A stretch of DNA of 53,276 nt. Origin: a virus. The notes below the pieces were generated by a model, which had not been told where the DNA came from, made no database searches, and was given only the letters and a program-made list of their open reading frames with translations. This document shows positions 1 to 53,276 of the stretch, one piece after another. The stretch covers positions 1-53,276 of the IMG/VR virus record IMGVR_UViG_3300041809_003414; one strand, given 5' to 3'. The translations under genes were made by a program, and so were the position numbers. The first letter of the stretch is position 1; every line of letters starts with the position of its first letter.

Positions 1-248
1 GACGGATGGCTATCCGTGGTCGCGAAGATCGAATGGAAGAGGCGTCTGAATTTCCCCTCAAGAACCCATGGCGGGGCGCCCGCCGTTGGGAAATCATGCA
101 CTGTGTTAATTTGCCTATGTTTCAAAAGATCGGTATAACCTATGCTCTATACACTTGGCCATAGTTTGCGCGAAGCCGAGACTCGGAAGGCGAAGGACTG
201 TCTCCTCTCAGTTGCGCATCCGAGCGGTTGGAGTTGCTTTATGCCCCC
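1..248. other. left flank, no gene supported
   Basis: I see no convincing gene here. Short open frames exist on both strands but none reads like a protein. There is a GC-rich inverted repeat near position 70 (GGCGGG, 3-nt loop, CCCGCC) without a T tract. The left prophage-host junction should lie in or near this stretch, because the last minus-strand phage gene ends at 249. Confidence 0.4.
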
Positions 249-428
249 TCATGGCTGGTTTTGCGTTGAGCCGATCATACTTCTGGCGAGTACGCCCAAG
301 GCGAACGGAATCAGATCTTCCCCTTTGGGCACCTTCAAAGTCCACAATCCTGCGCCAAGCGCGATCAGGAGGAGGCTGACCACAACGTGGCCGGCCTCCC
401 TTTCAAGGAATTCGGCGATTCGTTGCAC
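249..428 (-). CDS. small membrane protein, possible holin
   Basis: This 59-residue frame starts with GTG two bases after the stop of the preceding gene, so translation may be coupled. It has an amphipathic N-terminus (VQRIAEFLERE), a clear hydrophobic segment at about residues 15-30 (VVVSLLLIALGAGLW) and a second weaker one at about 39-51. Size, topology and position at the end of a lysis region fit a small holin or holin-like protein, but no family signature is visible. No strong ribosome binding site precedes the GTG, so the exact start is uncertain. Confidence 0.5.
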   Translation of the reverse strand: MQRIAEFLEREAGHVVVSLLLIALGAGLWTLKVPKGEDLIPFALGVLARSMIGSTQNQP

Positions 429-430
429 GA

Positions 431-1021
431 TTACTTAAACCGGTAGTTCAGAGAGAATGCGATTTGCGGTTGAACACCCTGCGAACTGACAGCGGCGATC
501 CGCACCTCGCCCAGCACGCTCACTCCCTTGCCCTTGATGGTCTTCAGGAATGGAAGCAGTCCTGGATCGACTTTGACGGCAAACCCGCCGCCCACTCCTC
601 CGAGGTTGATACTGGTTGGGATTACCGAATTGGCCGCTGTGATGGTCGTCAGGCTTCCACCCGCAATCGCGATGAGCATCGCGCTGCCGTCGGCAGACGT
701 TTTCATTTTGTAGCCGAGATCCTGCCTTACCGTTGCGGACGTGGCGCCGAATTCCATCGTGGTGATCTCGCAGAACGAGGTCCAGCAGCCTCCCACGTGA
801 ACAAACGGCTCGTAAGCCGGCGTGCCGTAGGTTTTGCTGTAAGGATTGAATTCCACACCGGAGCCGATGAACCAGCTCGAAGGGGCTGCCGCGGTCGCTG
901 CAACGTTGGTCGCGGTGCTTCCGGTGGTCGGCGTCGACGCGCCAGCGGTGGTGCCCGTGGTCTGCCCAAATGCGGCCAACGCGCACACGAGGGCGATCAG
1001 GATGATACTAATGCGTTTCAT
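431..1021 (-). CDS. secreted protein, possible outer-membrane barrel
   Basis: The 196-residue product begins with a typical Sec signal peptide (MKRISIILIALVCALAAFGQ), likely cut near AFGQ. There is no lipobox cysteine. After a Thr/Ala/Ser-rich linker (about 21-48) the mature part alternates short beta-prone stretches with glycine turns and ends in FSLNYRFK, like a small outer-membrane beta barrel or surface protein. It lies in the lysis region between the holin-like gene and a membrane-anchored coiled-coil protein. It could act on the outer membrane during lysis or alter the lysogen surface; both are inference. Confidence 0.6.
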   Translation of the reverse strand: MKRISIILIALVCALAAFGQTTGTTAGASTPTTGSTATNVAATAAAPSSWFIGSGVEFNPYSKTYGTPAYEPFVHVGGCWTSFCEITTMEFGATSATVRQDLGYKMKTSADGSAMLIAIAGGSLTTITAANSVIPTSINLGGVGGGFAVKVDPGLLPFLKTIKGKGVSVLGEVRIAAVSSQGVQPQIAFSLNYRFK

Positions 1022-1095
1022 TTGGTTATTTCGCTTTCTGCCCGGGAGAACCCGCCGGGCGTGGGCTTGTGTTTGGAAAAGCTGTGGATGAAGAG

Positions 1096-1824
1096 CTACT
1101 TCCCAGTCAGTGCGAGAGTGGTCATGATAGTGGCGCCGGTCTGCACGACCGGCGGCGCGACCGCCAACACCACGCGGGCCCAGGCGGGCAGCGGCTTGGT
1201 GGCTTTGGCGAAGTTCGCCATCACCTGGGCTGTGTTTCTTGATGCCTCGGTGCTGGCTTCCGTCGTGGCCTTGATGTTCGCCACTATTTCCGGCGTGGCC
1301 CGCTGGATATCGCGCATCGTCTCTGCCGTCTGCCCGAGCGTCACCTTGGCGGCAGCGGTCAACCCGAGCAGTTGTGCCGGCAGCGCGTCGCGCCGAAAGA
1401 GAATCGACGAGGCATCTTTGGCCTGCGCCGTGATGGCGGCGGCATTTTCCAGAGTCGGTTTCAGGTCGTCATGAAGAGCATTCACAGTCGCGAGGGCGGT
1501 GTCCACCCGCCCGAGCGTATCGCTGACCCGTCCGTCGGCCGCTACTCTGATCTCGGTGACTTCACCCATTACATCACCACGCAGGGCCGCCACCTGGCGC
1601 TCCGTACGGCTGAGCAAGTCCTCTCGTGCCGACTGAACTTGCCCAGTGAGATCGTTGCGCGTTGCTTGGATCTCGGACACGAGTGCGGCCCGGGTCGCCT
1701 GGATCTCGCCCGGCAACGCGGCCACCACTGCCGTGGTCGTGCGCACCAACAGGAGTGTGGATACCCCTATGGCAGAGAGAACCGCCAACAACACACACGT
1801 AAGAGTGGTCTTAAGCGTTTGCAC
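1096..1824 (-). CDS. membrane-anchored coiled-coil protein
   Basis: The product is about 242 residues. A GTG start at 1824 is preferred because GGAG lies just upstream and the start sits inside the end of the endolysin gene (14-bp overlap), suggesting coupling; an ATG at 1860 is possible. One N-terminal membrane helix (about residues 4-28) is followed by a long Ala/Glu/Arg-rich coiled coil (about 35-215) and a hydrophobic C-terminus (about 215-238). It resembles methyl-accepting-protein-like or tethering coiled coils. In a lysis cassette this topology could serve a spanin-like or holin-accessory role, but no spanin signature is visible. Confidence 0.65.
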   Translation of the reverse strand: MQTLKTTLTCVLLAVLSAIGVSTLLLVRTTTAVVAALPGEIQATRAALVSEIQATRNDLTGQVQSAREDLLSRTERQVAALRGDVMGEVTEIRVAADGRVSDTLGRVDTALATVNALHDDLKPTLENAAAITAQAKDASSILFRRDALPAQLLGLTAAAKVTLGQTAETMRDIQRATPEIVANIKATTEASTEASRNTAQVMANFAKATKPLPAWARVVLAVAPPVVQTGATIMTTLALTGK

Positions 1825-2314
1825 TGGGCGCTCCGTTCTGGCGGGCGGCGGCAATGGCATGCGTCACATTCGACTGGCCGGCGATGACCGTCACCATCGC
1901 GGTGTATTTCGGATCGGTTGCATAGGTGGTGGCGACCGCAGCAATCAGGGTGTGAAGATTGTGGTCGGCCTGATATCTCTGCCATGCGGCACGGTACGGC
2001 GCGCCCTGCGTGATCAGCCAGGCGTAATCGCGGCAAGCGTCCTCAAGCGAGGGGTAATCGGCGAACTCCAAGTCCTCAATCACCGACTTGCCGTTGACAA
2101 CCTCGCGCGTCTCCTCCGTGCAACACCCTTTGTCGCGGTTGTTCTTTTTCACGCCGAAGTAATTGGCGTGGCCGACGGGCTTGGCGCCCCACTGTGATTC
2201 AACGGCCCACTGCGCGATAAGCATCGGCGCAGGCAAGCCCGTTTGCGCTTCCAGCGCAACTGCGATCCGCGCGACTTCAGCAAGTCGGGCGTCACGATCA
2301 ATGTTCGGGGACAT
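1811..2314 (-). CDS. endolysin, glucosaminidase-like
   Basis: The 167-residue protein matches the compact glucosaminidase fold of flagellar FlgJ and phage lysins (GH73-like). An N-terminal helix leads to the motif LPAPMLIAQWAVESQWG, whose Glu is the expected catalytic acid, then NYFGVKKN, and YPSLEDACRDYAWLI in the C-terminal half. It has no signal peptide, so it would need a holin to reach the peptidoglycan. AAGGAG precedes the ATG. Its 3' end overlaps the start of the next gene. The role is cell-wall cleavage at the end of the lytic cycle. Confidence 0.85.
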   Translation of the reverse strand: MSPNIDRDARLAEVARIAVALEAQTGLPAPMLIAQWAVESQWGAKPVGHANYFGVKKNNRDKGCCTEETREVVNGKSVIEDLEFADYPSLEDACRDYAWLITQGAPYRAAWQRYQADHNLHTLIAAVATTYATDPKYTAMVTVIAGQSNVTHAIAAARQNGAPSANA

Positions 2315-2578
2315 GTGGTTCTCCTTGGACTGTTTGGCCGACCGATTCCAGAGTGTTGCTGCCGCTCTCTCGGAGTTGTCGGCCAGTCGATCGAGCGTGT
2401 TAAGAGTGTGGTTTATGCAGCCGTAGCGACCAATCGCGAGGTGTGGGCGAGCGCGCCCGAGATGGGCTTCGATCGCCGGCTCTTAGCTGAGACAAGCGTT
2501 TTGCCCCATTGGCTCCGGCACCCTGGATCAGTCCGGAAAGGTAGCAACGGGGCTGTCCTCCGTCGCGTCTGGCCGGAG

Positions 2579-5500
2579 TTACACCGCCAGCAACGTTGGC
2601 GTTCCGGCAAGAACGCCTCTCCCGCGAACGAGGGCGCCGATTTGCCCCGGTCCGTAATTCGCGGTGCCCCTTGCGTTGGACGCCATGGTCGGATTGCACT
2701 CGCCGACCGCGTGAAACAAGCCGCCCGCCATGCCGAGCGCTTCAGACTCACCGCCGACCGTTTCAGCATCGTAAAGCGCGATGCTCAAGTATTCGGCGGT
2801 GCTCTCACCCTTGCAGTCTCCGGACGCGACCTTAGGAGAATATACCTGTGCAGCTGCGAGGCTCGCCCCACGGAGGGTGGCGATCAAGTGCAGGAGCGCA
2901 TAGGTGGCGACTGCCACAGCCGATCCGGGCGTATTGGGCATGGTTTTTCCATCGGCGCTGAAGATGCACTGCGTATCGCAGTCCATTTCCGGCGATGCGC
3001 CGTCGGCCTCGCCAGTCGGAGCGGTCCAGAGCGATGTGTCTGATCTAATGCTGCCGTCGCCCTCGGTCGAGCCGGTGGCCACCTTCAGACGCGCGCCCTC
3101 GATGCCGGTGACAGAGGAGGCGCCGGAGGCCGCCCCGGTGTCCGTGAATTCCTGCCCAGCGAGCCCCGCGAGCAGACTCGCGCCCTTGAGCAGGGCCGCG
3201 ACCAGGAACGAGATACTGATTCTCGCCGCCGCATAGCCATGGCCGGTCGCGGCGGCGTACACCCAGGCCGCGACGAAAGCTGAGGCGGTCGAGGAGCCCA
3301 GGAGCGAGCCGGTGGCGTAGACGAGGAGTGCGCCGCTCCCGGTGCTGGTCTTGAGGAAGGCCTCCAGGATCGTGATCACGTCGAGGAAGCTTTCACGATA
3401 GGTGTGGACCGCGCTCAGTGCGTGCAGCAGCGTGATCACATCCGCGAGAGAGGCGAACTGCTCATGCGACGCGCCGAATATTTCGCTGAGAGTGATCGAG
3501 TCCGTCCAGGCCTGCTGCTGCTGATAACTCAAGCTCGAAATGTCGCTAACCGAAAGCGAATCAAGGACTGCCTGCCAGTGGGTTAGGAGTGTGCCGGTCG
3601 AGTCCAGCACCGGCAGGGTATCGATAAGTGCCACCGGTTCGTGCCCGCGACTGGTCGAAAGGGTCTCCGCAAGCAAGACGACATCTGATACCGCGCCGCG
3701 CGCAAGTGCCTTCTGACTCGCATCCGACAGCGTGAAGGTGTCCGAATAAATGCCGGGCACGTAGGTGTGCGAAGTGGTGAAAGATTCGATCAGAGAGAAC
3801 AGATCCTTCGGCAGCTTACCGGGATTCTTGAAGAACACCTCGGCGAAGGTGCTGGTGAATGAATCAGTCAAAGTGCCGGCACCGCGCATACGATGCTCAA
3901 CAAATACGTCGGCAAAAACGGAATGGATCCCGGCCTCAGTCGCCAGCACGCGCGCGGTCTGCTTCGACACCTGTTCTGCCACCGTAAACTGATCCGAGAG
4001 GGTCATCGGAACGCTGAACGGAGTGATTGTGGGCATGACGTAGCAAACCATGGCCGTATAGGTCGCTGTAGGAGAGAAATTGGTGGTGTCCACATGAACA
4101 CCGGGGTTACCGACATTGACGTTGTAATCGAAGATGCCGCCAGACTCTGTGCTTCGAGCGTTAAATGAGGCGTGTCCTCCGTTACCGAACGGAAGCGTTG
4201 CTGTAGTCAACGACGACGCCGTGGAAACGCAGAACAGTTCCAATTCGTTCGAATTCGTCGGCGCTGACGCGGTGACGAACCCGGTCCCTACGGCGGACGA
4301 ATTATAATTCGTGGAGCTTACCGAATCGAACGGGTTTCCAGCAGCGGCGCCGGAAACAATAAAGTACCCAATGAGGTAATTGATGGCGCTTGAGAACGTG
4401 AAAGAAACGCTGGTTCCTGTGGTGCCGGTTGCTTGCCCTGCGTAAAAGAAGACCTGATATCCTCCGCTCGGAAAATAACTCGGACCTGCGTAAAACGTCA
4501 CGTTGGTGCAGCTTATGGAGGCAAAAGAGTGGGCTGAATTAGTGGCCACCATAATGATAAGAGTCTGGCCGGCAGACATCGCGGGAATCGTAAATCCAGC
4601 ACCGCTAGCAGAACCATCGCTGATCGTAAGCGTGGTCAGAACCGTGATCGTCCCCACGGCGGGCGCGTTCAGTGAACTCGTGTACGACTCCACCATGGCA
4701 AAGGCGTCGAGAACCGTGGAGCGGCTGGTCGCCTTCGAAATGCGCTCAGTCAGGCTGTAGGGATCTAAAAATGTCTTGGCGTTGATCGTCTGTGTTGCCA
4801 GGAACGATTCCGTAACGGTGAACGGATCTTTCGGATTCTTGCCGAACGCCCGCAAGATGCCCGAATCCGCCAAAGTGAACGTGTCTGCCACGTTTACCGG
4901 GGGTTGCCCACGATGCTGAACAAAGTTTTCCGTGATGGTCAACTGGTCGGAGTTGGTTCGCGATGTGCCCTTTCCAATGGTCTCTACCAACGAGAACGGG
5001 TCTGAAAGGCTTTTCGTCCAGAGGTTCCCTCCCAAATTGCCTTTGATGATGAAGATGATTCCGAAATAGGCTTGGCCTGAAAGAGCGCCATTGATGTCCT
5101 CAATCCTCGCGCTTAAGCCGGTCTCGTTGGTGTTGACGGGGCACGCGCACCATCCCATATTGGTTTGGGCTGGCGACCACGCGGTGAAGGTCTGCGAATA
5201 GTAAGTACCGAAACCGGTAGCGCTCAAATTACTGGACATGATGGCCGAGGTGTTCCACCAGAAGCATCCCACCAGCGCATCGCCGGCGTTGACGTTGATT
5301 CCGGTGACGACCGTCTGATTGGTGTTTTGGGGAAACGTGCCGGGAAGGTTTCCGCTCCCGGTGTATTGCGCCCGCAGCATGACGGGCTGGTTTGGAATTC
5401 CTTGCCATCTCTGCACATAGCCCGTCAGGTAACACGAGACGTTGTTGGTACACGTCAGGGTAGTGCCCGGAGTGCCGGTGGCAAATCCGATCCACAATTC

Positions 5501-5722
5501 CACCTCAGCGTTATCGGCCGAGAAAACGAAATCCGACACATATGCCCACGTTACGTTCGTTTGGGAGAGCGCTGTAAAATCGCTGCTCGTCGACCAACCG
5601 GTGAGAATGGCGATGAAGACGTCCGAGCTGGTGAGAGTTCCCGCAAGCGAAATCGAAAGGGTGGTCGAGCTTGATGCGTTGGATTGGTCCCCAATATTGC
5701 CGCTTTCGTAAACGACGGCCAT
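2579..5722 (-). CDS. large repeat-containing tail/virion protein
   Basis: The 1047-residue protein has two beta-rich modules (about 1-230 and 360-570) that resemble each other, both Ser/Thr/Gly-rich with alternating hydrophobic strands. Around and after them run many copies of a roughly 20-30 residue repeat with core D-x-F/I-T/S-L-x-E (for example LSDPFSLVETI, DTFTLADS, LDPYSLTERI, SDTFTLSDAS, WTDSITLSEI), up to about residue 790. The C-terminus is Ala/Gly-rich and ends in a different domain. Position between small tail-fibre genes and the lysin suggests an adsorption or fibre-like virion protein. It is not assignable to a named family by eye. Confidence 0.7.
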   Translation of the reverse strand: MAVVYESGNIGDQSNASSSTTLSISLAGTLTSSDVFIAILTGWSTSSDFTALSQTNVTWAYVSDFVFSADNAEVELWIGFATGTPGTTLTCTNNVSCYLTGYVQRWQGIPNQPVMLRAQYTGSGNLPGTFPQNTNQTVVTGINVNAGDALVGCFWWNTSAIMSSNLSATGFGTYYSQTFTAWSPAQTNMGWCACPVNTNETGLSARIEDINGALSGQAYFGIIFIIKGNLGGNLWTKSLSDPFSLVETIGKGTSRTNSDQLTITENFVQHRGQPPVNVADTFTLADSGILRAFGKNPKDPFTVTESFLATQTINAKTFLDPYSLTERISKATSRSTVLDAFAMVESYTSSLNAPAVGTITVLTTLTISDGSASGAGFTIPAMSAGQTLIIMVATNSAHSFASISCTNVTFYAGPSYFPSGGYQVFFYAGQATGTTGTSVSFTFSSAINYLIGYFIVSGAAAGNPFDSVSSTNYNSSAVGTGFVTASAPTNSNELELFCVSTASSLTTATLPFGNGGHASFNARSTESGGIFDYNVNVGNPGVHVDTTNFSPTATYTAMVCYVMPTITPFSVPMTLSDQFTVAEQVSKQTARVLATEAGIHSVFADVFVEHRMRGAGTLTDSFTSTFAEVFFKNPGKLPKDLFSLIESFTTSHTYVPGIYSDTFTLSDASQKALARGAVSDVVLLAETLSTSRGHEPVALIDTLPVLDSTGTLLTHWQAVLDSLSVSDISSLSYQQQQAWTDSITLSEIFGASHEQFASLADVITLLHALSAVHTYRESFLDVITILEAFLKTSTGSGALLVYATGSLLGSSTASAFVAAWVYAAATGHGYAAARISISFLVAALLKGASLLAGLAGQEFTDTGAASGASSVTGIEGARLKVATGSTEGDGSIRSDTSLWTAPTGEADGASPEMDCDTQCIFSADGKTMPNTPGSAVAVATYALLHLIATLRGASLAAAQVYSPKVASGDCKGESTAEYLSIALYDAETVGGESEALGMAGGLFHAVGECNPTMASNARGTANYGPGQIGALVRGRGVLAGTPTLLAV

Positions 5723-5732
5723 TCAACGACTC

Positions 5733-6293
5733 CTATGTCTGGTATTTGTGAGTGACGGTGAGCTGGTCGGTCGAAACCACGTTGACGGCGGAGAACGACT
5801 GATAGGCCATCATATTGCCGCCCGAGGTCGCCGAGTCGATGATGCACTCTTCGGTGACGGCGAACGAACCAGTGAACGTCCACGTCTTCACAAGCTGCGC
5901 CGTATCGTTGGCCACCGTGGTGGTCACCTGCGTCGCAGTCGCGGCCCCGCGCGCCCCACCGTTGGTCGTGATCTCAGCCGCAAGTGCGGTCGCGGTCGCG
6001 GGAGTACCCTGGATACCGGTGCCGATAGCGAGGTTCACCATGGCGTTATAGCTGCCCTGGTTGCTGATACGCCCGTTGCCAGCAGCGTGACCGACGTTGG
6101 TGATCGTGTTGGCGCGTACCAGTCGGTCCGTCCAGCTTCCCAGAAGGAAACATCCCTGGAGGTCTGCTCCAAAGTGGCGCCGAATATAGCGACCGAGCGT
6201 GTTCTCGGCCCACAGCCTCTTGCGGCGGCCATTCGCCTCGAGCACGGCGACCTCGGTCCAGCCGTACAGCCGCATCTTAGTTTTTAGCGTCAT
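5733..6293 (-). CDS. phage structural protein, tail region
   Basis: The start chosen (MTLKTKMRLYGWTEV, 186 residues) follows an AGGAGG site nine bases upstream and overlaps the end of the preceding gene by 17 bp. After a basic N-terminal part (about 1-40) the protein is beta-rich and Thr/Ala-rich, ending in STDQLTVTHKYQT. The C-terminal phrase WTFTGSFAVTEECIID is similar in style to the repeats of the next gene. It is probably a minor virion protein made together with the fibre genes; function unknown. Confidence 0.65.
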   Translation of the reverse strand: MTLKTKMRLYGWTEVAVLEANGRRKRLWAENTLGRYIRRHFGADLQGCFLLGSWTDRLVRANTITNVGHAAGNGRISNQGSYNAMVNLAIGTGIQGTPATATALAAEITTNGGARGAATATQVTTTVANDTAQLVKTWTFTGSFAVTEECIIDSATSGGNMMAYQSFSAVNVVSTDQLTVTHKYQT

Positions 6294-6618
6294 GAATTGG
6301 CACCTCCTCATGGAATTCCAGCTTGTGGTGCTGGCGGATTTTTTCAATCGCAGCGTCTGCAGGCGCTTCTTCTGCAGCCTTCTGCGCCACTTCTTTAGCC
6401 CACCGCTCGGTCAGGTCGAGATCGTTCTGCATCACATCGGCCTGACGCTGGTAATACTCGGGATCTGCGTCTGCTGGCAGGTGGGCGTACTCCTGCGAAT
6501 GAACGACCGTACCGGCGTCGTCCAGGAAGTCAACTTCCGCCGCGACGTGCAGCGCGAGCTCGCCTGAAAGCGGATGCGGTAGTCTCTTCTTAGTAAGCGC
6601 GCGAATGACAGCTTTCAT
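6277..6618 (-). CDS. hypothetical phage protein, helical
   Basis: A 113-residue product begins MKAVIRALTKKRLP after GGAG. The middle (about 45-90) is a charged helix with YYQRQADVMQNDLDLTERW and AQKAAEEAPADAAIEKI. It sits between two tail-fibre-like genes with short overlaps, so it is part of the late transcript. The acidic helical sequence might act as an assembly chaperone for the adjacent fibre proteins, which is only a guess from position. Confidence 0.6.
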   Translation of the reverse strand: MKAVIRALTKKRLPHPLSGELALHVAAEVDFLDDAGTVVHSQEYAHLPADADPEYYQRQADVMQNDLDLTERWAKEVAQKAAEEAPADAAIEKIRQHHKLEFHEEVPIHDAKN

Positions 6619-6620
6619 AG

Positions 6621-7004
6621 TTAGGTCTCCGTGACCGTCAAGCCACCGGCGGCGAATGTGAGCTGGTCGCCGGTGTTGATGGTCTTCGATGCCGTGAGGT
6701 TGCCGTACCACAACATGTTGCCCAGCTGATCGAACAGCGCGAACGCCACGATGGTTCCCCAAGGAGCGGCAGCCTGCGGAAAGGTCACGGAGGCGTTGTT
6801 GCTGACCGTCCCGTTGGCGGGTGAACTGAACGTGCCGGCGGTGCGTGCGTAGCCGCTTGATCCGTTACTGACTTCAACACCACCACCGCCGGGCCCGGGC
6901 GACGAGGTGTAGAGCGCGACCAGGATCTGGGTCGGTGACGTGTACGCGACGCCATTGAGGACCGCACTGAGAAACGCGTTGTCGAGATAGTAGCTTTTTG
7001 CCAT
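6621..7004 (-). CDS. tail fibre-like protein (gp80-like)
   Basis: The 127-residue protein follows the pattern of small phage tail-fibre proteins of the mycobacteriophage Gp80 type: N-terminal LDNAFLSAVLNG, then ILVALYTSSPG, a glycine turn, VEVSNGSSGYAR, and a beta-rich C-terminus with WGTIVAFALFDQ and LWYGNLTASKTIN. It resembles the N-terminal half of the next upstream gene (LSVLASSLEIGLFSQSP, VELSGVNAPGYARQ), so the two look like paralogues. The likely role is a virion decoration or fibre subunit. Confidence 0.75.
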   Translation of the reverse strand: MAKSYYLDNAFLSAVLNGVAYTSPTQILVALYTSSPGPGGGGVEVSNGSSGYARTAGTFSSPANGTVSNNASVTFPQAAAPWGTIVAFALFDQLGNMLWYGNLTASKTINTGDQLTFAAGGLTVTET

Positions 7005-7013
7005 GAATACTCC

Positions 7014-7682
7014 TCAGAAAGCCAAGGCATTCAGTCCGGCGACGGTGAAACCCGCTGTCGTTCCGCGCGTGGCGTCGATGACGTTGAAATACAGATAACT
7101 GCCCAACGTTTGATCCGGCATCGCGTTCAGGAACAGCGCGAGGCCCGCGTCGCGCGGGTTTGCATTTGGGCCGGACGGAAGAGGCAAACTGGGCATGCCC
7201 TCGATGTCAGTCGCCCACGCCATGTAGTTCATGAACGAGATCGCAGCCGGGTTGTCGATGGGATTAATCCCCACTTGCGGGCCCCAGTTGGCCGCAGCGC
7301 CCATCGCCGGGTTCGTCCAGTCGACCAGCAGAGCGCCAGCCCGGATTGTGGGCGAGTTGCCCGCCTGACCGGTCAGGAACCCGCTGCCGGGCAGCGCCCC
7401 CCAGTAGATCAAGTCGCCGGTCGAGGCGAGGAAGATCCCGAAGAAGAGCGCCGTCGCCCAGTTGCCGGTCGCGGTCCATGAGATCGCGCTGGTGTTCGAC
7501 GCGCACATATTGAGGACCGGAGAGAGAGTGATTGACTGACGCGCGTAGCCGGGCGCATTCACGCCGCTCAGCTCAACCCCGACGCCATTGCCCGCAGGAC
7601 TCTGGCTGAAGAGTCCGATCTCGAGCGAGCTTGCGAGCACGCTGAGGAGATTCCCGTTCTGGTAAAGGTACGCCTGGGGCAT
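7014..7682 (-). CDS. tail fibre-like protein, paralogue with C-terminal extension
   Basis: The start MPQAYLYQNG gives 222 residues and lies just after the stop of the upstream gene. The N-terminal 120 residues share with the neighbouring 127-aa protein the order LSVLASSLEIGLFSQSPAG, VELSGVNAPGYARQ and a strand with WATALFFGIFLAS and LIYWGALP. The remaining 100 residues form a separate domain with MNYMAWATDIEGMPSLPLP and GSYLYFNVIDATRG. It is probably a virion fibre component. Confidence 0.7.
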   Translation of the reverse strand: MPQAYLYQNGNLLSVLASSLEIGLFSQSPAGNGVGVELSGVNAPGYARQSITLSPVLNMCASNTSAISWTATGNWATALFFGIFLASTGDLIYWGALPGSGFLTGQAGNSPTIRAGALLVDWTNPAMGAAANWGPQVGINPIDNPAAISFMNYMAWATDIEGMPSLPLPSGPNANPRDAGLALFLNAMPDQTLGSYLYFNVIDATRGTTAGFTVAGLNALAF

Positions 7683-7684
7683 GG

Positions 7685-8566
7685 CTATGCGATCTTGATC
7701 AGCAAAGTGGGCGTGGTGTTCTCCGAGATGGCGAGCCACGTTCCGCTGTCATACGAGATCGTAGTGCCGCGGGGCAGCGCCTGATTCAAAACGAGCGCAT
7801 CCCACATGTAGCCGCACGCGCGCTGGTTGCCGGTCTGCCCGCCGGTGGAGCTGGTCTGGTAGGCCATCACCCGCGGCTCGTAGAACTCGACGGAGCCGTC
7901 GAACCAGGTCGCGGCAACCGGCGTGTAGCCTCCACTGCCGCTCGCGAACTGCACGATTCCCCAGAGGTTCCACGCGCTGGACCCGGTGTGGCCCGCTCCG
8001 TTTAAATAACTGAACGAGCCGCTCATTCCGGGCAGTCCGGAGGCCGAACCAAAAAGCCCGGTGCTGCCCAGGGTGTCGTTGCCGCCCGTCGAGCCGTAAG
8101 CGATCAGGAACGAGCTGATCAGGCCGGTGAGATTTGACGGCAAGTACGGCGCGCACCAGAAGTAGCTGCTCTGCGACGGACACGGGATCGTCGTGCGAAC
8201 GAGGTAGAAATAAAAGCCGGTGGCGATCAGCTGGTAGGTGAAGCCCGCACCGCACGCGATGCTCACCGGCGACTGGTTCTGGTAGCCGGAGGTGCCGACG
8301 TTCGTCGTGGAGAGCATGCTCGCGGCCATCAGGACAGCGGGGGCCGTGCCGGAAGTGGCGGTGCCATTGTAGAGCCATAGGTCGCCCTGCAGGCCCTGCG
8401 GAGTGGCCGCGCTGCGCACCCGCCAAATGCCGTTCGACGAGCCGGACTGCACGAGCGACCAGCCAGCAGAGATCAGCGCGTTCACCAGCGCTTGGTTGAA
8501 GTTCGTTTGCGTGCTGCCATCGAGGGTCGTGTTCAGAATCGTCTGGCCGGAATAGATAACGCTCAT
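7685..8566 (-). CDS. phage structural protein, tail region
   Basis: The 293-residue protein is rich in Ser, Gly, Thr and aromatic residues with no charged helices, typical of beta-structured virion parts. The N-terminus (about 1-75) reads TQTNFNQALVNALISAGWSLVQSG and WRVRSAATPQGLQGDLWLYN, a layout seen in many phage-encoded tail-tip accessory proteins. The 3' end abuts the fibre gene and the start overlaps the upstream gene by 4 bp (ATGA). Function beyond virion component is unknown. Confidence 0.65.
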   Translation of the reverse strand: MSVIYSGQTILNTTLDGSTQTNFNQALVNALISAGWSLVQSGSSNGIWRVRSAATPQGLQGDLWLYNGTATSGTAPAVLMAASMLSTTNVGTSGYQNQSPVSIACGAGFTYQLIATGFYFYLVRTTIPCPSQSSYFWCAPYLPSNLTGLISSFLIAYGSTGGNDTLGSTGLFGSASGLPGMSGSFSYLNGAGHTGSSAWNLWGIVQFASGSGGYTPVAATWFDGSVEFYEPRVMAYQTSSTGGQTGNQRACGYMWDALVLNQALPRGTTISYDSGTWLAISENTTPTLLIKIA

Positions 8567-9408
8567 TGGACCTCCATGTCGAGAACCACGCTGTAGCCGG
8601 TACCGGTGCTGGATGCTGACGGGCCGCTGAGAATGTAGGGCCGCAGCAGGTCACCCGGCTTAAATGAAAGGCCGGGCGCGAAAGTCTGGCTCGCCAGCGT
8701 GCCGTTGATCGTCGGCTCGATTACCGGCTGCCCACCCGCCGGGAAGATTGACGTCCAGGTTGCGACGCCGGGGCGCAGCACCTGGATGTCGAGCGTGACG
8801 TTCGCGAGAGGCGGCTGCTTGACCTGGACATAAATCGAGCTCGGCTGATTCTTGCGGACAACCAGATAATAACCGCCAAAATCGCGCCCTGGTGGCGGCG
8901 CTGAGATCAAGCCGAAGTTCATGGTGGCCCGGTCAAACGAGGGCGGCGTCACACTCGCCAGGGCCAGCACACACTGGAAGCCGTTCGCGAAGCCCGGTCC
9001 CACGCCGGTCGAGAGGATGTCGAGGCGCAGGAGGTTGGTCACCGCAAAGCCGCTGGTGGGCGCGAAGTCGTTCGATGTGGTCGGCCCGGAGGCGGTCATG
9101 CTGATGGGGTTATTCAAAATCGAGTTCCACGTGTTGCCGCCATCCTGGCTGAGCAGGATGTCGAATGTGAAAGAGCCCGCCGCCGGTGGCTGCGCCAGAA
9201 ACGCATATAAGGCCGATGGCGTCGCCGCCTGGGAGATGATGTGGCGCGTGCCCTTGTCGACGCCCGGCAGGATCGGATTGCCGAAGCCCGAGAAGAACGT
9301 GGCCTTGTTCCCGAGCGCGTCGCTCGCGGCGAGCGCGCCGCCCACACCGCCCAGCGAGGTCGCGCCGGGACCGTTGATCTGAATCCAGTCCGATGGTGTC
9401 GGCGTCAT
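8563..9408 (-). CDS. phage structural protein, tail region
   Basis: The start MTPTPSDWIQINGPG (281 residues) overlaps the stop of the giant tail-tip gene by 4 bp, so translation is likely coupled. The sequence is beta-rich throughout, with FTFDILLSQDGGNTWNSIL near residue 90 and a carbohydrate-binding-like feel (YYLVVRKNQPSSIYVQVKQ near 195). It is probably a tail-tip or fibre-associated protein. No named family is recognised. Confidence 0.65.
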   Translation of the reverse strand: MTPTPSDWIQINGPGATSLGGVGGALAASDALGNKATFFSGFGNPILPGVDKGTRHIISQAATPSALYAFLAQPPAAGSFTFDILLSQDGGNTWNSILNNPISMTASGPTTSNDFAPTSGFAVTNLLRLDILSTGVGPGFANGFQCVLALASVTPPSFDRATMNFGLISAPPPGRDFGGYYLVVRKNQPSSIYVQVKQPPLANVTLDIQVLRPGVATWTSIFPAGGQPVIEPTINGTLASQTFAPGLSFKPGDLLRPYILSGPSASSTGTGYSVVLDMEVQ

Positions 9409-12400
9409 TGTGCGGGCGCTTTCAGATAGAGCGTTCCTCGCGCCGGACTCATATCGCTGAGCAGCCAGTATGCGCCGGAGGGGCTGATGACCTTCACGTA
9501 ATTGATATCGGGTGAATTTTTGTGGCCGTAGAAGTTTTGATTGGGCACCTGCCCGGGCTGCTGGAGCGTGTACACGAGGCACCCGGGCATTGAGACGGTC
9601 GCATTCGCGGCGTGCTGGGCCTGCGCGGTGCCCAGTTGCCCGGGCATGACGGTAAGGTTCGGGGTGCCGGTGCCCGCCGTCACCAGGAACGACTCGCTGT
9701 CAATCGTAAGGTAGGTGCCGTTCGGTTCCGTGTAGTTGGAATTCAGTATCATCGCTGTCGCACCCGCCGCGATACCGGCGCTCAGCTGGCTCGTGGTGCC
9801 GGTGACTTGCGAAGTGTCGAACTGCACGGTGCAGTGTTTCGCCAGCTGCGTCGTGCTTTGGGTAACGGTAACCGTCCCGAGCGTGCCGTAGATCCAGTCC
9901 TCGCGGACCGGGGCGCTTCCGTCGTCGGGCGATTCATTGCCGTTCACGTCTACCGTGAAGCCCGCGATCAGCATGGGCTGCAGGATGAAATTCTGGGTCG
10001 GGAGCGAAAGTGTGGTGGGCGTGGCTGGCGAGGCGTTGCCCGCCGCGCTCGAATCGGCTTGATTGGCCCAACTCGGCCCCTCGACGATCCAGACGGTCGT
10101 GATATCCATCAGCAGAGGCGGCTGGAAGGTAAGCTGGGTCCCCGTGTTCGCGGTGATAGTGGAGGGCGGCTGGTTGCGCCCGGTGCCCTGGATAATCCGG
10201 ATCAGATTCCCGACCTCGGCCCCCGGCTTCATGCCACCGTAGCCGTTGGTGATGTTCTGACAGCCGGTATCGGTTACCTGGGTTACTAGTGTTGGGTTCG
10301 CTGTTAAGGAGGTGCCGACGAACCGGATAACTACCGCATCGCCAATGAGCAGGATGCCTGTCGGGTCGCGGTCGACCGTCATGGCGCCGGTAGTCTTATT
10401 AAACGCCGTGATATTGAAGCTCGCGAACGGCGTCTTTCCATTAGGTCGTCCTATCGCGGAGAGGATGCGGCCGGTAGGATCGAAGGTTCCGGCCGGGTCC
10501 ACCATCCAGGCACAGATGACCGTGTTAGCCGACAAGCCGGTCACCCCAATTCCGGCCACGCCGGAGTGCACCAGCAGCTTTGCCTTCACTCGCACCCGGC
10601 TCACGTACGGCGTCGGCATCGCCCAGGTAGATCGCGCCACTGGCCCGGCAAACGAGATGGAAGCCGGGCCGTACGTCGTGCCACCGCCGGCCGGTGTGAG
10701 CGTGCCCGTGATCTGCTCGCAGATCAGATCGTCTTCGACGCCGATGAAAAGCACGAAGCTCGCCAGGCCGGTGACCGCCGGCCACGTGATGTTGTTCAAC
10801 GTGAAGCTGTCGGTACCGAGGATGCCGGTGCCGAGAACCGCGATGTTCGAGGGCACTGATGGCAGGCCGTTGGCGTCGAGCGCGCAGATCGACAGGTAAA
10901 GCGTCGCGCAGGGCGGAACCGATCCGCCCGCCGAGGACTGCGCAACAGGTCCGATGGCCGGAGCGCCCGCGCCGGTGGGGCTGAACTGCGTTACCGGGAG
11001 CTTGCCGGTAATCAGCATCACAGCCTGCTGGCTGCCGTCCGAAAGGGTGTTGTACTCCTGGTCAGAATCGAAGGTCCACTCGCCGGGGAACAGCGCGTCG
11101 TTCACAGCCGCCTGGATCTGGTACGGAGCCCACGCCGGGCCGAACGGGATCGGGTAGAAGATCGGTGGCGGTGGCGCGGGCGCGACGTCGGTTGGCTTCG
11201 GGCCGATATCGAGGTCGTACATCGATTGGGTGACTGTCTGGCCTTCGATCTGGACCGACCAGTCTTTCTTCAGCGTCCACCGCTGGATGCGGAAGCACAT
11301 CGTGATGACCTGGAAACTAAGGCCGGTCCCGCTCGGCGGCGCCGGGTTCGTCGTGATGGTGGTGCCGTCGCTTGCGACGGCCGTAATCATTACCTGCTCG
11401 CCGCCGATAAGGACTTCCTTGTCGATCAGTTCGGTGTCGCCGTTGGCTGTGCCCGCGTATGTCCAAGGGTCCCCGCTCACCCAGGTCGCGGTGGCGTCGG
11501 TCACATTGCACGTGCCGCGTGCGCCGGGGATATCGGGATGCGTCATCGAGACGACCTGCCCGATCTCGTTGTTGAGCCCGAGCAGCGTCGTCTGCCACAC
11601 GGCGTTCCGTGCGTTCCGCCACTCCATCGGCGTGACACCGCCGCACTCCTCGCGCGTGCGGGTGGCTGCGATCCGCAGCCCTTGGCTCAACGTCGAAATG
11701 CCGACCGAGTGCATTTGGCTCGTAAGAGGCGAGCCCGAGCGCCCGTAGTAAGCCGCGTGGCTCTTGTCGGAGTACTCGGCGGTGTTGGCCTGATATTGAT
11801 AGGCCACGTCCGCGTAGGAGATCACGAGATGCTCGAAGGCTGCGGTGATCGGCGTGAGCCGGAGAGACTGGAACAGGATGTTCGCGATGGTGTACGCGTC
11901 AACCGCGCTCGCGTTGATGCGGATACCGAGCTTGAGCTGGCCGAACTCCCACGCGTAGAAGCCGAGGCAGCAGTTCAAGACCTCCGTTAGCCAATCGCGG
12001 AAAGGCTTTTGGCTTGAAATCACGCCTTGGAATTGGAACTGCGTCTCGTTGCCGGTGCCGAGGATCGCTGGCACTTGAGTGGCGGCGATATCGGCAGCGC
12101 CCGTTCCCTGGCTATTCGTGAGCGATGACAGCACGAACATACTCAACTGCTCGGTGGGATTGTCGAGCGTGGGCATGCTGTTGCCCGGCAACGGGCCGTT
12201 CTGGATGGGGTCGAGGTAGTAAGCGAACCAATCGTATTTGCCCTTGCCCGTAAAGGTCATGCTGCCGACCGTCAACGTGGCACCGGGCCTCATCCGGTCC
12301 TCGACGGACGCGACCAGCGCCTTCTCGGCGTTACCGGTCGGATTATTGCCGGCGATCACCACGCACGCCTGCACGTACGCGTTCCAAACTGTGTTGAAGT

Positions 12401-14528
12401 TTGCGATGAACGTCACCTGGTTGGCGGTCGTCTGATAAATCGGCGCGAGCGCCTGCCAGGCGGAAAGGCTCTGCTGCAGCAGTGTTTCTGCCTGATTCGC
12501 TGCGTTGCTCATCGGGACGCTGAATTCGTTCCCGACGAACGCGCTGCCGATCAAGGCGACAAGTCCTGCGACCAGCATCATCCCGTCCATCAATGCCCAA
12601 CCGGAGATAAGCAGCCCAAGCGAAACCCACGTGCCCACCGTGGAACCTACGAAGCTGAAGAAACTACTCGGCGGAAGGGTGACCACGATGGACTGCGTGG
12701 TGATCGGTGGCGCGATGCCGTGCGAGAGGCCGGTGGCGCGCAGCAGCATGTTGACGCAAATCCAGAACGGGTTGATCAGGCCCATGACCGACGAGCGGTC
12801 GCCCTTCGCGTCCCAGATGTATCCAGTGAGCCCGTAATCGATGGGCACAGTCATGCTGTGCTGATCCGGCGTCGACGGCTGGATGGTGCTCGACTTGGTG
12901 ATACGCAACTCGCACAGCGCCACTCCCGCCGCGTAGTTGTTCGGCTCCCAAACCTGGGGAGTACCCTGTCCGAGCGAGAAGTAATCCGTCGCCGGGTTCA
13001 CTGGATCGTTGCCGAGGACCTGCCGCAAGCCCATGCCGGGCTGGTTCTTCGTGATATTGAGGTTTCCGTTGACCTTGAAGCCCTGCCACGTGTATCCGTC
13101 GACCATCGGCGAAACCACATAGCGGTAGCCATCGGCGTTCTGCACCACGCACGACTGCGTATAGCCGCCAATCGGCCCGGCTCCCACGATGCCCAGCGAA
13201 TCGGCATACGTCGATTCGTCGCGATATGACACCATCAGAGCGTTCGCCATGAACGCATAAAGCGGGTTCCCGCCGCTGTTGCACCAGATTTCCGGCAGGG
13301 CCATGCCCCAGATCGTTTCCGAGATGATCGAGGTCGCGGTGACCACGTTGCGCCCGAACCCGATAAAGCCGGTAGAGTCGTCCAGGATCGTGACGCCCTG
13401 CGGATCGGCCTGCTGCCCGCCGAAGTAAGCCATCATGCCGTGGACCTGGCAGCCGTTCGCCGATTCGAGGTAATAGTCGCAACTGGTCGGATCGCCGCCC
13501 GCCGCCGTGACTGCCGCCGCGCTCGCGCCCCGCGTCGCCCAAGGGCACCAGACGCCGTCGTTGTAGTTCTTCCAGCACATCCGGCTCGCCTGCCGCTCCG
13601 GGTACTGGTTCATGATCTGGAAGAACCCGTCCGAGCACGACAGGCTGAAGGTCGGTGTTCCATCGCTAACAAAGCTCTGGATAACGCCCTTCCAGATTTG
13701 GATGATGGTGCCCGAGTTGACGTGGTAAGCGCAGAAATCGATGGCGGCGTATTTGAGGTCGGTATCGTTCCCGAGCGCGGTCATCACGCGGTCCGCGTTG
13801 CCGAATTCGAAGCGCACGTTGTCGGAGGACCCCTTGATGTCCTGCGAGATCAGGGTGTCGGAGCCCCGCTCGCCGATCCCGATCAACCGGGGAATGTAAA
13901 GTTGGGAGCTTGCGTGCCAGCCAAGTGCGGCGGCGCTCGCTCCACCGGCTGCGTCCGTGAGCGTCAACCGTCGGTCGGACAACCAGATGTCCGGCACGGC
14001 AGTTTCACGCACGCGGATGTGCACGAGCGGGATGATTTCCTGAACTTCCGAAAGCAGCGCCGCGGAGAGCGCACTCGAGGGAAAGCGCAGACAGGTGGAA
14101 TTGACCGGATAGGTTGGCGCCTCGGTCGGATCAACGACTTCGATGAAGTTCAATCCGACTTGGCAGGCGTTGCGGAGGTACTGAAAGGAGATGGGCGTCT
14201 GCTCAAACGTCACCAGAACTGCGCTAGTAGTCCCATCGGGGTTGGGGACAGTGTAGGTAAACGCCTCCCAGGGCCCTTGCATCGACTCCCAGAAATCGCG
14301 GAGTGCGTGCAACTCGGTCCAGCCGAGGTTGGGGCGCGCGAATTGAAACTTGCGGGGTCCGATGCCGGCGTAATATCGCTGCTCCTGCTTGGCGTCCACG
14401 CTGCCGAAGCGATGGACGATCACCTGGCGATCGACGGAGAATCCGAGGGGGTACTGCGTGGTGAGTGGAAAAGTCTGGCCGGAGTTGATCACCGTGGAGA
14501 CGGGAATACGGCCGATGGTGTCGGACAT
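9405..14528 (-). CDS. giant tail-tip / host-attachment protein
   Basis: At 1707 residues this is the largest gene here. The N-terminal 150 residues contain a distal-tail-like stretch (YYAGIGPRKFQFARPNLGWTELHALRDFW style). At about 150-400 there is a BR0599/DUF2163-like part with conserved cysteines (MCWKNYNDGVWCPW, CDYYLESANGCQVHG), as in proteins replacing lambda gpL. A hydrophobic segment lies at about 600-660. The later part (about 800-1150) fits the phage tail hub, followed by beta repeats to the C-terminus with fibronectin-like or fibre domains. It seems to join tail-tip functions that are often separate genes. It probably makes the tail tip and contacts the cell. Confidence 0.8.
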   Translation of the reverse strand: MSDTIGRIPVSTVINSGQTFPLTTQYPLGFSVDRQVIVHRFGSVDAKQEQRYYAGIGPRKFQFARPNLGWTELHALRDFWESMQGPWEAFTYTVPNPDGTTSAVLVTFEQTPISFQYLRNACQVGLNFIEVVDPTEAPTYPVNSTCLRFPSSALSAALLSEVQEIIPLVHIRVRETAVPDIWLSDRRLTLTDAAGGASAAALGWHASSQLYIPRLIGIGERGSDTLISQDIKGSSDNVRFEFGNADRVMTALGNDTDLKYAAIDFCAYHVNSGTIIQIWKGVIQSFVSDGTPTFSLSCSDGFFQIMNQYPERQASRMCWKNYNDGVWCPWATRGASAAAVTAAGGDPTSCDYYLESANGCQVHGMMAYFGGQQADPQGVTILDDSTGFIGFGRNVVTATSIISETIWGMALPEIWCNSGGNPLYAFMANALMVSYRDESTYADSLGIVGAGPIGGYTQSCVVQNADGYRYVVSPMVDGYTWQGFKVNGNLNITKNQPGMGLRQVLGNDPVNPATDYFSLGQGTPQVWEPNNYAAGVALCELRITKSSTIQPSTPDQHSMTVPIDYGLTGYIWDAKGDRSSVMGLINPFWICVNMLLRATGLSHGIAPPITTQSIVVTLPPSSFFSFVGSTVGTWVSLGLLISGWALMDGMMLVAGLVALIGSAFVGNEFSVPMSNAANQAETLLQQSLSAWQALAPIYQTTANQVTFIANFNTVWNAYVQACVVIAGNNPTGNAEKALVASVEDRMRPGATLTVGSMTFTGKGKYDWFAYYLDPIQNGPLPGNSMPTLDNPTEQLSMFVLSSLTNSQGTGAADIAATQVPAILGTGNETQFQFQGVISSQKPFRDWLTEVLNCCLGFYAWEFGQLKLGIRINASAVDAYTIANILFQSLRLTPITAAFEHLVISYADVAYQYQANTAEYSDKSHAAYYGRSGSPLTSQMHSVGISTLSQGLRIAATRTREECGGVTPMEWRNARNAVWQTTLLGLNNEIGQVVSMTHPDIPGARGTCNVTDATATWVSGDPWTYAGTANGDTELIDKEVLIGGEQVMITAVASDGTTITTNPAPPSGTGLSFQVITMCFRIQRWTLKKDWSVQIEGQTVTQSMYDLDIGPKPTDVAPAPPPPIFYPIPFGPAWAPYQIQAAVNDALFPGEWTFDSDQEYNTLSDGSQQAVMLITGKLPVTQFSPTGAGAPAIGPVAQSSAGGSVPPCATLYLSICALDANGLPSVPSNIAVLGTGILGTDSFTLNNITWPAVTGLASFVLFIGVEDDLICEQITGTLTPAGGGTTYGPASISFAGPVARSTWAMPTPYVSRVRVKAKLLVHSGVAGIGVTGLSANTVICAWMVDPAGTFDPTGRILSAIGRPNGKTPFASFNITAFNKTTGAMTVDRDPTGILLIGDAVVIRFVGTSLTANPTLVTQVTDTGCQNITNGYGGMKPGAEVGNLIRIIQGTGRNQPPSTITANTGTQLTFQPPLLMDITTVWIVEGPSWANQADSSAAGNASPATPTTLSLPTQNFILQPMLIAGFTVDVNGNESPDDGSAPVREDWIYGTLGTVTVTQSTTQLAKHCTVQFDTSQVTGTTSQLSAGIAAGATAMILNSNYTEPNGTYLTIDSESFLVTAGTGTPNLTVMPGQLGTAQAQHAANATVSMPGCLVYTLQQPGQVPNQNFYGHKNSPDINYVKVISPSGAYWLLSDMSPARGTLYLKAPAQ

Positions 14529-14783
14529 GGGGTTCGGGAGAGAGGTCCGCGAACAAGCGCGGGGCCGGTTCTAACGAATGCTTCACCCGCAACTGAGGGT
14601 TGCTGCCGGTGTGCCGGTATTTCTTTTCAGGGGCGACTCACCCGCGAGCGCCAATAGCGGGTGTGCCGAAACCAATCTGCCGATGCGCGGATTGCAGATT
14701 GCAATAAACTTGGCGAGCCTTCGTTCCATTCCTTCAGTGGTGACAAGCCGGGCTGTTTTGGTACGATCTTCGTTTCAAACCGA

Positions 14784-14981
14784 ATGGAGTGTGAAGAGAA
14801 GGCCAGACTCATTGAGGAGCATAGCCGGGTCGCACTGGCCTACTCCCGCGCCGCAAGGGCGCTGAGAGGCAAAACAGGAACACGGTCTGCCGAAGATCAA
14901 CAAGCGCTTGATGAAGCGCGGATTAAATCCCAGGACGCGCGTGCGGCCGTCAAGCGCCACATCGCCGAGCACGGCTGTTAG
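14784..14981 (+). CDS. short helical protein, moron
   Basis: A 65-residue product starting MECEEKARLIEEHSRV; a longer GTG-initiated version from 14661 is less protein-like upstream. It is entirely helical, charged and alanine-rich (YSRAARALRGKTG, AEDQQALDEARIKSQDARAAVKRHI). It is on the opposite strand to the late operon, between the tail-tip gene and a minor tail gene, which is typical of morons expressed in the lysogen. The layout recalls short orphan proteins frequent in Acidobacteria, and it resembles the plus-strand protein at 34.4-34.7 kb. Function unknown. Confidence 0.6.
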   Translation: MECEEKARLIEEHSRVALAYSRAARALRGKTGTRSAEDQQALDEARIKSQDARAAVKRHIAEHGC

Positions 14982-15075
14982 CCGCGCTTCTTCGTCGCGA
15001 TCCGCTTAGCCTCCCTCTCCCGGTGGCACTGTTCCCCAACTGGTTTGGCGAGTGCTACGATTGCTACGGTACATG

Positions 15076-15345
15076 AAAATGGCACATGCGATGCCAAGTT
15101 GGTTTGGATTCCTGACATTAGAAGCTGATCTCGCGATGACCTTTATCGACTGCGCAAGACTTCACACCAACCCCGGAGAATCCGCCAACTCTGTCGAAAA
15201 TGCGCGCAAGGCTCTTGCGGAAATACAGCGCAGCCTGGTGAAGCCTAGCGCGCGTGGGCTCAGCATGAATGAAGTATCGTATTTGGAGCAAAGGTCTGGG
15301 GAAATTGAATCGGCATTGGTAGCGCTGACAAGAAATCAAAACTGA
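15076..15345 (+). CDS. short helical protein, moron
   Basis: About 89 residues from an ATG at 15076; ATGs at 15052 region or 15091 are alternatives and no clear ribosome binding site decides. The core LEADLAMTFIDCARLH, a linker NPGESAN, then helices VENARKALAEIQRSL and YLEQRSGEIESALVAL resemble small orphan proteins I associate with Solibacter-like genomes. It follows another plus-strand small gene and faces the minus-strand tail operon. Function unknown. Confidence 0.6.
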   Translation, partial: KMAHAMPSWFGFLTLEADLAMTFIDCARLHTNPGESANSVENARKALAEIQRSLVKPSARGLSMNEVSYLEQRSGEIESALVALTRNQN

Positions 15346-15476
15346 CCCACCACCAGAAATGATAATAAAGACCCGTGGCTTGGCGTTTTGTAGTCCCACG
15401 GCGCACGATGCAAATCCCCCACAACCCTCCACCTGGTAGAGCAACCCTGCCGATTCGGAAAAAACTGGAGCATTCC

Positions 15477-15893
15477 TTATGCCACCTCGATCAACTCCAA
15501 TCCCTGCAGGTTTGTCCTTGCGAGATCGGTCGATTGTGCCCAGTTGCCACGGAACACCACCGTTACCCGTCCCTGCGTGTTGGCGCCAGTCGGATCGTAA
15601 TTACTACCGATCTGCTGGCCGACGCCAACGTCGAAGGGATCGTAGAACGAAAACGGCGTCAGCCCGCCATCTTGCGACACCCAAAAGTTGTATAGCGCAG
15701 AGAGCGCCGATGCGTTCAGGCGCTTGTTGAGCCGGAACGAGCGGCGCGAGGTCTGCGCGAGCTGCGACCGCTGGACCGTGCCATCGTGAAACTGGTTCTG
15801 AAGTTGGGCATACTCGCGCAACTCCGTAAAGGCGGTACACAACGAGGCGGGCATCACTCCGTTCGGTTCGGCCTGTACGAGATTACCTGGCAT
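15477..15893 (-). CDS. minor tail protein
   Basis: The 138-residue protein lies directly after the tape measure gene, five bases downstream. Sequence features are an N-terminal helix (LCTAFTELREYAQLQNQF), a strand-rich middle with SRRSFRLNKRLNASALSALYNFWVSQDGGLTPFSFYDPF, and the C-terminal VTVVFRGNWAQS. This is the layout of phage distal or minor tail proteins of the DUF2460 kind, with the phrase FYDPFD and a conserved W. It probably joins the tape measure end to the tail tip. Confidence 0.7.
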   Translation of the reverse strand: MPGNLVQAEPNGVMPASLCTAFTELREYAQLQNQFHDGTVQRSQLAQTSRRSFRLNKRLNASALSALYNFWVSQDGGLTPFSFYDPFDVGVGQQIGSNYDPTGANTQGRVTVVFRGNWAQSTDLARTNLQGLELIEVA

Positions 15894-15897
15894 CAGA

Positions 15898-18800
15898 TTA
15901 GGCCACCATTAGACCCGGCACCTGCAGGTTGGCGGATTGCTGGGTCCGTCCGTAGCTCGCATTTTGGGCAGCCAGCGATTGGTCAGCGACGAAGTCCGCT
16001 GTGATCGGCTGCCCGTTGATGTTGAGCGACAGGTACGTCGAGCCCGTGCCGCTCGAAGTGTTGGGACCCGGAGTGGTCGGATACGCTGAGCCTCCAAGCC
16101 CGCCGAGCACCGGAAGATCCGACTGGTAACTGTGCCAGGCGTTGTTCTGGAAACTTGCCTGCTGGTAGAGGTTCCCGCCCGACTCCACGAGGCTCCCGGC
16201 GTATGGTGTCGAAGCCGAAAGCGGCATCTTCTGACCGGTGGCTTCCGAATAGAGCATCACCAGTTGCCGGACCTTGGGCGACCGAACCGCCACGGCGATA
16301 TCGTTACCGAACTCGGACTGCGCGATGCTGACTACCTGCTTGATGGTCCCGCTGTTTTGCGGGATGTCGACGCCATAGATGCTCTTGATGTCGTCGTGAG
16401 CTTTCTTCTGCGGCGACTCGATACCGGCGAGTTTCTCGCCAATGCCGATGCCGGCGCCAGCCACGCCGCCGATCAGCGCTCCAATCGGCCCGCCCATCTG
16501 GAAGCCTATGGCAGCACCTCCCACGGCGCCCATCCCGACTCCAGCCCAAGTACCTTGATGCGAACCTAGCAGGCCGCTCTCCGCCAGCATCATCCCAGCG
16601 GCACCGACCGCCGGAGACTTGGCCACCGCACCCAACCCGCTCACGAAGTCGCTGTTGCCCGAGTCCTGAAGTGAGGTGAATTCCTTCTGGCTCCAGACCG
16701 AGCTTTTGAGGTTCGCGAGGATCTGCGAGCCGCCGCCAGGACCCTGGAGCTTGCCCCCTGCCGCCATCTGAATCATCTGCGACAGGCTGTCCTGGTTCAT
16801 CGGCAGATTGGCCATCGCCGCCATACCGAACGAGCCGTTCGGTCCGGTCTGGCTGATCGGCGCACTCATAGCGAGCATCTGCGCGAGGCGGTCGTGGTTC
16901 AGGGGCAGGTTAGCAAGGTCGGAGAAACTAGGCCCAGCCGCCACCGCGACGCTCCCCGCGCCACCGCCACCAACGCTGCCGCCCCCACCGGTCCGCGTCG
17001 GGATCGAGACGGCGGGCGCGGAGATGCTGGGCAGGGAGACGCCGGGCAAGCCGGTGGCCGAGGGAACCGGTGGAGCCGACACGCCCATTGCGCCAGCGAG
17101 CACGGCGGTCATCGCCGCGATATGCGCCGTGTTCTGTATGGTCGCGGCCGTATTCTGGTCGGTCGAGACCTTGACCGGATCGCTCGGCTTGCCTCCGCCA
17201 AATAGGCCCTTGAAAATGCCGGCGATGCCGCCCTTCCCGTCGTCGCCGTAGATCACTGGATGGAGGACGTTCGCGGTAATACCGCTCACGCCTTCAACCA
17301 CCGGCTTGAGTACTTCCTGGTGAATCGTTTTCGCGAGATCTTTACCGAAATCCTTAGGCTTTGTGAACAGCGTGTTGTACAGCTTTTCCGCGACCTTCTC
17401 GATGGACTTCTCCTGCTGGTCGAGCATCTGCTGCGCTTCCTGGTCCGCTTTCTTCCGGACCTCGGCCACCTTCTCTTCCCACTGGTATCGGAGCTCGCCG
17501 ACAGCGTTCGCCGCTTGCTTCTCTGCGACTGCCCGTTCCTCGATGGCCTCGAGCGGGTTGGTCGACAGATTGCTGAAACTCGCCTGACGCTTCTGCTGAA
17601 TCTCCGTAAGATCCAACGCCTGCTGCGCTTTGAGGATCGCGAGCGGATCATCCCCGGTAATCGTGATCATCCGCTTCTGGTGCGCAATGGCTTGGCTCTC
17701 ACCAGTATCCCGGAGCTTCACCCATTCGGCTGCAAGCTTGGCCACCGCTTTGCTCTGCTCTTCCAGCTTCCTGGTGCCCTCGGCGATATCTTCGCGGAAC
17801 GCCGCGCCTGACGCTTTCGCGGATTTGTCCTTCAGTTCCTCCCATCGCCGCGATTGCTCGTTGAGTTCTTTCGATGTCCGCTCCTGCTCTGAGTTGTATT
17901 CCTTCAGCCACTTTGCGTCGTAAACCTGCTTGAGCAGTTCGACCAGCGGACCAGCCTTTCCTTTGAATTTCTCCAGTGCTTCGTTGATGGCTTCCTGCCG
18001 CTCCGCCGTAATTACTGCAAAGCGATCGTTAGAGGTCCCGGCCAGTTCACGCCGGGCCTGGCGCATGGCCGCCTCGAAACCGCTATCGCCGGTGCTGGTG
18101 GGTGGTTCTCCCAGCGGCGGATGCGGCTGTGGCTTGTTGGTGACAGCGTCGAGCGCCTCCTTCACGTACTGAAGTTGCGACGCAGCTTGGCCGTACTGCT
18201 GAGCATTGGAGCTCAACTTCCCATACGGAAGATTGAGCCCGAAATATGCTCCGACCCCCGCCACCCCCACCTTCAGCCAATCTGTTACGCCGGGCTTGTA
18301 CTGGTTCATCTGCGCTTGTAGGCTGGCCATCTGCGCCTGAAGCGCGGGCACGCCCTGGGCCTCGAGCGAGGAAACGCGCGCGGCGTGCTGCTGTTGCTCG
18401 GCTTGAGACGCCTTGGTGGGCGCCGGCGGTCGCGACGCGATCTTATCCAGGACCCATCCAAACGCGCTGGCCAGATCGACGAGCATCGCTTTCACGGACC
18501 GAACCGCGGACTCCCACTTCATTTCGAACTCGACAGCCTTCTGGTTGAGTTCTTCGTACTTCTTGACGTCGGCCTCGGTGATGCCAAAGCCCAGTTGCTT
18601 AGCGCGGTCGACGCGCTCGCGCAAACCATCCATCACGGGGATGGCTTCGATGCCGGCGCGTTTGAAGAAGTCCATCGCGACCCGTGTCCGGTCAAATCCG
18701 GGCGGCAGTCCTTCCAGGCCCTTGGCCACCTGCAGGAGCACCTGCGAGGTGGGCTCCGTGCCAGTACGTACCGCACGGATGTCCACGCCAAAGCGAGTAA

Positions 18801-19524
18801 GCCACTGGCGGGCCTTCTCGCCTTCTTTCCCGTTGTCCTCAACGGCGCCCGTCAATCCACGCATCAACCGCTCGAAGATGGAAACGTCCTCGCCCACCGC
18901 GCGGGCGGCAAATCCGAATTGCCCGACCTCTTTCGCAGTCAATCCGGTGCGGAGTTCTGCATCCTTCACCCGGACGCCGTATTCGCCGAGGCTCTTGACC
19001 GCATCCCAAGTAGCGACGGCGAAGCCGGCAATCGCGGTGGCGCCGGCTGCCAGCCCCACTCCGAGAGGGCCAATCTTCGTGAGCAACGATCCCACGGCGC
19101 TGCCAGCGCCTTGGACAGGGCTCTCAATCGATTGTGCGACGCGCTCACCGAAGGTTTGGACGGACCGGGCCTGCTTTTCCAGTACCGCCTCGACATCGAC
19201 TCTTTTTTGAGTTTCGATCATCCGCTCGTAAGAGCGAGTGATGGCATCGATGGCCGCCGGCTCCTTGGCGTACCGCTGAAGGAGGCTGTCCCGCTGCGCG
19301 ATCAGACGGTCGACACCGCTCTTACCGTAGGTCTCAGCCTGCTTTTCCAGCGAGGCGATCAGCCGTTGGATCGACGATCGGGTCTGGTCGGTGATCCGGA
19401 TGACCTTGCCGTGGGACGACTCCGCTTTCTTCTCGAAGGAATCAAGACCAGCGTTGGCCTTGTTCACTACCGGAGTGACTTCGTCCTCGGCTTCGAGAAT
19501 TACGCGTTCTGCTTGATCGCCCAT
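15898..19524 (-). CDS. tail tape measure protein
   Basis: With start MGDQAERVILEAEDEV the product is 1208 residues. The N-terminal third is coiled coil with repeated heptads (about 20-120), followed by a hydrophobic glycine/alanine segment (about 150-190, GVGLAAGATAIAGFAVATW). The middle (about 480-770) is again charged coiled coil. Near the C-terminus (about 1040-1080) lies a Gly-rich hydrophobic stretch (GGPIGALIGGVAGAGIGIG). This is the expected tape measure design: it sets tail length and may help DNA entry. At about 1.5 angstrom per residue the tail would be near 180 nm (inference). It follows the tail tube and chaperone genes, in the usual order. Confidence 0.9.
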   Translation of the reverse strand: MGDQAERVILEAEDEVTPVVNKANAGLDSFEKKAESSHGKVIRITDQTRSSIQRLIASLEKQAETYGKSGVDRLIAQRDSLLQRYAKEPAAIDAITRSYERMIETQKRVDVEAVLEKQARSVQTFGERVAQSIESPVQGAGSAVGSLLTKIGPLGVGLAAGATAIAGFAVATWDAVKSLGEYGVRVKDAELRTGLTAKEVGQFGFAARAVGEDVSIFERLMRGLTGAVEDNGKEGEKARQWLTRFGVDIRAVRTGTEPTSQVLLQVAKGLEGLPPGFDRTRVAMDFFKRAGIEAIPVMDGLRERVDRAKQLGFGITEADVKKYEELNQKAVEFEMKWESAVRSVKAMLVDLASAFGWVLDKIASRPPAPTKASQAEQQQHAARVSSLEAQGVPALQAQMASLQAQMNQYKPGVTDWLKVGVAGVGAYFGLNLPYGKLSSNAQQYGQAASQLQYVKEALDAVTNKPQPHPPLGEPPTSTGDSGFEAAMRQARRELAGTSNDRFAVITAERQEAINEALEKFKGKAGPLVELLKQVYDAKWLKEYNSEQERTSKELNEQSRRWEELKDKSAKASGAAFREDIAEGTRKLEEQSKAVAKLAAEWVKLRDTGESQAIAHQKRMITITGDDPLAILKAQQALDLTEIQQKRQASFSNLSTNPLEAIEERAVAEKQAANAVGELRYQWEEKVAEVRKKADQEAQQMLDQQEKSIEKVAEKLYNTLFTKPKDFGKDLAKTIHQEVLKPVVEGVSGITANVLHPVIYGDDGKGGIAGIFKGLFGGGKPSDPVKVSTDQNTAATIQNTAHIAAMTAVLAGAMGVSAPPVPSATGLPGVSLPSISAPAVSIPTRTGGGGSVGGGGAGSVAVAAGPSFSDLANLPLNHDRLAQMLAMSAPISQTGPNGSFGMAAMANLPMNQDSLSQMIQMAAGGKLQGPGGGSQILANLKSSVWSQKEFTSLQDSGNSDFVSGLGAVAKSPAVGAAGMMLAESGLLGSHQGTWAGVGMGAVGGAAIGFQMGGPIGALIGGVAGAGIGIGEKLAGIESPQKKAHDDIKSIYGVDIPQNSGTIKQVVSIAQSEFGNDIAVAVRSPKVRQLVMLYSEATGQKMPLSASTPYAGSLVESGGNLYQQASFQNNAWHSYQSDLPVLGGLGGSAYPTTPGPNTSSGTGSTYLSLNINGQPITADFVADQSLAAQNASYGRTQQSANLQVPGLMVA

Positions 19525-19525
19525 A

Positions 19526-20053
19526 TCACGCTGCCCGTCTGAGCCCCGAGAAATACAACGCCGCGCCATACTGCCGATAGGCGGTCAACTCCGTGCCTCC
19601 GGCCAGAACCACGAGAGGCCTGTAGTTGATCATTGCCGCGACGACCACGGCGCGATCGCGCGGCGACACTCCCCACTGGTGCTCGCGCTGATTGTTGTAA
19701 AAGGCGATCTGCGAGGCTGTTTGGCTCCGGCCAGGAAATGCCTCATCGAGGAAGCCGATGACGGCACGGTTCTCGTTTACGGTAAGCACCTTGAGGCACC
19801 GCAGAGTGTGACCGCTCCAGGTCCAGTCGCGAATGGGCTGGAGCCCGCGCGCCGCCTTGAAGTCGGGATAACCGCGCCGGCCAGGGAGTCCAGGCTTCAG
19901 TGGCGCCGCCGCCTGGTCGTAGATGTTCTGGCCGCTCTGGATACGGGCTCGAATGACCTCGGCCAGCAAATCACCGAAGCCAAGCATCTCATCGGAGGTG
20001 TAGGGCGAATAGACAAAGCGGGCGTGGCGGATGACAGTTTGGAAGCGTGACAT
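19526..20053 (-). CDS. phage tail/virion assembly protein
   Basis: The 175-residue product begins MSRFQTVIRHARFVYS. It has an N-terminal helix with MLGFGDLLAEVIRARIQSGQNIYDQAA and later GRRGYPDFKAARG, WTWSGHTLRCLKVL, and REHQWGVSPRDRAVVVAAM. The pattern of helix plus PLKPG, RDWTWSGHTL is reminiscent of phage virion morphogenesis proteins, which act in tail completion. It ends one base before the tape measure start. Assignment to that family is tentative. Confidence 0.6.
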   Translation of the reverse strand: MSRFQTVIRHARFVYSPYTSDEMLGFGDLLAEVIRARIQSGQNIYDQAAAPLKPGLPGRRGYPDFKAARGLQPIRDWTWSGHTLRCLKVLTVNENRAVIGFLDEAFPGRSQTASQIAFYNNQREHQWGVSPRDRAVVVAAMINYRPLVVLAGGTELTAYRQYGAALYFSGLRRAA

Positions 20054-20118
20054 TCTGGCAACTCAGGCGGCTGGTGAAGTTGTGGTGATCACAGAGGTCC
20101 GGTTACGATGGATCATTC

Positions 20119-20448
20119 ATGAGACTGCCCAATGGCGAACACGCCATTGTTGATATCCGAAAGCTGCTGGAATACTGCCTGAATACGCAGCACCCGCGTG
20201 GCCGCAACAAGGCACGCGTATTTGCAGCCGTTGGGATCCGAGATACTGATGCGGCGGAACTCAGCGCGGCTCTAAGCGCGGCTGCGCGCGATTCTGAGGC
20301 GTGGCTCGGCTCTGCAAATCCGTATGGCCAGCGATATGTCGTGGATTTTGATTTCATTCGCCAAGACAGAACCATAAGAATACGGAGCACTTGGATCGTG
20401 CGAACCGGTGAAGAGTTGCCGCGGCTGACGAGTTGTTATGTACTGTAA
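20119..20448 (+). CDS. DUF6883 protein, moron
   Basis: The 109-residue protein starts MRLPNGEHAIVDIRKLLEYC and contains NTQHPRGRNKARVF, WLGSANPYGQRYVVDFDF and RTIRIRSTWIVRTGEELPRL, the characteristic blocks of DUF6883. It is followed 14 bases later by a DUF4926 gene on the same strand; I recall this pair as a recurring neighbourhood in cyanobacteria and other bacteria. Some DUF6883 domains occur at toxin-like C-termini, so a toxin-antitoxin or nuclease-like function is possible but unproven. It sits as a plus-strand island in the minus-strand tail operon. Confidence 0.75.
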   Translation: MRLPNGEHAIVDIRKLLEYCLNTQHPRGRNKARVFAAVGIRDTDAAELSAALSAAARDSEAWLGSANPYGQRYVVDFDFIRQDRTIRIRSTWIVRTGEELPRLTSCYVL

Positions 20449-20462
20449 GAGGAAGGTTTGCG

Positions 20463-20681
20463 ATGTCGGAAATTGAGATGCATTCCGTGGTAGCGCTGGT
20501 CGAGGACCTGCCCAAGGAGGGCTTGGTACGCGGCCAGGTCGGAACCGTGGTCGAGACCTGGGCTCCGGGCGTTTACGAGGTTGAGTTCAGCGATGGCGAT
20601 GGCAGAACCTATGCCATGGTCGCGTTGAAGGCTGAGCAACTGATGCGGTTGCATCACGAACCCGTACACCAGGCGGCTTAG
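20463..20681 (+). CDS. DUF4926 protein, moron
   Basis: The 72-residue product starts at MSEIEMHSVVALVEDLP; AGAGGAAGG upstream supports this start over one at 20433. The protein is a small beta barrel of the DUF4926 type: LPKEGLVRGQVGTVVE, then VYEVEFSDGDGRTYA and ALKAEQLM. The partner gene immediately upstream is DUF6883. The compact SH3-like fold and the tight pairing suggest it binds or neutralises its partner; inference. Confidence 0.8.
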   Translation: MSEIEMHSVVALVEDLPKEGLVRGQVGTVVETWAPGVYEVEFSDGDGRTYAMVALKAEQLMRLHHEPVHQAA

Positions 20682-20711
20682 GGTCACTGAAATCTCCGAA
20701 TCTGGGAACCA

Positions 20712-21128
20712 CTACCGGCGCGACAGCTTCCGGATCAGCAACTCCTGGAAGCTCTTTGCATCGCGGTCCTCGGCCGCTATGTGTTCCTTCTGCTCGACGT
20801 CGATCACTTCCATCACGCGGAATTCTTCTTCGGTGATATCGTCGAGCGTGATCGAGAGGCCAATCGCCTTGGCGTTGAACAGCCTGAAGGAACGCCGCAC
20901 CAGGATGCCGTTTGGCGTGTCCATCGCCTCGTCGAGCAGGTTCCTCGGGCAAGCAGGCCCATGGCTCACGTCGATTGCCTTCCAGCCGGCGCCGCAGGCG
21001 GGACAGCCGTCAAGTTCAGTGCTCGCGGAGTAGCCGCATTGCCGGCACCGGAAAACGCGGTCAGGACAGTCTTCCTCTTTCCCGCAGAGCGAGCCCTGCC
21101 GTATGGAGGAACGAATGAGGAATCGCAC
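20712..21128 (-). CDS. zinc-ribbon protein in tail region
   Basis: A GTG start at 21128 preceded by GGAGGG gives 138 residues; the open frame extends far upstream over the chaperone gene but that part has no protein character. Two zinc-binding pairs are visible (FRCRQCGYS, GCPACGAG), plus extra cysteines. The C-terminal half is acidic, with SITLDDITEEEFRVMEV and AAEDRDAKSFQELLIRKL. It sits between the tail chaperone and the tape measure region, where a second chaperone gene often occurs. Function unknown. Confidence 0.65.
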   Translation of the reverse strand: MRFLIRSSIRQGSLCGKEEDCPDRVFRCRQCGYSASTELDGCPACGAGWKAIDVSHGPACPRNLLDEAMDTPNGILVRRSFRLFNAKAIGLSITLDDITEEEFRVMEVIDVEQKEHIAAEDRDAKSFQELLIRKLSRR

Positions 21129-21157
21129 GCCCGGACCCTCCGGGGAGTCGGGCGTCG

Positions 21158-21766
21158 CTATTCCGGGTCGTCGTCGCCCTCGATTGCCAGTTGCGCGATC
21201 ACTTCGGACACGGCAGCGGACTTGTGGATGATAGGCACCGCGGCGACATAGCCGTCGTGTGACACATGCAGCTTGTCGTAGAGCAGGCCGCTCGGCTCCA
21301 GGAACGCTCGCGTCTCGATGGAACGCCGCGCCGCCACCACACTCGTGGAGGCCCGTTCGTGGTCCTGCATCTCCTTGGCGGTCGGCATACGCAATACATG
21401 CGCCACCCGCGCGCCCGGAACCTTCATGTCGATCCGGTAATTGTTTCCCTCGCGGTCGATGCCGGTCACCGCGCACCGCTCGATGCGGCCAATCACCACA
21501 CCAGCCTCGGCGTCGTCGAACTCCGGTCCGTCCTTGTCGGTCCGAACCTTGGCGAACAACTCCGCGTTGATCTTGGGCAGGTCGAGGTCTTCGCTCTGCG
21601 ACTTGCCGCGTCCCAGGAAGTGGCGCACCGTGCGCTGGGCTCGGGCCCAGGCACTCCACTCGTCGTCGGTCGGGAATCTCACCTCGCACCGCTTCTCGCC
21701 GCCCGACAGGATCGGCACCACGATGGGCTTCGTCGCGTCAAATACCGCCTTACTCGTCTGTTCCAT
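21158..21766 (-). CDS. tail assembly chaperone-like protein
   Basis: The 202-residue protein follows the tail tube gene and precedes the tape measure region, the usual place of the tail assembly chaperone. It has no membrane or signal segment. An N-terminal beta part (ATKPIVVPILSGGEKRCEVRFPTDDEW) leads to a helical, acidic middle (QSEDLDLPKINAELFAKV) and a C-terminus ending SEVIAQLAIEGDDDPE. I assign it by position and composition. No slippery heptamer is visible at its end. Confidence 0.6.
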   Translation of the reverse strand: MEQTSKAVFDATKPIVVPILSGGEKRCEVRFPTDDEWSAWARAQRTVRHFLGRGKSQSEDLDLPKINAELFAKVRTDKDGPEFDDAEAGVVIGRIERCAVTGIDREGNNYRIDMKVPGARVAHVLRMPTAKEMQDHERASTSVVAARRSIETRAFLEPSGLLYDKLHVSHDGYVAAVPIIHKSAAVSEVIAQLAIEGDDDPE

Positions 21767-21803
21767 AGTGACCTCTCAAAATCGGTAGAATTCACCTCGG
21801 GAC

Positions 21804-22841
21804 CTACGCCGCCGCCTGGCATATGCCGGACTGGGGCGTCGTGATCGACATGGTCACCAAGCCATTGGTCGGATCGTAAAGTTGCGTGCCGGTGACCTGC
21901 ATTGTCGCAATGCCATCGGTGTTGGAAAGCTCGGCCGTAGCGAAAGCCATCTTTTGAATCGCCATGGAAAAGCTGTTGTTTGCATCCCGAGTAAACGTGA
22001 TCGTGGCCGGCCCGGTCGTCTGGTTGATCAAGTTGGTGTATTCCAACGAGCCCGACTGGACACGCACCACAAACTGGACGGCGAACGAACGGTCGCCCCA
22101 CTCGAAGCGTCCCTGGATTTGATAGCCATCCTGCGCCCCCGATCCGGGGAAGAAGCCGGGCCGAAAATTGTTTTCCCAGGAAGCGTCGAGGGAAACGAAC
22201 TGCTTTCCGCTTCCGCCGGTGAGGTAGTTGATGCCATTGATCGTCAACGCGCTCACCATGCTGGCGTTGAACTCATGCGTCGTCGCCACCGCTGGCAACG
22301 TCACGCCACTGGGTGTGGTGTACTGGCCGGTGGCAACGCACTCGCACGAGCACGTCGCGCTGGAGCGACCGGGCGAATTCTTGATGGCCAGCTTCCATCC
22401 TTTGATCGCGCAGCCCACCAGAATTTCATCGAGCACCGCCGAGCCGCCGGGCCGAATCTGCTGAACAAACGAGAAGTACGGCAACTCCAGGCCGGTGGGA
22501 TTGGTGGCGCCCAACGCCGGCACAACGATGTAGCTGTACGGCGAGGCGCTACCGGCGACGGTCACGTTCCCGAGCGAAAACGCCATCACCCATGCCAGGA
22601 ACTCCGACGAGCAGTACTTCGAAATCTCGTAGGTCGGCATGTTGTAGTGCGATTTGAACAGTTGCGTCGGGAATTCGTGTCCCTTGCCGACTTCCGCCCG
22701 ATCGTCTTCATTCACAGGGACCTTGGCCCAAGGTTTCGTGTTCAGATTTGTGTGCCGCCAGATGGCCGTCGTGTTCGGCGTAATGATATTGGTCTGCTGG
22801 CCATAGCTCCAGCCATCCATCAGTTCGTTGATGTTAGCCAC
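21804..22841 (-). CDS. major tail tube protein
   Basis: The 345-residue protein begins MANINELMDGWSYGQQTNII and contains WRHTNLNTKPWAKVPVNEDDRAEVGKG style sequence, a long beta-rich body, and the final LVTMSITTPQSG. This agrees with the tail tube protein family of siphoviruses: strands, GSG turns and a C-terminal strand-rich domain. Its place directly downstream of the connector genes and upstream of the tail chaperone supports the call. It polymerises into the tail tube around the tape measure. Confidence 0.8.
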   Translation of the reverse strand: MANINELMDGWSYGQQTNIITPNTTAIWRHTNLNTKPWAKVPVNEDDRAEVGKGHEFPTQLFKSHYNMPTYEISKYCSSEFLAWVMAFSLGNVTVAGSASPYSYIVVPALGATNPTGLELPYFSFVQQIRPGGSAVLDEILVGCAIKGWKLAIKNSPGRSSATCSCECVATGQYTTPSGVTLPAVATTHEFNASMVSALTINGINYLTGGSGKQFVSLDASWENNFRPGFFPGSGAQDGYQIQGRFEWGDRSFAVQFVVRVQSGSLEYTNLINQTTGPATITFTRDANNSFSMAIQKMAFATAELSNTDGIATMQVTGTQLYDPTNGLVTMSITTPQSGICQAAA

Positions 22842-22876
22842 TTAACCGGCCCTCCTCGTCGAGATCAATGCCATGA

Positions 22877-23041
22877 CTATTTCGCCTCCTTGAGAGCAGC
22901 TACGGGTTTCGCCGGCGAGGACGGCGGCGGCACCTGGTGCCACCCCGCCGCCAAATATGGCGTCAGAATTGCGGCAGTTGCCTGGACCTCCTTAATCTCG
23001 TCGCCTTGTGGGGATTCTAAATAGATCACGGGAGCGCTCAT
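22877..23041 (-). CDS. small phage protein, tail region
   Basis: A 54-residue frame starts MSAPVIYLESPQGDEIKEV with ATG and ends in a lysine-containing helix (AALKEAK). It fills the gap between the tail completion gene and the tail tube gene, on the late strand. A proline cluster (VPPPSSPAKP) separates an N-terminal strand/helix from the C-terminus. No family is recognised; the codon use and clean fit between neighbours make it credible. Confidence 0.6.
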   Translation of the reverse strand: MSAPVIYLESPQGDEIKEVQATAAILTPYLAAGWHQVPPPSSPAKPVAALKEAK

Positions 23042-23069
23042 CTCTGTCCTCGATCCGGCAGCAACCGGC

Positions 23070-23567
23070 TTATGGGTTGTAGGATTCGATCAGCCGCACC
23101 GGAACCTCGAAGTATTCGAAGGTCGCGCCGTCCGCGCTGATCACGATGGTGTTGCGCCTGGCCGACGGCAAGTAAAAGTCCATCGGTTCGCAGTTCGGGT
23201 CCACCTGGGTATGCAGCATCCTGAGAGTTCCGCCCTGCGGAATGTCGTTCACGATCCAATTGAAAATGTCCTCGTAGCCGACGCTCGGGGTTTCGGGCGC
23301 GCGAAGGTAGAGCGCGAAGTCGTGAACGAAAACCAGGGCGTTACCGAGTCTGCCCGGTGCGGTGCCATGCCACGCGATCAGAATCGATCCAGGCGGCATC
23401 GAAAGGATGGCCAATCGGACGTTGTTCTGCGTGGGCTGGCAGAAGACGGTGGTGTTCTCCGAGTAGAACTGAATCGAGCCGGCGTTGCCGCCCAGTGCTT
23501 CCATCAGATTGGGCAACGCCTGAAGCGCGGTCACCCACTCCGCGAGGATGGTTTTGGGGTTGATCAC
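23070..23567 (-). CDS. tail terminator / completion protein
   Basis: A GTG start that overlaps the upstream stop codon (GTGA) gives 165 residues: VINPKTILAEWVTALQALPN onward. A helix is followed by strands with IQFYSENTTVFCQPTQNN, SILIAWHGTAPG, WKHDFALYLRA style elements and a C-terminal FEYFEVPVRLIESYNP. The position after the gpFII-like gene and before the tail tube matches the tail terminator (gpU-like) or neck protein of siphoviruses. The specific family is not certain. Confidence 0.65.
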   Translation of the reverse strand: MINPKTILAEWVTALQALPNLMEALGGNAGSIQFYSENTTVFCQPTQNNVRLAILSMPPGSILIAWHGTAPGRLGNALVFVHDFALYLRAPETPSVGYEDIFNWIVNDIPQGGTLRMLHTQVDPNCEPMDFYLPSARRNTIVISADGATFEYFEVPVRLIESYNP

Positions 23568-23893
23568 TGCTGTGGCTGGAGGGTCAGGGTTACGTGGACC
23601 ATCCCATACGGATCGGGCTGGCGGACCGTGCTCACCACAAATTGCGATTCCCACGCGGTAACGGCATCACCGCGTAGTGGCGTGTTCGGAAGGTCGGCCG
23701 GGTTAATTTCGACCTCCTCCATGCTGGCCACCGCGCCCGCCTCCATCCGCTCGCGGAGACGGCGAACTACCGTGATCGTCAGCGGAGAGCCGACTGGCTT
23801 ACCCGCCTGCATCGGCTGGTATACCACCGGCTCGCCGAAGGCGTTTTGCAGGATGCTGTTCACATCCGCGCTGATCGCAAACCAGTCAGACAT
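23564..23893 (-). CDS. head-tail joining protein, gpFII-like
   Basis: The 109-residue protein matches the lambda gpFII layout: N-terminal helix (DVNSILQNAFGEPVVYQP), an extended strand region (LTITVVRRLRERM), then LRGDAVTAWESQFVVSTV and PYGMVHVTLTL, where gpFII has LRRGD and a C-terminal beta strand. gpFII joins the head completion plug to the tail. It lies between the capsid decoration gene and the tail terminator, as expected. Confidence 0.7.
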   Translation of the reverse strand: MSDWFAISADVNSILQNAFGEPVVYQPMQAGKPVGSPLTITVVRRLRERMEAGAVASMEEVEINPADLPNTPLRGDAVTAWESQFVVSTVRQPDPYGMVHVTLTLQPQQ

Positions 23894-23964
23894 GGGTTTC
23901 CGGGAGAAAAAAGTGGCGGAATGGCAGCCGCCCCGAAGGCAGATACAAGGAGCAATCGGCGAAA

Positions 23965-24759
23965 CTACTGCAGCGTCACGACGGAATAGAACACGGTCAC
24001 GACCATGATGCCGTTGCCAGCAGTGAACGGCGCGGTGCCGTTGGTGATATTCAATCCGGCGGCAACCGGCGGCTGCACGACAGCGGACGGAACCGGCAGA
24101 ACGTTGAGACTCTGCGCCGCCGCAGTGACGGTCGCGGCGGGAATATTGGAGGAGTGCGGCGTAACCCCACCACCCTGATACGGGAGGCTGACCGCGCCGC
24201 CCCCGGCGAACTGAACGGTGCCCGGCTTGACCTCAACCGCAATCTGGTCGATGACCAACGCTTGGCCGGCAGCCGGCGCCGGCAGGATATTGACCGGTGC
24301 GGCGTTCATCCCCATGATCTGGGCAGCAGTGAGGGCGACGACCGCCTTTTGAAGCACAGACGGATCGAGATCGGCCGAGCCCACCGGGGTGAATCCGGTC
24401 GGGACCAGACGCACGCGCACGGTAAAATCGGTGGTCGCCCCACCAGGCGCCGCAGTTCCGCTGGCCTGGTCCAGCACCGCGAACCCGATTTCCTTGGTCG
24501 ACCCGCCCGTCGCCGTTAGCGTGTTGGCGGTGGTCAACTGCTGGTTGTTGTCCCAGTAGACCTTGGCGCCCGACACAAACGTACTGCCGTCCTTCGCCAA
24601 GTCGAAGACGCCCTCGACTACCAGTTCGCTGGAATCGCCGGGGTTCTGATTGTTGACCGAAACGCCGAAGACGTTGCCCACCTGGCAGCCGCCCCCACTC
24701 AGCAGAGCATAGGGCGCGGTCACAGTCAGGGTGTTACCTTTCTGAACGTAATTCTGCAT
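23965..24759 (-). CDS. capsid decoration-like protein (DUF2190)
   Basis: The start MQNYVQKGNTLTVTAPYALL gives 264 residues. The N-terminal 120 residues carry the DUF2190 pattern found beside phage capsid genes: GNTLTVTAPYALLSGGGCQVGNVFGVSV, then VEGVFDLAKD and VYWDN, then EIGFAVLDQASG and VRVRLVPTG. The C-terminal half (about 130-264) is an added Ala/Val/Pro-rich beta region. The gene lies directly after the capsid fusion gene, consistent with a head cement or decoration protein. Confidence 0.75.
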   Translation of the reverse strand: MQNYVQKGNTLTVTAPYALLSGGGCQVGNVFGVSVNNQNPGDSSELVVEGVFDLAKDGSTFVSGAKVYWDNNQQLTTANTLTATGGSTKEIGFAVLDQASGTAAPGGATTDFTVRVRLVPTGFTPVGSADLDPSVLQKAVVALTAAQIMGMNAAPVNILPAPAAGQALVIDQIAVEVKPGTVQFAGGGAVSLPYQGGGVTPHSSNIPAATVTAAAQSLNVLPVPSAVVQPPVAAGLNITNGTAPFTAGNGIMVVTVFYSVVTLQ

Positions 24760-24831
24760 TTTGGAATCTCCCTTGAGTTGTGGGGAGGGCGGTGTGTGCC
24801 GCCCCACCGGTTGTTTCGTCTCAGTGCTGCT

Positions 24832-27066
24832 CTACTCGCCGGCGTTTCGCTGCATGCCGCGATAGTCGATTCCGGCCGCACCGAAGTCCATGCGGGCCTT
24901 GATCTCAATACCGTCGATCTCGAAGCCCTGCTTGGTTTCGACGAATACGCCCTGCTGGCCCTCGAGGTAGCAGTACTCCACTGTGTCGATCTGCGCGGGA
25001 TCGGCGATCAGATACCAGCCACTCGCGCTCGCCGCATCCAAACGCGGCTCGACGATGGGCACCAAGCTGCGCACCCACTCCGGAACCACAGCTGTCGCGG
25101 TAGCGGAAGCGATGTTAATGGGATACACGAGCTGGAGCGCATAAGTTTCGAGCGCGGTCGGCACCGCGAGAAACCGCGGAACCAGATTGAGCGGGGTGCC
25201 CTGCGGTCCCTTCTGCTGCCGCATCGATTTGCGACCTTCGCCCAAAGCGAACAGCGGTCCCGTGCCAGCCGGAGTGCCGCCGTTTACGGTGGGATCGATG
25301 CTGCTGCCGGTACCGCTGAGCAGGTTGTTGTGAGCAACGGCGAAGAGCGCCGTGGCGATCTTGTCCCCGGCATAGATAGCCGCCGGATTGGAGGTGATGA
25401 TGCCCCACACCGTATCTGACTCCAGCCGCGCGGCAGCGACGCCCAGCAGAGCGGGGACGCGGGTGAACGCCTGCAGGTCGTCGTTGATGATGACCTTGCG
25501 AGTCAGCGCCACGATCTCGCCGTAAGTGGCGAGTGCGTAGCTGATGTTGTTGTCAGTGAGCAGCGCACGATGGTACTCGCCCTTTTCATTCAGCTTCTGT
25601 AGAGACGGTGCATCGGCCAGCATCACCCGATTGATAGGCTTGAAGTCGGCCGCCGTCATCTGCCGGCAGAACGGCTGGAAGGTGCGGGGATAGGCTTCGT
25701 ATCCCTGACGCAGGGTCTTGTTGGCAACATTCGCGAGAATTGCCGGGAAGTCGGAGGTCGACTCGGCGCCATCAAAGAACTCCACGCCGCGCGACGGGGC
25801 GCGGAGCGCCAGTTCCGCGATACGGCGCGCGTCCATTCCCCTGGGATCGATGCCCTTGAGTTGCAGAAACTCTTTGGCCATCTCGATGAGTTTGAAGTTG
25901 CGGTATTCCCGCCCCATCTCCTCGGCCTGCGCTTGCTGTTTCTCTCCACATCCGCCCAGGAATTGGCCGCTTACCGGGTGGCGATTTAAGAAGAAACGGC
26001 TATCGGCCCTCAGGAGCAACGACATCTGCATGCAACCGAGCCGCTTCTCCACGGCGTCGCCGCCGCGGCCGCTGCTCGCGGCGCCGACGGGGGTAATCGG
26101 CGGCTCCGCGCCCTTCTTCGCGAGCTTGTTGAGAATCTCCTTGCCCGCCACGTCGGCCGAGACGCCCTTCGCGATGAACTGGCTAATGAGAGTCTTGTCG
26201 ACGCCCTGGATGGTGCCCAGCGCCTCGATATCGGCGACGCGCTTGCGTTCGGCTTGGACCGCCTCTTCCCGCGCGGCGGCCAAAGCCTGTTCGTCTATTA
26301 CACGGGCTTCCGTGCCCGTCTCCTGCGCCGTCTCAGGCATTGCAGGTTTCTCCTTTCGCGGGCTAATTGCCCGAAGTGCATCCAACACGCCGGAGTCCGG
26401 CGTGCCGAAAACCGCGATTTCCCCGGTGGGTTGGGCACTGAGAAAACACGTATTGAAATCGGCCGGCACCGTGCAGGGGGAGATCTCGAACGGCTCCCAA
26501 TCAGTGGCCGTAAACATGCCGACTTCCTGGTTGTTCAGGTACGGCGGCTTTCCCTCCGGCAGGCCCTCGGTCTGCATGTCGGTCTTTTCCCGCTTATAAA
26601 TAAAGGTGCCGAAGCTGAGGTTCTGAAGGATGCCGGTGCTGGCCTTCCGGAACATCTCGGTCGCGTCCGGATCACCCATGTCGAACTGCAGCGTGGCCAT
26701 CCCCTTGTCGCCGTTCGGCCAGGCCCGCCGCACCACGCCCACCTGGGCCCGCGTGCCAACCTTGCCGGCTACCAGCGATTTGAAATCGTCGCCGGTAAAA
26801 TGGGTATCGAAGACCGGCGCACCGTTGTTCAGCCGGTCGAAGCGACAGCCGTCCATCGAGAGCTTCAGCATGTACGGCTCGCCGGTGGAGCGATCGATCC
26901 TGGGTACGAATGCCCCGCTGTACCAGACGACGTCGATGGTTCCATCCTTGGCATTCGCGGTCGACGGTAGCACCTGCGCATCGGCAGCGAACACTTCCGA
27001 GTTCGGCGCGGCGGGCGGTGGCGCGCCCGTGTCCCTGTGCAAGTATTCGGTTGTGAGAAGCGGCAT
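24832..27066 (-). CDS. prohead protease-major capsid fusion protein
   Basis: The 744-residue product contains both a maturation protease and the capsid. Residues about 1-230 look like the prohead protease (PVFDTHFTGDDFKSLVAGKV, LQNLSFGTFIYKRE, and DWEPFEISPCTVPAD with the conserved Ser/Cys-like region). A helical linker (about 245-330, REEAVQAERKRVADIEAL) resembles a scaffold. The C-terminal part (about 370-744) is the capsid, with ADFKPINRVMLAD, ITNDDLQAFTRVP style elements and a strongly conserved end. Fused protease-capsid proteins are a known but uncommon arrangement. They release capsid subunits during head maturation. Confidence 0.85.
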   Translation of the reverse strand: MPLLTTEYLHRDTGAPPPAAPNSEVFAADAQVLPSTANAKDGTIDVVWYSGAFVPRIDRSTGEPYMLKLSMDGCRFDRLNNGAPVFDTHFTGDDFKSLVAGKVGTRAQVGVVRRAWPNGDKGMATLQFDMGDPDATEMFRKASTGILQNLSFGTFIYKREKTDMQTEGLPEGKPPYLNNQEVGMFTATDWEPFEISPCTVPADFNTCFLSAQPTGEIAVFGTPDSGVLDALRAISPRKEKPAMPETAQETGTEARVIDEQALAAAREEAVQAERKRVADIEALGTIQGVDKTLISQFIAKGVSADVAGKEILNKLAKKGAEPPITPVGAASSGRGGDAVEKRLGCMQMSLLLRADSRFFLNRHPVSGQFLGGCGEKQQAQAEEMGREYRNFKLIEMAKEFLQLKGIDPRGMDARRIAELALRAPSRGVEFFDGAESTSDFPAILANVANKTLRQGYEAYPRTFQPFCRQMTAADFKPINRVMLADAPSLQKLNEKGEYHRALLTDNNISYALATYGEIVALTRKVIINDDLQAFTRVPALLGVAAARLESDTVWGIITSNPAAIYAGDKIATALFAVAHNNLLSGTGSSIDPTVNGGTPAGTGPLFALGEGRKSMRQQKGPQGTPLNLVPRFLAVPTALETYALQLVYPINIASATATAVVPEWVRSLVPIVEPRLDAASASGWYLIADPAQIDTVEYCYLEGQQGVFVETKQGFEIDGIEIKARMDFGAAGIDYRGMQRNAGE

Positions 27067-27075
27067 AGTTTGCGC

Positions 27076-27564
27076 CTATTCCTTCACCGCGTTGACCGCG
27101 ATGTAGTCGTTCTCGCCCAGCTTCTTCAGCTGGAAGATCTGTTTCTGGAGCCAGCAGATGTGACCTTTGAACTTGTCGTCGCCCTCGCGATGCCACTTTG
27201 AAAGGTGCTGGTAGAAGTGGAAGTTCGACATGTCGCCGGCCTCGTAGCACTGCTTACAGAGTTCGGCGAAGCGAGAAGCGGCGGCCTGCTCGGCGTCGAA
27301 CGCGCCGTTCAGCATGTCGCCAATGCTGTCGTGGGTCGTCGCCGGCTTCGGATTGAGCGTCGGCGCCCCCTCGAGAAACAACAGCCGGCTCGTGAGGCAC
27401 TTCATATGGTCTTCGCACTGCTCGTGCAGCAGTTTGAAGCCATCGGCCAAGTCGAGTCCAAGCCGTTTCAGGTCCCGCTGGTCGAGAAGGTATTGCAGCA
27501 TCAGTGTTGCCTCGACGGTGACGGCTTCCTGAAGGCCGGCCATTACCTCCGAATTTCCCTTCAT
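27076..27564 (-). CDS. bacterioferritin-like protein
   Basis: Start MKGNSEVMAGLQEAV gives 162 residues, close to the usual 158 of bacterioferritin. The protein begins MKG as they do, and aligns through the first two helices: E18, Q24, Y25, G36, L37, E51, and LLFLEGAPTL versus the family's ILFLEG-PNL. A C-terminal GHICWLQKQIFQLKKLG matches GHIDWLE. The expected EXXH pairs are altered (EDH rather than EMKH; Phe three before the last His). So iron oxidation is doubtful; iron storage or a structural role remain possible. It lies between the portal and the capsid gene. Confidence 0.75.
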   Translation of the reverse strand: MKGNSEVMAGLQEAVTVEATLMLQYLLDQRDLKRLGLDLADGFKLLHEQCEDHMKCLTSRLLFLEGAPTLNPKPATTHDSIGDMLNGAFDAEQAAASRFAELCKQCYEAGDMSNFHFYQHLSKWHREGDDKFKGHICWLQKQIFQLKKLGENDYIAVNAVKE

Positions 27565-27593
27565 GGGTTTCTCCCCCTTTTCTTGAGATGGAT

Positions 27594-29303
27594 TTATCCC
27601 CGGTAGAGCCGGGTTGTGGATTGCCAACTCGTTGTCTCGCGGGTGATGCCAGCTACCAGGAGTTCCTTCACCATCGCTAGATCGTCCTCGGAAAGCGCGA
27701 GGCCCTGGCTGCCGGATGTTCCGCCAACAGGTTTGCTGGTCGGCGTTCGCTCCTCGGTATTCGCCGGTTGCTCCTGACCGCGCAGCGTAACGTTACGCGG
27801 ATCAACATCGAGGATGATTTCGAACTTATCCACCAGCTTGTTAAAGAGCGCGATCTGCTGAAGCTGCGTGGTCGGGTCGTACCCGTTCTCCAGCACTGCC
27901 TCAAACCAGGTCTTCCGGCCCATACGAACGTCCTTCAACACCGCCTCGGCATCTTTGACCGGATCCACGGACTCGAACCGCGGCGCCGTCCATTGCACGC
28001 TCCGAAGATGGACCTTCGGATCGTTCAACGCCGCGCGCGGAATCTTGCCCTGCAGAATGAGCACGTCGATGAATCGGCGCCACACCGGCATGCAGAAAAG
28101 TGGCATTAGAGTGAGCCAACGGTAATTTTCGACCGTGTTCCGGAAGCCCAACATGCCGCCGCGCCACGACGAATAATTCACCTGCGACATATCGCCGGTG
28201 CCGAGCTCGTAGGGTAGACCAATGCCGGCCATGATCCCTTGCAACTCGGTCATCTTATATTCGCGGTAGCCGCCGGCCGGAGGCGGGTTATTGAACTTGA
28301 TCTCCTGACCGGGCTTCAGATACTCCACCTGGCCGGGTTGGAACGTCTCGACAGCAAGCCCGCTCGAGGGATCGGTACCGGCGATGCCTACTGGATCGCC
28401 CTCGACACCTTCCGGTTGCGTCACGAATGCCGTAACGCAGGCCTCCACTTTTTTACGGACCCGTTCTGCGTCGCAGTAATCATCCAGATCGCGGATGGCC
28501 ATCATCACGGGCGCCAGCCACGGTACACCGCGCACCTGGCCGGGACGAAGCACGCGATAGGTGTGGAGGATCTGGTCCGCGGGCACCGGCTGGCTCACGA
28601 TGCCGCCGCGCGGATTGAGAATCAATACGCCACCCGGGTGATAGCTGAAAAGCCAGTACGCCACCCGGTGGCCGTCCTCATCGAACTGGACGCCTTCCAT
28701 CACATGGCCGTTCACGAGGCCCATCGTACGGGTCTGGTCCAGGAAGTCGGCTTCCAGCATCTGAAGCTGCAGCGGAACGCGAAGACCGGAATCTACCAGG
28801 CGCGGCCGGAATCGCGCGAGTGCCTCGCCGCTTTCGGCCATCGTCCGGACAGTCAACGTCTGCATGCCGTAGAAATCGAGGCGCTGCGGTTCGTCGCAGG
28901 CCTCGGCAAAATACGGCCATTCGTTATCAATGATCTGATCAATGGCAGTGGCCCCGGTTTTGGCTTTCGGCACGATGCCGGTTCCCACCACGTTGCCGGC
29001 CAGTTCCTCGACGGCGTGCGAGGCATACGGGTTATTCCGGATCAGATCCCGGCTGCGGTCGCGTAGCCAAATCAGTGCGCCCATCAACTCGACGTTGGCG
29101 TCGGTTGAACCGGCGTACCACCCGTAAGCGCGCCGGCCGGCAGTGGCGCCCTCGTAACGGAAGCGCTCCGCGTGACGGCGCCGATAGCCGTCGACGATCT
29201 CTCCGACCGCACGCTGCACAGCGTAGCGGCCCGAAGATGCGGATCGCGCGTTCCAGTCCCGGCGAAGCAGTGGTATGGGGCGCCTGATCAAATCAGAAGT
29301 CAT
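27594..29303 (-). CDS. portal protein, lambda gpB type
   Basis: The 569-residue protein is a lambda-type portal: LIRNNPYASHAVEELAGNVVGTGI near 90, WPYFAEACDEPQRLDFYGMQ near 130, LLEADFLDQTR style near 190, IKFNNPPPAGGYREYKMTELQGIMAGIGLPYELGTGDMSQVNYSSWRGGM near 330-385 and WRRFIDVLILQGKIP near 415. These match the conserved blocks of the gpB portal family. It forms the dodecameric ring through which DNA enters the head. It overlaps the upstream small gene by 11 bp, so translation is likely coupled. Confidence 0.9.
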   Translation of the reverse strand: MTSDLIRRPIPLLRRDWNARSASSGRYAVQRAVGEIVDGYRRRHAERFRYEGATAGRRAYGWYAGSTDANVELMGALIWLRDRSRDLIRNNPYASHAVEELAGNVVGTGIVPKAKTGATAIDQIIDNEWPYFAEACDEPQRLDFYGMQTLTVRTMAESGEALARFRPRLVDSGLRVPLQLQMLEADFLDQTRTMGLVNGHVMEGVQFDEDGHRVAYWLFSYHPGGVLILNPRGGIVSQPVPADQILHTYRVLRPGQVRGVPWLAPVMMAIRDLDDYCDAERVRKKVEACVTAFVTQPEGVEGDPVGIAGTDPSSGLAVETFQPGQVEYLKPGQEIKFNNPPPAGGYREYKMTELQGIMAGIGLPYELGTGDMSQVNYSSWRGGMLGFRNTVENYRWLTLMPLFCMPVWRRFIDVLILQGKIPRAALNDPKVHLRSVQWTAPRFESVDPVKDAEAVLKDVRMGRKTWFEAVLENGYDPTTQLQQIALFNKLVDKFEIILDVDPRNVTLRGQEQPANTEERTPTSKPVGGTSGSQGLALSEDDLAMVKELLVAGITRETTSWQSTTRLYRG

Positions 29304-29559
29304 CGAATCGCTTGAGCTTGAATCCCGGTTCCAAAATCATGAACTCGAGACCGAACTTCGCCCTCACCTCATCAAGCATTGCCTGCAGATTGTTGTAGGC
29401 GTCGGGAGACACTTCGAAGTCAGTCTCAATTACGTAGAGCTTCGAGGTGGGGAGTGTGGATTGTGGCCGAGGCTCCTTGGCCAGTTCCAGAAGGCTCTTC
29501 GGCCCGTTACCGCGCCAAGGGGTGCAAAGAAACCGAAGTATGACGCCTGCGATTCTCAT
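29293..29559 (-). CDS. small hypothetical phage protein
   Basis: An 88-residue product between gpW-side genes and the portal. N-terminal 30 residues are unremarkable; then LYVIETDFEVSPDAYNNLQAMLDEVRAKFG and LEFMILEPGFKLKRFDDF form a strand-helix-strand unit. It overlaps the portal start by 11 bp. The fold resembles small phage proteins of unknown role in head operons; no family is recognised. Confidence 0.6.
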   Translation of the reverse strand: MRIAGVILRFLCTPWRGNGPKSLLELAKEPRPQSTLPTSKLYVIETDFEVSPDAYNNLQAMLDEVRAKFGLEFMILEPGFKLKRFDDF

Positions 29560-29593
29560 TTCTCGAAGCGCCCCCGAATTTCCGCGAACGCGC

Positions 29594-29881
29594 TCATCGC
29601 TTGATCCTTTCCACGACGACAGCGGCGAACACCGTCACGGTTGCGGTCCAAAGAAGGCCCAGCACGGCGAGCGCGCCAGTGAGCCAAGCCCGCCATCGCT
29701 CCAACCGGGCGATGCGGTCCGAGTGTTGTGCACACAGGCCGGGCTGCCCATTACCGAGCAGCGTCTTCTGCATGGTTTCCATCACCGCCCGGGTCGCGGA
29801 CATCTCTGCGACAAGGTGCTCCACCGTCGTCCGCACGTCTTTGATTTCCGTAACCAAGTTCTCGCAATGCTCGCAGTGCAT
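29594..29881 (-). CDS. small membrane protein with CxxC
   Basis: The ATG at 29881 has AGGTGG eight bases upstream and gives 95 residues starting MHCEHCENL; a GTG at 29893 is the alternative. After the CEHC pair comes a coiled-coil helix (about 8-60), then RLERWRAWLTGALAVLGLLWT, and a second hydrophobic stretch to VERIKR, giving one or two membrane helices. The pattern resembles small phage holin-like or XhlA-like proteins. Its place is in the head operon rather than the lysis region, so a lysis role is doubtful. Confidence 0.6.
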   Translation of the reverse strand: MHCEHCENLVTEIKDVRTTVEHLVAEMSATRAVMETMQKTLLGNGQPGLCAQHSDRIARLERWRAWLTGALAVLGLLWTATVTVFAAVVVERIKR

Positions 29882-29886
29882 AGTCG

Positions 29887-30141
29887 TCACCACCTGTCAT
29901 AGAGCGTCGGTCCCGTGGGACCATCGCCACGCTTGTGCTGCGCGAACCGCACGCGGCTGCCGGTCTGGCCGCTAAGCTCGCGGATGTCCTCTTCGATCTC
30001 GGCCTTCGCTTTGCGCAGTTCGTCGACGGAGCGATACGTCACTTCACGGCCGTCCGGAAACCGCGCTTTCAAAGTCGGGTTGCCAAGCGCCTGATTAATG
30101 GCGTCGAGGTTCGCCTGCAGCTGCTGAAGCGTCAGTGCCAT
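29887..30141 (-). CDS. gpW-like head-tail joining protein
   Basis: The 84-residue protein follows the gpW pattern: N-terminal helix LTLQQLQANLDAINQALGN, strand ARFPDGREVTYRSVDELRKA and a second helix AEIEEDIRELSG, then a basic C-terminal tail. gpW completes the head at the portal before tail attachment. It is the first late gene upstream of the CxxC protein and overlaps it in the 29887-29893 region. Confidence 0.8.
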   Translation of the reverse strand: MALTLQQLQANLDAINQALGNPTLKARFPDGREVTYRSVDELRKAKAEIEEDIRELSGQTGSRVRFAQHKRGDGPTGPTLYDRW

Positions 30142-30252
30142 GTCAGGACCGCCCTATTCGCCTTTCCATCGGGTTTGCCGATTGATTTTTCGCGAGAAGT
30201 GCGCACATTTCCCTTGAGCTTTCCCGCGAACAGAGTGATGAATCGAGGTGCC

Positions 30253-30435
30253 ATGAAAAAGGCCGATATACAGGTCGGATTGACTTACATCGCCAAGGTT
30301 AGCGGTGTGCTGGCTAAGGTTCGCATCACCGGCGAATCGCCGTACGGCGGCTGGCGCGGAACCAATTTGGCAACCGGACGCGAGATTCGTATCCGGTCGG
30401 CGGCTCGCCTGCGCCGCACCGTAAACGAGCAGTAG
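30253..30435 (+). CDS. small protein, moron
   Basis: A 60-residue product MKKADIQVGLTYIAKVSG, with VRITGESPYGGWRGTNLATG and REIRIRSAARLRRTV. This is a small beta-barrel protein; I recall similar short proteins next to DUF3489 genes in environmental phages and bacteria. It stands on the plus strand, 16 bases before the DUF3489 gene, and is probably co-transcribed with it. Function unknown; the basic C-terminus suggests nucleic-acid contact. Confidence 0.65.
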   Translation: MKKADIQVGLTYIAKVSGVLAKVRITGESPYGGWRGTNLATGREIRIRSAARLRRTVNEQ

Positions 30436-30451
30436 AGAGGAGACCACCACA

Positions 30452-31093
30452 ATGACGCTTTTTGCAATCGACGCAGACAACAACATCACCACGTACCCTG
30501 CAGCCGAGAAGATCCCGGAAGGCCAGGAACGGTTCACCAACGAAAAGGAACTCGCCGCACTCGCCGGTAACTGGCCGGCGGATCGCTTGATCAGCGTTTG
30601 GAATAGCTTCGCCGGCGTGGCCGGCTTTGGTGCAGACCTCAAGCCGGTCAAAAAGTTCACGAACCGCAAAACGGCGATCGCCCGCATCTGGAAGGCCATC
30701 CAGAAACTCGACGGCGCATCCGAAGCCGGAACCACCGCCACAGCCGAAGCCGCCGCAGCAACGCCTGCGAAAGCCACCCCCAAAACGCCGAAGGGCACGC
30801 GGAAAGCCGCCAAGGGCGCGCCCACGAAGGCGAAGGCTACCAAGACTACCAAGTCCGCCAAGAAAGCCACCGGGGCGCCCGTACCGCGCGAGTTTTCGAA
30901 GAAGGCCGCCGTCATCGACATGCTGCGCCGCAAGGGCGGCGCGACCCTGGAGGAGATTGCCAAGGCTACCGACTGGCAAAACCACACCATTCGGGGCTTC
31001 GTGTCCGGCACGCTCACCAAGAAAATGGGCCTGAACGTCGAGAGCGCCAAGAACGCCGACGGCGCGCGTTACTACCGGATCACCAGCAAATAG
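30452..31093 (+). CDS. DUF3489 protein
   Basis: The 213-residue protein has an N-terminal 85-residue part (MTLFAIDADNNITTYPAAEK), a long Lys/Ala/Thr-rich linker (about 90-150, resembling histone H1 tails), and a C-terminal DUF3489 domain. In that domain FSKKAAVIDMLRRKGGATLEEIAKATDWQNHTIRGFVSG carries a winged-helix-like DNA-binding pattern. It is preceded by GGAG and followed by a strong terminator. DUF3489 proteins are probably DNA-binding; their target is unknown. It is a plus-strand cargo gene in the late operon. Confidence 0.8.
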   Translation: MTLFAIDADNNITTYPAAEKIPEGQERFTNEKELAALAGNWPADRLISVWNSFAGVAGFGADLKPVKKFTNRKTAIARIWKAIQKLDGASEAGTTATAEAAAATPAKATPKTPKGTRKAAKGAPTKAKATKTTKSAKKATGAPVPREFSKKAAVIDMLRRKGGATLEEIAKATDWQNHTIRGFVSGTLTKKMGLNVESAKNADGARYYRITSK

Positions 31094-31119
31094 CCCGGTC
31101 CCAATGCTTGGGCTTCCCG

Positions 31120-31149
31120 CCGCCGCCCGGAAACGGGCGGCGGTTGTCG
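31120..31149 (+). terminator. stem-loop terminator after DUF3489 gene
   Basis: A perfect 10-bp stem CCGCCGCCCG / CGGGCGGCGG closes a GAAA tetraloop, with TTGTCGTTT after it. It lies 27 bp after the DUF3489 stop on the plus strand. It insulates the plus-strand cargo from the minus-strand methyltransferase genes beyond. Confidence 0.7.
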
Positions 31150-31174
31150 TTTATGCAGCGTCCTTCGCCATGCC

Positions 31175-32413
31175 TTAAGCCACTTCGTCAAACGTCCGGC
31201 CGGACCCCTCGTGCCGCGCCTGTTTCCCGGTCCATTGCTGCCAGCGACGGATCACAACGTCGCAGTACTTCGGGTCCAACTCAATCAGTCGCGCCTGGCG
31301 GCCGGCCTTTTCGCAGGCGATAGCGGTTGTGCCACTGCCGGCAAAGGGATCGAGGATCGTGTCGCGCGTTTTGCTGCTGTTGCGGATCGCACGCTCGACC
31401 AGCTCGACCGGTTTCATAGTCGGATGTTCCTGGTTGCTCGCAGGACGTTTGATGAACCAGATGTCGCCCTGGTCGCGGGCCCCACACCAGAAGTGGTCCA
31501 CACCGTCGCGCCAGCCGTACAGAATCGGTTCGTACTGACGCTGATAATCAGATCGACCCAGCGTGAAGTGATGCTTGGCCCAGATCACAAACGTCGACCA
31601 ATGCCCGCCGGCATCCGTGAATGCCTGGTGGAGCGTGTGCAGTTCCGACGAGGACATGCAGATGTAGATGGCGCCTTTGCAGACCGTCAACATGTTTGTC
31701 GACGCGTCGCGCAGGAAGTCGTAGAACTGCTCGCCCAGTTTGTCGTTCTGGATCTTGAGTTTCTTTGCCGTCTTCCCTTCGTAGGCGACGCCATACGGTG
31801 GATCGCTGAAGACCATATCGGCCAACCCGCCAGCCATGACCTTCTCCACGTCTGCGAGCACCGTAGCATCGCCGCAAAGCAGGCGGTGCTCGCCCATCAC
31901 CCAAACGTCGCCGGTAACCGTGACGACAGTTTCCTGGGCCTCCGGTGCCGCTTCGTCCTCGCTCAGGCCCGAAGTGCTCTCTTCTGGATCTACCAGGATC
32001 TCGTCAAGTTCCTCGGGGCTGAATCCCACCAGTTCCAGGTCGTACTCGACGGCCTTCAGCGACTCCAGTTCGACGCGCAACATCTCGTCGTCCCACCCGG
32101 CATTGGTCGCAATCTTATTGTCGGCCAGCACCAGCGCGCGCCGATCGTCCTCGCTGAGATGGTCGAGGACGATGACTGGAACCTCGGCAAGACCGAGCTT
32201 ACGCGCAGCCGCCAGGCGGGCGTGGCCTGCGATGATGATGTTGTCGCTGCCGACGAGGATCGGATTGGTCCAGCCAAACTGGCGCATGCTCGCGGCGACC
32301 TGGGCTACCTGCTCGTCGGTATGGGTCCGTGCGTTCCGGATGTACGGCAGCAGTCGGTCCACCGGCCAGATTTGGATGTGGAGATTGCGAAGGCGCTCAA
32401 TGATGTCCAACAT
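31175..32413 (-). CDS. ParB-like domain fused to DNA methyltransferase
   Basis: The start MLDIIERLRNLHIQIWPVD gives 412 residues; the stop of the upstream gene abuts it. Residues about 15-125 form a ParB/Srx-like N-terminal domain (LLPYIRNARTHTDEQV, IIIAGHARLAAARKL, VIVLDHLSEDDRRALVLADNKI). A linker rich in Glu follows (about 130-165). Residues about 170-400 form an adenine/cytosine N-methyltransferase with DPPYG (motif IV), DPFAGSGTT (AdoMet-binding) and HPTMKPVEL. Such fusions are common in phages, where they may mark phage DNA against host restriction. Confidence 0.9.
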   Translation of the reverse strand: MLDIIERLRNLHIQIWPVDRLLPYIRNARTHTDEQVAQVAASMRQFGWTNPILVGSDNIIIAGHARLAAARKLGLAEVPVIVLDHLSEDDRRALVLADNKIATNAGWDDEMLRVELESLKAVEYDLELVGFSPEELDEILVDPEESTSGLSEDEAAPEAQETVVTVTGDVWVMGEHRLLCGDATVLADVEKVMAGGLADMVFSDPPYGVAYEGKTAKKLKIQNDKLGEQFYDFLRDASTNMLTVCKGAIYICMSSSELHTLHQAFTDAGGHWSTFVIWAKHHFTLGRSDYQRQYEPILYGWRDGVDHFWCGARDQGDIWFIKRPASNQEHPTMKPVELVERAIRNSSKTRDTILDPFAGSGTTAIACEKAGRQARLIELDPKYCDVVIRRWQQWTGKQARHEGSGRTFDEVA

Positions 32414-32414
32414 C

Positions 32415-33947
32415 TCAGAGGTTTCCCTTTTGTCGTGTCCGGAGATCCGGTTCGTTACCAGCGTCAGCGGGCAGATCGCGCGCCTCCGCAACGTCACTGA
32501 ACGTCTGACCGGACTCCGCCCGCACCGGAGTCTCGCCAGCCAGATTGACTATGCGCCGCAGGATGACATCGCAGTAGGCCGGCGACAACTCGCAGCCATA
32601 CGCGATGCGATCCAGCAGGTGCGCCGCCGCCATCGTCGTCCCGGAACCCATGAACGGGTCATAGACGATGTCCCCCGGATCGCTGAACGCAAACAGGAAG
32701 AACTCCACCAGCGCCCGCGGAAACGGTGCGCTGTGGGATCCCTGGCTCGACTCGGACTTCACCTCGATGACGTTCGACGGTCGCGCCACGCCGGTGTAGC
32801 GGCCTTCCGTGTTCGGCGCCGCGTTCAGATCGCGGTGCGATCTCTGCCAGGCGCTCTGGTTCCTGCCGGGATCGGCGGCGGCGCCGCGCGGCCCCGTGCC
32901 CAGTAGCCCGCTGCCCGATGTGGACTTTGGGTTGTTGGGCGAATATTCGAAACAGTCCTCCGACTCATGCCCGACGCGCTTGGGCCGGAATTTAATTTCC
33001 TGCTGGCGGCAAAAATGGAAGACAGGTTCCCAGGCGTTTTTGAAACGGTTGTTCCAACCGCCAGGCACGCCATTGTCCGTTTTGCGCCAGCAGAACTCGT
33101 CCACAAAACGCCAACCCCACAGGCGGCGGTGGGCGATCACTAAATCTTTCACATAAAGGCTGCGCTCGCCGTTGTCGGCATGCTCCTTGATGTTCAGGAA
33201 GTAGGAGGCATCGTCTGCAAGGATCGCGGCGATGTTGGCGGCCACATCGCGATACCAGTCTGCATACTGGTCCGGCGGGATCGGGCGGAAGCCGCTCGAA
33301 GAGTCGTACTCCCGCTGCGAGGCGTACGGCGGTGATGTGATCGCGACGTTCGCGTGCGCTTCCTCGAATAGTTTGCGAATAACACTCGCGTCACGGCAAT
33401 CGCCGCATATCAGACGGTGCTTGCCGATCACCCAGACATCGCCTGGCCGGGTGACAGCCTGGACGGGAGTCTCCGGAACCTCCTCCTCTGCCTCGGGAGC
33501 AGCTTCCGGTTCCTCGGGCACAGCCAGCAGCGCATCGAGCTCGTCGGTAGAGAAACCCACGAGCGCCAGGTCGAGGCCATCCGTTTGGAGGTCCTTCAAC
33601 TCGTCGGCAAGGAGAGTATCGTCCCATCCGGCGTTGAGCGCGATCTTGTTGTCGGCGATGATGTAGGCGCGCCGCTGGGTTTCGCTGAGGTGATCCAGCA
33701 CAACCACCGGCACCTCGCCAAGGCCCAGCTTCCGGGCAGCCAGGAGGCGACCATGGCCGGCTATTACGCCAGCATCGGATGCCACCAGAATTGGGGAGTT
33801 GAAGCCGAATTCCTTGATGGACGCTGCGATTTGAGCCACCTGCTCTTCGGAATGGGTCCGAGCGTTCCTCTGGTAGGGGAGCAGTCGCTCCACAGGCCAA
33901 ATCTCGATCCGTTGAGCCATCGCAGGAGTGAATGTCTTCGTGCTCAT
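32415..33947 (-). CDS. ParB-like domain fused to DNA methyltransferase, second copy
   Basis: This 510-residue protein is a paralogue of the next gene in the N-terminal part: the two share IWPV-RLLPY-RNARTH, IAGH-RL-AARKLGL-EVPV-VLDHLSE and NKIA-NAGWDD. The methyltransferase differs: SPPYAS instead of DPPYG, a long insertion (about 290-420) and DPFMGSGTT for the cofactor loop. SPPY usually means an N4-cytosine or beta-type enzyme, so the two probably have different targets. Duplication followed by domain replacement is likely. Confidence 0.9.
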   Translation of the reverse strand: MSTKTFTPAMAQRIEIWPVERLLPYQRNARTHSEEQVAQIAASIKEFGFNSPILVASDAGVIAGHGRLLAARKLGLGEVPVVVLDHLSETQRRAYIIADNKIALNAGWDDTLLADELKDLQTDGLDLALVGFSTDELDALLAVPEEPEAAPEAEEEVPETPVQAVTRPGDVWVIGKHRLICGDCRDASVIRKLFEEAHANVAITSPPYASQREYDSSSGFRPIPPDQYADWYRDVAANIAAILADDASYFLNIKEHADNGERSLYVKDLVIAHRRLWGWRFVDEFCWRKTDNGVPGGWNNRFKNAWEPVFHFCRQQEIKFRPKRVGHESEDCFEYSPNNPKSTSGSGLLGTGPRGAAADPGRNQSAWQRSHRDLNAAPNTEGRYTGVARPSNVIEVKSESSQGSHSAPFPRALVEFFLFAFSDPGDIVYDPFMGSGTTMAAAHLLDRIAYGCELSPAYCDVILRRIVNLAGETPVRAESGQTFSDVAEARDLPADAGNEPDLRTRQKGNL

Positions 33948-34022
33948 ACTATTTGCGGGGGGCGGGGACTTCCGGATTGGTTATCCCCGCCTGAGGTTGA
34001 TTCGCGTGAGGAGATTGGCAGC

Positions 34023-34316
34023 CTAAGAACCGGTACTGGAACTGGAACCGGAGTCGGTGGTCGGAATCATGGCAGCCTGGGCCGCCGCGATGAGCGTGGT
34101 GAGCGCGGTGTTGAAGCCGGTGGCGGCGGCCGCCTGATTCTGCTGGTCGGTCGCGACGGTAGCGTTCGCAGCGTCCAGTTTCGCCTGGATCGCGGCGGCC
34201 GCACTTTGGTCATTCGCCGTGGTCGTGACGGCGGTTTGGTATGCGGTGCCAGCCTGCTCGGCGGCAGTAATGGCATCGCTCAACGTGGGAGTAGGAGTGG
34301 GGGGTGTGGTGCTCAT
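34023..34316 (-). CDS. hypothetical protein, low-complexity helical
   Basis: The 97-residue product starts MSTTPPTPTPTLSDAITAAE. It is Ala/Thr-rich with a single long helix (about 12-85) and a Ser/Gly tail. No domain is recognised. It sits between the methyltransferases and the terminase group on the minus strand. The length and helix suggest a coiled-coil virion or scaffold component, but this is only a possibility. Confidence 0.5.
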   Translation of the reverse strand: MSTTPPTPTPTLSDAITAAEQAGTAYQTAVTTTANDQSAAAAIQAKLDAANATVATDQQNQAAAATGFNTALTTLIAAAQAAMIPTTDSGSSSSTGS

Positions 34317-34444
34317 AACTTTTGAGGGCGATGAATAGTTTGGCTAACCAATTGTGTGTTAGCTCACTCGCAAGGTTTGACCGGGATGATCCTGTGAAAT
34401 CCACCAGCCGCCGTGATCCGCGTTTTACGCTACCTTTAAGTAGC

Positions 34445-34663
34445 GTGCCCATCGATCCGGCGTCCTCAGAAGAACAAAGGTTGGTTGCCGAGTACCACAT
34501 TGCCACCGAACGGTATACCGCCGCTGTCGGCGAATTGACGCAGCACAGGGCAACAATGGGCCAAGAGGATTATACGAAGCTCTTGCATATCGTGGAGGAT
34601 GCTCGGAATGAATGTGAGCGCGTCCGCAACGCTCTGTCCAGCCTTCACGAAAAGCAGCCTTAA
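34445..34663 (+). CDS. short helical protein, moron
   Basis: A GTG at 34445 gives 72 residues; the open frame extends upstream to 34322 but that part (with many Arg/Ser) is less protein-like. EEQRLVAEYHIATERYTAAVGEL, then GQEDYTKLLHIVEDARNECERVRNAL form two charged helices. The layout resembles the plus-strand protein at 14784-14981 (R-L-x-x-E-Y/H, then A-Y, then E-D and AR). Both may be lineage-specific orphan families. It is another plus-strand island in the late operon. Confidence 0.55.
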   Translation: MPIDPASSEEQRLVAEYHIATERYTAAVGELTQHRATMGQEDYTKLLHIVEDARNECERVRNALSSLHEKQP

Positions 34664-34698
34664 AAATCCCGGCCATGCAACGTGGTGTCCGAGCTCTT

Positions 34699-35034
34699 CT
34701 AGTGGAACCAATGCGGTCGACGCGGCAGCCATCGTGAGCGAGGCTGGTGCCGTTGGCGGTCGTGGTAGAACGGATCATCCGCGCGCGGCCCCCAACCGTC
34801 GTCTTTCCACTGCGTCGCGCCTCGCGCGGTTATTCCGGCGGGCGATTGTTTAGCCATGCCCATGTTCGAAGCCGTCGCGACGGAGGCGGCCGATGCAGCC
34901 TTCGGCGCACAGACCACGCAACATCGGGGGCAGAATATCCCCCGATGGAACATTGGCTGGTGCATCTTCTCAGCCCGCCCGCCACACATGAGGCAAGCGC
35001 CAGTGATGTTCGCGGACTGGATGCACGGCTCCAT
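34699..35034 (-). CDS. zinc-finger-like protein after terminase
   Basis: The 111-residue product starts 4 bp after the terminase stop. The N-terminal 45 residues hold CLMCGG and FCPRCCVVC, a four-cysteine zinc-binding pattern. The C-terminal part is Arg/Trp/His-rich and disordered. Small cysteine-rich proteins next to terminase genes occur in many phages (for example HNH-type or zinc-binding helpers). No ribosome binding site is obvious, which lowers confidence. Confidence 0.5.
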   Translation of the reverse strand: MEPCIQSANITGACLMCGGRAEKMHQPMFHRGIFCPRCCVVCAPKAASAASVATASNMGMAKQSPAGITARGATQWKDDGWGPRADDPFYHDRQRHQPRSRWLPRRPHWFH

Positions 35035-35037
35035 GGA

Positions 35038-36984
35038 TTAAGAATTGGACCGGCGCTCAAGCCAATCCTGCCGCTCGATCCACGGTCGCCGCTCCTGGCG
35101 GCCAGCGGATTGGGCCGCCGATTGTCCGTGCCCTTCCTCGCCGGCGGATTTCGCCGCCATCAGCGCCTCAATATGCTGCGCCTGTTTATTCAGTCGGAAC
35201 CGACCGGCAATTAATGATTGCAGCGCGGCGTACGCATAGCATCTGGCGTCAATCGCCTCGTTGCGGGCGCCGGCCTTCTTCGTCCACTCTCGACTGGCGA
35301 AACCTTTGGTGTACCGCACCCGGCAAGTCTCGGCCGTGAGTTGCTCGAAGTATCCCTGATCGTATTGGTCGCTGATGGGAAAGTGGCAGAAACCCGGCCC
35401 CGGCTCGGTAATCTTGAGACGCGCATAGAGCGCTTCTTTGGCCGCGTCGACACCGATGACCCATAAGGGGCGATTGTCTTTGGCCTTACTGTGCATCCGA
35501 GGCCAAATCGGACGCTGTCCAGCCGCACCCTTGATCGGGTACATCTTCGGTAACGCCCTTCGGCGCCCCCGGTCACTACAAAACTGCTGCACGATCGGTT
35601 GGTGAAACCCGGAGTCCACGCACGCCGCGGCGATCTCCATTTCCTGGCCGCACGGGTGTTCGAATGTCAGCGACAGCACCTGATCGAACCCGTCCCACAG
35701 GTCGCGTTGCGCCGGATCTCCCGGAAGAACGATGTACGCCAGGGACCAAGACTCCTCGTCGCGCCCCCAACCCACGATCTCCATTTCAATTCGATCGGCC
35801 TGTAAATCCGCACCCACGGTAATCAGCACCACACCGGCTGGAAGCATGACTTCCGCACGGTATGGTTGTCGCCGGCCCAGTAGCTCGCTAGCGTCGGTTT
35901 TTGTCGCACCGGCCTGCTGGAACGTCTCCGCCAGGATCGTATTCGTGAAGGTCTGCATCCTCTCGGGGGACTTGCGGGCGCGCAAGAAGTCCTTCGCGAG
36001 CTGCGACCAGATGGTCCACGGCGAATACAACGCGTTGAGCCAGAACCCGGCTGTTTCGCCATCACCCGCCGCCTCCGCCCGCCACTCGCCGCGCTCCAGC
36101 ATCGCGGCTTTCTGGTGGTCTGCAATATGCCCTTGGCAGCGTTCGCACTCATACCACGCGTCGGCGGGTTTGCGGTCGGGCCACTTCACTCCGCTCCAGC
36201 GCAGGATCTGGAAGACTCCGCAGTGCGGGCAGGGCACGTAATACTTCCGCTGGTCGGACTCCAGGTACGCCTGCTCGATGCGGCTGGCCTCCGCAATCGT
36301 CGGCGTCGATACCATCGCGATCTGGCGGTTGGCGAACGTTGCGGTGCGCCGGATCGCGAGATCCACGGGGTCGCCTTCCTCCGTGCCCGCCGCACCGGAC
36401 GATGCCGACGGCGGATACGCGTCCACCTCATCCATCAGCAGGAACCGCGCCGGCATGGACCGCAGGCCCACGGAGCTATTAGCGCCCGTGACCACGAGGA
36501 CTCCGCCCGGAAATTCCTTCGCCAGGATTGTGTTGCCGGAATCGCGTTCGCGCGGGTCTGATACCCGTTGAGCCAGCACAGACGTGTTATCAATCAGCGA
36601 AGCAATCCTTTGGCGGGAAAACCGTTTCGCAAGCTCGACCGTCGGCTCCACCAGCATCGTCGGGCCGGGCGCATAGTGGATGATGTAGCCCAGCATGTTT
36701 AGCAGGACTTCGGACCCGCCAATCTGGGCCGGCTTCATGTAGACTACGCGCGAGAACGGCGACGACGGACTGAGGCAATCCATGATCTCGCGTAGGAACG
36801 GCGTGCGAGACGTGCGCCAGCGGCCAGGTTCGCCCGCCGACACACGAGAGAGCACGCGGTACTGATCGCTCCATTCGCCGATCGTGAGTTCCGGGTCCGG
36901 CCGCAGCGCGCCGGCGAACGCCTCGCGAATGCCGGCGAGGATTATCTCCGGCGTCACTGCGTGCTCAGAGGGTGCTGATGGCAT
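35038..36984 (-). CDS. terL: terminase large subunit, GpA type
   Basis: The 648-residue protein has a Walker A-like VVYMKPAQIGGSEVLLN near 80, LLMDEVDAYP near 190 (Walker B), zinc-like CPHCG ... CERCQG near 250-280, and C-terminal nuclease motifs (ITVGADLQADRIEMEIVGWG near 390, AACVDSGFHQPIVQQF near 455, EAIDARCYAYAA near 595). These match the GpA family of phage lambda. It cuts and pumps DNA into the prohead together with the small subunit. It overlaps the small-subunit gene by 20 bp. Confidence 0.92.
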   Translation of the reverse strand: MPSAPSEHAVTPEIILAGIREAFAGALRPDPELTIGEWSDQYRVLSRVSAGEPGRWRTSRTPFLREIMDCLSPSSPFSRVVYMKPAQIGGSEVLLNMLGYIIHYAPGPTMLVEPTVELAKRFSRQRIASLIDNTSVLAQRVSDPRERDSGNTILAKEFPGGVLVVTGANSSVGLRSMPARFLLMDEVDAYPPSASSGAAGTEEGDPVDLAIRRTATFANRQIAMVSTPTIAEASRIEQAYLESDQRKYYVPCPHCGVFQILRWSGVKWPDRKPADAWYECERCQGHIADHQKAAMLERGEWRAEAAGDGETAGFWLNALYSPWTIWSQLAKDFLRARKSPERMQTFTNTILAETFQQAGATKTDASELLGRRQPYRAEVMLPAGVVLITVGADLQADRIEMEIVGWGRDEESWSLAYIVLPGDPAQRDLWDGFDQVLSLTFEHPCGQEMEIAAACVDSGFHQPIVQQFCSDRGRRRALPKMYPIKGAAGQRPIWPRMHSKAKDNRPLWVIGVDAAKEALYARLKITEPGPGFCHFPISDQYDQGYFEQLTAETCRVRYTKGFASREWTKKAGARNEAIDARCYAYAALQSLIAGRFRLNKQAQHIEALMAAKSAGEEGHGQSAAQSAGRQERRPWIERQDWLERRSNS

Positions 36985-37513
36985 TCGCTAATGCCTCCAG
37001 TTCCCGCGAGAGTTCGGCCTTCAGGGTTACGTGGACCTTCTTTGAGTCGGGTTCCGCGGCCAGGACCGTCGCCAGGCGATCGGGAAGACCGAGGATGCCG
37101 TCACGGAGACTCCGCACGGCTTCGGCAATCGTTTTGCGAACCGCCTCGGCCTCGATTAGCCGGCCCTGCTTCGTTTCGAACTCGAGCCGGCGAAGCTTTG
37201 CACGGAATACCATCTCGATCGTTCGTGCCTGTCCGAAGCTGGCACCGCCAGCCTGGGGCAAGGAGTCCGCTGTGCGGGACGGAGCCGCCATTGACGGCCC
37301 AGCCGGCGACTCGTTCACCTCATCGACCGGCTTGTCGTCGAGGACCGTGTCGGAGGCGCGGACATCAATTTTGCCGCCACGCATCACGAGTACACCGGCT
37401 TTGGCCAGTTGCGAAATGTATTGGCGGGATTTTCGGCGGTGCCGCGCGTATTCCGCCTGGCTCATCACCGCTGGTTTGGCTTCGGAAGGCGCTTCCGCTC
37501 GTCGACTTGACAT
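36965..37513 (-). CDS. terS: terminase small subunit, Nu1 type
   Basis: The 182-residue protein has an N-terminal winged helix-turn-helix (MSQAEYARHRRKSRQYISQL with AGVLVMRGGKIDVRASD) as in Nu1, a Pro/Ser linker (about 60-95), and a coiled-coil C-terminus (TIEMVFRAKLRRLEFETKQG, KTIAEAVRSLRDGILGLPDRL). It binds the packaging site and recruits the large subunit. The ATG lies exactly at the centre of a 16-bp palindrome and just after several TCAAGTAG repeats, a likely binding site. Confidence 0.85.
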   Translation of the reverse strand: MSSRRAEAPSEAKPAVMSQAEYARHRRKSRQYISQLAKAGVLVMRGGKIDVRASDTVLDDKPVDEVNESPAGPSMAAPSRTADSLPQAGGASFGQARTIEMVFRAKLRRLEFETKQGRLIEAEAVRKTIAEAVRSLRDGILGLPDRLATVLAAEPDSKKVHVTLKAELSRELEALANAISTL

Positions 37514-37600
37514 GTCAAGTAGCTCGGTTGCGTTTATCTTGCGTTACTTCAGAGGATTAGGCGGCGTCGCGTCAAGTAGTGTCAAGCGACTGTCAAGTAG
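37505..37600. repeat. TCAAGTAG repeats and palindrome at terS start, possible cosB
   Basis: A perfect 16-bp palindrome ACTTGACATGTCAAGT has the terS ATG in its centre. GTCAAGTAG occurs at 37514, 37571 and 37592, with GTCAAGCGA at 37581. So four direct and one inverted half-site fall in 96 bp. In lambda the R sites of cosB lie just before nu1 and are bound by Nu1. With a Nu1/GpA terminase here, this is the best candidate for the packaging site; the cleavage site itself would be in 37601-37706. Confidence 0.55.
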
Positions 37601-37706
37601 TTTTTCGGGCCTGACGGTGCGTGAATTGCGCACAAGGGCTACCCGCGGTTTTCGCCCGCGTTTCAGGTCCCAAGAAACGCCGGCGGACCCCTTGGCCCGG
37701 TCTTCT

Positions 37707-38027
37707 TCACGAATTTGCCAGGCAGTCGGTGACCACTTGGCGGAAGATCGGTCGTAGCTTGTCTCCCTTGCCCAGTCGCCGCAATGTCCAAACGAACTTC
37801 CCACTATCCAGCCGCTCCTGGAAGCTATAGCGCGTGCCAAGGTAATCGGCGATGCACATTGGCGTCGGATCATCGGCGCGACGCCGGAGCACGAGGCGCC
37901 GGATATCGCCCTTGCGCGAGCGCACGGCCATGACCAGTTCAGCGGCCAGTAACCGTTCCACCCGTTTACTTCCGATCCAATCGATGAGTTCCCCGTCTGG
38001 GGAGTACAGAGGGATTTCGTTTTGCAT
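37707..38027 (-). CDS. conserved hypothetical protein
   Basis: Start MQNEIPLYSPDGELIDWIG gives 106 residues; an ATG at 38048 would add seven. The sequence has VERLLAAELVMAVRSRKGDIRRLVLRRR, DYLGTRYSFQERLDSGKFVWTL and PIFRQVVTDC. I recall very similar proteins with these blocks in Solibacter-like genomes, without known function. The first half resembles a small winged helix. It is the first gene after the repeated noncoding element at 38156, so it may head the terminase operon. Confidence 0.7.
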   Translation of the reverse strand: MQNEIPLYSPDGELIDWIGSKRVERLLAAELVMAVRSRKGDIRRLVLRRRADDPTPMCIADYLGTRYSFQERLDSGKFVWTLRRLGKGDKLRPIFRQVVTDCLANS

Positions 38028-38155
38028 ACGCGAAGACACTTCGGGCATCAAAGGCTGCGGGAGATGGATTAACGAGCGTCCCGGCGCTCACATGAATATG
38101 GGGAAGGTTCGTCGGAAGGTGCGCTTTGCGCTGGCTTACGAACTTGGCCTCTATA

Positions 38156-38217
38156 GTTATATACCCCGCGTACCCCCGATTTTTGAAATGGAAAACGAAA
38201 AATATTTGTGGAAAAGA
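38156..38217 (-). promoter_or_regulatory. conserved noncoding element, copy A
   Basis: This AT-rich stretch matches 52167-52229. On the minus strand it ends in GCGGGGTATATAAC, with ATTTCAAAAATCGG upstream; TATATAAC looks like a -10 region. Shared blocks (plus strand) are GTTATATACCCCGCG (15 identical), TTTTGAAA and CGAAAAATATTT (12 identical). It lies upstream of a minus-strand gene leading into the terminase operon, so a promoter or regulator-binding site is likely. Confidence 0.55.
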
Positions 38218-38221
38218 TCCC

Positions 38222-38935
38222 TCATGCTCTGTGGCGCTCCCACGGCTGTTCGAAATTGGGGTTATAGAAGTGCGAGCGGAAGCCCTGCGGCGGTGGCCCA
38301 ATGATCTCGATGGAATCAGCAGCGACGGTGCCGATGCGATCGTCCGCATCGAGAAAGCAAACCAGACCGTAATCGCCGCCAAATGGAAAGCGTAGACGGC
38401 CGCGCGCCTGGTACAGAGCTTCGTGCGTCCATCCAAGTGCCAATGCTCGCTCACGGATCGCGTTGACGCATTCTAGGGCTTGGTCTGAGACTGGCTGAGT
38501 GAAGAAACCTTTGTCATTGCCTGAGGGAGTTGCAACGGGCCATGGCCGAAGTTCTGTCCACGGTTCGGCAACGGGCGGCGCATACCTCCGGGCATCGAGA
38601 GTGCGAATTGCTTCGAATAACCGTGGTTCGCCGAAGTTGGCCGTGGCCCAATCCTGCATTGCATTGAACCTCGCCCGAAGATCGTCAAATTGGCTGGCGG
38701 AGAGTTTACCGGCGGCAACGGCGCTCTTTGCGATCGTCATTTTCGAGCGCAACCAGGCGTAATACTCCGGGTCAAGGCGCCGATAAGCAGTGTCGTCGAT
38801 CTGGAGATCGCGCGCGAAAAAAGCCGGCTCGTTCGTAATCCATTGCTCCAGAGACGTGGAGACGTACATCGCGGCAGAGGGCGTGCCGCGGCGGACTACC
38901 TTTTCCTCATTCCCGTTTTCGAGTAACGCGGTCAT
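38222..38935 (-). CDS. hypothetical protein
   Basis: The 237-residue protein starts MTALLENGNEEKVVRRG. Several blocks look well folded: YVSTSLEQWITNEPAFFARDL near 25, YYAWLRSKMTIAKSAVAAGKL near 58, and LGWTHEALYQARGRLRFPFG near 170 followed by YGLVCFLDADDRIGTVAADSIEII, where the last part is a compact beta unit. No catalytic motif is evident. It lies between the repeat region and the terminase group, on the minus strand. I recall similar hypothetical proteins only in acidobacterial genomes. Confidence 0.65.
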   Translation of the reverse strand: MTALLENGNEEKVVRRGTPSAAMYVSTSLEQWITNEPAFFARDLQIDDTAYRRLDPEYYAWLRSKMTIAKSAVAAGKLSASQFDDLRARFNAMQDWATANFGEPRLFEAIRTLDARRYAPPVAEPWTELRPWPVATPSGNDKGFFTQPVSDQALECVNAIRERALALGWTHEALYQARGRLRFPFGGDYGLVCFLDADDRIGTVAADSIEIIGPPPQGFRSHFYNPNFEQPWERHRA

Positions 38936-39269
38936 TCAAGTGCCTCGCGTCCCAGTCTGGCCGTGGCGACTGAAAGAGGACTGGGACGCCGTAATCCAAT
39001 GACAGGAACAAAGTTACGAGACGGCGTCCACGCGTCCCAGTCTGTCCCAGTGTTTTGCGCAAACTCTCCATAGGAGTTTCTCAATACATTCCCTCCTATG
39101 TTCCCGGCATATATATTTTTTCCTCTTACGTGTGCGCGCATATGAATATACTGGGACGCTGGGACACGGCCATGAAAACACACGGGTTGAGACTGGGACG
39201 CGGACTGGGACGCAGACTGGGACGCGGCCCGAGACGTGGACGCCAACGTCGGAACCCCAGCGCCACGAG
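38936..39269. repeat. iteron-like repeats with AT-rich core, candidate origin
   Basis: The 11-mer GACTGGGACGC occurs exactly at 38979, 39191, 39203 and 39215 (plus) and 38947 and 39032 (minus). The last three plus copies repeat every 12 bp. Partial copies are at 39043, 39151 and 39159. Between them (about 39053-39150) is an AT-rich stretch with ATATATATTTTTT and a hairpin AAACTC/GAGTTT. The region directly follows the primase-helicase gene and precedes an unrelated gene. This is the arrangement of a phage replication origin with initiator-binding repeats. Confidence 0.6.
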
Positions 39270-42095
39270 TCACTCCGCCCTCCGATAAAGCCAGTCACGT
39301 GAGCCCCTCCGACCGATCCGGAACCGTGCCCATCCCAGGGCTCGCAGACATCGTGCCACGCGGATCTTATCCATCTGGGTCCACTGATCCTTCTTCTTCT
39401 CCAAGCACAAGGAAAGTACGTCTGCAATGGAGACCGAGTCCCGTCCTTCGAGCCAAGGGATGATCAATTCATCCCAGGGGTCATTCTCGTAACGATCCGC
39501 CTGTTCCTCGGCGGCATCCCGTGTAAGCTCCACGGAATCGAGCCACCAAGGTTTTCCGTCGAAGTACAACTGCGCCGCTTCGGCCCAGAGCTGGTCGCGC
39601 GCCTCGGCCAAGGCATCGACGTCGATCACAAGCGCTTTACACTCCACAGGCCAGAATCGCCGCGCGCCAGTTTCGTCGCGGAGATACGTGCCATGGTTGA
39701 CGCTGCCGGCGAACACGCACTGGCGCGGAGAGTCTATGGGCCGTTTACCGTATGGTGGCCGGAAGCGGTCCGATCCCCGGCTCATGAACGCCTTGATACG
39801 CCCGACGTCGGAACGAGCCATGGAATCAAGCTCGGCGATTTCGATAACCCACACGCCGCGGGTCTGCAGTGCGGCATCCTTCGATCCAAGGTCGGCGATC
39901 TCGTCCGTGAACCACGGCTGAGCCAGTACGCGAAGCGCGGTCGATTTCCGAATGCCCTGCTCGCCTTCGAGAATCAGGCAGCAATCGGCTTTGCATCCGG
40001 GCATGAATACCCGGGCGACGGCGGAGATCATCCACCGCGAACCCACAGCTGCCGCATAGGGAGACGGATCAACACCGAGGAAATCAGCCAGCCAGGATTG
40101 CAGCCGTGGCGTGTGGTCCCACTGTAGATCCTGGAGGTATTTCCGCACGGGATGAAAGGAACGATCACGGGCGACCGCTTCAACGGCCTGGCCGGTTGTC
40201 TCGACCGACACGAAGATGCCCTGGCGATGCAGCCAGTCGGTGGCCAGGATGTCTTCTTGCTGACTCCATTCCCCGGGGACCTCGCGTTCTGGCTTCATCC
40301 ACGGAGTCGGGCGTTCGAAAACCGTGCAATGGGCGAACTCGTTATGCGCAAGAACACCGGTCCACTCCGGTGCGTAACGGAACGCGGCCATTGCGTTGGC
40401 CAGCACGGGTCTAATCGTATTGTTCAGGTTCAGCAGCAGGGCGTCACGCCAATTGGGAGGCTGGTCGTTTGTAGCGGCAAACGCGAATGTGGATTGTTCC
40501 CCCGACCCGCGTTTGCCAGCGGAGCGGCCCTTGCCACTCGATCGAGAATCGATGCGAACCACCTTCATCTGTTCCCGCAATGCCGCGAGCGGAAGCCGAT
40601 CCTTGCCGCACTGATTTTGAATCAAGCGCAGATGGCGCGGTTGGTCGATCGGATCGAGCCGCCGGACTTCAGCCAGAATCGGCTCGATTAACCGCGCGAG
40701 GTCCGTTTCCGGCGTCGCGGTAGACAGCCTCGAGATCGCCAGTTCCAGCGGTGTCTGCGCGCCGGAAAGGATGGCTTCGAAATCGGCCGCAGTTCTGCCC
40801 GATGCGAAGTATTCGTTTACGTCGATTTTGGCATCGGCTAGCAACGACTCCGCGCGGCGAATTTCCTCCTCGCCGCGGCCTTCCAGTTGCTTGGCGAGGT
40901 CTTTTGGCGTGATACCGGGATGCGCGTCGAATCGATCACGCAGCTCCTGGCGTGCTTTCTGCTGCTTTTCACCGAGCGGCAGAACCGCTACGCGCGTCAG
41001 AATCCCGTGTGCGCCCAGGACGCCGGCGGTGCGGAGCGCGCCATTCAATCCGGCCTCGGACACCTCGTTGTCCTGGCAGATGTGGACCGTCTTCACACCG
41101 GCCAACTTCGGCAGGAGGCGGTCCCAATCGGCTTCGCGAATCCGTACCGTCACCGGTGACAGGACCGGAAAGCCGCGTTCCATGAGCGAAATGCAGTCCG
41201 TCACGCCTTCGGTGATAATGGCGCGCTCGGGGCGGGTTAGAAGGACATCTTCGTTGTAGAGAACGTCATTCCGGATGCATGGAGCGACGTGTTCATTGTT
41301 GCGCCCGTTTCGGACGGCGAGTTTCTTGTATTTCGATTTCTCCCAGGCCTGATCGGGTGTCCAAGGCGTCTGGCGTCCGATCATGAAAACAACGTGGCCG
41401 CGGCTCCAGTACGGGAAGACGATTCGGCCCTCGAAAAATGGGATCAAGCCATCCTGCGCTGTGGGCCGGAACGCGGACGTGGCCGTTAATTCCGCCTTCG
41501 TAAACGCATTTGAGCCGTCCATCAACGTTTGGAAGACGCTGGGATTGTCGTTCTGGGCGAAGCCGATCTTCAGCCGAGCAGCCATCTCATCGCCGATGCC
41601 GTATTTTTCACGGAACCAAGTGAGGACGTCGGGGTTGGCGAGCAGTCGCTGATGGTAGAATTCCGCAATCTCCGTCAGTGCCTCATGCACGCGAAGACTG
41701 AGCGCATGGGCTTCTTCGGCCCCCTGCGCATCTGGTGACAGACCTGATAGCGGTGGCAAACCGGCGCGTCCGGCCAAGTAGTCCCGCGCCTGGCGATGCG
41801 ATTCCGGCATCCGCCCGGACTGGCCGCGAGTCACCTGTCCCGACTGAACGAATTCCACCAATTGCAGCACATCGCCGCCCACACCGCAGCCGAAGCAATA
41901 CCAGCCTTGCTTGTCGAGCATAATGTGCAGCGAGCGATGCGACTGGCTCCGGTGATTGGGACAGTCGCACTGCAGTGTCCGCTGGGATTCCTGAGTGATT
42001 CTGCCGGCGAACACGTCGCGCGCGACCTCACCGATATCCACATCCGTGACTTGGCGGTAATAACTTTGGACGTCTGTGGAAGACTGAGCTGTCAT
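39270..42095 (-). CDS. primase-helicase (DnaG-like plus VirE-like)
   Basis: Start MTAQSSTDVQ overlaps the upstream stop by 4 bp; 941 residues. Residues about 43-70 carry a CHC2-type zinc finger (CDCPNH, CFGCG). A TOPRIM-type primase region with AIITEGVTDC lies about 280-400. The C-terminal third (about 620-941) is a VirE-like P-loop ATPase (LILEGEQGIRKSTALRV near 710) with GVWVIEIAEL and VFAGSVNHGTYLRDETGARRFWPVEC. Such fusions start replication, as in P4 alpha. It is transcribed after the RecD-like gene and ends beside a repeat array that may be its origin. Confidence 0.88.
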   Translation of the reverse strand: MTAQSSTDVQSYYRQVTDVDIGEVARDVFAGRITQESQRTLQCDCPNHRSQSHRSLHIMLDKQGWYCFGCGVGGDVLQLVEFVQSGQVTRGQSGRMPESHRQARDYLAGRAGLPPLSGLSPDAQGAEEAHALSLRVHEALTEIAEFYHQRLLANPDVLTWFREKYGIGDEMAARLKIGFAQNDNPSVFQTLMDGSNAFTKAELTATSAFRPTAQDGLIPFFEGRIVFPYWSRGHVVFMIGRQTPWTPDQAWEKSKYKKLAVRNGRNNEHVAPCIRNDVLYNEDVLLTRPERAIITEGVTDCISLMERGFPVLSPVTVRIREADWDRLLPKLAGVKTVHICQDNEVSEAGLNGALRTAGVLGAHGILTRVAVLPLGEKQQKARQELRDRFDAHPGITPKDLAKQLEGRGEEEIRRAESLLADAKIDVNEYFASGRTAADFEAILSGAQTPLELAISRLSTATPETDLARLIEPILAEVRRLDPIDQPRHLRLIQNQCGKDRLPLAALREQMKVVRIDSRSSGKGRSAGKRGSGEQSTFAFAATNDQPPNWRDALLLNLNNTIRPVLANAMAAFRYAPEWTGVLAHNEFAHCTVFERPTPWMKPEREVPGEWSQQEDILATDWLHRQGIFVSVETTGQAVEAVARDRSFHPVRKYLQDLQWDHTPRLQSWLADFLGVDPSPYAAAVGSRWMISAVARVFMPGCKADCCLILEGEQGIRKSTALRVLAQPWFTDEIADLGSKDAALQTRGVWVIEIAELDSMARSDVGRIKAFMSRGSDRFRPPYGKRPIDSPRQCVFAGSVNHGTYLRDETGARRFWPVECKALVIDVDALAEARDQLWAEAAQLYFDGKPWWLDSVELTRDAAEEQADRYENDPWDELIIPWLEGRDSVSIADVLSLCLEKKKDQWTQMDKIRVARCLRALGWARFRIGRRGSRDWLYRRAE

Positions 42096-44290
42096 ACGCT
42101 GGCCCCCTGTGGCAGCAGAAAGGAAAGGAATGTGTTTCTGCGGTCGACCTGGCGCTTCTTCACGCAGTTTTCGATACCCCAGGTATCGCCAACGAGGATC
42201 ACCGACCCCTTTGCACGCGTCACCGCCGTATAAAGAAGGTTGCGGTGGTGCATGAACGAATGCGACTTGTGGACCACCACCACAGCGCATGGGAACTCGG
42301 ATCCCTGCATTTTGTGAATGGACGTGGCGTACGCGAGTTGAACATTGTTCAGGTCCGGCGAGTCGCCTGCAATCTCGACGAGATTGCCTTCGAAGTTGAT
42401 CGTCATGGCGCCGTCACTCCCGACAGCAGCAACAATGCCGACCGCACCGTTCATAACCTGGCGGTCGTAATCATTCTTCGTCTGGATGACCTTGTCGTTG
42501 GCATAGAACGTAGGCCGGCGGCCCGGTTCCACGTCGGGGATGTCGACTCCGAAGAGCTTCAGCTGCAGCAGCCGTTGCAGCGCAATGTTCAACTCGACGG
42601 TGCCAAGTGGACCCTTGTGGGTGGGTGTAAGCAATTGGACATCGCGCAGGAGATCATAACCGAGACGCTCCTGCAGGACTTCCTCAAACAGCAACAGGAG
42701 CATCCCGGATACGTCGTCCCGGTCGCTGAATTTATCGATGACATACCAGGGCCGTCGACCGCCGGCCTGGGTTTCGGATGTGGGCCTAACCTCGCCGGCC
42801 AGAATCGCGGTGGAGTTTTCTTTCAGTTCGCCGGCCTGCCGAATTACACGAGTCAGCACTGTAGTGGGGATGGCGCACGACTGGACAAGATCGCGGAGGA
42901 GGTTGCCCGGACCGACCGGCGGTAGCTGGTTGTGATCACCCACCAGAACAACTGCAGTCCGGCTGGAATCCACGGCATGCAAAAGGCGCCACGCGAGCGC
43001 CACATCCACCATGGAAACTTCGTCGACGACGAGGATGTCGGCTTCAATCGGATTGCCGGCACCCCGCAAATACGTCTGGCCGTTGAACCCGAGGAGCCGG
43101 TGGATAGTGCAAGCCGGATGCCCAACCACCTCCTCCATGCGTTTCGCGGCCTTGCCGGTGGGCGCGGCCAGAACAACGCTCAGTTCCAGCCGGTCGGCAA
43201 TGCTGGTGATAGTAGAAATCGCATACGTCTTACCGCTTCCCGCTCCGCCGGCGATGAGAGAGACCGCACTTGTGAGCGCGTTTGCCACGGCGCGCCGCTG
43301 TTCCGGATTCAATTCCGCGCCCTCAGCATTGAGTAGCGGGTCGACGTCGCCGATGACTTTGGCATGAGGGTTCTTCTCGTGCGAGCCCGCGAATCGCTCC
43401 GCCAGTTCCTGCTCCATTCGATGGATCTCCGGATCGGCGACAACGAGCCGTTCAAAGGGAGCCGAGATCAGGAGGCCTTCGCCAATGAGCGATTCGAGAT
43501 GCCCTTCGATGATGTCGCGACTGTCCAGCGAGTCCATTACCAGCAGAGTGTTCGCCCGATCCAACAGGTCCTCGTACTCGACCCAACAATCGCCGTCGTC
43601 GAGGGCGTCCGCGACGCAATACTGAATCCCGGCACGAATCCGCGAAGGCAGCTCCTTCGGGGTGCCCATCTTGCGGGCGATTTTGTCGACACGCTTGAAG
43701 CCGTAACCCGAAATCTCACGCATGAGAAGGTAGGGGTCGCGCTCAAGCATCGGCACAACCTGGCTGCCGAAGCGCTCGACAAGGGTGGTCACCTGGTGAT
43801 GGGTCAACCCGAAACGCGAGAGATAAGCCATCGCGGCGTTGAAATCCCCATTCGCGATCCACGTACGTTGCAGCCCGAGGATAGTTTCGAGCGGCGCTTT
43901 CGCCACGGTCGCCACTGCCTCCGGTTGAGCGCGGATCGCAGCATCAAATCCCGCGCCGAAGTGATCGGCAATCAAGCGCGCTTTGGCCGGCCCGATGCCC
44001 TTTACGTCGGGGTTATTACCCAGAAAGTTGGCGAGGCCATCGGCGTCCATCTCCAGGTCATACCCCAGGAATTCCACGGAGAATTGCCGCCCGTACTTCG
44101 GATGTCGGGCCCAGCAGCCATCCAGACGAACGGAATCATTCGGCCTGGCGAAGACTTTCCCGGCGAAGGTCACCAGGCTGCCGTCTGGAGTGCGGAGGCG
44201 CCCGGCGGTGAACGCCGGGCCCGAGTAGAAAACCGTCTCGACGATGCCGCGGATCGAGGAGCGGACCTCCGCGTCTCTCGTTTTCGTCAT
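42092..44290 (-). CDS. RecD-like DNA helicase
   Basis: The 732-residue protein starts with ATG that overlaps the stop of the nuclease gene (ATGA). Domains: N-terminal OB-like region with helix-hairpin-helix (about 90-130), then superfamily 1 helicase motifs: GGAGSGKT (Walker A, 348-355), ILVVDEVSMVD (Walker B, near 425), VVLVGDHNQLPPVGPG, TRVIRQ, and QLAYATSIHKMQGSEF near 660. This matches RecD2-type 5'-3' helicases. It likely unwinds DNA in phage recombination-dependent replication. Confidence 0.9.
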   Translation of the reverse strand: MTKTRDAEVRSSIRGIVETVFYSGPAFTAGRLRTPDGSLVTFAGKVFARPNDSVRLDGCWARHPKYGRQFSVEFLGYDLEMDADGLANFLGNNPDVKGIGPAKARLIADHFGAGFDAAIRAQPEAVATVAKAPLETILGLQRTWIANGDFNAAMAYLSRFGLTHHQVTTLVERFGSQVVPMLERDPYLLMREISGYGFKRVDKIARKMGTPKELPSRIRAGIQYCVADALDDGDCWVEYEDLLDRANTLLVMDSLDSRDIIEGHLESLIGEGLLISAPFERLVVADPEIHRMEQELAERFAGSHEKNPHAKVIGDVDPLLNAEGAELNPEQRRAVANALTSAVSLIAGGAGSGKTYAISTITSIADRLELSVVLAAPTGKAAKRMEEVVGHPACTIHRLLGFNGQTYLRGAGNPIEADILVVDEVSMVDVALAWRLLHAVDSSRTAVVLVGDHNQLPPVGPGNLLRDLVQSCAIPTTVLTRVIRQAGELKENSTAILAGEVRPTSETQAGGRRPWYVIDKFSDRDDVSGMLLLLFEEVLQERLGYDLLRDVQLLTPTHKGPLGTVELNIALQRLLQLKLFGVDIPDVEPGRRPTFYANDKVIQTKNDYDRQVMNGAVGIVAAVGSDGAMTINFEGNLVEIAGDSPDLNNVQLAYATSIHKMQGSEFPCAVVVVHKSHSFMHHRNLLYTAVTRAKGSVILVGDTWGIENCVKKRQVDRRNTFLSFLLPQGASV

Positions 44291-44736
44291 GAACCCCACC
44301 TCGCGTGTGCGGCCAACAGGTAAGCCTGCACAAACTGGCAGGCCGCCTGCCGGTTCGAACAGAAGAAGACGGGAAGTTTGTAGTCGAGAATAATCGACAG
44401 CGCGCTCCCGAGCACGGCATTGGGGTGAGCGCCACCCCGGTAGCGCCCCAGCAGAATATCGGGGACGCTGGCCTCAACCACGACACACGCGTTCCGGTAC
44501 GATGCGAGCTTCCGAAGCTCATTCCGGAACCGCGCGCGATCGTGGATTACCGTGGAGACGAAATCGTCGAGGCTCTTCCGCTCCACGGCGACGGTGTTTT
44601 CCAGGCCAACGACGGAGTAATCCCCGGCTGGTAGCGCGCGGCGCTCCACCGCCACCAGCTGGGAGTCGAACGAATAGCCTTCCTGCTCTCGCGTGTCGAC
44701 GATGAAAGTGACAGGCCCAGAATTAGAACGGCACAA
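44287..44736 (-). CDS. ERCC4-type nuclease
   Basis: The 149-residue protein carries the ERCC4 (XPF) nuclease motifs: IVDTREQ near 13-19, GDYSV near 38-42, and VERKSLDDFV near 50-60. An FRNELRKLASYRNACVVVEAS stretch follows. It lacks the helicase and helix-hairpin-helix of XPF, as do phage versions that act as single-domain structure-specific nucleases. The start is TTG at 44736; it overlaps the DUF669 gene by 14 bp and the helicase start by 4 bp. Confidence 0.85.
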   Translation of the reverse strand: MCRSNSGPVTFIVDTREQEGYSFDSQLVAVERRALPAGDYSVVGLENTVAVERKSLDDFVSTVIHDRARFRNELRKLASYRNACVVVEASVPDILLGRYRGGAHPNAVLGSALSIILDYKLPVFFCSNRQAACQFVQAYLLAAHARWGS

Positions 44737-45181
44737 GAGCGTCGCCCGCCTCCTGACGGAACGTCTTGGGCGTCCGGGCGGTCGTCTCGATGCGGCGGTT
44801 GAAGAAGATGTTCTCGTTTTCGCCCCTGGTCTTCTTGGTGACCTCGAGCTTCACGTCAAGCAACTTCTTCAAGTGCTTGGGCAGATCGGAGATTTTTTCG
44901 ATGTCGAGGCCGCACAGATGCAGGTCGGTTTTCAGGTACTTCAGGGTGTTGTGGGTGATGACGCTGTTGCGCCACATCAGCCGATTTACGAATTTCGGCG
45001 CAATCACGCGGAGCGTCCACTTCAGCATCGGGTTGCCGGTGGTCTGAGCTTCGGCCAGCTCGACCTTCTCCACTGCAACCTGGTACTTGCCGTCGGGAAC
45101 GCTCTCGAAATCGGCCTTCTCTTCGGGTTGCTCGGCGCGGAACTCCGCGTCGAATTTCGACAGGTCAATCGATTTACTCAT
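44723..45181 (-). CDS. DUF669 protein, likely ssDNA-binding
   Basis: The 152-residue protein has the DUF669 pattern: an N-terminal basic/acidic segment (SKSIDLSKFDAEFRAEQPEE), DGKYQVAVEKVELAEAQTTGNPMLKWTLRVIAP, WRNSVITHNTLKYLKTDLHLCGL and LLDVKLEVTKKTRGENENIFFNRRI. DUF669 proteins accompany Sak4-type recombinases and are often considered single-strand binding proteins. It lies between the ATPase and the ERCC4 nuclease. Confidence 0.85.
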   Translation of the reverse strand: MSKSIDLSKFDAEFRAEQPEEKADFESVPDGKYQVAVEKVELAEAQTTGNPMLKWTLRVIAPKFVNRLMWRNSVITHNTLKYLKTDLHLCGLDIEKISDLPKHLKKLLDVKLEVTKKTRGENENIFFNRRIETTARTPKTFRQEAGDALVPF

Positions 45182-45208
45182 AGAATCGTCTCCTTTCCTT
45201 GGGTGGGA

Positions 45209-45964
45209 CTATTTCGCCGCAGTTGCCGGCGTTTTCGCGGCCGCCTGCGGCTTCGGCGGCGCGACTGCCGCGGTGAATGCCGTAATGAAGCTTTTGAAAT
45301 CGAGGTCGATGGTCTCTGGCAGCCGCCCGGTGCGGTCGCCGGCTTCGTAGTACAGACTGGGCTTGGTGCGGATCACGCGCCGCATGTTCTGTTGGCCCTC
45401 CTCGCCGGTGGTCAGTTCCAGGTCGCAGAACAGGACCATGTCCACCATGCCCAGCACGATCTTGCGGGCCTTGTCGGGCAGCGTGGGCACGATGCGGGTG
45501 TATTTCCCGGTGCGCGTCTCAACCTCGATCTCCTTGGCGTGGGAAACGAGGAATAGCCCATAGGGCATGAACGCCAGCTTGGTAAGCACCCGCTGGAATT
45601 CGTTGTTGACGATGGCGTACCCTTTCCCGTATCCGAGATCGGACTCGTGGTCGATTTTGAATTTCTTCAGGATGTAATCGGTGCAGAACTTGTAGGCGTT
45701 GTCGATGGTGTCGATGATGAGGGTTTTGAAAGGGTGCTCACCTTTCTCAATCTCGGCGCAAGCGGCTAGCAAGTCGTCCCAGGACTGGATGGGCACTTGG
45801 TACACGTCCAGGGAATTCAGGCCGGGTTCGGTGGCGAGGAACACGGCTCCATCCGCCTGCGAACAAAGCGTGGACTTCCCTATCTTTGTGGGGCCGTAGA
45901 CTAGAACCGTCAGGTCGGCCAGGTTCGGCTTGGGCTGCGTTTTTGCGGTTGGCAGTAACGACAT
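45209..45964 (-). CDS. Sak4-like ATP-binding recombinase
   Basis: The 251-residue protein has a P-loop GPTKIGKST near residues 24-32, FLATEPGLNSL near 43, TLIIDTIDNAYKF near 83 (Walker B), and KGYAIVNNEFQRVLTKLAF near 115, followed by LFLVSHAKEIE. This is the RecA-like core of Sak4 single-strand annealing proteins. It ends in an Ala/Lys/Pro-rich tail. With DUF669 and PD-(D/E)XK genes on each side it forms a phage recombination set. Confidence 0.85.
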   Translation of the reverse strand: MSLLPTAKTQPKPNLADLTVLVYGPTKIGKSTLCSQADGAVFLATEPGLNSLDVYQVPIQSWDDLLAACAEIEKGEHPFKTLIIDTIDNAYKFCTDYILKKFKIDHESDLGYGKGYAIVNNEFQRVLTKLAFMPYGLFLVSHAKEIEVETRTGKYTRIVPTLPDKARKIVLGMVDMVLFCDLELTTGEEGQQNMRRVIRTKPSLYYEAGDRTGRLPETIDLDFKSFITAFTAAVAPPKPQAAAKTPATAAK

Positions 45965-45982
45965 AATTCCGTTGATCTCCTT

Positions 45983-47017
45983 TTAGAAAACTGGCTCTGG
46001 GGTTTCGTTGGGCAGCACGCGCAATTCTTCGTTGGGCGGCACGCGCTGGAAGAAGTTATCGATCAAGTTGGGATTGCCGTTCGAACGGCACAACGCGAAA
46101 TAAGAGCAGGGCCGTTGGTAGTTGAAGCAGAAAGCGGTGTTCTGGTAGAACACGCCGCGGCGCCGCGCATCCAGGAACGCCTGCGTCAGCTCCCACAGCT
46201 CACTGCGCAAAATATCGAAGCGGTCCCGCGAGAGATAGAGCATTTCCCGGTGAAGCATCGTGGGTTCGGAATACTTTTCCGCCAGCCGCTGCTGAAACTC
46301 TTCATCCGTCTCCGGCATGCGGCGCTTCGCCGATGACTTGCCGGTTTTCGATTTTGCCAGCAGTTCGGCCCGGCGGGCCTGAAATTCCTCCTCGGTCTCG
46401 CCTTTGCTCTGCTGCAGCTTCGCCTTCACCAGGACGTTGTAGAGAATCCCGGTGATGGGGATCCCCATAGTCTGCTCGACATAGTGGGCATAGATGGTGA
46501 TCTGGAAATCCGTCCAAAGGCGTTCCAGGTAATCGGAATCCATTTGTCCGGCGGTTTTGTGTTCGAGGACGAAGTAATTCTCGCCAATGCAAGCGATGCC
46601 ATCCACCTTGCCGGCAAGCTGGAAGCTACGTGAAGCCGCGCCGGTGGCTGGATTGACGATCGGACCTTCGAATGTCTTCTCCAGGGCGACAATCTCGAAT
46701 TCCTCGGTTGCATATCGCGCGGCATAAGCTTTCATCATTGCCGCGGCGAGGTGCCAGTCCCGAAGTTGGTTCTCATCCTGGACCCGATTGGGACAAAGAC
46801 GGTCGATCAAGGCCAGTACTTCGCCGAGATCGCGGCGCTGGTGCCAGGTCTGCAGACACTCGTGGATGAGAGTGCCGAAATGCAGGTTCCGGTCGCGCTG
46901 GATGGGAACGAGTTGCTGGAGGTATCGCCACTCAACCGCCTTGCGGCAGTTGCGGAACAGCGACCACATCGAATAAGTGGAGACCATCGGCCCAGGACTC
47001 ATCTCGCGCCTTGCCAT
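45983..47017 (-). CDS. PD-(D/E)XK nuclease, Cas4/RecB-like
   Basis: The 344-residue protein begins MARREMSPGPMVSTYSMWSL. It contains NCRKAVEWRYLQQL, LHFGTLIHECLQTWHQRR (near 45-65), AGKVDGIACIGENYFVLEHKTA (near 135-155: GKVDG then EHKT, the nuclease core) and WTDFQITIYAHYVEQ (near 170), then CFNYQRPCSYFALC near the C-terminus, a cysteine set that may bind an iron-sulfur cluster as in Cas4. It is next to the Sak4 gene, so it is the likely exonuclease partner. Confidence 0.85.
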   Translation of the reverse strand: MARREMSPGPMVSTYSMWSLFRNCRKAVEWRYLQQLVPIQRDRNLHFGTLIHECLQTWHQRRDLGEVLALIDRLCPNRVQDENQLRDWHLAAAMMKAYAARYATEEFEIVALEKTFEGPIVNPATGAASRSFQLAGKVDGIACIGENYFVLEHKTAGQMDSDYLERLWTDFQITIYAHYVEQTMGIPITGILYNVLVKAKLQQSKGETEEEFQARRAELLAKSKTGKSSAKRRMPETDEEFQQRLAEKYSEPTMLHREMLYLSRDRFDILRSELWELTQAFLDARRRGVFYQNTAFCFNYQRPCSYFALCRSNGNPNLIDNFFQRVPPNEELRVLPNETPEPVF

Positions 47018-47574
47018 GTCGGCGCCAGGCCAGACGTACGAAACGCGGCGCGCAACTCCTCCCGGAACTGATAGGTCCTCCGGCTGGTGAGGCCCAGTTT
47101 CGTGCCCATTTTGGCGGCGATTTCGCCAAAATCCGTCGTACGGATCTCCTCCGCTAGAAGCTGTACGCGGGGGGCCACCGACGAGAGCACCTTTTCGACG
47201 TCGATCCTGGCCTGAACCGCTTCGGCAGTCGAACTCCGGGAGGCATCGTCTAGGCCGGCGGAAGCTTCAACCGGGCATTCGGTTTCGTCGTCATCCGTCA
47301 GAGAGGCGATTCTGCCCATTCCCGACCGGATGGCCTTCAGTGCCAGCGATGCCGCCCGGTTACGGATCAAACGGTTGATGAAAGTCTTGTAGGTGCCCCG
47401 TTCGCGCTTGAATCCGCTAATGCGCTTCCAGTACTCCAGGAAGAGCTGCTGCTCAAGGTCTTGGCGATCGTCTTCCCGGAACAACTGACATGCCACCAAT
47501 TCGTGGACCCGGCACCGAATGCTGTCGAGCGCGTATCGATCCATTTCCGATAAATCACTGCTTGCTGTCCTCAT
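46999..47574 (-). CDS. sigma70-like factor
   Basis: The 191-residue protein has the two DNA/RNAP-binding parts of an ECF-type sigma factor: region 2-like DRQDLEQQLFLEYWKRISGF with TYKTFINRLIRNRAASLALK (about 35-80), a variable acidic linker (about 90-115), and region 4-like VQLLAEEIRTTDFGEIAAKMG with GLTSRRTYQFREELR (about 140-180). The start follows GGGAGGAAAC. A leader with competing hairpins precedes it. It may direct transcription of phage genes; target promoters are unproven. Confidence 0.7.
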   Translation of the reverse strand: MRTASSDLSEMDRYALDSIRCRVHELVACQLFREDDRQDLEQQLFLEYWKRISGFKRERGTYKTFINRLIRNRAASLALKAIRSGMGRIASLTDDDETECPVEASAGLDDASRSSTAEAVQARIDVEKVLSSVAPRVQLLAEEIRTTDFGEIAAKMGTKLGLTSRRTYQFREELRAAFRTSGLAPTWQGAR

Positions 47575-47590
47575 GTTTCCTCCCTGCCGG

Positions 47591-47695
47591 GGAGGTCCTT
47601 GTGGGGGCCAACAAAAAAGCGGAGGTCGGCGGGCGCGTGCTTTTCACGCGACTCACAAGGACCTCCGCTTCGCGGTCAGTCGTTTATCTGGTGTG
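47591..47695 (-). promoter_or_regulatory. leader with competing hairpins before sigma-like gene
   Basis: In the minus-strand RNA a segment GCGGAGGTC (47668-47660) can pair with GACCTCCGC (47627-47619), followed by a U6 run: a terminator. The overlapping GGAGGTCCTTGTG (47666-47654) can instead pair for 13 perfect bp with CACAAGGACCTCC (47603-47591). The latter also contains CCTCCC that can pair with the gene's GGGAGG ribosome site. A third hairpin CCGC-GAA-GCGG competes for the first strand. Such exclusive pairings are the layout of an attenuator or riboswitch-like control. Confidence 0.55.
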
Positions 47696-47713
47696 TCTCT
47701 GGCTGCAGCTACA

Positions 47714-48040
47714 TCATGTGCGCGACAGAGCCTCCAGCCGCATCCTGAAGGGGATGCCATGTTTCACTTCGAGGCGCCCGATGGTGCCGTCCCCGATGGT
47801 GGTCAGGGAGTTCAGCAACTCGGTGACCTGTGTTTTGGCGGCCAAGTCTTTCGACGCAGCCTCCGGCCGGGGATCGACCTCCCCTCCGAACTTGATTTCC
47901 CGCACCACGCGCGGCGCCGGATCGAATACCGGCTCGCCGCCACGGATCTCCAGCTCTTCAATCGAGCCGAAGTGAAGCTCCCGCATCAGGCGAAGCAGGC
48001 GCCGGCGCCCGTCCGAAAGCTCCGCGATCTGTGCCGGCAT
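47714..48040 (-). CDS. hypothetical phage protein
   Basis: The 108-residue protein starts MPAQIAELSDGRRRLLRLM. It has a helical N-terminus (about 5-25) followed by a beta-rich middle with ELEIRGGEPVFDPAPRVVREIKFGGE and a helix LAAKTQVTELLNSLTTIGDG, ending IGRLEVKHGIPFRMRLEAL. No family is recognised. It sits between the HTH regulator and the sigma-like gene and is two bases from the former, so it is likely transcribed with it. Confidence 0.6.
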   Translation of the reverse strand: MPAQIAELSDGRRRLLRLMRELHFGSIEELEIRGGEPVFDPAPRVVREIKFGGEVDPRPEAASKDLAAKTQVTELLNSLTTIGDGTIGRLEVKHGIPFRMRLEALSRT

Positions 48041-48042
48041 GA

Positions 48043-48291
48043 TTAACTCTCCTCCCTTCCGACAGCCTGCTCGGCCCGCATGAGTTTGCGTTCCGATTCA
48101 AGCGCCAACTGGACAGCGCGCGACTTCACCCGTCCGTTCTTTACCATCGAAACCAGAGCTTTGCTCTTACCGAGCCGCTTCGCCACCCTAGTAACCAACC
48201 CGAAGTAACGTGTGACCGGCCTTTTTATGATTTCTGTAATGCAATCTGAATTTTGCATGACCCGATTGAAGACCCTGAATTTACGTCCCAT
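48043..48291 (-). CDS. HTH regulator
   Basis: The start at 48291 (MGRKFRVFNRV, 82 residues) is chosen because the canonical promoter at 48317-48344 would put the RNA start near 48310; 48258 (MQNSDCIT) is the alternative. The core RYFGLVTRVAKRLGKSKALVSMVKNGRVKS is a helix-turn-helix of the Cro/C1 kind (VAKRLGKS then SMVKNG). The gene is divergent from a plus-strand protein, giving a classical lysis-lysogeny switch layout. Confidence 0.7.
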   Translation of the reverse strand: MGRKFRVFNRVMQNSDCITEIIKRPVTRYFGLVTRVAKRLGKSKALVSMVKNGRVKSRAVQLALESERKLMRAEQAVGREES

Positions 48292-48374
48292 TACTGCTGT
48301 TACTTCACAGTTACAAATTATAAGCATTGCAGTCATGATGTCAACCTGTTAAGCTGAACACTTGCATGCAAGTG
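48239..48374. promoter_or_regulatory. operator-like palindromes of divergent switch
   Basis: CACTTGCATGCAAGTG (48359-48374) is a perfect 16-bp palindrome with the ATG of the plus-strand gene inside it. ATGCAA (48239-48244) and TTGCAT (48253-48258) form an inverted repeat with an 8-bp gap. TTGCA again occurs at 48327, inside the promoter spacer. Three TTGCA-type sites flanking one promoter suggest the binding sites of a repressor encoded on either side. Confidence 0.5.
48317..48344 (-). promoter_or_regulatory. canonical sigma70 promoter for HTH regulator
   Basis: On the minus strand TTGACA (48344-48339) and TATAAT (48322-48317) are both perfect and 16 bp apart. The spacer contains TGCAA, which also appears in the palindromes around. 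It should drive the minus-strand regulator and the early genes behind it. Confidence 0.75.
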
Positions 48375-48758
48375 ATTGAACCAAAGATCAAAAATGTTGT
48401 CGTTCGAATTCCCGAAGATCTGCATCTGCCGCTTCGCAAAAAGATCGCCGAGATTGATACCTCTTTCCAGGAGGTAATTCTGGAGTCCCTGGTTGGCTGG
48501 CTGCACGCCAAAGATTCGACAGCGACCAAGAGGTGGCTTGCAAGAGTGGAGGAGACCGCCCGCAACGCCTGCCAGTTGCCGCCCGAGTTGACGCCCGAGA
48601 ACCGCGAGGAAAAGGAGTTTGTTGCTGGTCTGCTGGCGTTCCTTCGCGATCCCGAGCGACCCTTCCGGAAAGAGATGCAAAGGTTGCTGAAAAGCATGTT
48701 CGAGATCGATTCCAAGCGAGCCTTCCCGAATACGAAAAAAAGACGAAAAATCATTTGA
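48366..48758 (+). CDS. possible RHH-type regulator
   Basis: The 130-residue protein starts MQVIEPKIKNVVVRIPEDLHL. The N-terminal VVVRIPEDLHLPLRKKIAEIDTSFQEVILESLVGWL (about 11-46) matches the strand-helix-helix of a ribbon-helix-helix DNA-binding domain. The C-terminus is charged and helical, ending KKRRKII. Its ATG is inside a 16-bp palindrome, so autoregulation is likely. It is divergent from the HTH gene. The RHH call is tentative. Confidence 0.55.
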   Translation: MQVIEPKIKNVVVRIPEDLHLPLRKKIAEIDTSFQEVILESLVGWLHAKDSTATKRWLARVEETARNACQLPPELTPENREEKEFVAGLLAFLRDPERPFRKEMQRLLKSMFEIDSKRAFPNTKKRRKII

Positions 48759-48809
48759 TCTATAATTTGTTTTGGGATATTCTAGTCCGGTATTCCTAAA
48801 ACGACTTCG

Positions 48810-49247
48810 ATGCTGTCTGTCCCGGTTCTCCCCGCTCGTGACCCCCGTCCGATCACAGACGAGCGCCTCGCTCAGGCTTACGCTGCCGAGGAACTCCTCG
48901 AAACACTCCTGGACGACCTGCACCAGGACATGCAAAATGGAGCTGCGATGCTGGCATGCGACTACCAGATCCCGGAGCGCCTTCGTCCACACAGTTCGCT
49001 GCCGCGCGCCGGAGGACGTGACCGGCGCCGCAAGATCTTGCAGTTTCCGCGTATTCGCGATCCGGAGCCGATCACAGACGCGCGCCTGGAGCAGGCGTTC
49101 GCAGCGGAGAGGCTGCTGGATGCCATCCTGGAGGATCTGTTCCAGGACCTCGTCTTGGGCGCAGCAGTGGTCTCGCGCAGTTACCAGCTCCGGTGGCTGC
49201 ACAAACGACCCAGTGCGATCCGTCTCGCGCGATGTGCGACTGGTTAG
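48810..49247 (+). CDS. protein with internal tandem duplication
   Basis: The 145-residue protein carries a 45-residue repeat twice: residues 10-54 (RDPRPITDERLAQAYAAEEL and on) and 83-127 (RDPEPITDARLEQAFAAERL and on), each ending in a Tyr-Gln-Ile/Leu. The middle linker (about 60-80) is Arg-rich. The two copies also share the DNA string CCGATCACAGACG. This is a helical protein without a known family. No good ribosome binding site is visible, and a TATAAT lies at 48761. It converges on the recombinase cassette. Confidence 0.55.
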   Translation: MLSVPVLPARDPRPITDERLAQAYAAEELLETLLDDLHQDMQNGAAMLACDYQIPERLRPHSSLPRAGGRDRRRKILQFPRIRDPEPITDARLEQAFAAERLLDAILEDLFQDLVLGAAVVSRSYQLRWLHKRPSAIRLARCATG

Positions 49248-49654
49248 CATCGGCATTCCTGGCGTAATTTTCGCCACTCAAGCCGCTGCCGGTCCCATAG
49301 CGGCTGGCAGGCGATCTTTCGTAATTTGGTTTCCGTGAGCGGGAATCTGCCGGGTGAAGCCTTCGGCAGGAATAGAATCTCCTCCTGAATATCGGGCGCG
49401 AGGTTGGCAAGGTTCATGATCTGACTCATGCGCGCCCGGGTAATATATCCGGCCCTCGCAAGTTCGGCGTAGTCCCGCACCTCGCCGCTTTCAACTAGAT
49501 CGAGGCACTTGATGGCAAGTGCCATTAGGCGGGCCAAGTGGGGTATGCAACCGGAGGACGGCAGGAGTTGGGAAGCGATCGGCGCGCCCGAGCGCAACGG
49601 AGTGTCGAGTTCGAATTCCACGTCGATCGTGCCGGCAAATTCGCTGCGATTCAT
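49244..49654 (-). CDS. HTH protein of recombinase cassette
   Basis: The 136-residue protein starts one base before the recombinase stop, behind GGAGGGG. A central SGEVRDYAELARAGYITRARMSQIMNLANLAPDIQEEILFLP is a helix-turn-helix like those of ParB/KorB-type domains (ELARAGYITRARMSQIM). The N-terminus is beta-like and the C-terminus basic. Similar proteins accompany this type of recombinase in other bacteria, as I recall. It may act as a directionality factor or regulator of excision; inference. Confidence 0.7.
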   Translation of the reverse strand: MNRSEFAGTIDVEFELDTPLRSGAPIASQLLPSSGCIPHLARLMALAIKCLDLVESGEVRDYAELARAGYITRARMSQIMNLANLAPDIQEEILFLPKASPGRFPLTETKLRKIACQPLWDRQRLEWRKLRQECRC

Positions 49655-51241
49655 CTACCCCTCCATCTCCGCGCCTCGGCAAATACGCCGAATGCCCGCG
49701 CTCCGGAAGCTGACGGTAACTTTGTTCGTTTTGCCGTCGTAGGCGACACACTCGATCAGGCCGTGGACGATTCGCGCCTGTTCGCGCGATGTTAGCGACT
49801 CCCAGACCGGACCGAATTCGACCAGGGCTGCCCGGAAGTCATCCTCGTTGACGGCCTTGGATTCGAGGCCAGTAAGTTCCTGCTGAATCTCGCTCAACCG
49901 CCGCTCCGTCTGGCCGATCCGTTCCTGAAGATCTGCCATGCGGTCCGTTACCATCTGGTCGCGGCGGCCCACCAAGGGGACCAGTTTGCGCAGTTCAGCG
50001 CCCATTCCCGCTAGTTCCTTTTGCGTAAGCTGGCGCTCAGAGGTGAGGTCCGTGACCTGTCCGCGCCTCTGCTCCTCGGCCTTCGCAATCGCGCGGGCCG
50101 CGATTTGGGGATCGGAGCCGATCCGCCGGATCTGCTGCACAACCGCCGACTCGATTGCAGGCGCGGAGACCGACTTGGTCTCGCAGTTTTCCCATCCCCT
50201 TTGTTGGGCCTGCTCGCAAACGTAATATCGGTAGCGCCGCGAGCCCTTCGCCGTGTAGGTGTGAACCATTCCCGCATCACACGATGCGCACCGCAGGAGT
50301 CCTTTCAGGAGAGCACCGTAATTATTGCGAACCTCGACTCCGCCGCTGCGCCCGTTGCTCTGCAGGATCTTTTGCACCTTCTCCCAGGTCTCCGCGGCAA
50401 CGATGGCCTCGTGCTCACCGCCATACATCTGGCCCTTGTATTCCACCCTCCCGGTGTAAATTGGGTTCGTGAGCACCCGGTACAGCAGCCCCTTCGTGAA
50501 TGGCTTCCCGCCCTCGGTTTCGCCCCTTTTCGTAATCCACTGCTTGGTGCGCCAACCGCGGCGGTCGATTTCACGGACGACGGGCAGCATAGCGCGGTAA
50601 TCAAGGTAGAGGTTGTATATCGCCCTGACTTGGTGGGCTTCGTCCCCATTGATGGCAAGGCGGCCACCGCGAGGATCGATGTCATAGCCCAGCACGGGGT
50701 GTCCGCCAGTCCACTTGCCCTTTCGCCTGGCCGCCGACATCTTATCGCGGGTACGCTCGGCGATGATCTCGCGTTCGAACTGCGCGAAGGAGAGGAGGAT
50801 ATTGAGGGTGAGGCGCCCGAGCGAGTTAGTGGTGTTGAACTGCTGCGTGACGGATACGAAGCTGACATTATTCTTTTCGAATGTCTCAACGATGCGAGCG
50901 AAGTCGATCAATGACCGGCTCAGGCGATCCACCTTGTAGACCACCACGCAGTCGACCCCACCGGCGCGAATCTCCGTTAGGAGCCGCTGCAGCGCCGGCC
51001 GCTCCAAATTGCCGCCGCTGAATCCACCGTCGTCGTAGTGCTCGGGCAGGGTGACGAGGCCTTCCCCGCGCTGGCTAAGGATGTAGGCCTCCCCGGCTTC
51101 GCGCTGCGCATCCAGGGAATTGAAGTCCTGATCCAGACCCTCGTCGGTGGACTTTCGGGTGTAGATGGCGCAGCGGACTGTCTTGGCGGCGGCCGGCGCC
51201 GGCGCGTTGGTCGCGACCACTGCATTTCTACCGTTGCGCAA
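49655..51241 (-). CDS. large serine recombinase (integrase)
   Basis: The 528-residue protein has the resolvase N-terminus (CAIYTRKSTDEG with the catalytic Ser at about 31, then YDDGGFSGGNLERPAL, VDCVVVYKVDRLSRSL, SFAQFEREIIAERTRDK), the recombinase domain (about 190-300) and a zinc ribbon with CASCDAGMVH ... YYVCEQAQQRGWENCETK (about 320-365), then a coiled coil. The TTG start has AGGAGG six bases upstream. It integrates and excises the prophage, so the attachment sites should be near the ends of this module. Confidence 0.92.
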   Translation of the reverse strand: MRNGRNAVVATNAPAPAAAKTVRCAIYTRKSTDEGLDQDFNSLDAQREAGEAYILSQRGEGLVTLPEHYDDGGFSGGNLERPALQRLLTEIRAGGVDCVVVYKVDRLSRSLIDFARIVETFEKNNVSFVSVTQQFNTTNSLGRLTLNILLSFAQFEREIIAERTRDKMSAARRKGKWTGGHPVLGYDIDPRGGRLAINGDEAHQVRAIYNLYLDYRAMLPVVREIDRRGWRTKQWITKRGETEGGKPFTKGLLYRVLTNPIYTGRVEYKGQMYGGEHEAIVAAETWEKVQKILQSNGRSGGVEVRNNYGALLKGLLRCASCDAGMVHTYTAKGSRRYRYYVCEQAQQRGWENCETKSVSAPAIESAVVQQIRRIGSDPQIAARAIAKAEEQRRGQVTDLTSERQLTQKELAGMGAELRKLVPLVGRRDQMVTDRMADLQERIGQTERRLSEIQQELTGLESKAVNEDDFRAALVEFGPVWESLTSREQARIVHGLIECVAYDGKTNKVTVSFRSAGIRRICRGAEMEG

Positions 51242-51740
51242 CGGAGGCCTCCTTGGATTGGGTTAAGCCCCAGAAGAGGAAGCCATTCCACTTCGTGCCA
51301 GTCACCGCCTGGGCGACAGCGCTGAGCGATTTGTAAAGCTTACCGTCGTAGTCGAAACCGTTCTCGCGGACCTCGACACTGATCCGACGGCCTTTGTAAT
51401 CCCGGCTGAGCATCGTGCCCGGCATCGGAAGCCGGGCGTCGATGCCCACCGACGCGGTCGCGGAATGACCGTGTTGACAGGCCGGTCTATCCTCCAGTGC
51501 ATCCTTTGGTGGGTGGATGCGAAGATCCGCATCGTTGGCCAGCTCCATCGCCCTGCGGTGGGCGCGCTCGCTCAATCCACCCTCGGCGAGGGTTTGTAGG
51601 CGCCAGGCGATGCGCTTGAAGAGGGCTTCCTTATGTTTCGAGCGAACCTCCTCGCCAAAGAGTTCCAGGTGTTTCCGCTGGAGCTGGGCGACGGTCATTT
51701 GCCGGAGGCCATCGATTTCGTTTTTCAGTGCGCGATTCAA
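51228..51740 (-). CDS. DUF2924 protein
   Basis: The 170-residue protein starts with TTG behind GGGAG. It shows the DUF2924 pattern: IDGLRQMTVAQLQRKHLELFGEEVRSKHKEALFKRIAWRLQ, then LSRDYKGRRISVEVRENGFDYDGKLYKSLSAVAQAVTGTKWNGFLFWGL. The C-terminal part resembles an HTH-free DNA-binding module with a conserved WNG-FFW motif. DUF2924 genes almost always sit before a large serine recombinase; they probably assist it. The 3' end overlaps the recombinase start by 14 bp. Confidence 0.85.
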   Translation of the reverse strand: MNRALKNEIDGLRQMTVAQLQRKHLELFGEEVRSKHKEALFKRIAWRLQTLAEGGLSERAHRRAMELANDADLRIHPPKDALEDRPACQHGHSATASVGIDARLPMPGTMLSRDYKGRRISVEVRENGFDYDGKLYKSLSAVAQAVTGTKWNGFLFWGLTQSKEASVAQR

Positions 51741-51766
51741 GATCTATCTCCCTTTCTCGGGTGGCG

Positions 51767-51964
51767 CTAACTTACAGCACCATGAGGGCTCAATTCGGAC
51801 GCACTATCAAGTCCATCTCCGGTGTCCGGATGCGGCTCCGGCAGGGGAGTGACGCCGCCGGCATCTTGCAGGGTTCGGGCATTCCGCAGCCGCAAATATC
51901 CGGTAGCAAGAAGAGAAGCGATCTCGTCAATGACCGAGTCGGGCGGATCCTGTCGATACTCCAT
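51767..51964 (-). CDS. small protein of recombinase cassette
   Basis: ATG at 51964 with GGAG six bases upstream gives 65 residues; a TTG at 51976 is the alternative. The core SVIDEIASLLATGYLRLRNAR is a helix also found in short genes before DUF2924-recombinase pairs. The rest is Pro/Asp-rich and probably disordered. It is the first gene of the integration cassette. Confidence 0.65.
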   Translation of the reverse strand: MEYRQDPPDSVIDEIASLLATGYLRLRNARTLQDAGGVTPLPEPHPDTGDGLDSASELSPHGAVS

Positions 51965-52068
51965 TCCAATCTCCAATCGTGGAAGAACGGAAACGGATTA
52001 TCGTTGGGGGAGCGGAGAGGAGGGAGGATTGGCGGCGCGGCTGCAGTGCGGGTTTACCTCTAACCGTC

Positions 52069-52162
52069 GCCTGGATTCCAGGCTCTCCGGCACCCACAAC
52101 GAAGTCCGCTTCGCGGTCGTCCAGTTGTCTGGTGGTCAGTGGAGCAGACTGTTAACTGCTCC
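52069..52162. repeat. palindromes ahead of integration cassette
   Basis: GCCTGGATTCCAGGC (52069-52083) is a 7+1+7 perfect palindrome. GGAGCAG (52141-52147) and CTGCTCC (52156-52162) form a 7-bp stem with an 8-base loop containing GTTAAC. Between them, 52095-52136 is a near copy of the leader at 47654-47695. These lie upstream of the cassette, close to where attP/attR could be. Confidence 0.5.
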
Positions 52163-52166
52163 TAAT

Positions 52167-52229
52167 GTTATATACCCCGCGAGGGGCCGAATTTTGAAAC
52201 GGTTTTCGAAAAATATTTTGAAAAGAGTT
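52167..52229 (-). promoter_or_regulatory. conserved noncoding element, copy B
   Basis: This is the second copy of the element at 38156. It shares GTTATATACCCCGCG and CGAAAAATATTT, while two 4-base blocks are swapped: GGGG for CCCC and TTTT for AAAA. That makes CCCCGCGAGGGG and TTTTCGAAAA perfect palindromes here but not in copy A. On the minus strand it precedes the integration cassette (51964). Confidence 0.55.
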
Positions 52230-52310
52230 TCCTGTCCCCGCCGGGCCGCTTCCGTGTATTGAGATCGGAGGGAGATCAGAATTCTGCCGCGCTGTGCGGT
52301 GTCGAGTGAT

Positions 52311-53276
52311 ATGCTGAGCGGGTTGACGTTCGAATTCTACAGGTTCCGATTTCATTTCCGCTCCGCAGGAGCGCTGCATTTCCCTCCTTATAAATCCGGT
52401 AATATCGTGCGCGGCGCGTTCGGAGATCTATTTCGCAAAATCGTTTGCATGCCAAGCTGTCATGACGCCAAGACATGCGAGGTTCGCGCAACCTGCCCGT
52501 ACGCTCGCGTTTTTGAGCCGCAGGCGGCGCGGGGTGAAGGCCCAAGTGGGCTGGTGGACTGGCCGCGGCCGTTCGTGTTCCGCGCCGCTCACTTGGACGG
52601 GCGCACGATTCTGAATGGCGAAGCGTTCCACTTCGATGCCCATATCTTCGACGTGCGAGACCCGGCCCTGCCGTATTTCGTGCTTGCGTTTGCTCAATTA
52701 GCGCGGGACGGGCTAGGGCCGGGCAGAGGGCGCGCGGACCTCACCGCCGTGGATCAACTGGACCTGAATGGGGCAACTGCAGCGCGCGTTTTCAACGGCG
52801 AGCGCTTCCAAACGGCCAGTCTGTCAGGCCCCAGCGCCGTCGATCTCAGCGAGGCGACAGAGCACATAGGCAACATTAGAGTGCAATTCCTAACCCCGAC
52901 AGAACTGAAGAGCGGGCGCCAGGTGGCAGATCGTCCGGAATTCGGAATTCTGTTCGGTCGTTTGCGAGACCGAATCAGCGCGCTGCGGGCGCTATACGGC
53001 ACCGGACCTTTGGAGATCGACTTTCGCGCCCTGGGTGAGCGTGCGGCAAGGGTCCAGATGTTGCGGTGCGAGTTGAAGCGGATGGAAGTGGACCGGCGCT
53101 CTTCCAGGACGCAACAGCGCCATCCGCTGGGCGGCTTTGTGGGCGAGGCGGAGTACGAGGGAGATCTGGGTGAGTTCCTGCCCTATTTGTGGCTGGGACA
53201 GTGGGTGGGGGTCGGAAGGCAAACGGTCTGGGGTAAGGGGCATTTGGAGATCATCACGCCCATGGATGCGTCTTGA
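52311..53276 (+). CDS. cas6: CRISPR pre-crRNA endoribonuclease Cas6
   Basis: The product is 321 residues with ATG at 52311 (GTG at 52299 gives 325) and ends at the last base of the window. The C-terminal GEAEYEGDLGEFLPYLWLGQ followed by VGVGRQTVWGKGHLEI is the Cas6 glycine-rich loop region. The N-terminal part has cysteines typical of this RAMP subgroup (CMPSCHDAKTC, ATCPYARVFEP). Cas6 cuts pre-crRNA in type I and III systems. No other cas gene or array is visible here, so the rest of the locus lies beyond the window, or the prophage separated it. Confidence 0.85.
   Translation: MLSGLTFEFYRFRFHFRSAGALHFPPYKSGNIVRGAFGDLFRKIVCMPSCHDAKTCEVRATCPYARVFEPQAARGEGPSGLVDWPRPFVFRAAHLDGRTILNGEAFHFDAHIFDVRDPALPYFVLAFAQLARDGLGPGRGRADLTAVDQLDLNGATAARVFNGERFQTASLSGPSAVDLSEATEHIGNIRVQFLTPTELKSGRQVADRPEFGILFGRLRDRISALRALYGTGPLEIDFRALGERAARVQMLRCELKRMEVDRRSSRTQQRHPLGGFVGEAEYEGDLGEFLPYLWLGQWVGVGRQTVWGKGHLEIITPMDAS

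Follow-up and report, generated by a model that had tools for sequence, protein, structure and literature searches.

Origins located beside the gene of their own initiator have been described for several mobile elements. The C-terminal domain of SaPI Rep reads an iteron origin directly downstream of its own gene; that of SCCmec Cch2 likewise binds its putative origin in vitro (PMC7581432). In PICI origins two sets of iterons flank AT-rich DNA, and rep-ori drives plasmid replication; this organisation was described as occurring in no other known bacterial replicon (PMC6092414). For PLEs, an initiator DNA-binding domain that varies in step with the origin and is swapped has been described, attack by an origin-directed nuclease being a plausible pressure (PMC8263062), and in lambda the iterons are located beside an AT-rich element (PMC3349717). 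The DNA investigated here, an IMG/VR contig of 53 kb from a soil or groundwater bacterial virus (53,276 bases; hereafter the window), contains a repeat array at 38947-39225. It is very probable that a temperate phage starts its replication at this array and that the adjacent gene P encodes the initiator, whose C-terminal winged helix would bind the iterons, after which helicase rings would be loaded, the spacer would melt and the fused primase would prime. The window encodes a TerL gpA match (1.4e-90), a major head/protease protein and a large serine integrase, and because of this terminase, head protein and integrase it was regarded as a temperate phage or prophage and not as a satellite. Two very large proteins of 1707 and 1047 aa, encoded at 9405-14528 and 2579-5722, showed no PHROG match.

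P (39270-42290, minus strand) is a primase-helicase of 1006 aa comprising a DnaG-type zinc ribbon and primase core, a VapE-like helicase and a C-terminal winged helix. Pfam matches were obtained for CHC2 (5.5e-7), DNAG_N (1.3e-6) and VapE (PF05272, 1.8e-79), and the helicase part, residues 610-927, matched SaPI PriRep1 by sequence homology (PDB 7pds_A, E 1.2e-57). An AF2 model of residues 590-1006 had a poor, low-confidence helicase core; residues ~934-1006 were modelled as a winged helix, with block pLDDT mostly 73-84 and 59 in a loop. Residues 991-997, which map onto the repeat word (see below), sit at the predicted wing and are encoded at 39300-39320 (minus strand). A fold search with the C-terminal domain returned mostly winged-helix domains, many of them DNA-binding, as well as PriRep1. 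No structure of P4 alpha was found in the sequence search of solved structures or among the fold-search matches listed.

The array is placed between the stop codon of P and the start of gene D (38222-38935, minus strand), its first site lying about 45 bp from the P stop codon, and thus directly behind the primase-helicase gene, as the sequence-only reading had noticed. The six exact copies of the 11-mer GACTGGGACGC which that reading had counted in about 280 bp were confirmed within 279 bp, all inside 38947-39225. Two were located on the minus strand (38947-38957 and 39032-39042) and one on the plus strand (38979-38989), while the three tandem copies reported every 12 bp were found on the plus strand near the P stop codon (39191-39201, 39203-39213 and 39215-39225). 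By our own arithmetic, chance would yield about 0.03 exact copies of any one 11-mer. The rest of the 53,276-base record contained no exact copy, and a control with the pattern read backwards gave none; a spread of the 11-mer over the genome, which had been named as an argument against an origin, was not observed. The partial copies were also recovered, one with a single mismatch (TACTGGGACGC, 39149-39159, plus strand) and two shorter ones (ACTGGGAC, read on the minus strand at 39044-39051, and GCTGGGAC, 39158-39165, plus strand). Although the exact 11-mers are real, the working unit is rather an 8-9 bp core, (A)CTGGGAC(GC), which yields nine sites in the array. Steps between the copies were unequal (8, 10, 12, 34 and 106 bp). 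Copies did occur in both orientations as claimed, yet they were not scattered but followed an ordered layout. On the low-coordinate side, the iteron at 39032-39042 and the core at 39044-39051 form the outer and inner members of an inward-facing pair with a 10 bp step; on the high-coordinate side, the one-mismatch iteron at 39149-39159 is the inner member of the second pair, with the core at 39158-39165 8 bp from it. The AT-rich block that had been noticed amid the repeats is the spacer between the two facing pairs (39052-39149; 59% AT, compared with about 40% in the surrounding DNA), the proposed DNA-unwinding element. GC skew showed no extremum at the array at ~39 kb and was uninformative.

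A search of the viral contigs for the tandem 23-mer yielded the near-identical contigs L009 and L075 and two unrelated arrays. In the latter (L074:500-660 and L076:3200-3460) tandem GACTGGGACGC apparently lies within low-complexity coding repeats and is unrelated to the origin of the window.

Relatives of P were investigated in viral contigs (67) and at 74 loci in bacterial genomes, mostly of Acidobacteria (Bryobacterales), Desulfobacterota, Myxococcota and others. Behind the shared primase part three helicase types could be distinguished: VapE in the group of the window, and two other AAA types with the Walker motifs GSGKGLL and GSGKTTASK (the second half of L044 is 7-16% identical to that of the window). 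A short C-terminal domain ends all three types, and the origin layout is common to all three. Nearly every relative that retained the primase together with sufficient downstream DNA carried an array at the same place, which supports the interpretation of the repeats as iterons of an origin. Among the 108 arrays measured, nearly all were directly behind the primase-helicase gene or one cargo insert away, and the layout consisted of two tandem pairs facing each other across AT-rich DNA. The inner distance between the pairs was 112±9 bp (range 93-136, n=108); the pair step was 9 bp in 73 left and 67 right pairs and 8 bp in 25 left and 16 right pairs, and an inverted single site usually followed 43-92 bp beyond the pairs. 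In 107 of the 108 the centre of the array was richer in A+T than the locus (53% versus 40%). No clear array was found in L106, L126 and L142. In the distant Acanthopleuribacter/Holophagae loci L140 and L143, a one-orientation tandem row of ACCTTAAC every 11-12 bp was observed instead, about 570-620 bp past the primase stop.

Conservation of the repeats in relatives with the same primase-helicase, proposed earlier as a check, applied to the array and its layout but not to the exact word, which was mostly replaced and was rare even among near relatives. Words differed from clade to clade (ACTGGGAC, ACTGGAAC, CGTGGACC, CGTGCACC, GGTCCCCA, GATCCCGA, CTTTCTAC, CTTTCGGC, CCTTCGCA, CCACCGCA, AGTCCGGC and more), and single relatives carried ACTGGAACAC (L008), ACTGGAACCA (L021) or ACGTGGACCT (L014). 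About 40 distinct words were in use, an approximate number since some of the 42 counted 8-mers are shifted readings or artefacts (e.g. in L015). In 30 of 45 arrays of the GSGKTTASK type a short G[AG]GGT-N-C[TC]C element was also observed after the left pair (e.g. L044:9793-9830), compared with about 0.3% expected by shuffling; it might be a mini-hairpin, and the loci are related.

Arrays were likewise sought in 16 annotated phages with a VapE-like gene. Nine of these, Pseudomonas U5 and LPPA36, Marinobacter PS3, Paenibacillus ApiWellbeing, Staphylococcus 3A, Enterococcus phiFL4A, Corynebacterium StAB, Yersinia YeP6 and Evtepia NatCom_11697, showed 6-10 copies of a 7-mer of a different word in both orientations behind VapE, the shuffle maximum being 3-4. 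In StAB another window of its locus reached 6, and in U5 and LPPA36 one small gene was present between VapE and the array. Streptococcus Javan405 was borderline with four copies, and a clear array behind VapE was not seen in about six of the 16 (Bacteroides, Parabacteroides, Vibrio CKB-S1, Xanthomonas, Rhodobacter and a Streptococcus satellite). In the literature collection searched, no paper combined VapE, phage, origin of replication and helicase, and none dealt with iterons and a replication origin together with virulence-associated protein E.

The repeat word and the tail of the primase-helicase were found to change together, so that the sequence shows lock and key side by side. In the VapE group, word similarity correlated most strongly with residues 951-1000 of P (partial correlation 0.74; 0 of 300 permutations). 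Of 904 columns, residue 991 ranked first in adjusted mutual information with word class, and residues 1005, 997, 995 and 993 were also among the top six. Within the window subfamily (25 members) the residues at 991/993 corresponded one-to-one to the word class, i.e. R/G to GGGACGC, K/G to GGGACAC, N/G to GGAACAC, N/R to GGAACCA, K/R to TGGACC and Y/R to TG[CA]ACC. On the tree of the enzyme body nine changes of word class and nine changes of the 991/993 pair were counted. The window and L082 have GACTGGGACGC and an R-[IV]-G wing in common, although the body of L082 is sister to that of a phage with N-A-G and GGAACAC (support 100/99); the combination of GGAACCA with NAR was likewise split over the body tree. 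Phylogenetically independent pairs for this map numbered two to three on supported branches, all of them concordant and too few for significance in a sign test. The C-terminal stretch of P that tracked the word comprised 60-150 residues. Close pairs were used for the remaining types because the per-block correlation over all non-VapE types is confounded by deep clades. In GSGKTTASK-type pairs with bodies 95-99% identical, the C-termini had a mean identity of 95% when the word was the same (n=122) and of 44% when it differed (n=32), these pairs not being independent as many of the sequences are related. In L121 (CTTTCTAC) and L118 (CTTTCGGC) the C-terminal domain differs mainly in the wing (QKRYGTK versus QNHRGTK). 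On the basis of this co-variation and of the structural model we propose that the C-terminal domain of P recognises the iterons.

Repeated operator arrays exist in other phages, and the array lies upstream of gene D, so that a phage regulator might bind the repeats to regulate the gene cluster behind them, the array then playing no part in replication. D encodes a protein of 237 aa of unassigned function with no Pfam or PHROG match; its AF2 model has a confident fold (pLDDT 83), with which a search of the PDB gave no significant match, and the great majority of relatives have a homologue of D as the next gene after the array. The protein that tracks the word is, however, the primase-helicase, in its predicted DNA-binding tail, and D does not: its partial correlation with the word was only 0.07 in the VapE group, and this value together with the pair comparisons led to its rejection as the reader of the word. 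The constant inverted arrangement of pair, spacer and pair likewise argues against a pure operator, which we consider very unlikely, although autoregulation may be a second function of the array. A packaging site, with the repeats serving as binding sites of the terminase small subunit (cosB/pac), was suggested by a terminase small-subunit gene, which lies on the same strand at a distance of about 1.4 kb from the array. Across the 16 loci with a detectable terminase, however, the distance from the array varied from 1.4 to ~7 kb, and about 50 other arrays had no detectable terminase in the 4-11 kb of downstream sequence available, whereas a primase was nearby in nearly all. These variable distances led us to reject the terminase-site reading, which is most improbable also because the word follows the primase-helicase C-terminus.

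Two further explanations are almost certainly incorrect. The repeats could be the by-product of a repetitive peptide (ASQSASQS), as an ORF of 113 aa (38932-39273) is open across the array and overlaps both neighbours by 4 bases. In some phages of the GSGKGLL type (L028:6792-7192 and L033-L036) the P reading frame even continues through the entire array, indicating that the origin may be inside coding sequence there. The copies are present in both orientations and in several frames, though, the 113-aa ORF has no PHROG match, and the layout of the DNA rather than the peptide is conserved among relatives; the ORF was accordingly rejected as a gene. The array could also serve a plasmid-like prophage in partition or incompatibility, as iterons can take part in copy control and two adjacent genes at 31175-33947 each combine a ParB-like domain with a DNA methyltransferase in one fusion. 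This conflicts with the large serine integrase of the window, the location of relatives in bacterial chromosomes, the distance of 5-8 kb to the ParB-like genes and the co-variation of the word with the primase-helicase.

Among related loci a single cassette is exchanged, which comprises the C-terminus, optional cargo genes, the array and the beginning of the gene that follows. The DNA of L121 and L116 is 92-99% identical over the first ~2550 nt of P and 39% identical at the end of P; the arrays are without recognisable similarity and the first 200 nt of D differ, after which identity returns to 92-100%. The first ~65 codons of D are part of the exchanged cassette. In some Desulfobacterota-type and distant members, genes are inserted between P and the array. 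Defence-like genes in this slot (L046:9629-11562, L062:9576-11518, L104:11380-12291, L116:11857-13395, L121:11739-13250 and L152:12178-13473) included RloA/RloB (AbiL-like), AbiEii, Fic proteins, a PLD restriction-like nuclease and an ABC-type ATPase. The arrays of L119 and L116 are 92-98% identical and their cargo is different. Two such prophages with different words were found in Desulfosarcina alkanivorans PL12 (L102/L136) and Desulfobulbus rhabdoformis (L118/L119), which is compatible with selection for non-interference but does not prove it.

The sequence-only reading had compared the locus to the origin of P4. P4 alpha is a primase-helicase with repeated sites and with a C-terminal DNA-binding domain such as is predicted for P, but ori of P4 lies apart from crr, and alpha is of another primase type. 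Lambda differs in that its iterons are inside gene O and do not flank the AT-rich DNA but occupy one side of it, and O is not a helicase. The idea of an iteron origin was upheld, while the closest model is the PICI/SaPI origin rather than P4. Common to both are a VapE/D5-like helicase homologous to PriRep1 (7pds), an origin immediately 3' of the initiator gene (also in relatives, unless cargo intervenes), and two iteron sets flanking AT-rich DNA; a C-terminal domain as origin reader is predicted for the window from co-variation and the winged-helix model. The primase of the window, in contrast, is of the DnaG/Toprim type (zinc ribbon, DNAG_N core) and that of PICIs and SaPIs of the AEP type, and the window is a full 53 kb phage with capsid and terminase, whereas PICIs are small satellites without capsid and large terminase genes. 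The fixed geometry of two pairs 112 bp apart, the ~40 words, the cassette exchange with its cargo slot and the occurrence of the same layout behind two further helicase types also set the window family apart. Because primase type and element type differ, the system was not classed as a PICI, although the best reading is that it works like a PICI origin. SCCmec Cch2/Cch resemble it as self-loading helicases with a C-terminal domain that binds iterons just downstream (PMC7581432), for which the window counterpart is predicted, and in the use of two helicase types by similar elements; they differ in having three short AAGTG iterons and a separate primase-polymerase on another mobile element. PLE RepA and its ori, faced with the phage nuclease Odn, share a DNA-binding domain which covaries with the origin and moves as a module (PMC8263062), but the RepA_N domain is N-terminal, the iterons are semi-palindromic and ~30 bp long, and PLEs are satellites of Vibrio phage ICP1.

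What was observed is that the layout is conserved, that word and C-terminus co-vary to the level of two residues in the wing, that C-terminus and array are exchanged jointly and that the helicase is homologous to PriRep1; binding, ring loading, melting and replication are inferred. The winged helix of P would bind each facing pair, and the two pairs would place two helicase rings head to head, one at each end of the AT-rich spacer. After melting of this spacer, the rings would move outward while unwinding, and the primase fused to the helicase would prime both forks. With differing words, co-resident or competing phages would be unable to fire the origins of one another. We tentatively suggest that this widespread phage family may swap its replication identity as a cassette of winged-helix tail, defence-gene slot and origin with the matching word, that a short amino-acid-to-base code in the wing may set the word, and that selection may be for independence from co-resident phages or for escape from origin-targeting nucleases.

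A layout considered unique to PICIs (PMC6092414) is thus seen behind three helicase types in true phages, among them phages of Acidobacteria and Desulfobacterota; arrays are also present behind VapE in the nine sampled known phages. Two facing word pairs ~112 bp apart, right behind a primase-helicase gene, provide a sequence rule for origins in uncharacterised phages, and the ~40 words represent a natural library of candidate initiator-origin pairs for protein-DNA specificity and replicon incompatibility.

Follow-up and report, generated by a model that had tools for sequence, protein, structure and literature searches.

Riboswitch-type platforms, with their sequestor and anti-sequestor, and attenuators consist of three segments, one of them able to pair with either of two partners, and they carry a terminator, an SD-sequestering hairpin or both. 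In phage lambda, the tR1 region is a terminator-like site between cro and cII. Two phage RNAs are also close to the leader described here. In the c4 RNA of P1 and P7, antisense hairpin and target are arranged in tandem on a single transcript, by a ribosome site (PMC5320573; c4 antisense RNA is also described in PMC12197685), and the lambda cIII mRNA is credited with alternative structures in PMC4166951, which cites Altuvia et al. 1989.

The leader that we analyzed lies in a window of 53,276 bases, the whole of an IMG/VR virus record, and it shares features with each of these systems. As with c4 (RF01695), a structured phage RNA heads a regulatory gene, and one of its segments is complementary to the downstream ribosome-site region. 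Unlike c4, it has no Rfam similarity, it precedes a sigma factor gene instead of an antirepressor gene, and its complementary segment covers the anti-SD and not the SD. Like cIII, at least as that article summarizes it, the leader has two exclusive conformations, predicted in this phage and some relatives to differ in ribosome site access; cIII, however, is there a matter of one gene, one phage and temperature dependence, whereas we find a conserved multi-element leader with an optional terminator. An optional terminator, together with the lack of a recognizable ligand-binding domain, also sets it apart from riboswitch platforms. Finally, it resembles tR1 in that a terminator-like site separates the first early genes from the operon that follows, but here the conserved part is a translation-level pairing. 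We propose, with a probability of roughly 0.6, that this is a cis-acting bistable leader, OFF by default, through which a family of temperate phages gates the ECF-like sigma gene of its early operon.

Results

The Leader Lies between ORF108 and an ECF-Like Sigma Gene

The leader and both genes that flank it are on the minus strand of the window, and the landmarks of the locus are as follows.

46999..47574, minus strand: the controlled gene in our reading, encoding a 191-aa ECF-like sigma factor (profile matches and predicted fold)
47714..48040, minus strand: ORF108, the conserved gene 5' of the leader, which overlaps the sigma gene in leader-less relatives
48317..48344, minus strand: sigma70-type promoter TTGACA-16-TATAAT (consensus match 12/12)

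The 191-aa product is matched by NCBIfam TIGR02937 (E=7.8e-8), a model that also matches 28 of 30 family members, by PHROG_1740 (E=1.4e-7) and, below the cut-off, by Pfam Sigma70_r2 (E=1.8e-4). Its AlphaFold model consists of two all-helical domains, and the PDB entries that it matches best are ECF sigma factors (E about 0.01). A weak match to Wolbachia phage WO proteins (22-26% identity) probably reflects general sigma-factor similarity. ORF108, conserved in more than 100 loci, is predicted to fold into two alpha-beta-beta repeats; it shows a weak similarity to DUF2292 (4/36 members, below cut-off), and a PDB search with the predicted fold, in which a clue to the trigger of the leader was sought, returned no match.

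The promoter upstream of ORF108, the sole site found by the sigma70 consensus within 46900-48500, is likely, judging from its sequence, to be the start of the operon, which continues after the sigma gene with genes for an exonuclease, a Sak4 annealing protein, a single-strand binding protein, an ERCC4 nuclease and a RecD2-like protein. The sequence-only reading from which this work departed had pointed out that a promoter downstream of the terminator would make the leader irrelevant; with the sigma70 consensus, no such promoter was found between leader and gene, either in this phage or in the 23 leaders described below. At the end of the record, an ORF with a Pfam Cas6 domain (E=2.6e-16; 52299-53276, plus strand) has a serine integrase gene (49655-51241) and a DUF2924 gene as neighbors, and the phage may adjoin a host CRISPR locus.

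The Leader Contains Mutually Exclusive Pairings

On the minus-strand RNA, the leader is composed of these elements.

47572..47684, minus strand: leader RNA, from P1 to the sigma start codon (covariance model R1, cmsearch 70.2 bits, E=4.6e-14, this leader being one of the 23 sequences used to build R1)
47665..47675, minus strand: P1 hairpin CCGC-GAA-GCGG (95.7% of cells paired over 23 leaders)
47654..47666, minus strand: el1, GGAGGTCCTTGTG, the partner common to el2 and el3, with an SD-like GGAGG at its start
47634..47650, minus strand: hairpin CGCGTG-AAAAG-CACGCG within the el1:el2 loop, from folding, at the position of P3 in relatives
47617..47627, minus strand: el2, GACCTCCGCTT, which pairs with 47660-47670
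47613..47618, minus strand: U6 tract after el2, intrinsic-terminator-like by its sequence
47591..47603, minus strand: el3, CACAAGGACCTCC, the 13-bp complement of el1, whose 3' part is the anti-SD
47590..47595, minus strand: anti-SD strand CCTCCC (fold and coevolution)
47579..47584, minus strand: SD strand GGGAGG (element 4), pairing with the anti-SD across a 5-nt loop

All four pairings that had been read from the sequence are present where they were placed. The first, a terminator stem with U6, turned out to be longer than the 9 bp first given, with 11 perfect pairs between AAGCGGAGGTC (47670-47660) and GACCTCCGCTT (47627-47617), which T6 (47618-47613) follows or overlaps; el2, as the partner of el1, reads GACCTCCGC(TT), then U6. 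A GC-rich stem thus runs directly into a U-tract, as in an intrinsic terminator, and its absence from the list of a simple terminator scan is due to the long loop. The 13-bp alternative, el1:el3, is perfect as described (13/13 pairs between GGAGGTCCTTGTG at 47666-47654 and CACAAGGACCTCC at 47603-47591), and among 1000 dinucleotide shuffles of the leader none formed a perfect 13-bp stem and one formed a stem of at least 11 bp. The CCTCCC-GGGAGG hairpin is likewise there, as is P1 (47675-47665), which has GCGG in common with el1 and is the sole upstream competitor of el1:el2. Further copies of el1 were sought across the whole record, where only the leader's own two arms were found.

The Leader Defines an RNA Family

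A direct search of viral contigs with the sigma protein of this phage was unsuccessful. Since the gene is too diverged for such a search, loci were collected through the adjacent exonuclease gene and, after this anchoring, also with a covariance model trained on 23 non-redundant leaders. The leader was found in 58 loci, corresponding to these 23 leaders, in hosts from Acidobacteriota, Thermodesulfobacteriota, Myxococcota, Armatimonadota and others. Nearly always, ORF108 flanks it on one side and an ECF-like sigma gene on the other; the gene on its 3' side encodes an ECF-like sigma factor in all loci but one. Sense-strand leaders score 70-144 bits (70.2 in this phage), with four lower-scoring members (L178, 55.4; L218, 44.8; L220, 60.9; L110, 27.6), and non-leader loci reach at most 25 bits, with the exception of a leader truncated at a contig end (L053, 31 bits); the model matches the opposite strand poorly. 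When genomes were searched with the RNA model only and no protein (194 from a single order, 247 from a single phylum and 28 from a single class), eight matches beyond the loci already fetched were obtained, all eight with ORF108 5' and the sigma gene 3', two of which equal known bit scores and may be re-finds of known genomes.

None of the 4227 Rfam models matched at its gathering score, and RF01695 was absent from the matches at E values up to 10 for the leader of this phage or for L120. In the collection of sequenced isolated phages, no leader-type sigma protein, ORF108 or leader was found, and in plasmids no ORF108-leader-sigma module. The module is present twice in the chromosome of Desulfosarcina alkanivorans, about 91 kb apart, in separate prophage-like modules; the two leaders, L126 and L133, differ in type (140 and 92 bits). 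Two loci (L061 and L222) have ORF108 about 1 kb upstream, and the leader still abuts the sigma gene. Another, L178 (3840-3980), has an insertion of about 90 nt between el3 and the anti-SD, by which the two would be kept apart.

The Competing Helices Coevolve

The sequence-only reading had made its case depend on conservation or covariation of the pairings in relatives, and the pairings proved to be both conserved and coevolving. In an alignment-free test, the duplex energy of each leader's el1 with every other leader's el3 was calculated for all combinations of the 23 leaders. Cognate el1:el3 pairs have an average advantage of 3.4 kcal/mol over non-cognate ones (double-centred z=-6.9; 0/10,000 permutations as good), and coevolution is also found for el1:el2 (z=-5.7; 0/10,000) and for anti-SD:SD (z=-3.3; 22/10,000), counts that are not strict probabilities because the leaders are related sequences. 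The results hold with one leader per clade (n=17), and two controls, in which el1 was combined with the SD strand or with el3 in reverse, are flat. The second test, which is of a different kind and agrees with the first, used a sequence-only alignment of the 23 leaders with slid helices as a comparison: el1:el3 is paired in 91.7% of cells versus at most 64% when slid, with both sides changed at 5 pairs, and el1:el2 taken together with P3 and the SD hairpin is paired in 85.0% versus at most 54.5%, with 9 both-side changes.

Individual substitutions illustrate these figures. In P1, pair 12-20 changes from G-C to A-U in three leaders and pair 13-19 from C-G to U-A in one, and in P3 both sides are changed at 4/6 pairs. 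L097 has GUUGAGGG with CCCUCAAC in place of the GUUGUGGG and CCCAC of other leaders, GGUGUUG pairs with CAACACC in L169, and el1:el3 complementarity extends up to about 20 bp. The distant L218, found by the model alone, combines GUUGGUGUC with GACGCCAAC; a core el1:el3 pair has gone from G-C to U-A, and the changed pair is mismatched in its el1:el2 helix.

Two rival explanations meet their evidence here. If the inverted repeats were a DNA-level element, that is, operator or recombination sites, the long perfect repeats in the DNA would be accounted for, and palindrome arrays do occur upstream in other branches of this sigma family. We give this next to no credence: pair 32-99 of the el1:el2 helix is U.G in 19/23 leaders, and an inverted repeat in DNA would not preserve such a pair, so that the constraint acts on RNA. 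There are, moreover, wobble changes on one strand, the position is fixed relative to the start codon and overlaps the SD, and the opposite strand matches poorly. The U.G pairs and the strand asymmetry are the grounds on which we reject the operator reading.

In the other rival, a leader peptide would be translated from the GGAGG of el1, starting at a GUG or UUG a few nt on, and its ribosome would open the hairpins or couple into the sigma gene. GGAGG followed by UUG or GUG is indeed kept in most leaders, and the GTG frame of this phage extends 17 nt beyond the sigma ATG. Nevertheless, no frame is open through the SD family-wide (in L015, L093, L185 and others it is closed or el1 has no start), a 1-nt indel in the P3 loop separates L102 from L103, and conservation tracks base pairs. 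A conserved reading frame of the kind found in erm-type translational attenuators was sought across the leaders and none was found, and we consider such translational attenuation very improbable.

That the leader is a genuine and conserved structured RNA whose helices compete is hardly in doubt. It almost certainly represents a family not in Rfam and so far undescribed, and a real switch for sigma production.

Folding Predicts Two States

All energies given here were computed at 37 C for the leader by itself, with neither ribosomes nor the kinetics of transcription taken into account. The leader of this phage has an MFE of -58.8 kcal/mol (z=-3.6), a value that none of the shuffles matches. The conformational flips anticipated from the sequence appear when the growing transcript is folded progressively: el1:el2 forms while el2 emerges, el1:el3 replaces it once el3 is complete and the SD still unmade (3' end near 47591), and el1:el2 returns, the SD hairpin now closed, after synthesis of the SD (3' end near 47579). 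In a constrained calculation, state A (el1:el2) has -42.1 and state B (el1:el3) -39.9, a difference of 2.2 kcal/mol, although the true gap is larger because the constraint also penalizes certain state A pairs and unconstrained A reaches -51.8.

In this constrained model, the SD is fully closed in state A, in keeping with the idea that CCTCCC-GGGAGG hides it, and about 58% open in state B. That the 13-bp pairing would then free the SD had also been suggested, and here the picture is divided. SD access differs between the states in this phage, L061, L097, L126 and L190, but not clearly in the others, and the modeled B state keeps the SD hairpin closed in many relatives (L017, L102, L120, L185). 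SD release by el1:el3 is thus predicted for this leader and some relatives, not for all, so the members of the family must differ in their particulars or depend on an additional factor; this is the weakest part of the mechanism. Furthermore, state A is favored by more than 5 kcal/mol in many relatives, which calls for a strong trigger.

The Leader Replaces a Gene Overlap

We compared the loci that have both ORF108 and the sigma gene, 55 with and 53 without the leader. A gap separates the two genes in 55/55 leader loci (74-308 nt, one of 1086), and the sigma ORF overlaps ORF108 in 53/53 leader-less loci, at a distance of -3 or less, typically as ATGA; because the longest ORF was used to set the sigma start, the overlap is smaller than distances well below -7 imply, and the gaps may be understated. 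Although close kinship among many of the loci means that these figures cannot be read as separate events, not a single exception occurs. Leader-less relatives presumably make the sigma factor by translational coupling with ORF108, and the perfect split indicates that the leader takes the place of this coupling and that translation is the conserved level of control.

A U-tract follows el2 in only 8/23 leaders (this phage, L037, L061, L097, L156, L170, L185 and L190) and is missing in the other 15. Control by both termination and translation had been proposed from the sequence; the regulatory leader with exclusive, covarying pairings has stood, and termination is not general. Control of translation would therefore be the common core and termination a lineage add-on, present in this phage, and we think it probable that the leader acts mainly on translation of the sigma gene. 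By the same token, it is quite improbable that the leader is a plain intrinsic terminator like lambda tR1, placed where the first early genes give way to the sigma-recombination genes and opened by phage antitermination, with el1:el3 as a by-product of repeats. The 11-bp GC stem with U6 in this phage and the location in the operon, behind a small regulator gene and a strong promoter, would suit such a terminator, but coevolution of el1:el3 and of the SD hairpin extends over the whole set in spite of the scarcity of U-tracts, and in L218 el1:el3 covaries at a position that is mismatched in el1:el2.

L142 (4850-5000) has lost the sigma gene together with the anti-SD/SD hairpin; P1, el1, el2, the U-tract and the 5' part of el3 are kept, and the exonuclease gene directly follows the shortened leader with an ordinary ribosome site. 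On the ORF108 tree, the leader needs four changes and is compatible with a single origin, and the exonuclease tree forces at least seven. These trees suggest that ORF108 and the leader travel as a unit, exchanged against the remaining operon; this phage has an exonuclease of the leader-less clade and an ORF108 of the leader clade (with L170).

In loci without ORF108, repeated palindromes (GGTGAAAATTCACC, GGCGAATTTTCGCC and GCGAAATTTCGC) often stand ahead of the sigma gene; they are seen in L022 (3620-4050), L024, L025 (2990-3410), L095, L141 and L147 and are phage-specific with a similar half-site kept. They look like operators of a promoter of the gene's own, a third mode of control for the sigma gene.

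Discussion

From the sequence, its pairings and their covariation, the synteny and the gap/overlap split, we infer the OFF/ON direction, the terminator activity and the trigger as follows. Segment el1 would pick either el2, just 3' of it, in a hairpin that in this phage has a U-tract, or el3, beside the ribosome-binding site of the sigma gene. Because el1 meets el2 first during transcription, el1:el2 would be the kinetic default; with it formed and the SD closed by the anti-SD, little sigma factor would be made and some transcripts would end at the U-tract. An antiterminator role is not open to the 13-bp pairing, since el3 is made only past the termination point and el1:el3 is thus unable by itself to prevent termination. 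A putative trigger must rather block or undo el1:el2, for instance by holding P1 through the GCGG that P1 has in common with el1. Polymerase would then read through and el1 would take el3, in one event, and in this phage el1:el3 would withdraw the anti-SD and leave the SD open. For this phage we lean slightly towards el1:el2 with anti-SD:SD as the OFF form and el1:el3 as the ON form.

The strongest rival is a c4-like trans-acting antisense RNA, which we regard as unlikely. An el1-el2 small RNA, released by the terminator or by processing, would pair in trans with el3 in the sigma mRNA, whether of its own phage or of one that superinfects, and alter access to the ribosome site. The c4 RNA itself is freed by RNase P and works in trans. 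The tandem layout recalls c4 of P1/P7, where antisense hairpin and target are serial on one transcript (PMC5320573), el1:el3 complementarity is about 20 bp and coevolving, and the U-tract of some members would free the small RNA. Most members, however, have no U-tract, no c4 match was found with Rfam, el1 is not confined to a loop, and cognate pairing is just a few kcal above non-cognate, hence weak phage specificity. Further, el1 has the anti-SD as its partner instead of the SD, so pairing would tend to activate, whereas c4 represses. We retain the bistable cis-acting leader. A dual cis and trans riboregulator, in which the released el1-el2 hairpin opens the SD of another sigma mRNA, is a doubtful candidate; if it did act in trans, the amount of early transcript would decide whether the phage sigma factor is made.

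This work adds an undescribed, well-supported family of structured RNAs to the temperate phages of poorly studied phyla, and to our knowledge almost nothing has been reported on how phages of those phyla set their lytic or lysogenic programme. The switch is testable in cultured hosts such as D. alkanivorans. The alternation of overlap and leader amounts to a natural experiment in which an RNA switch has been substituted for translational coupling, and the gated ECF-like sigma factor is a candidate regulator of the phage programme.
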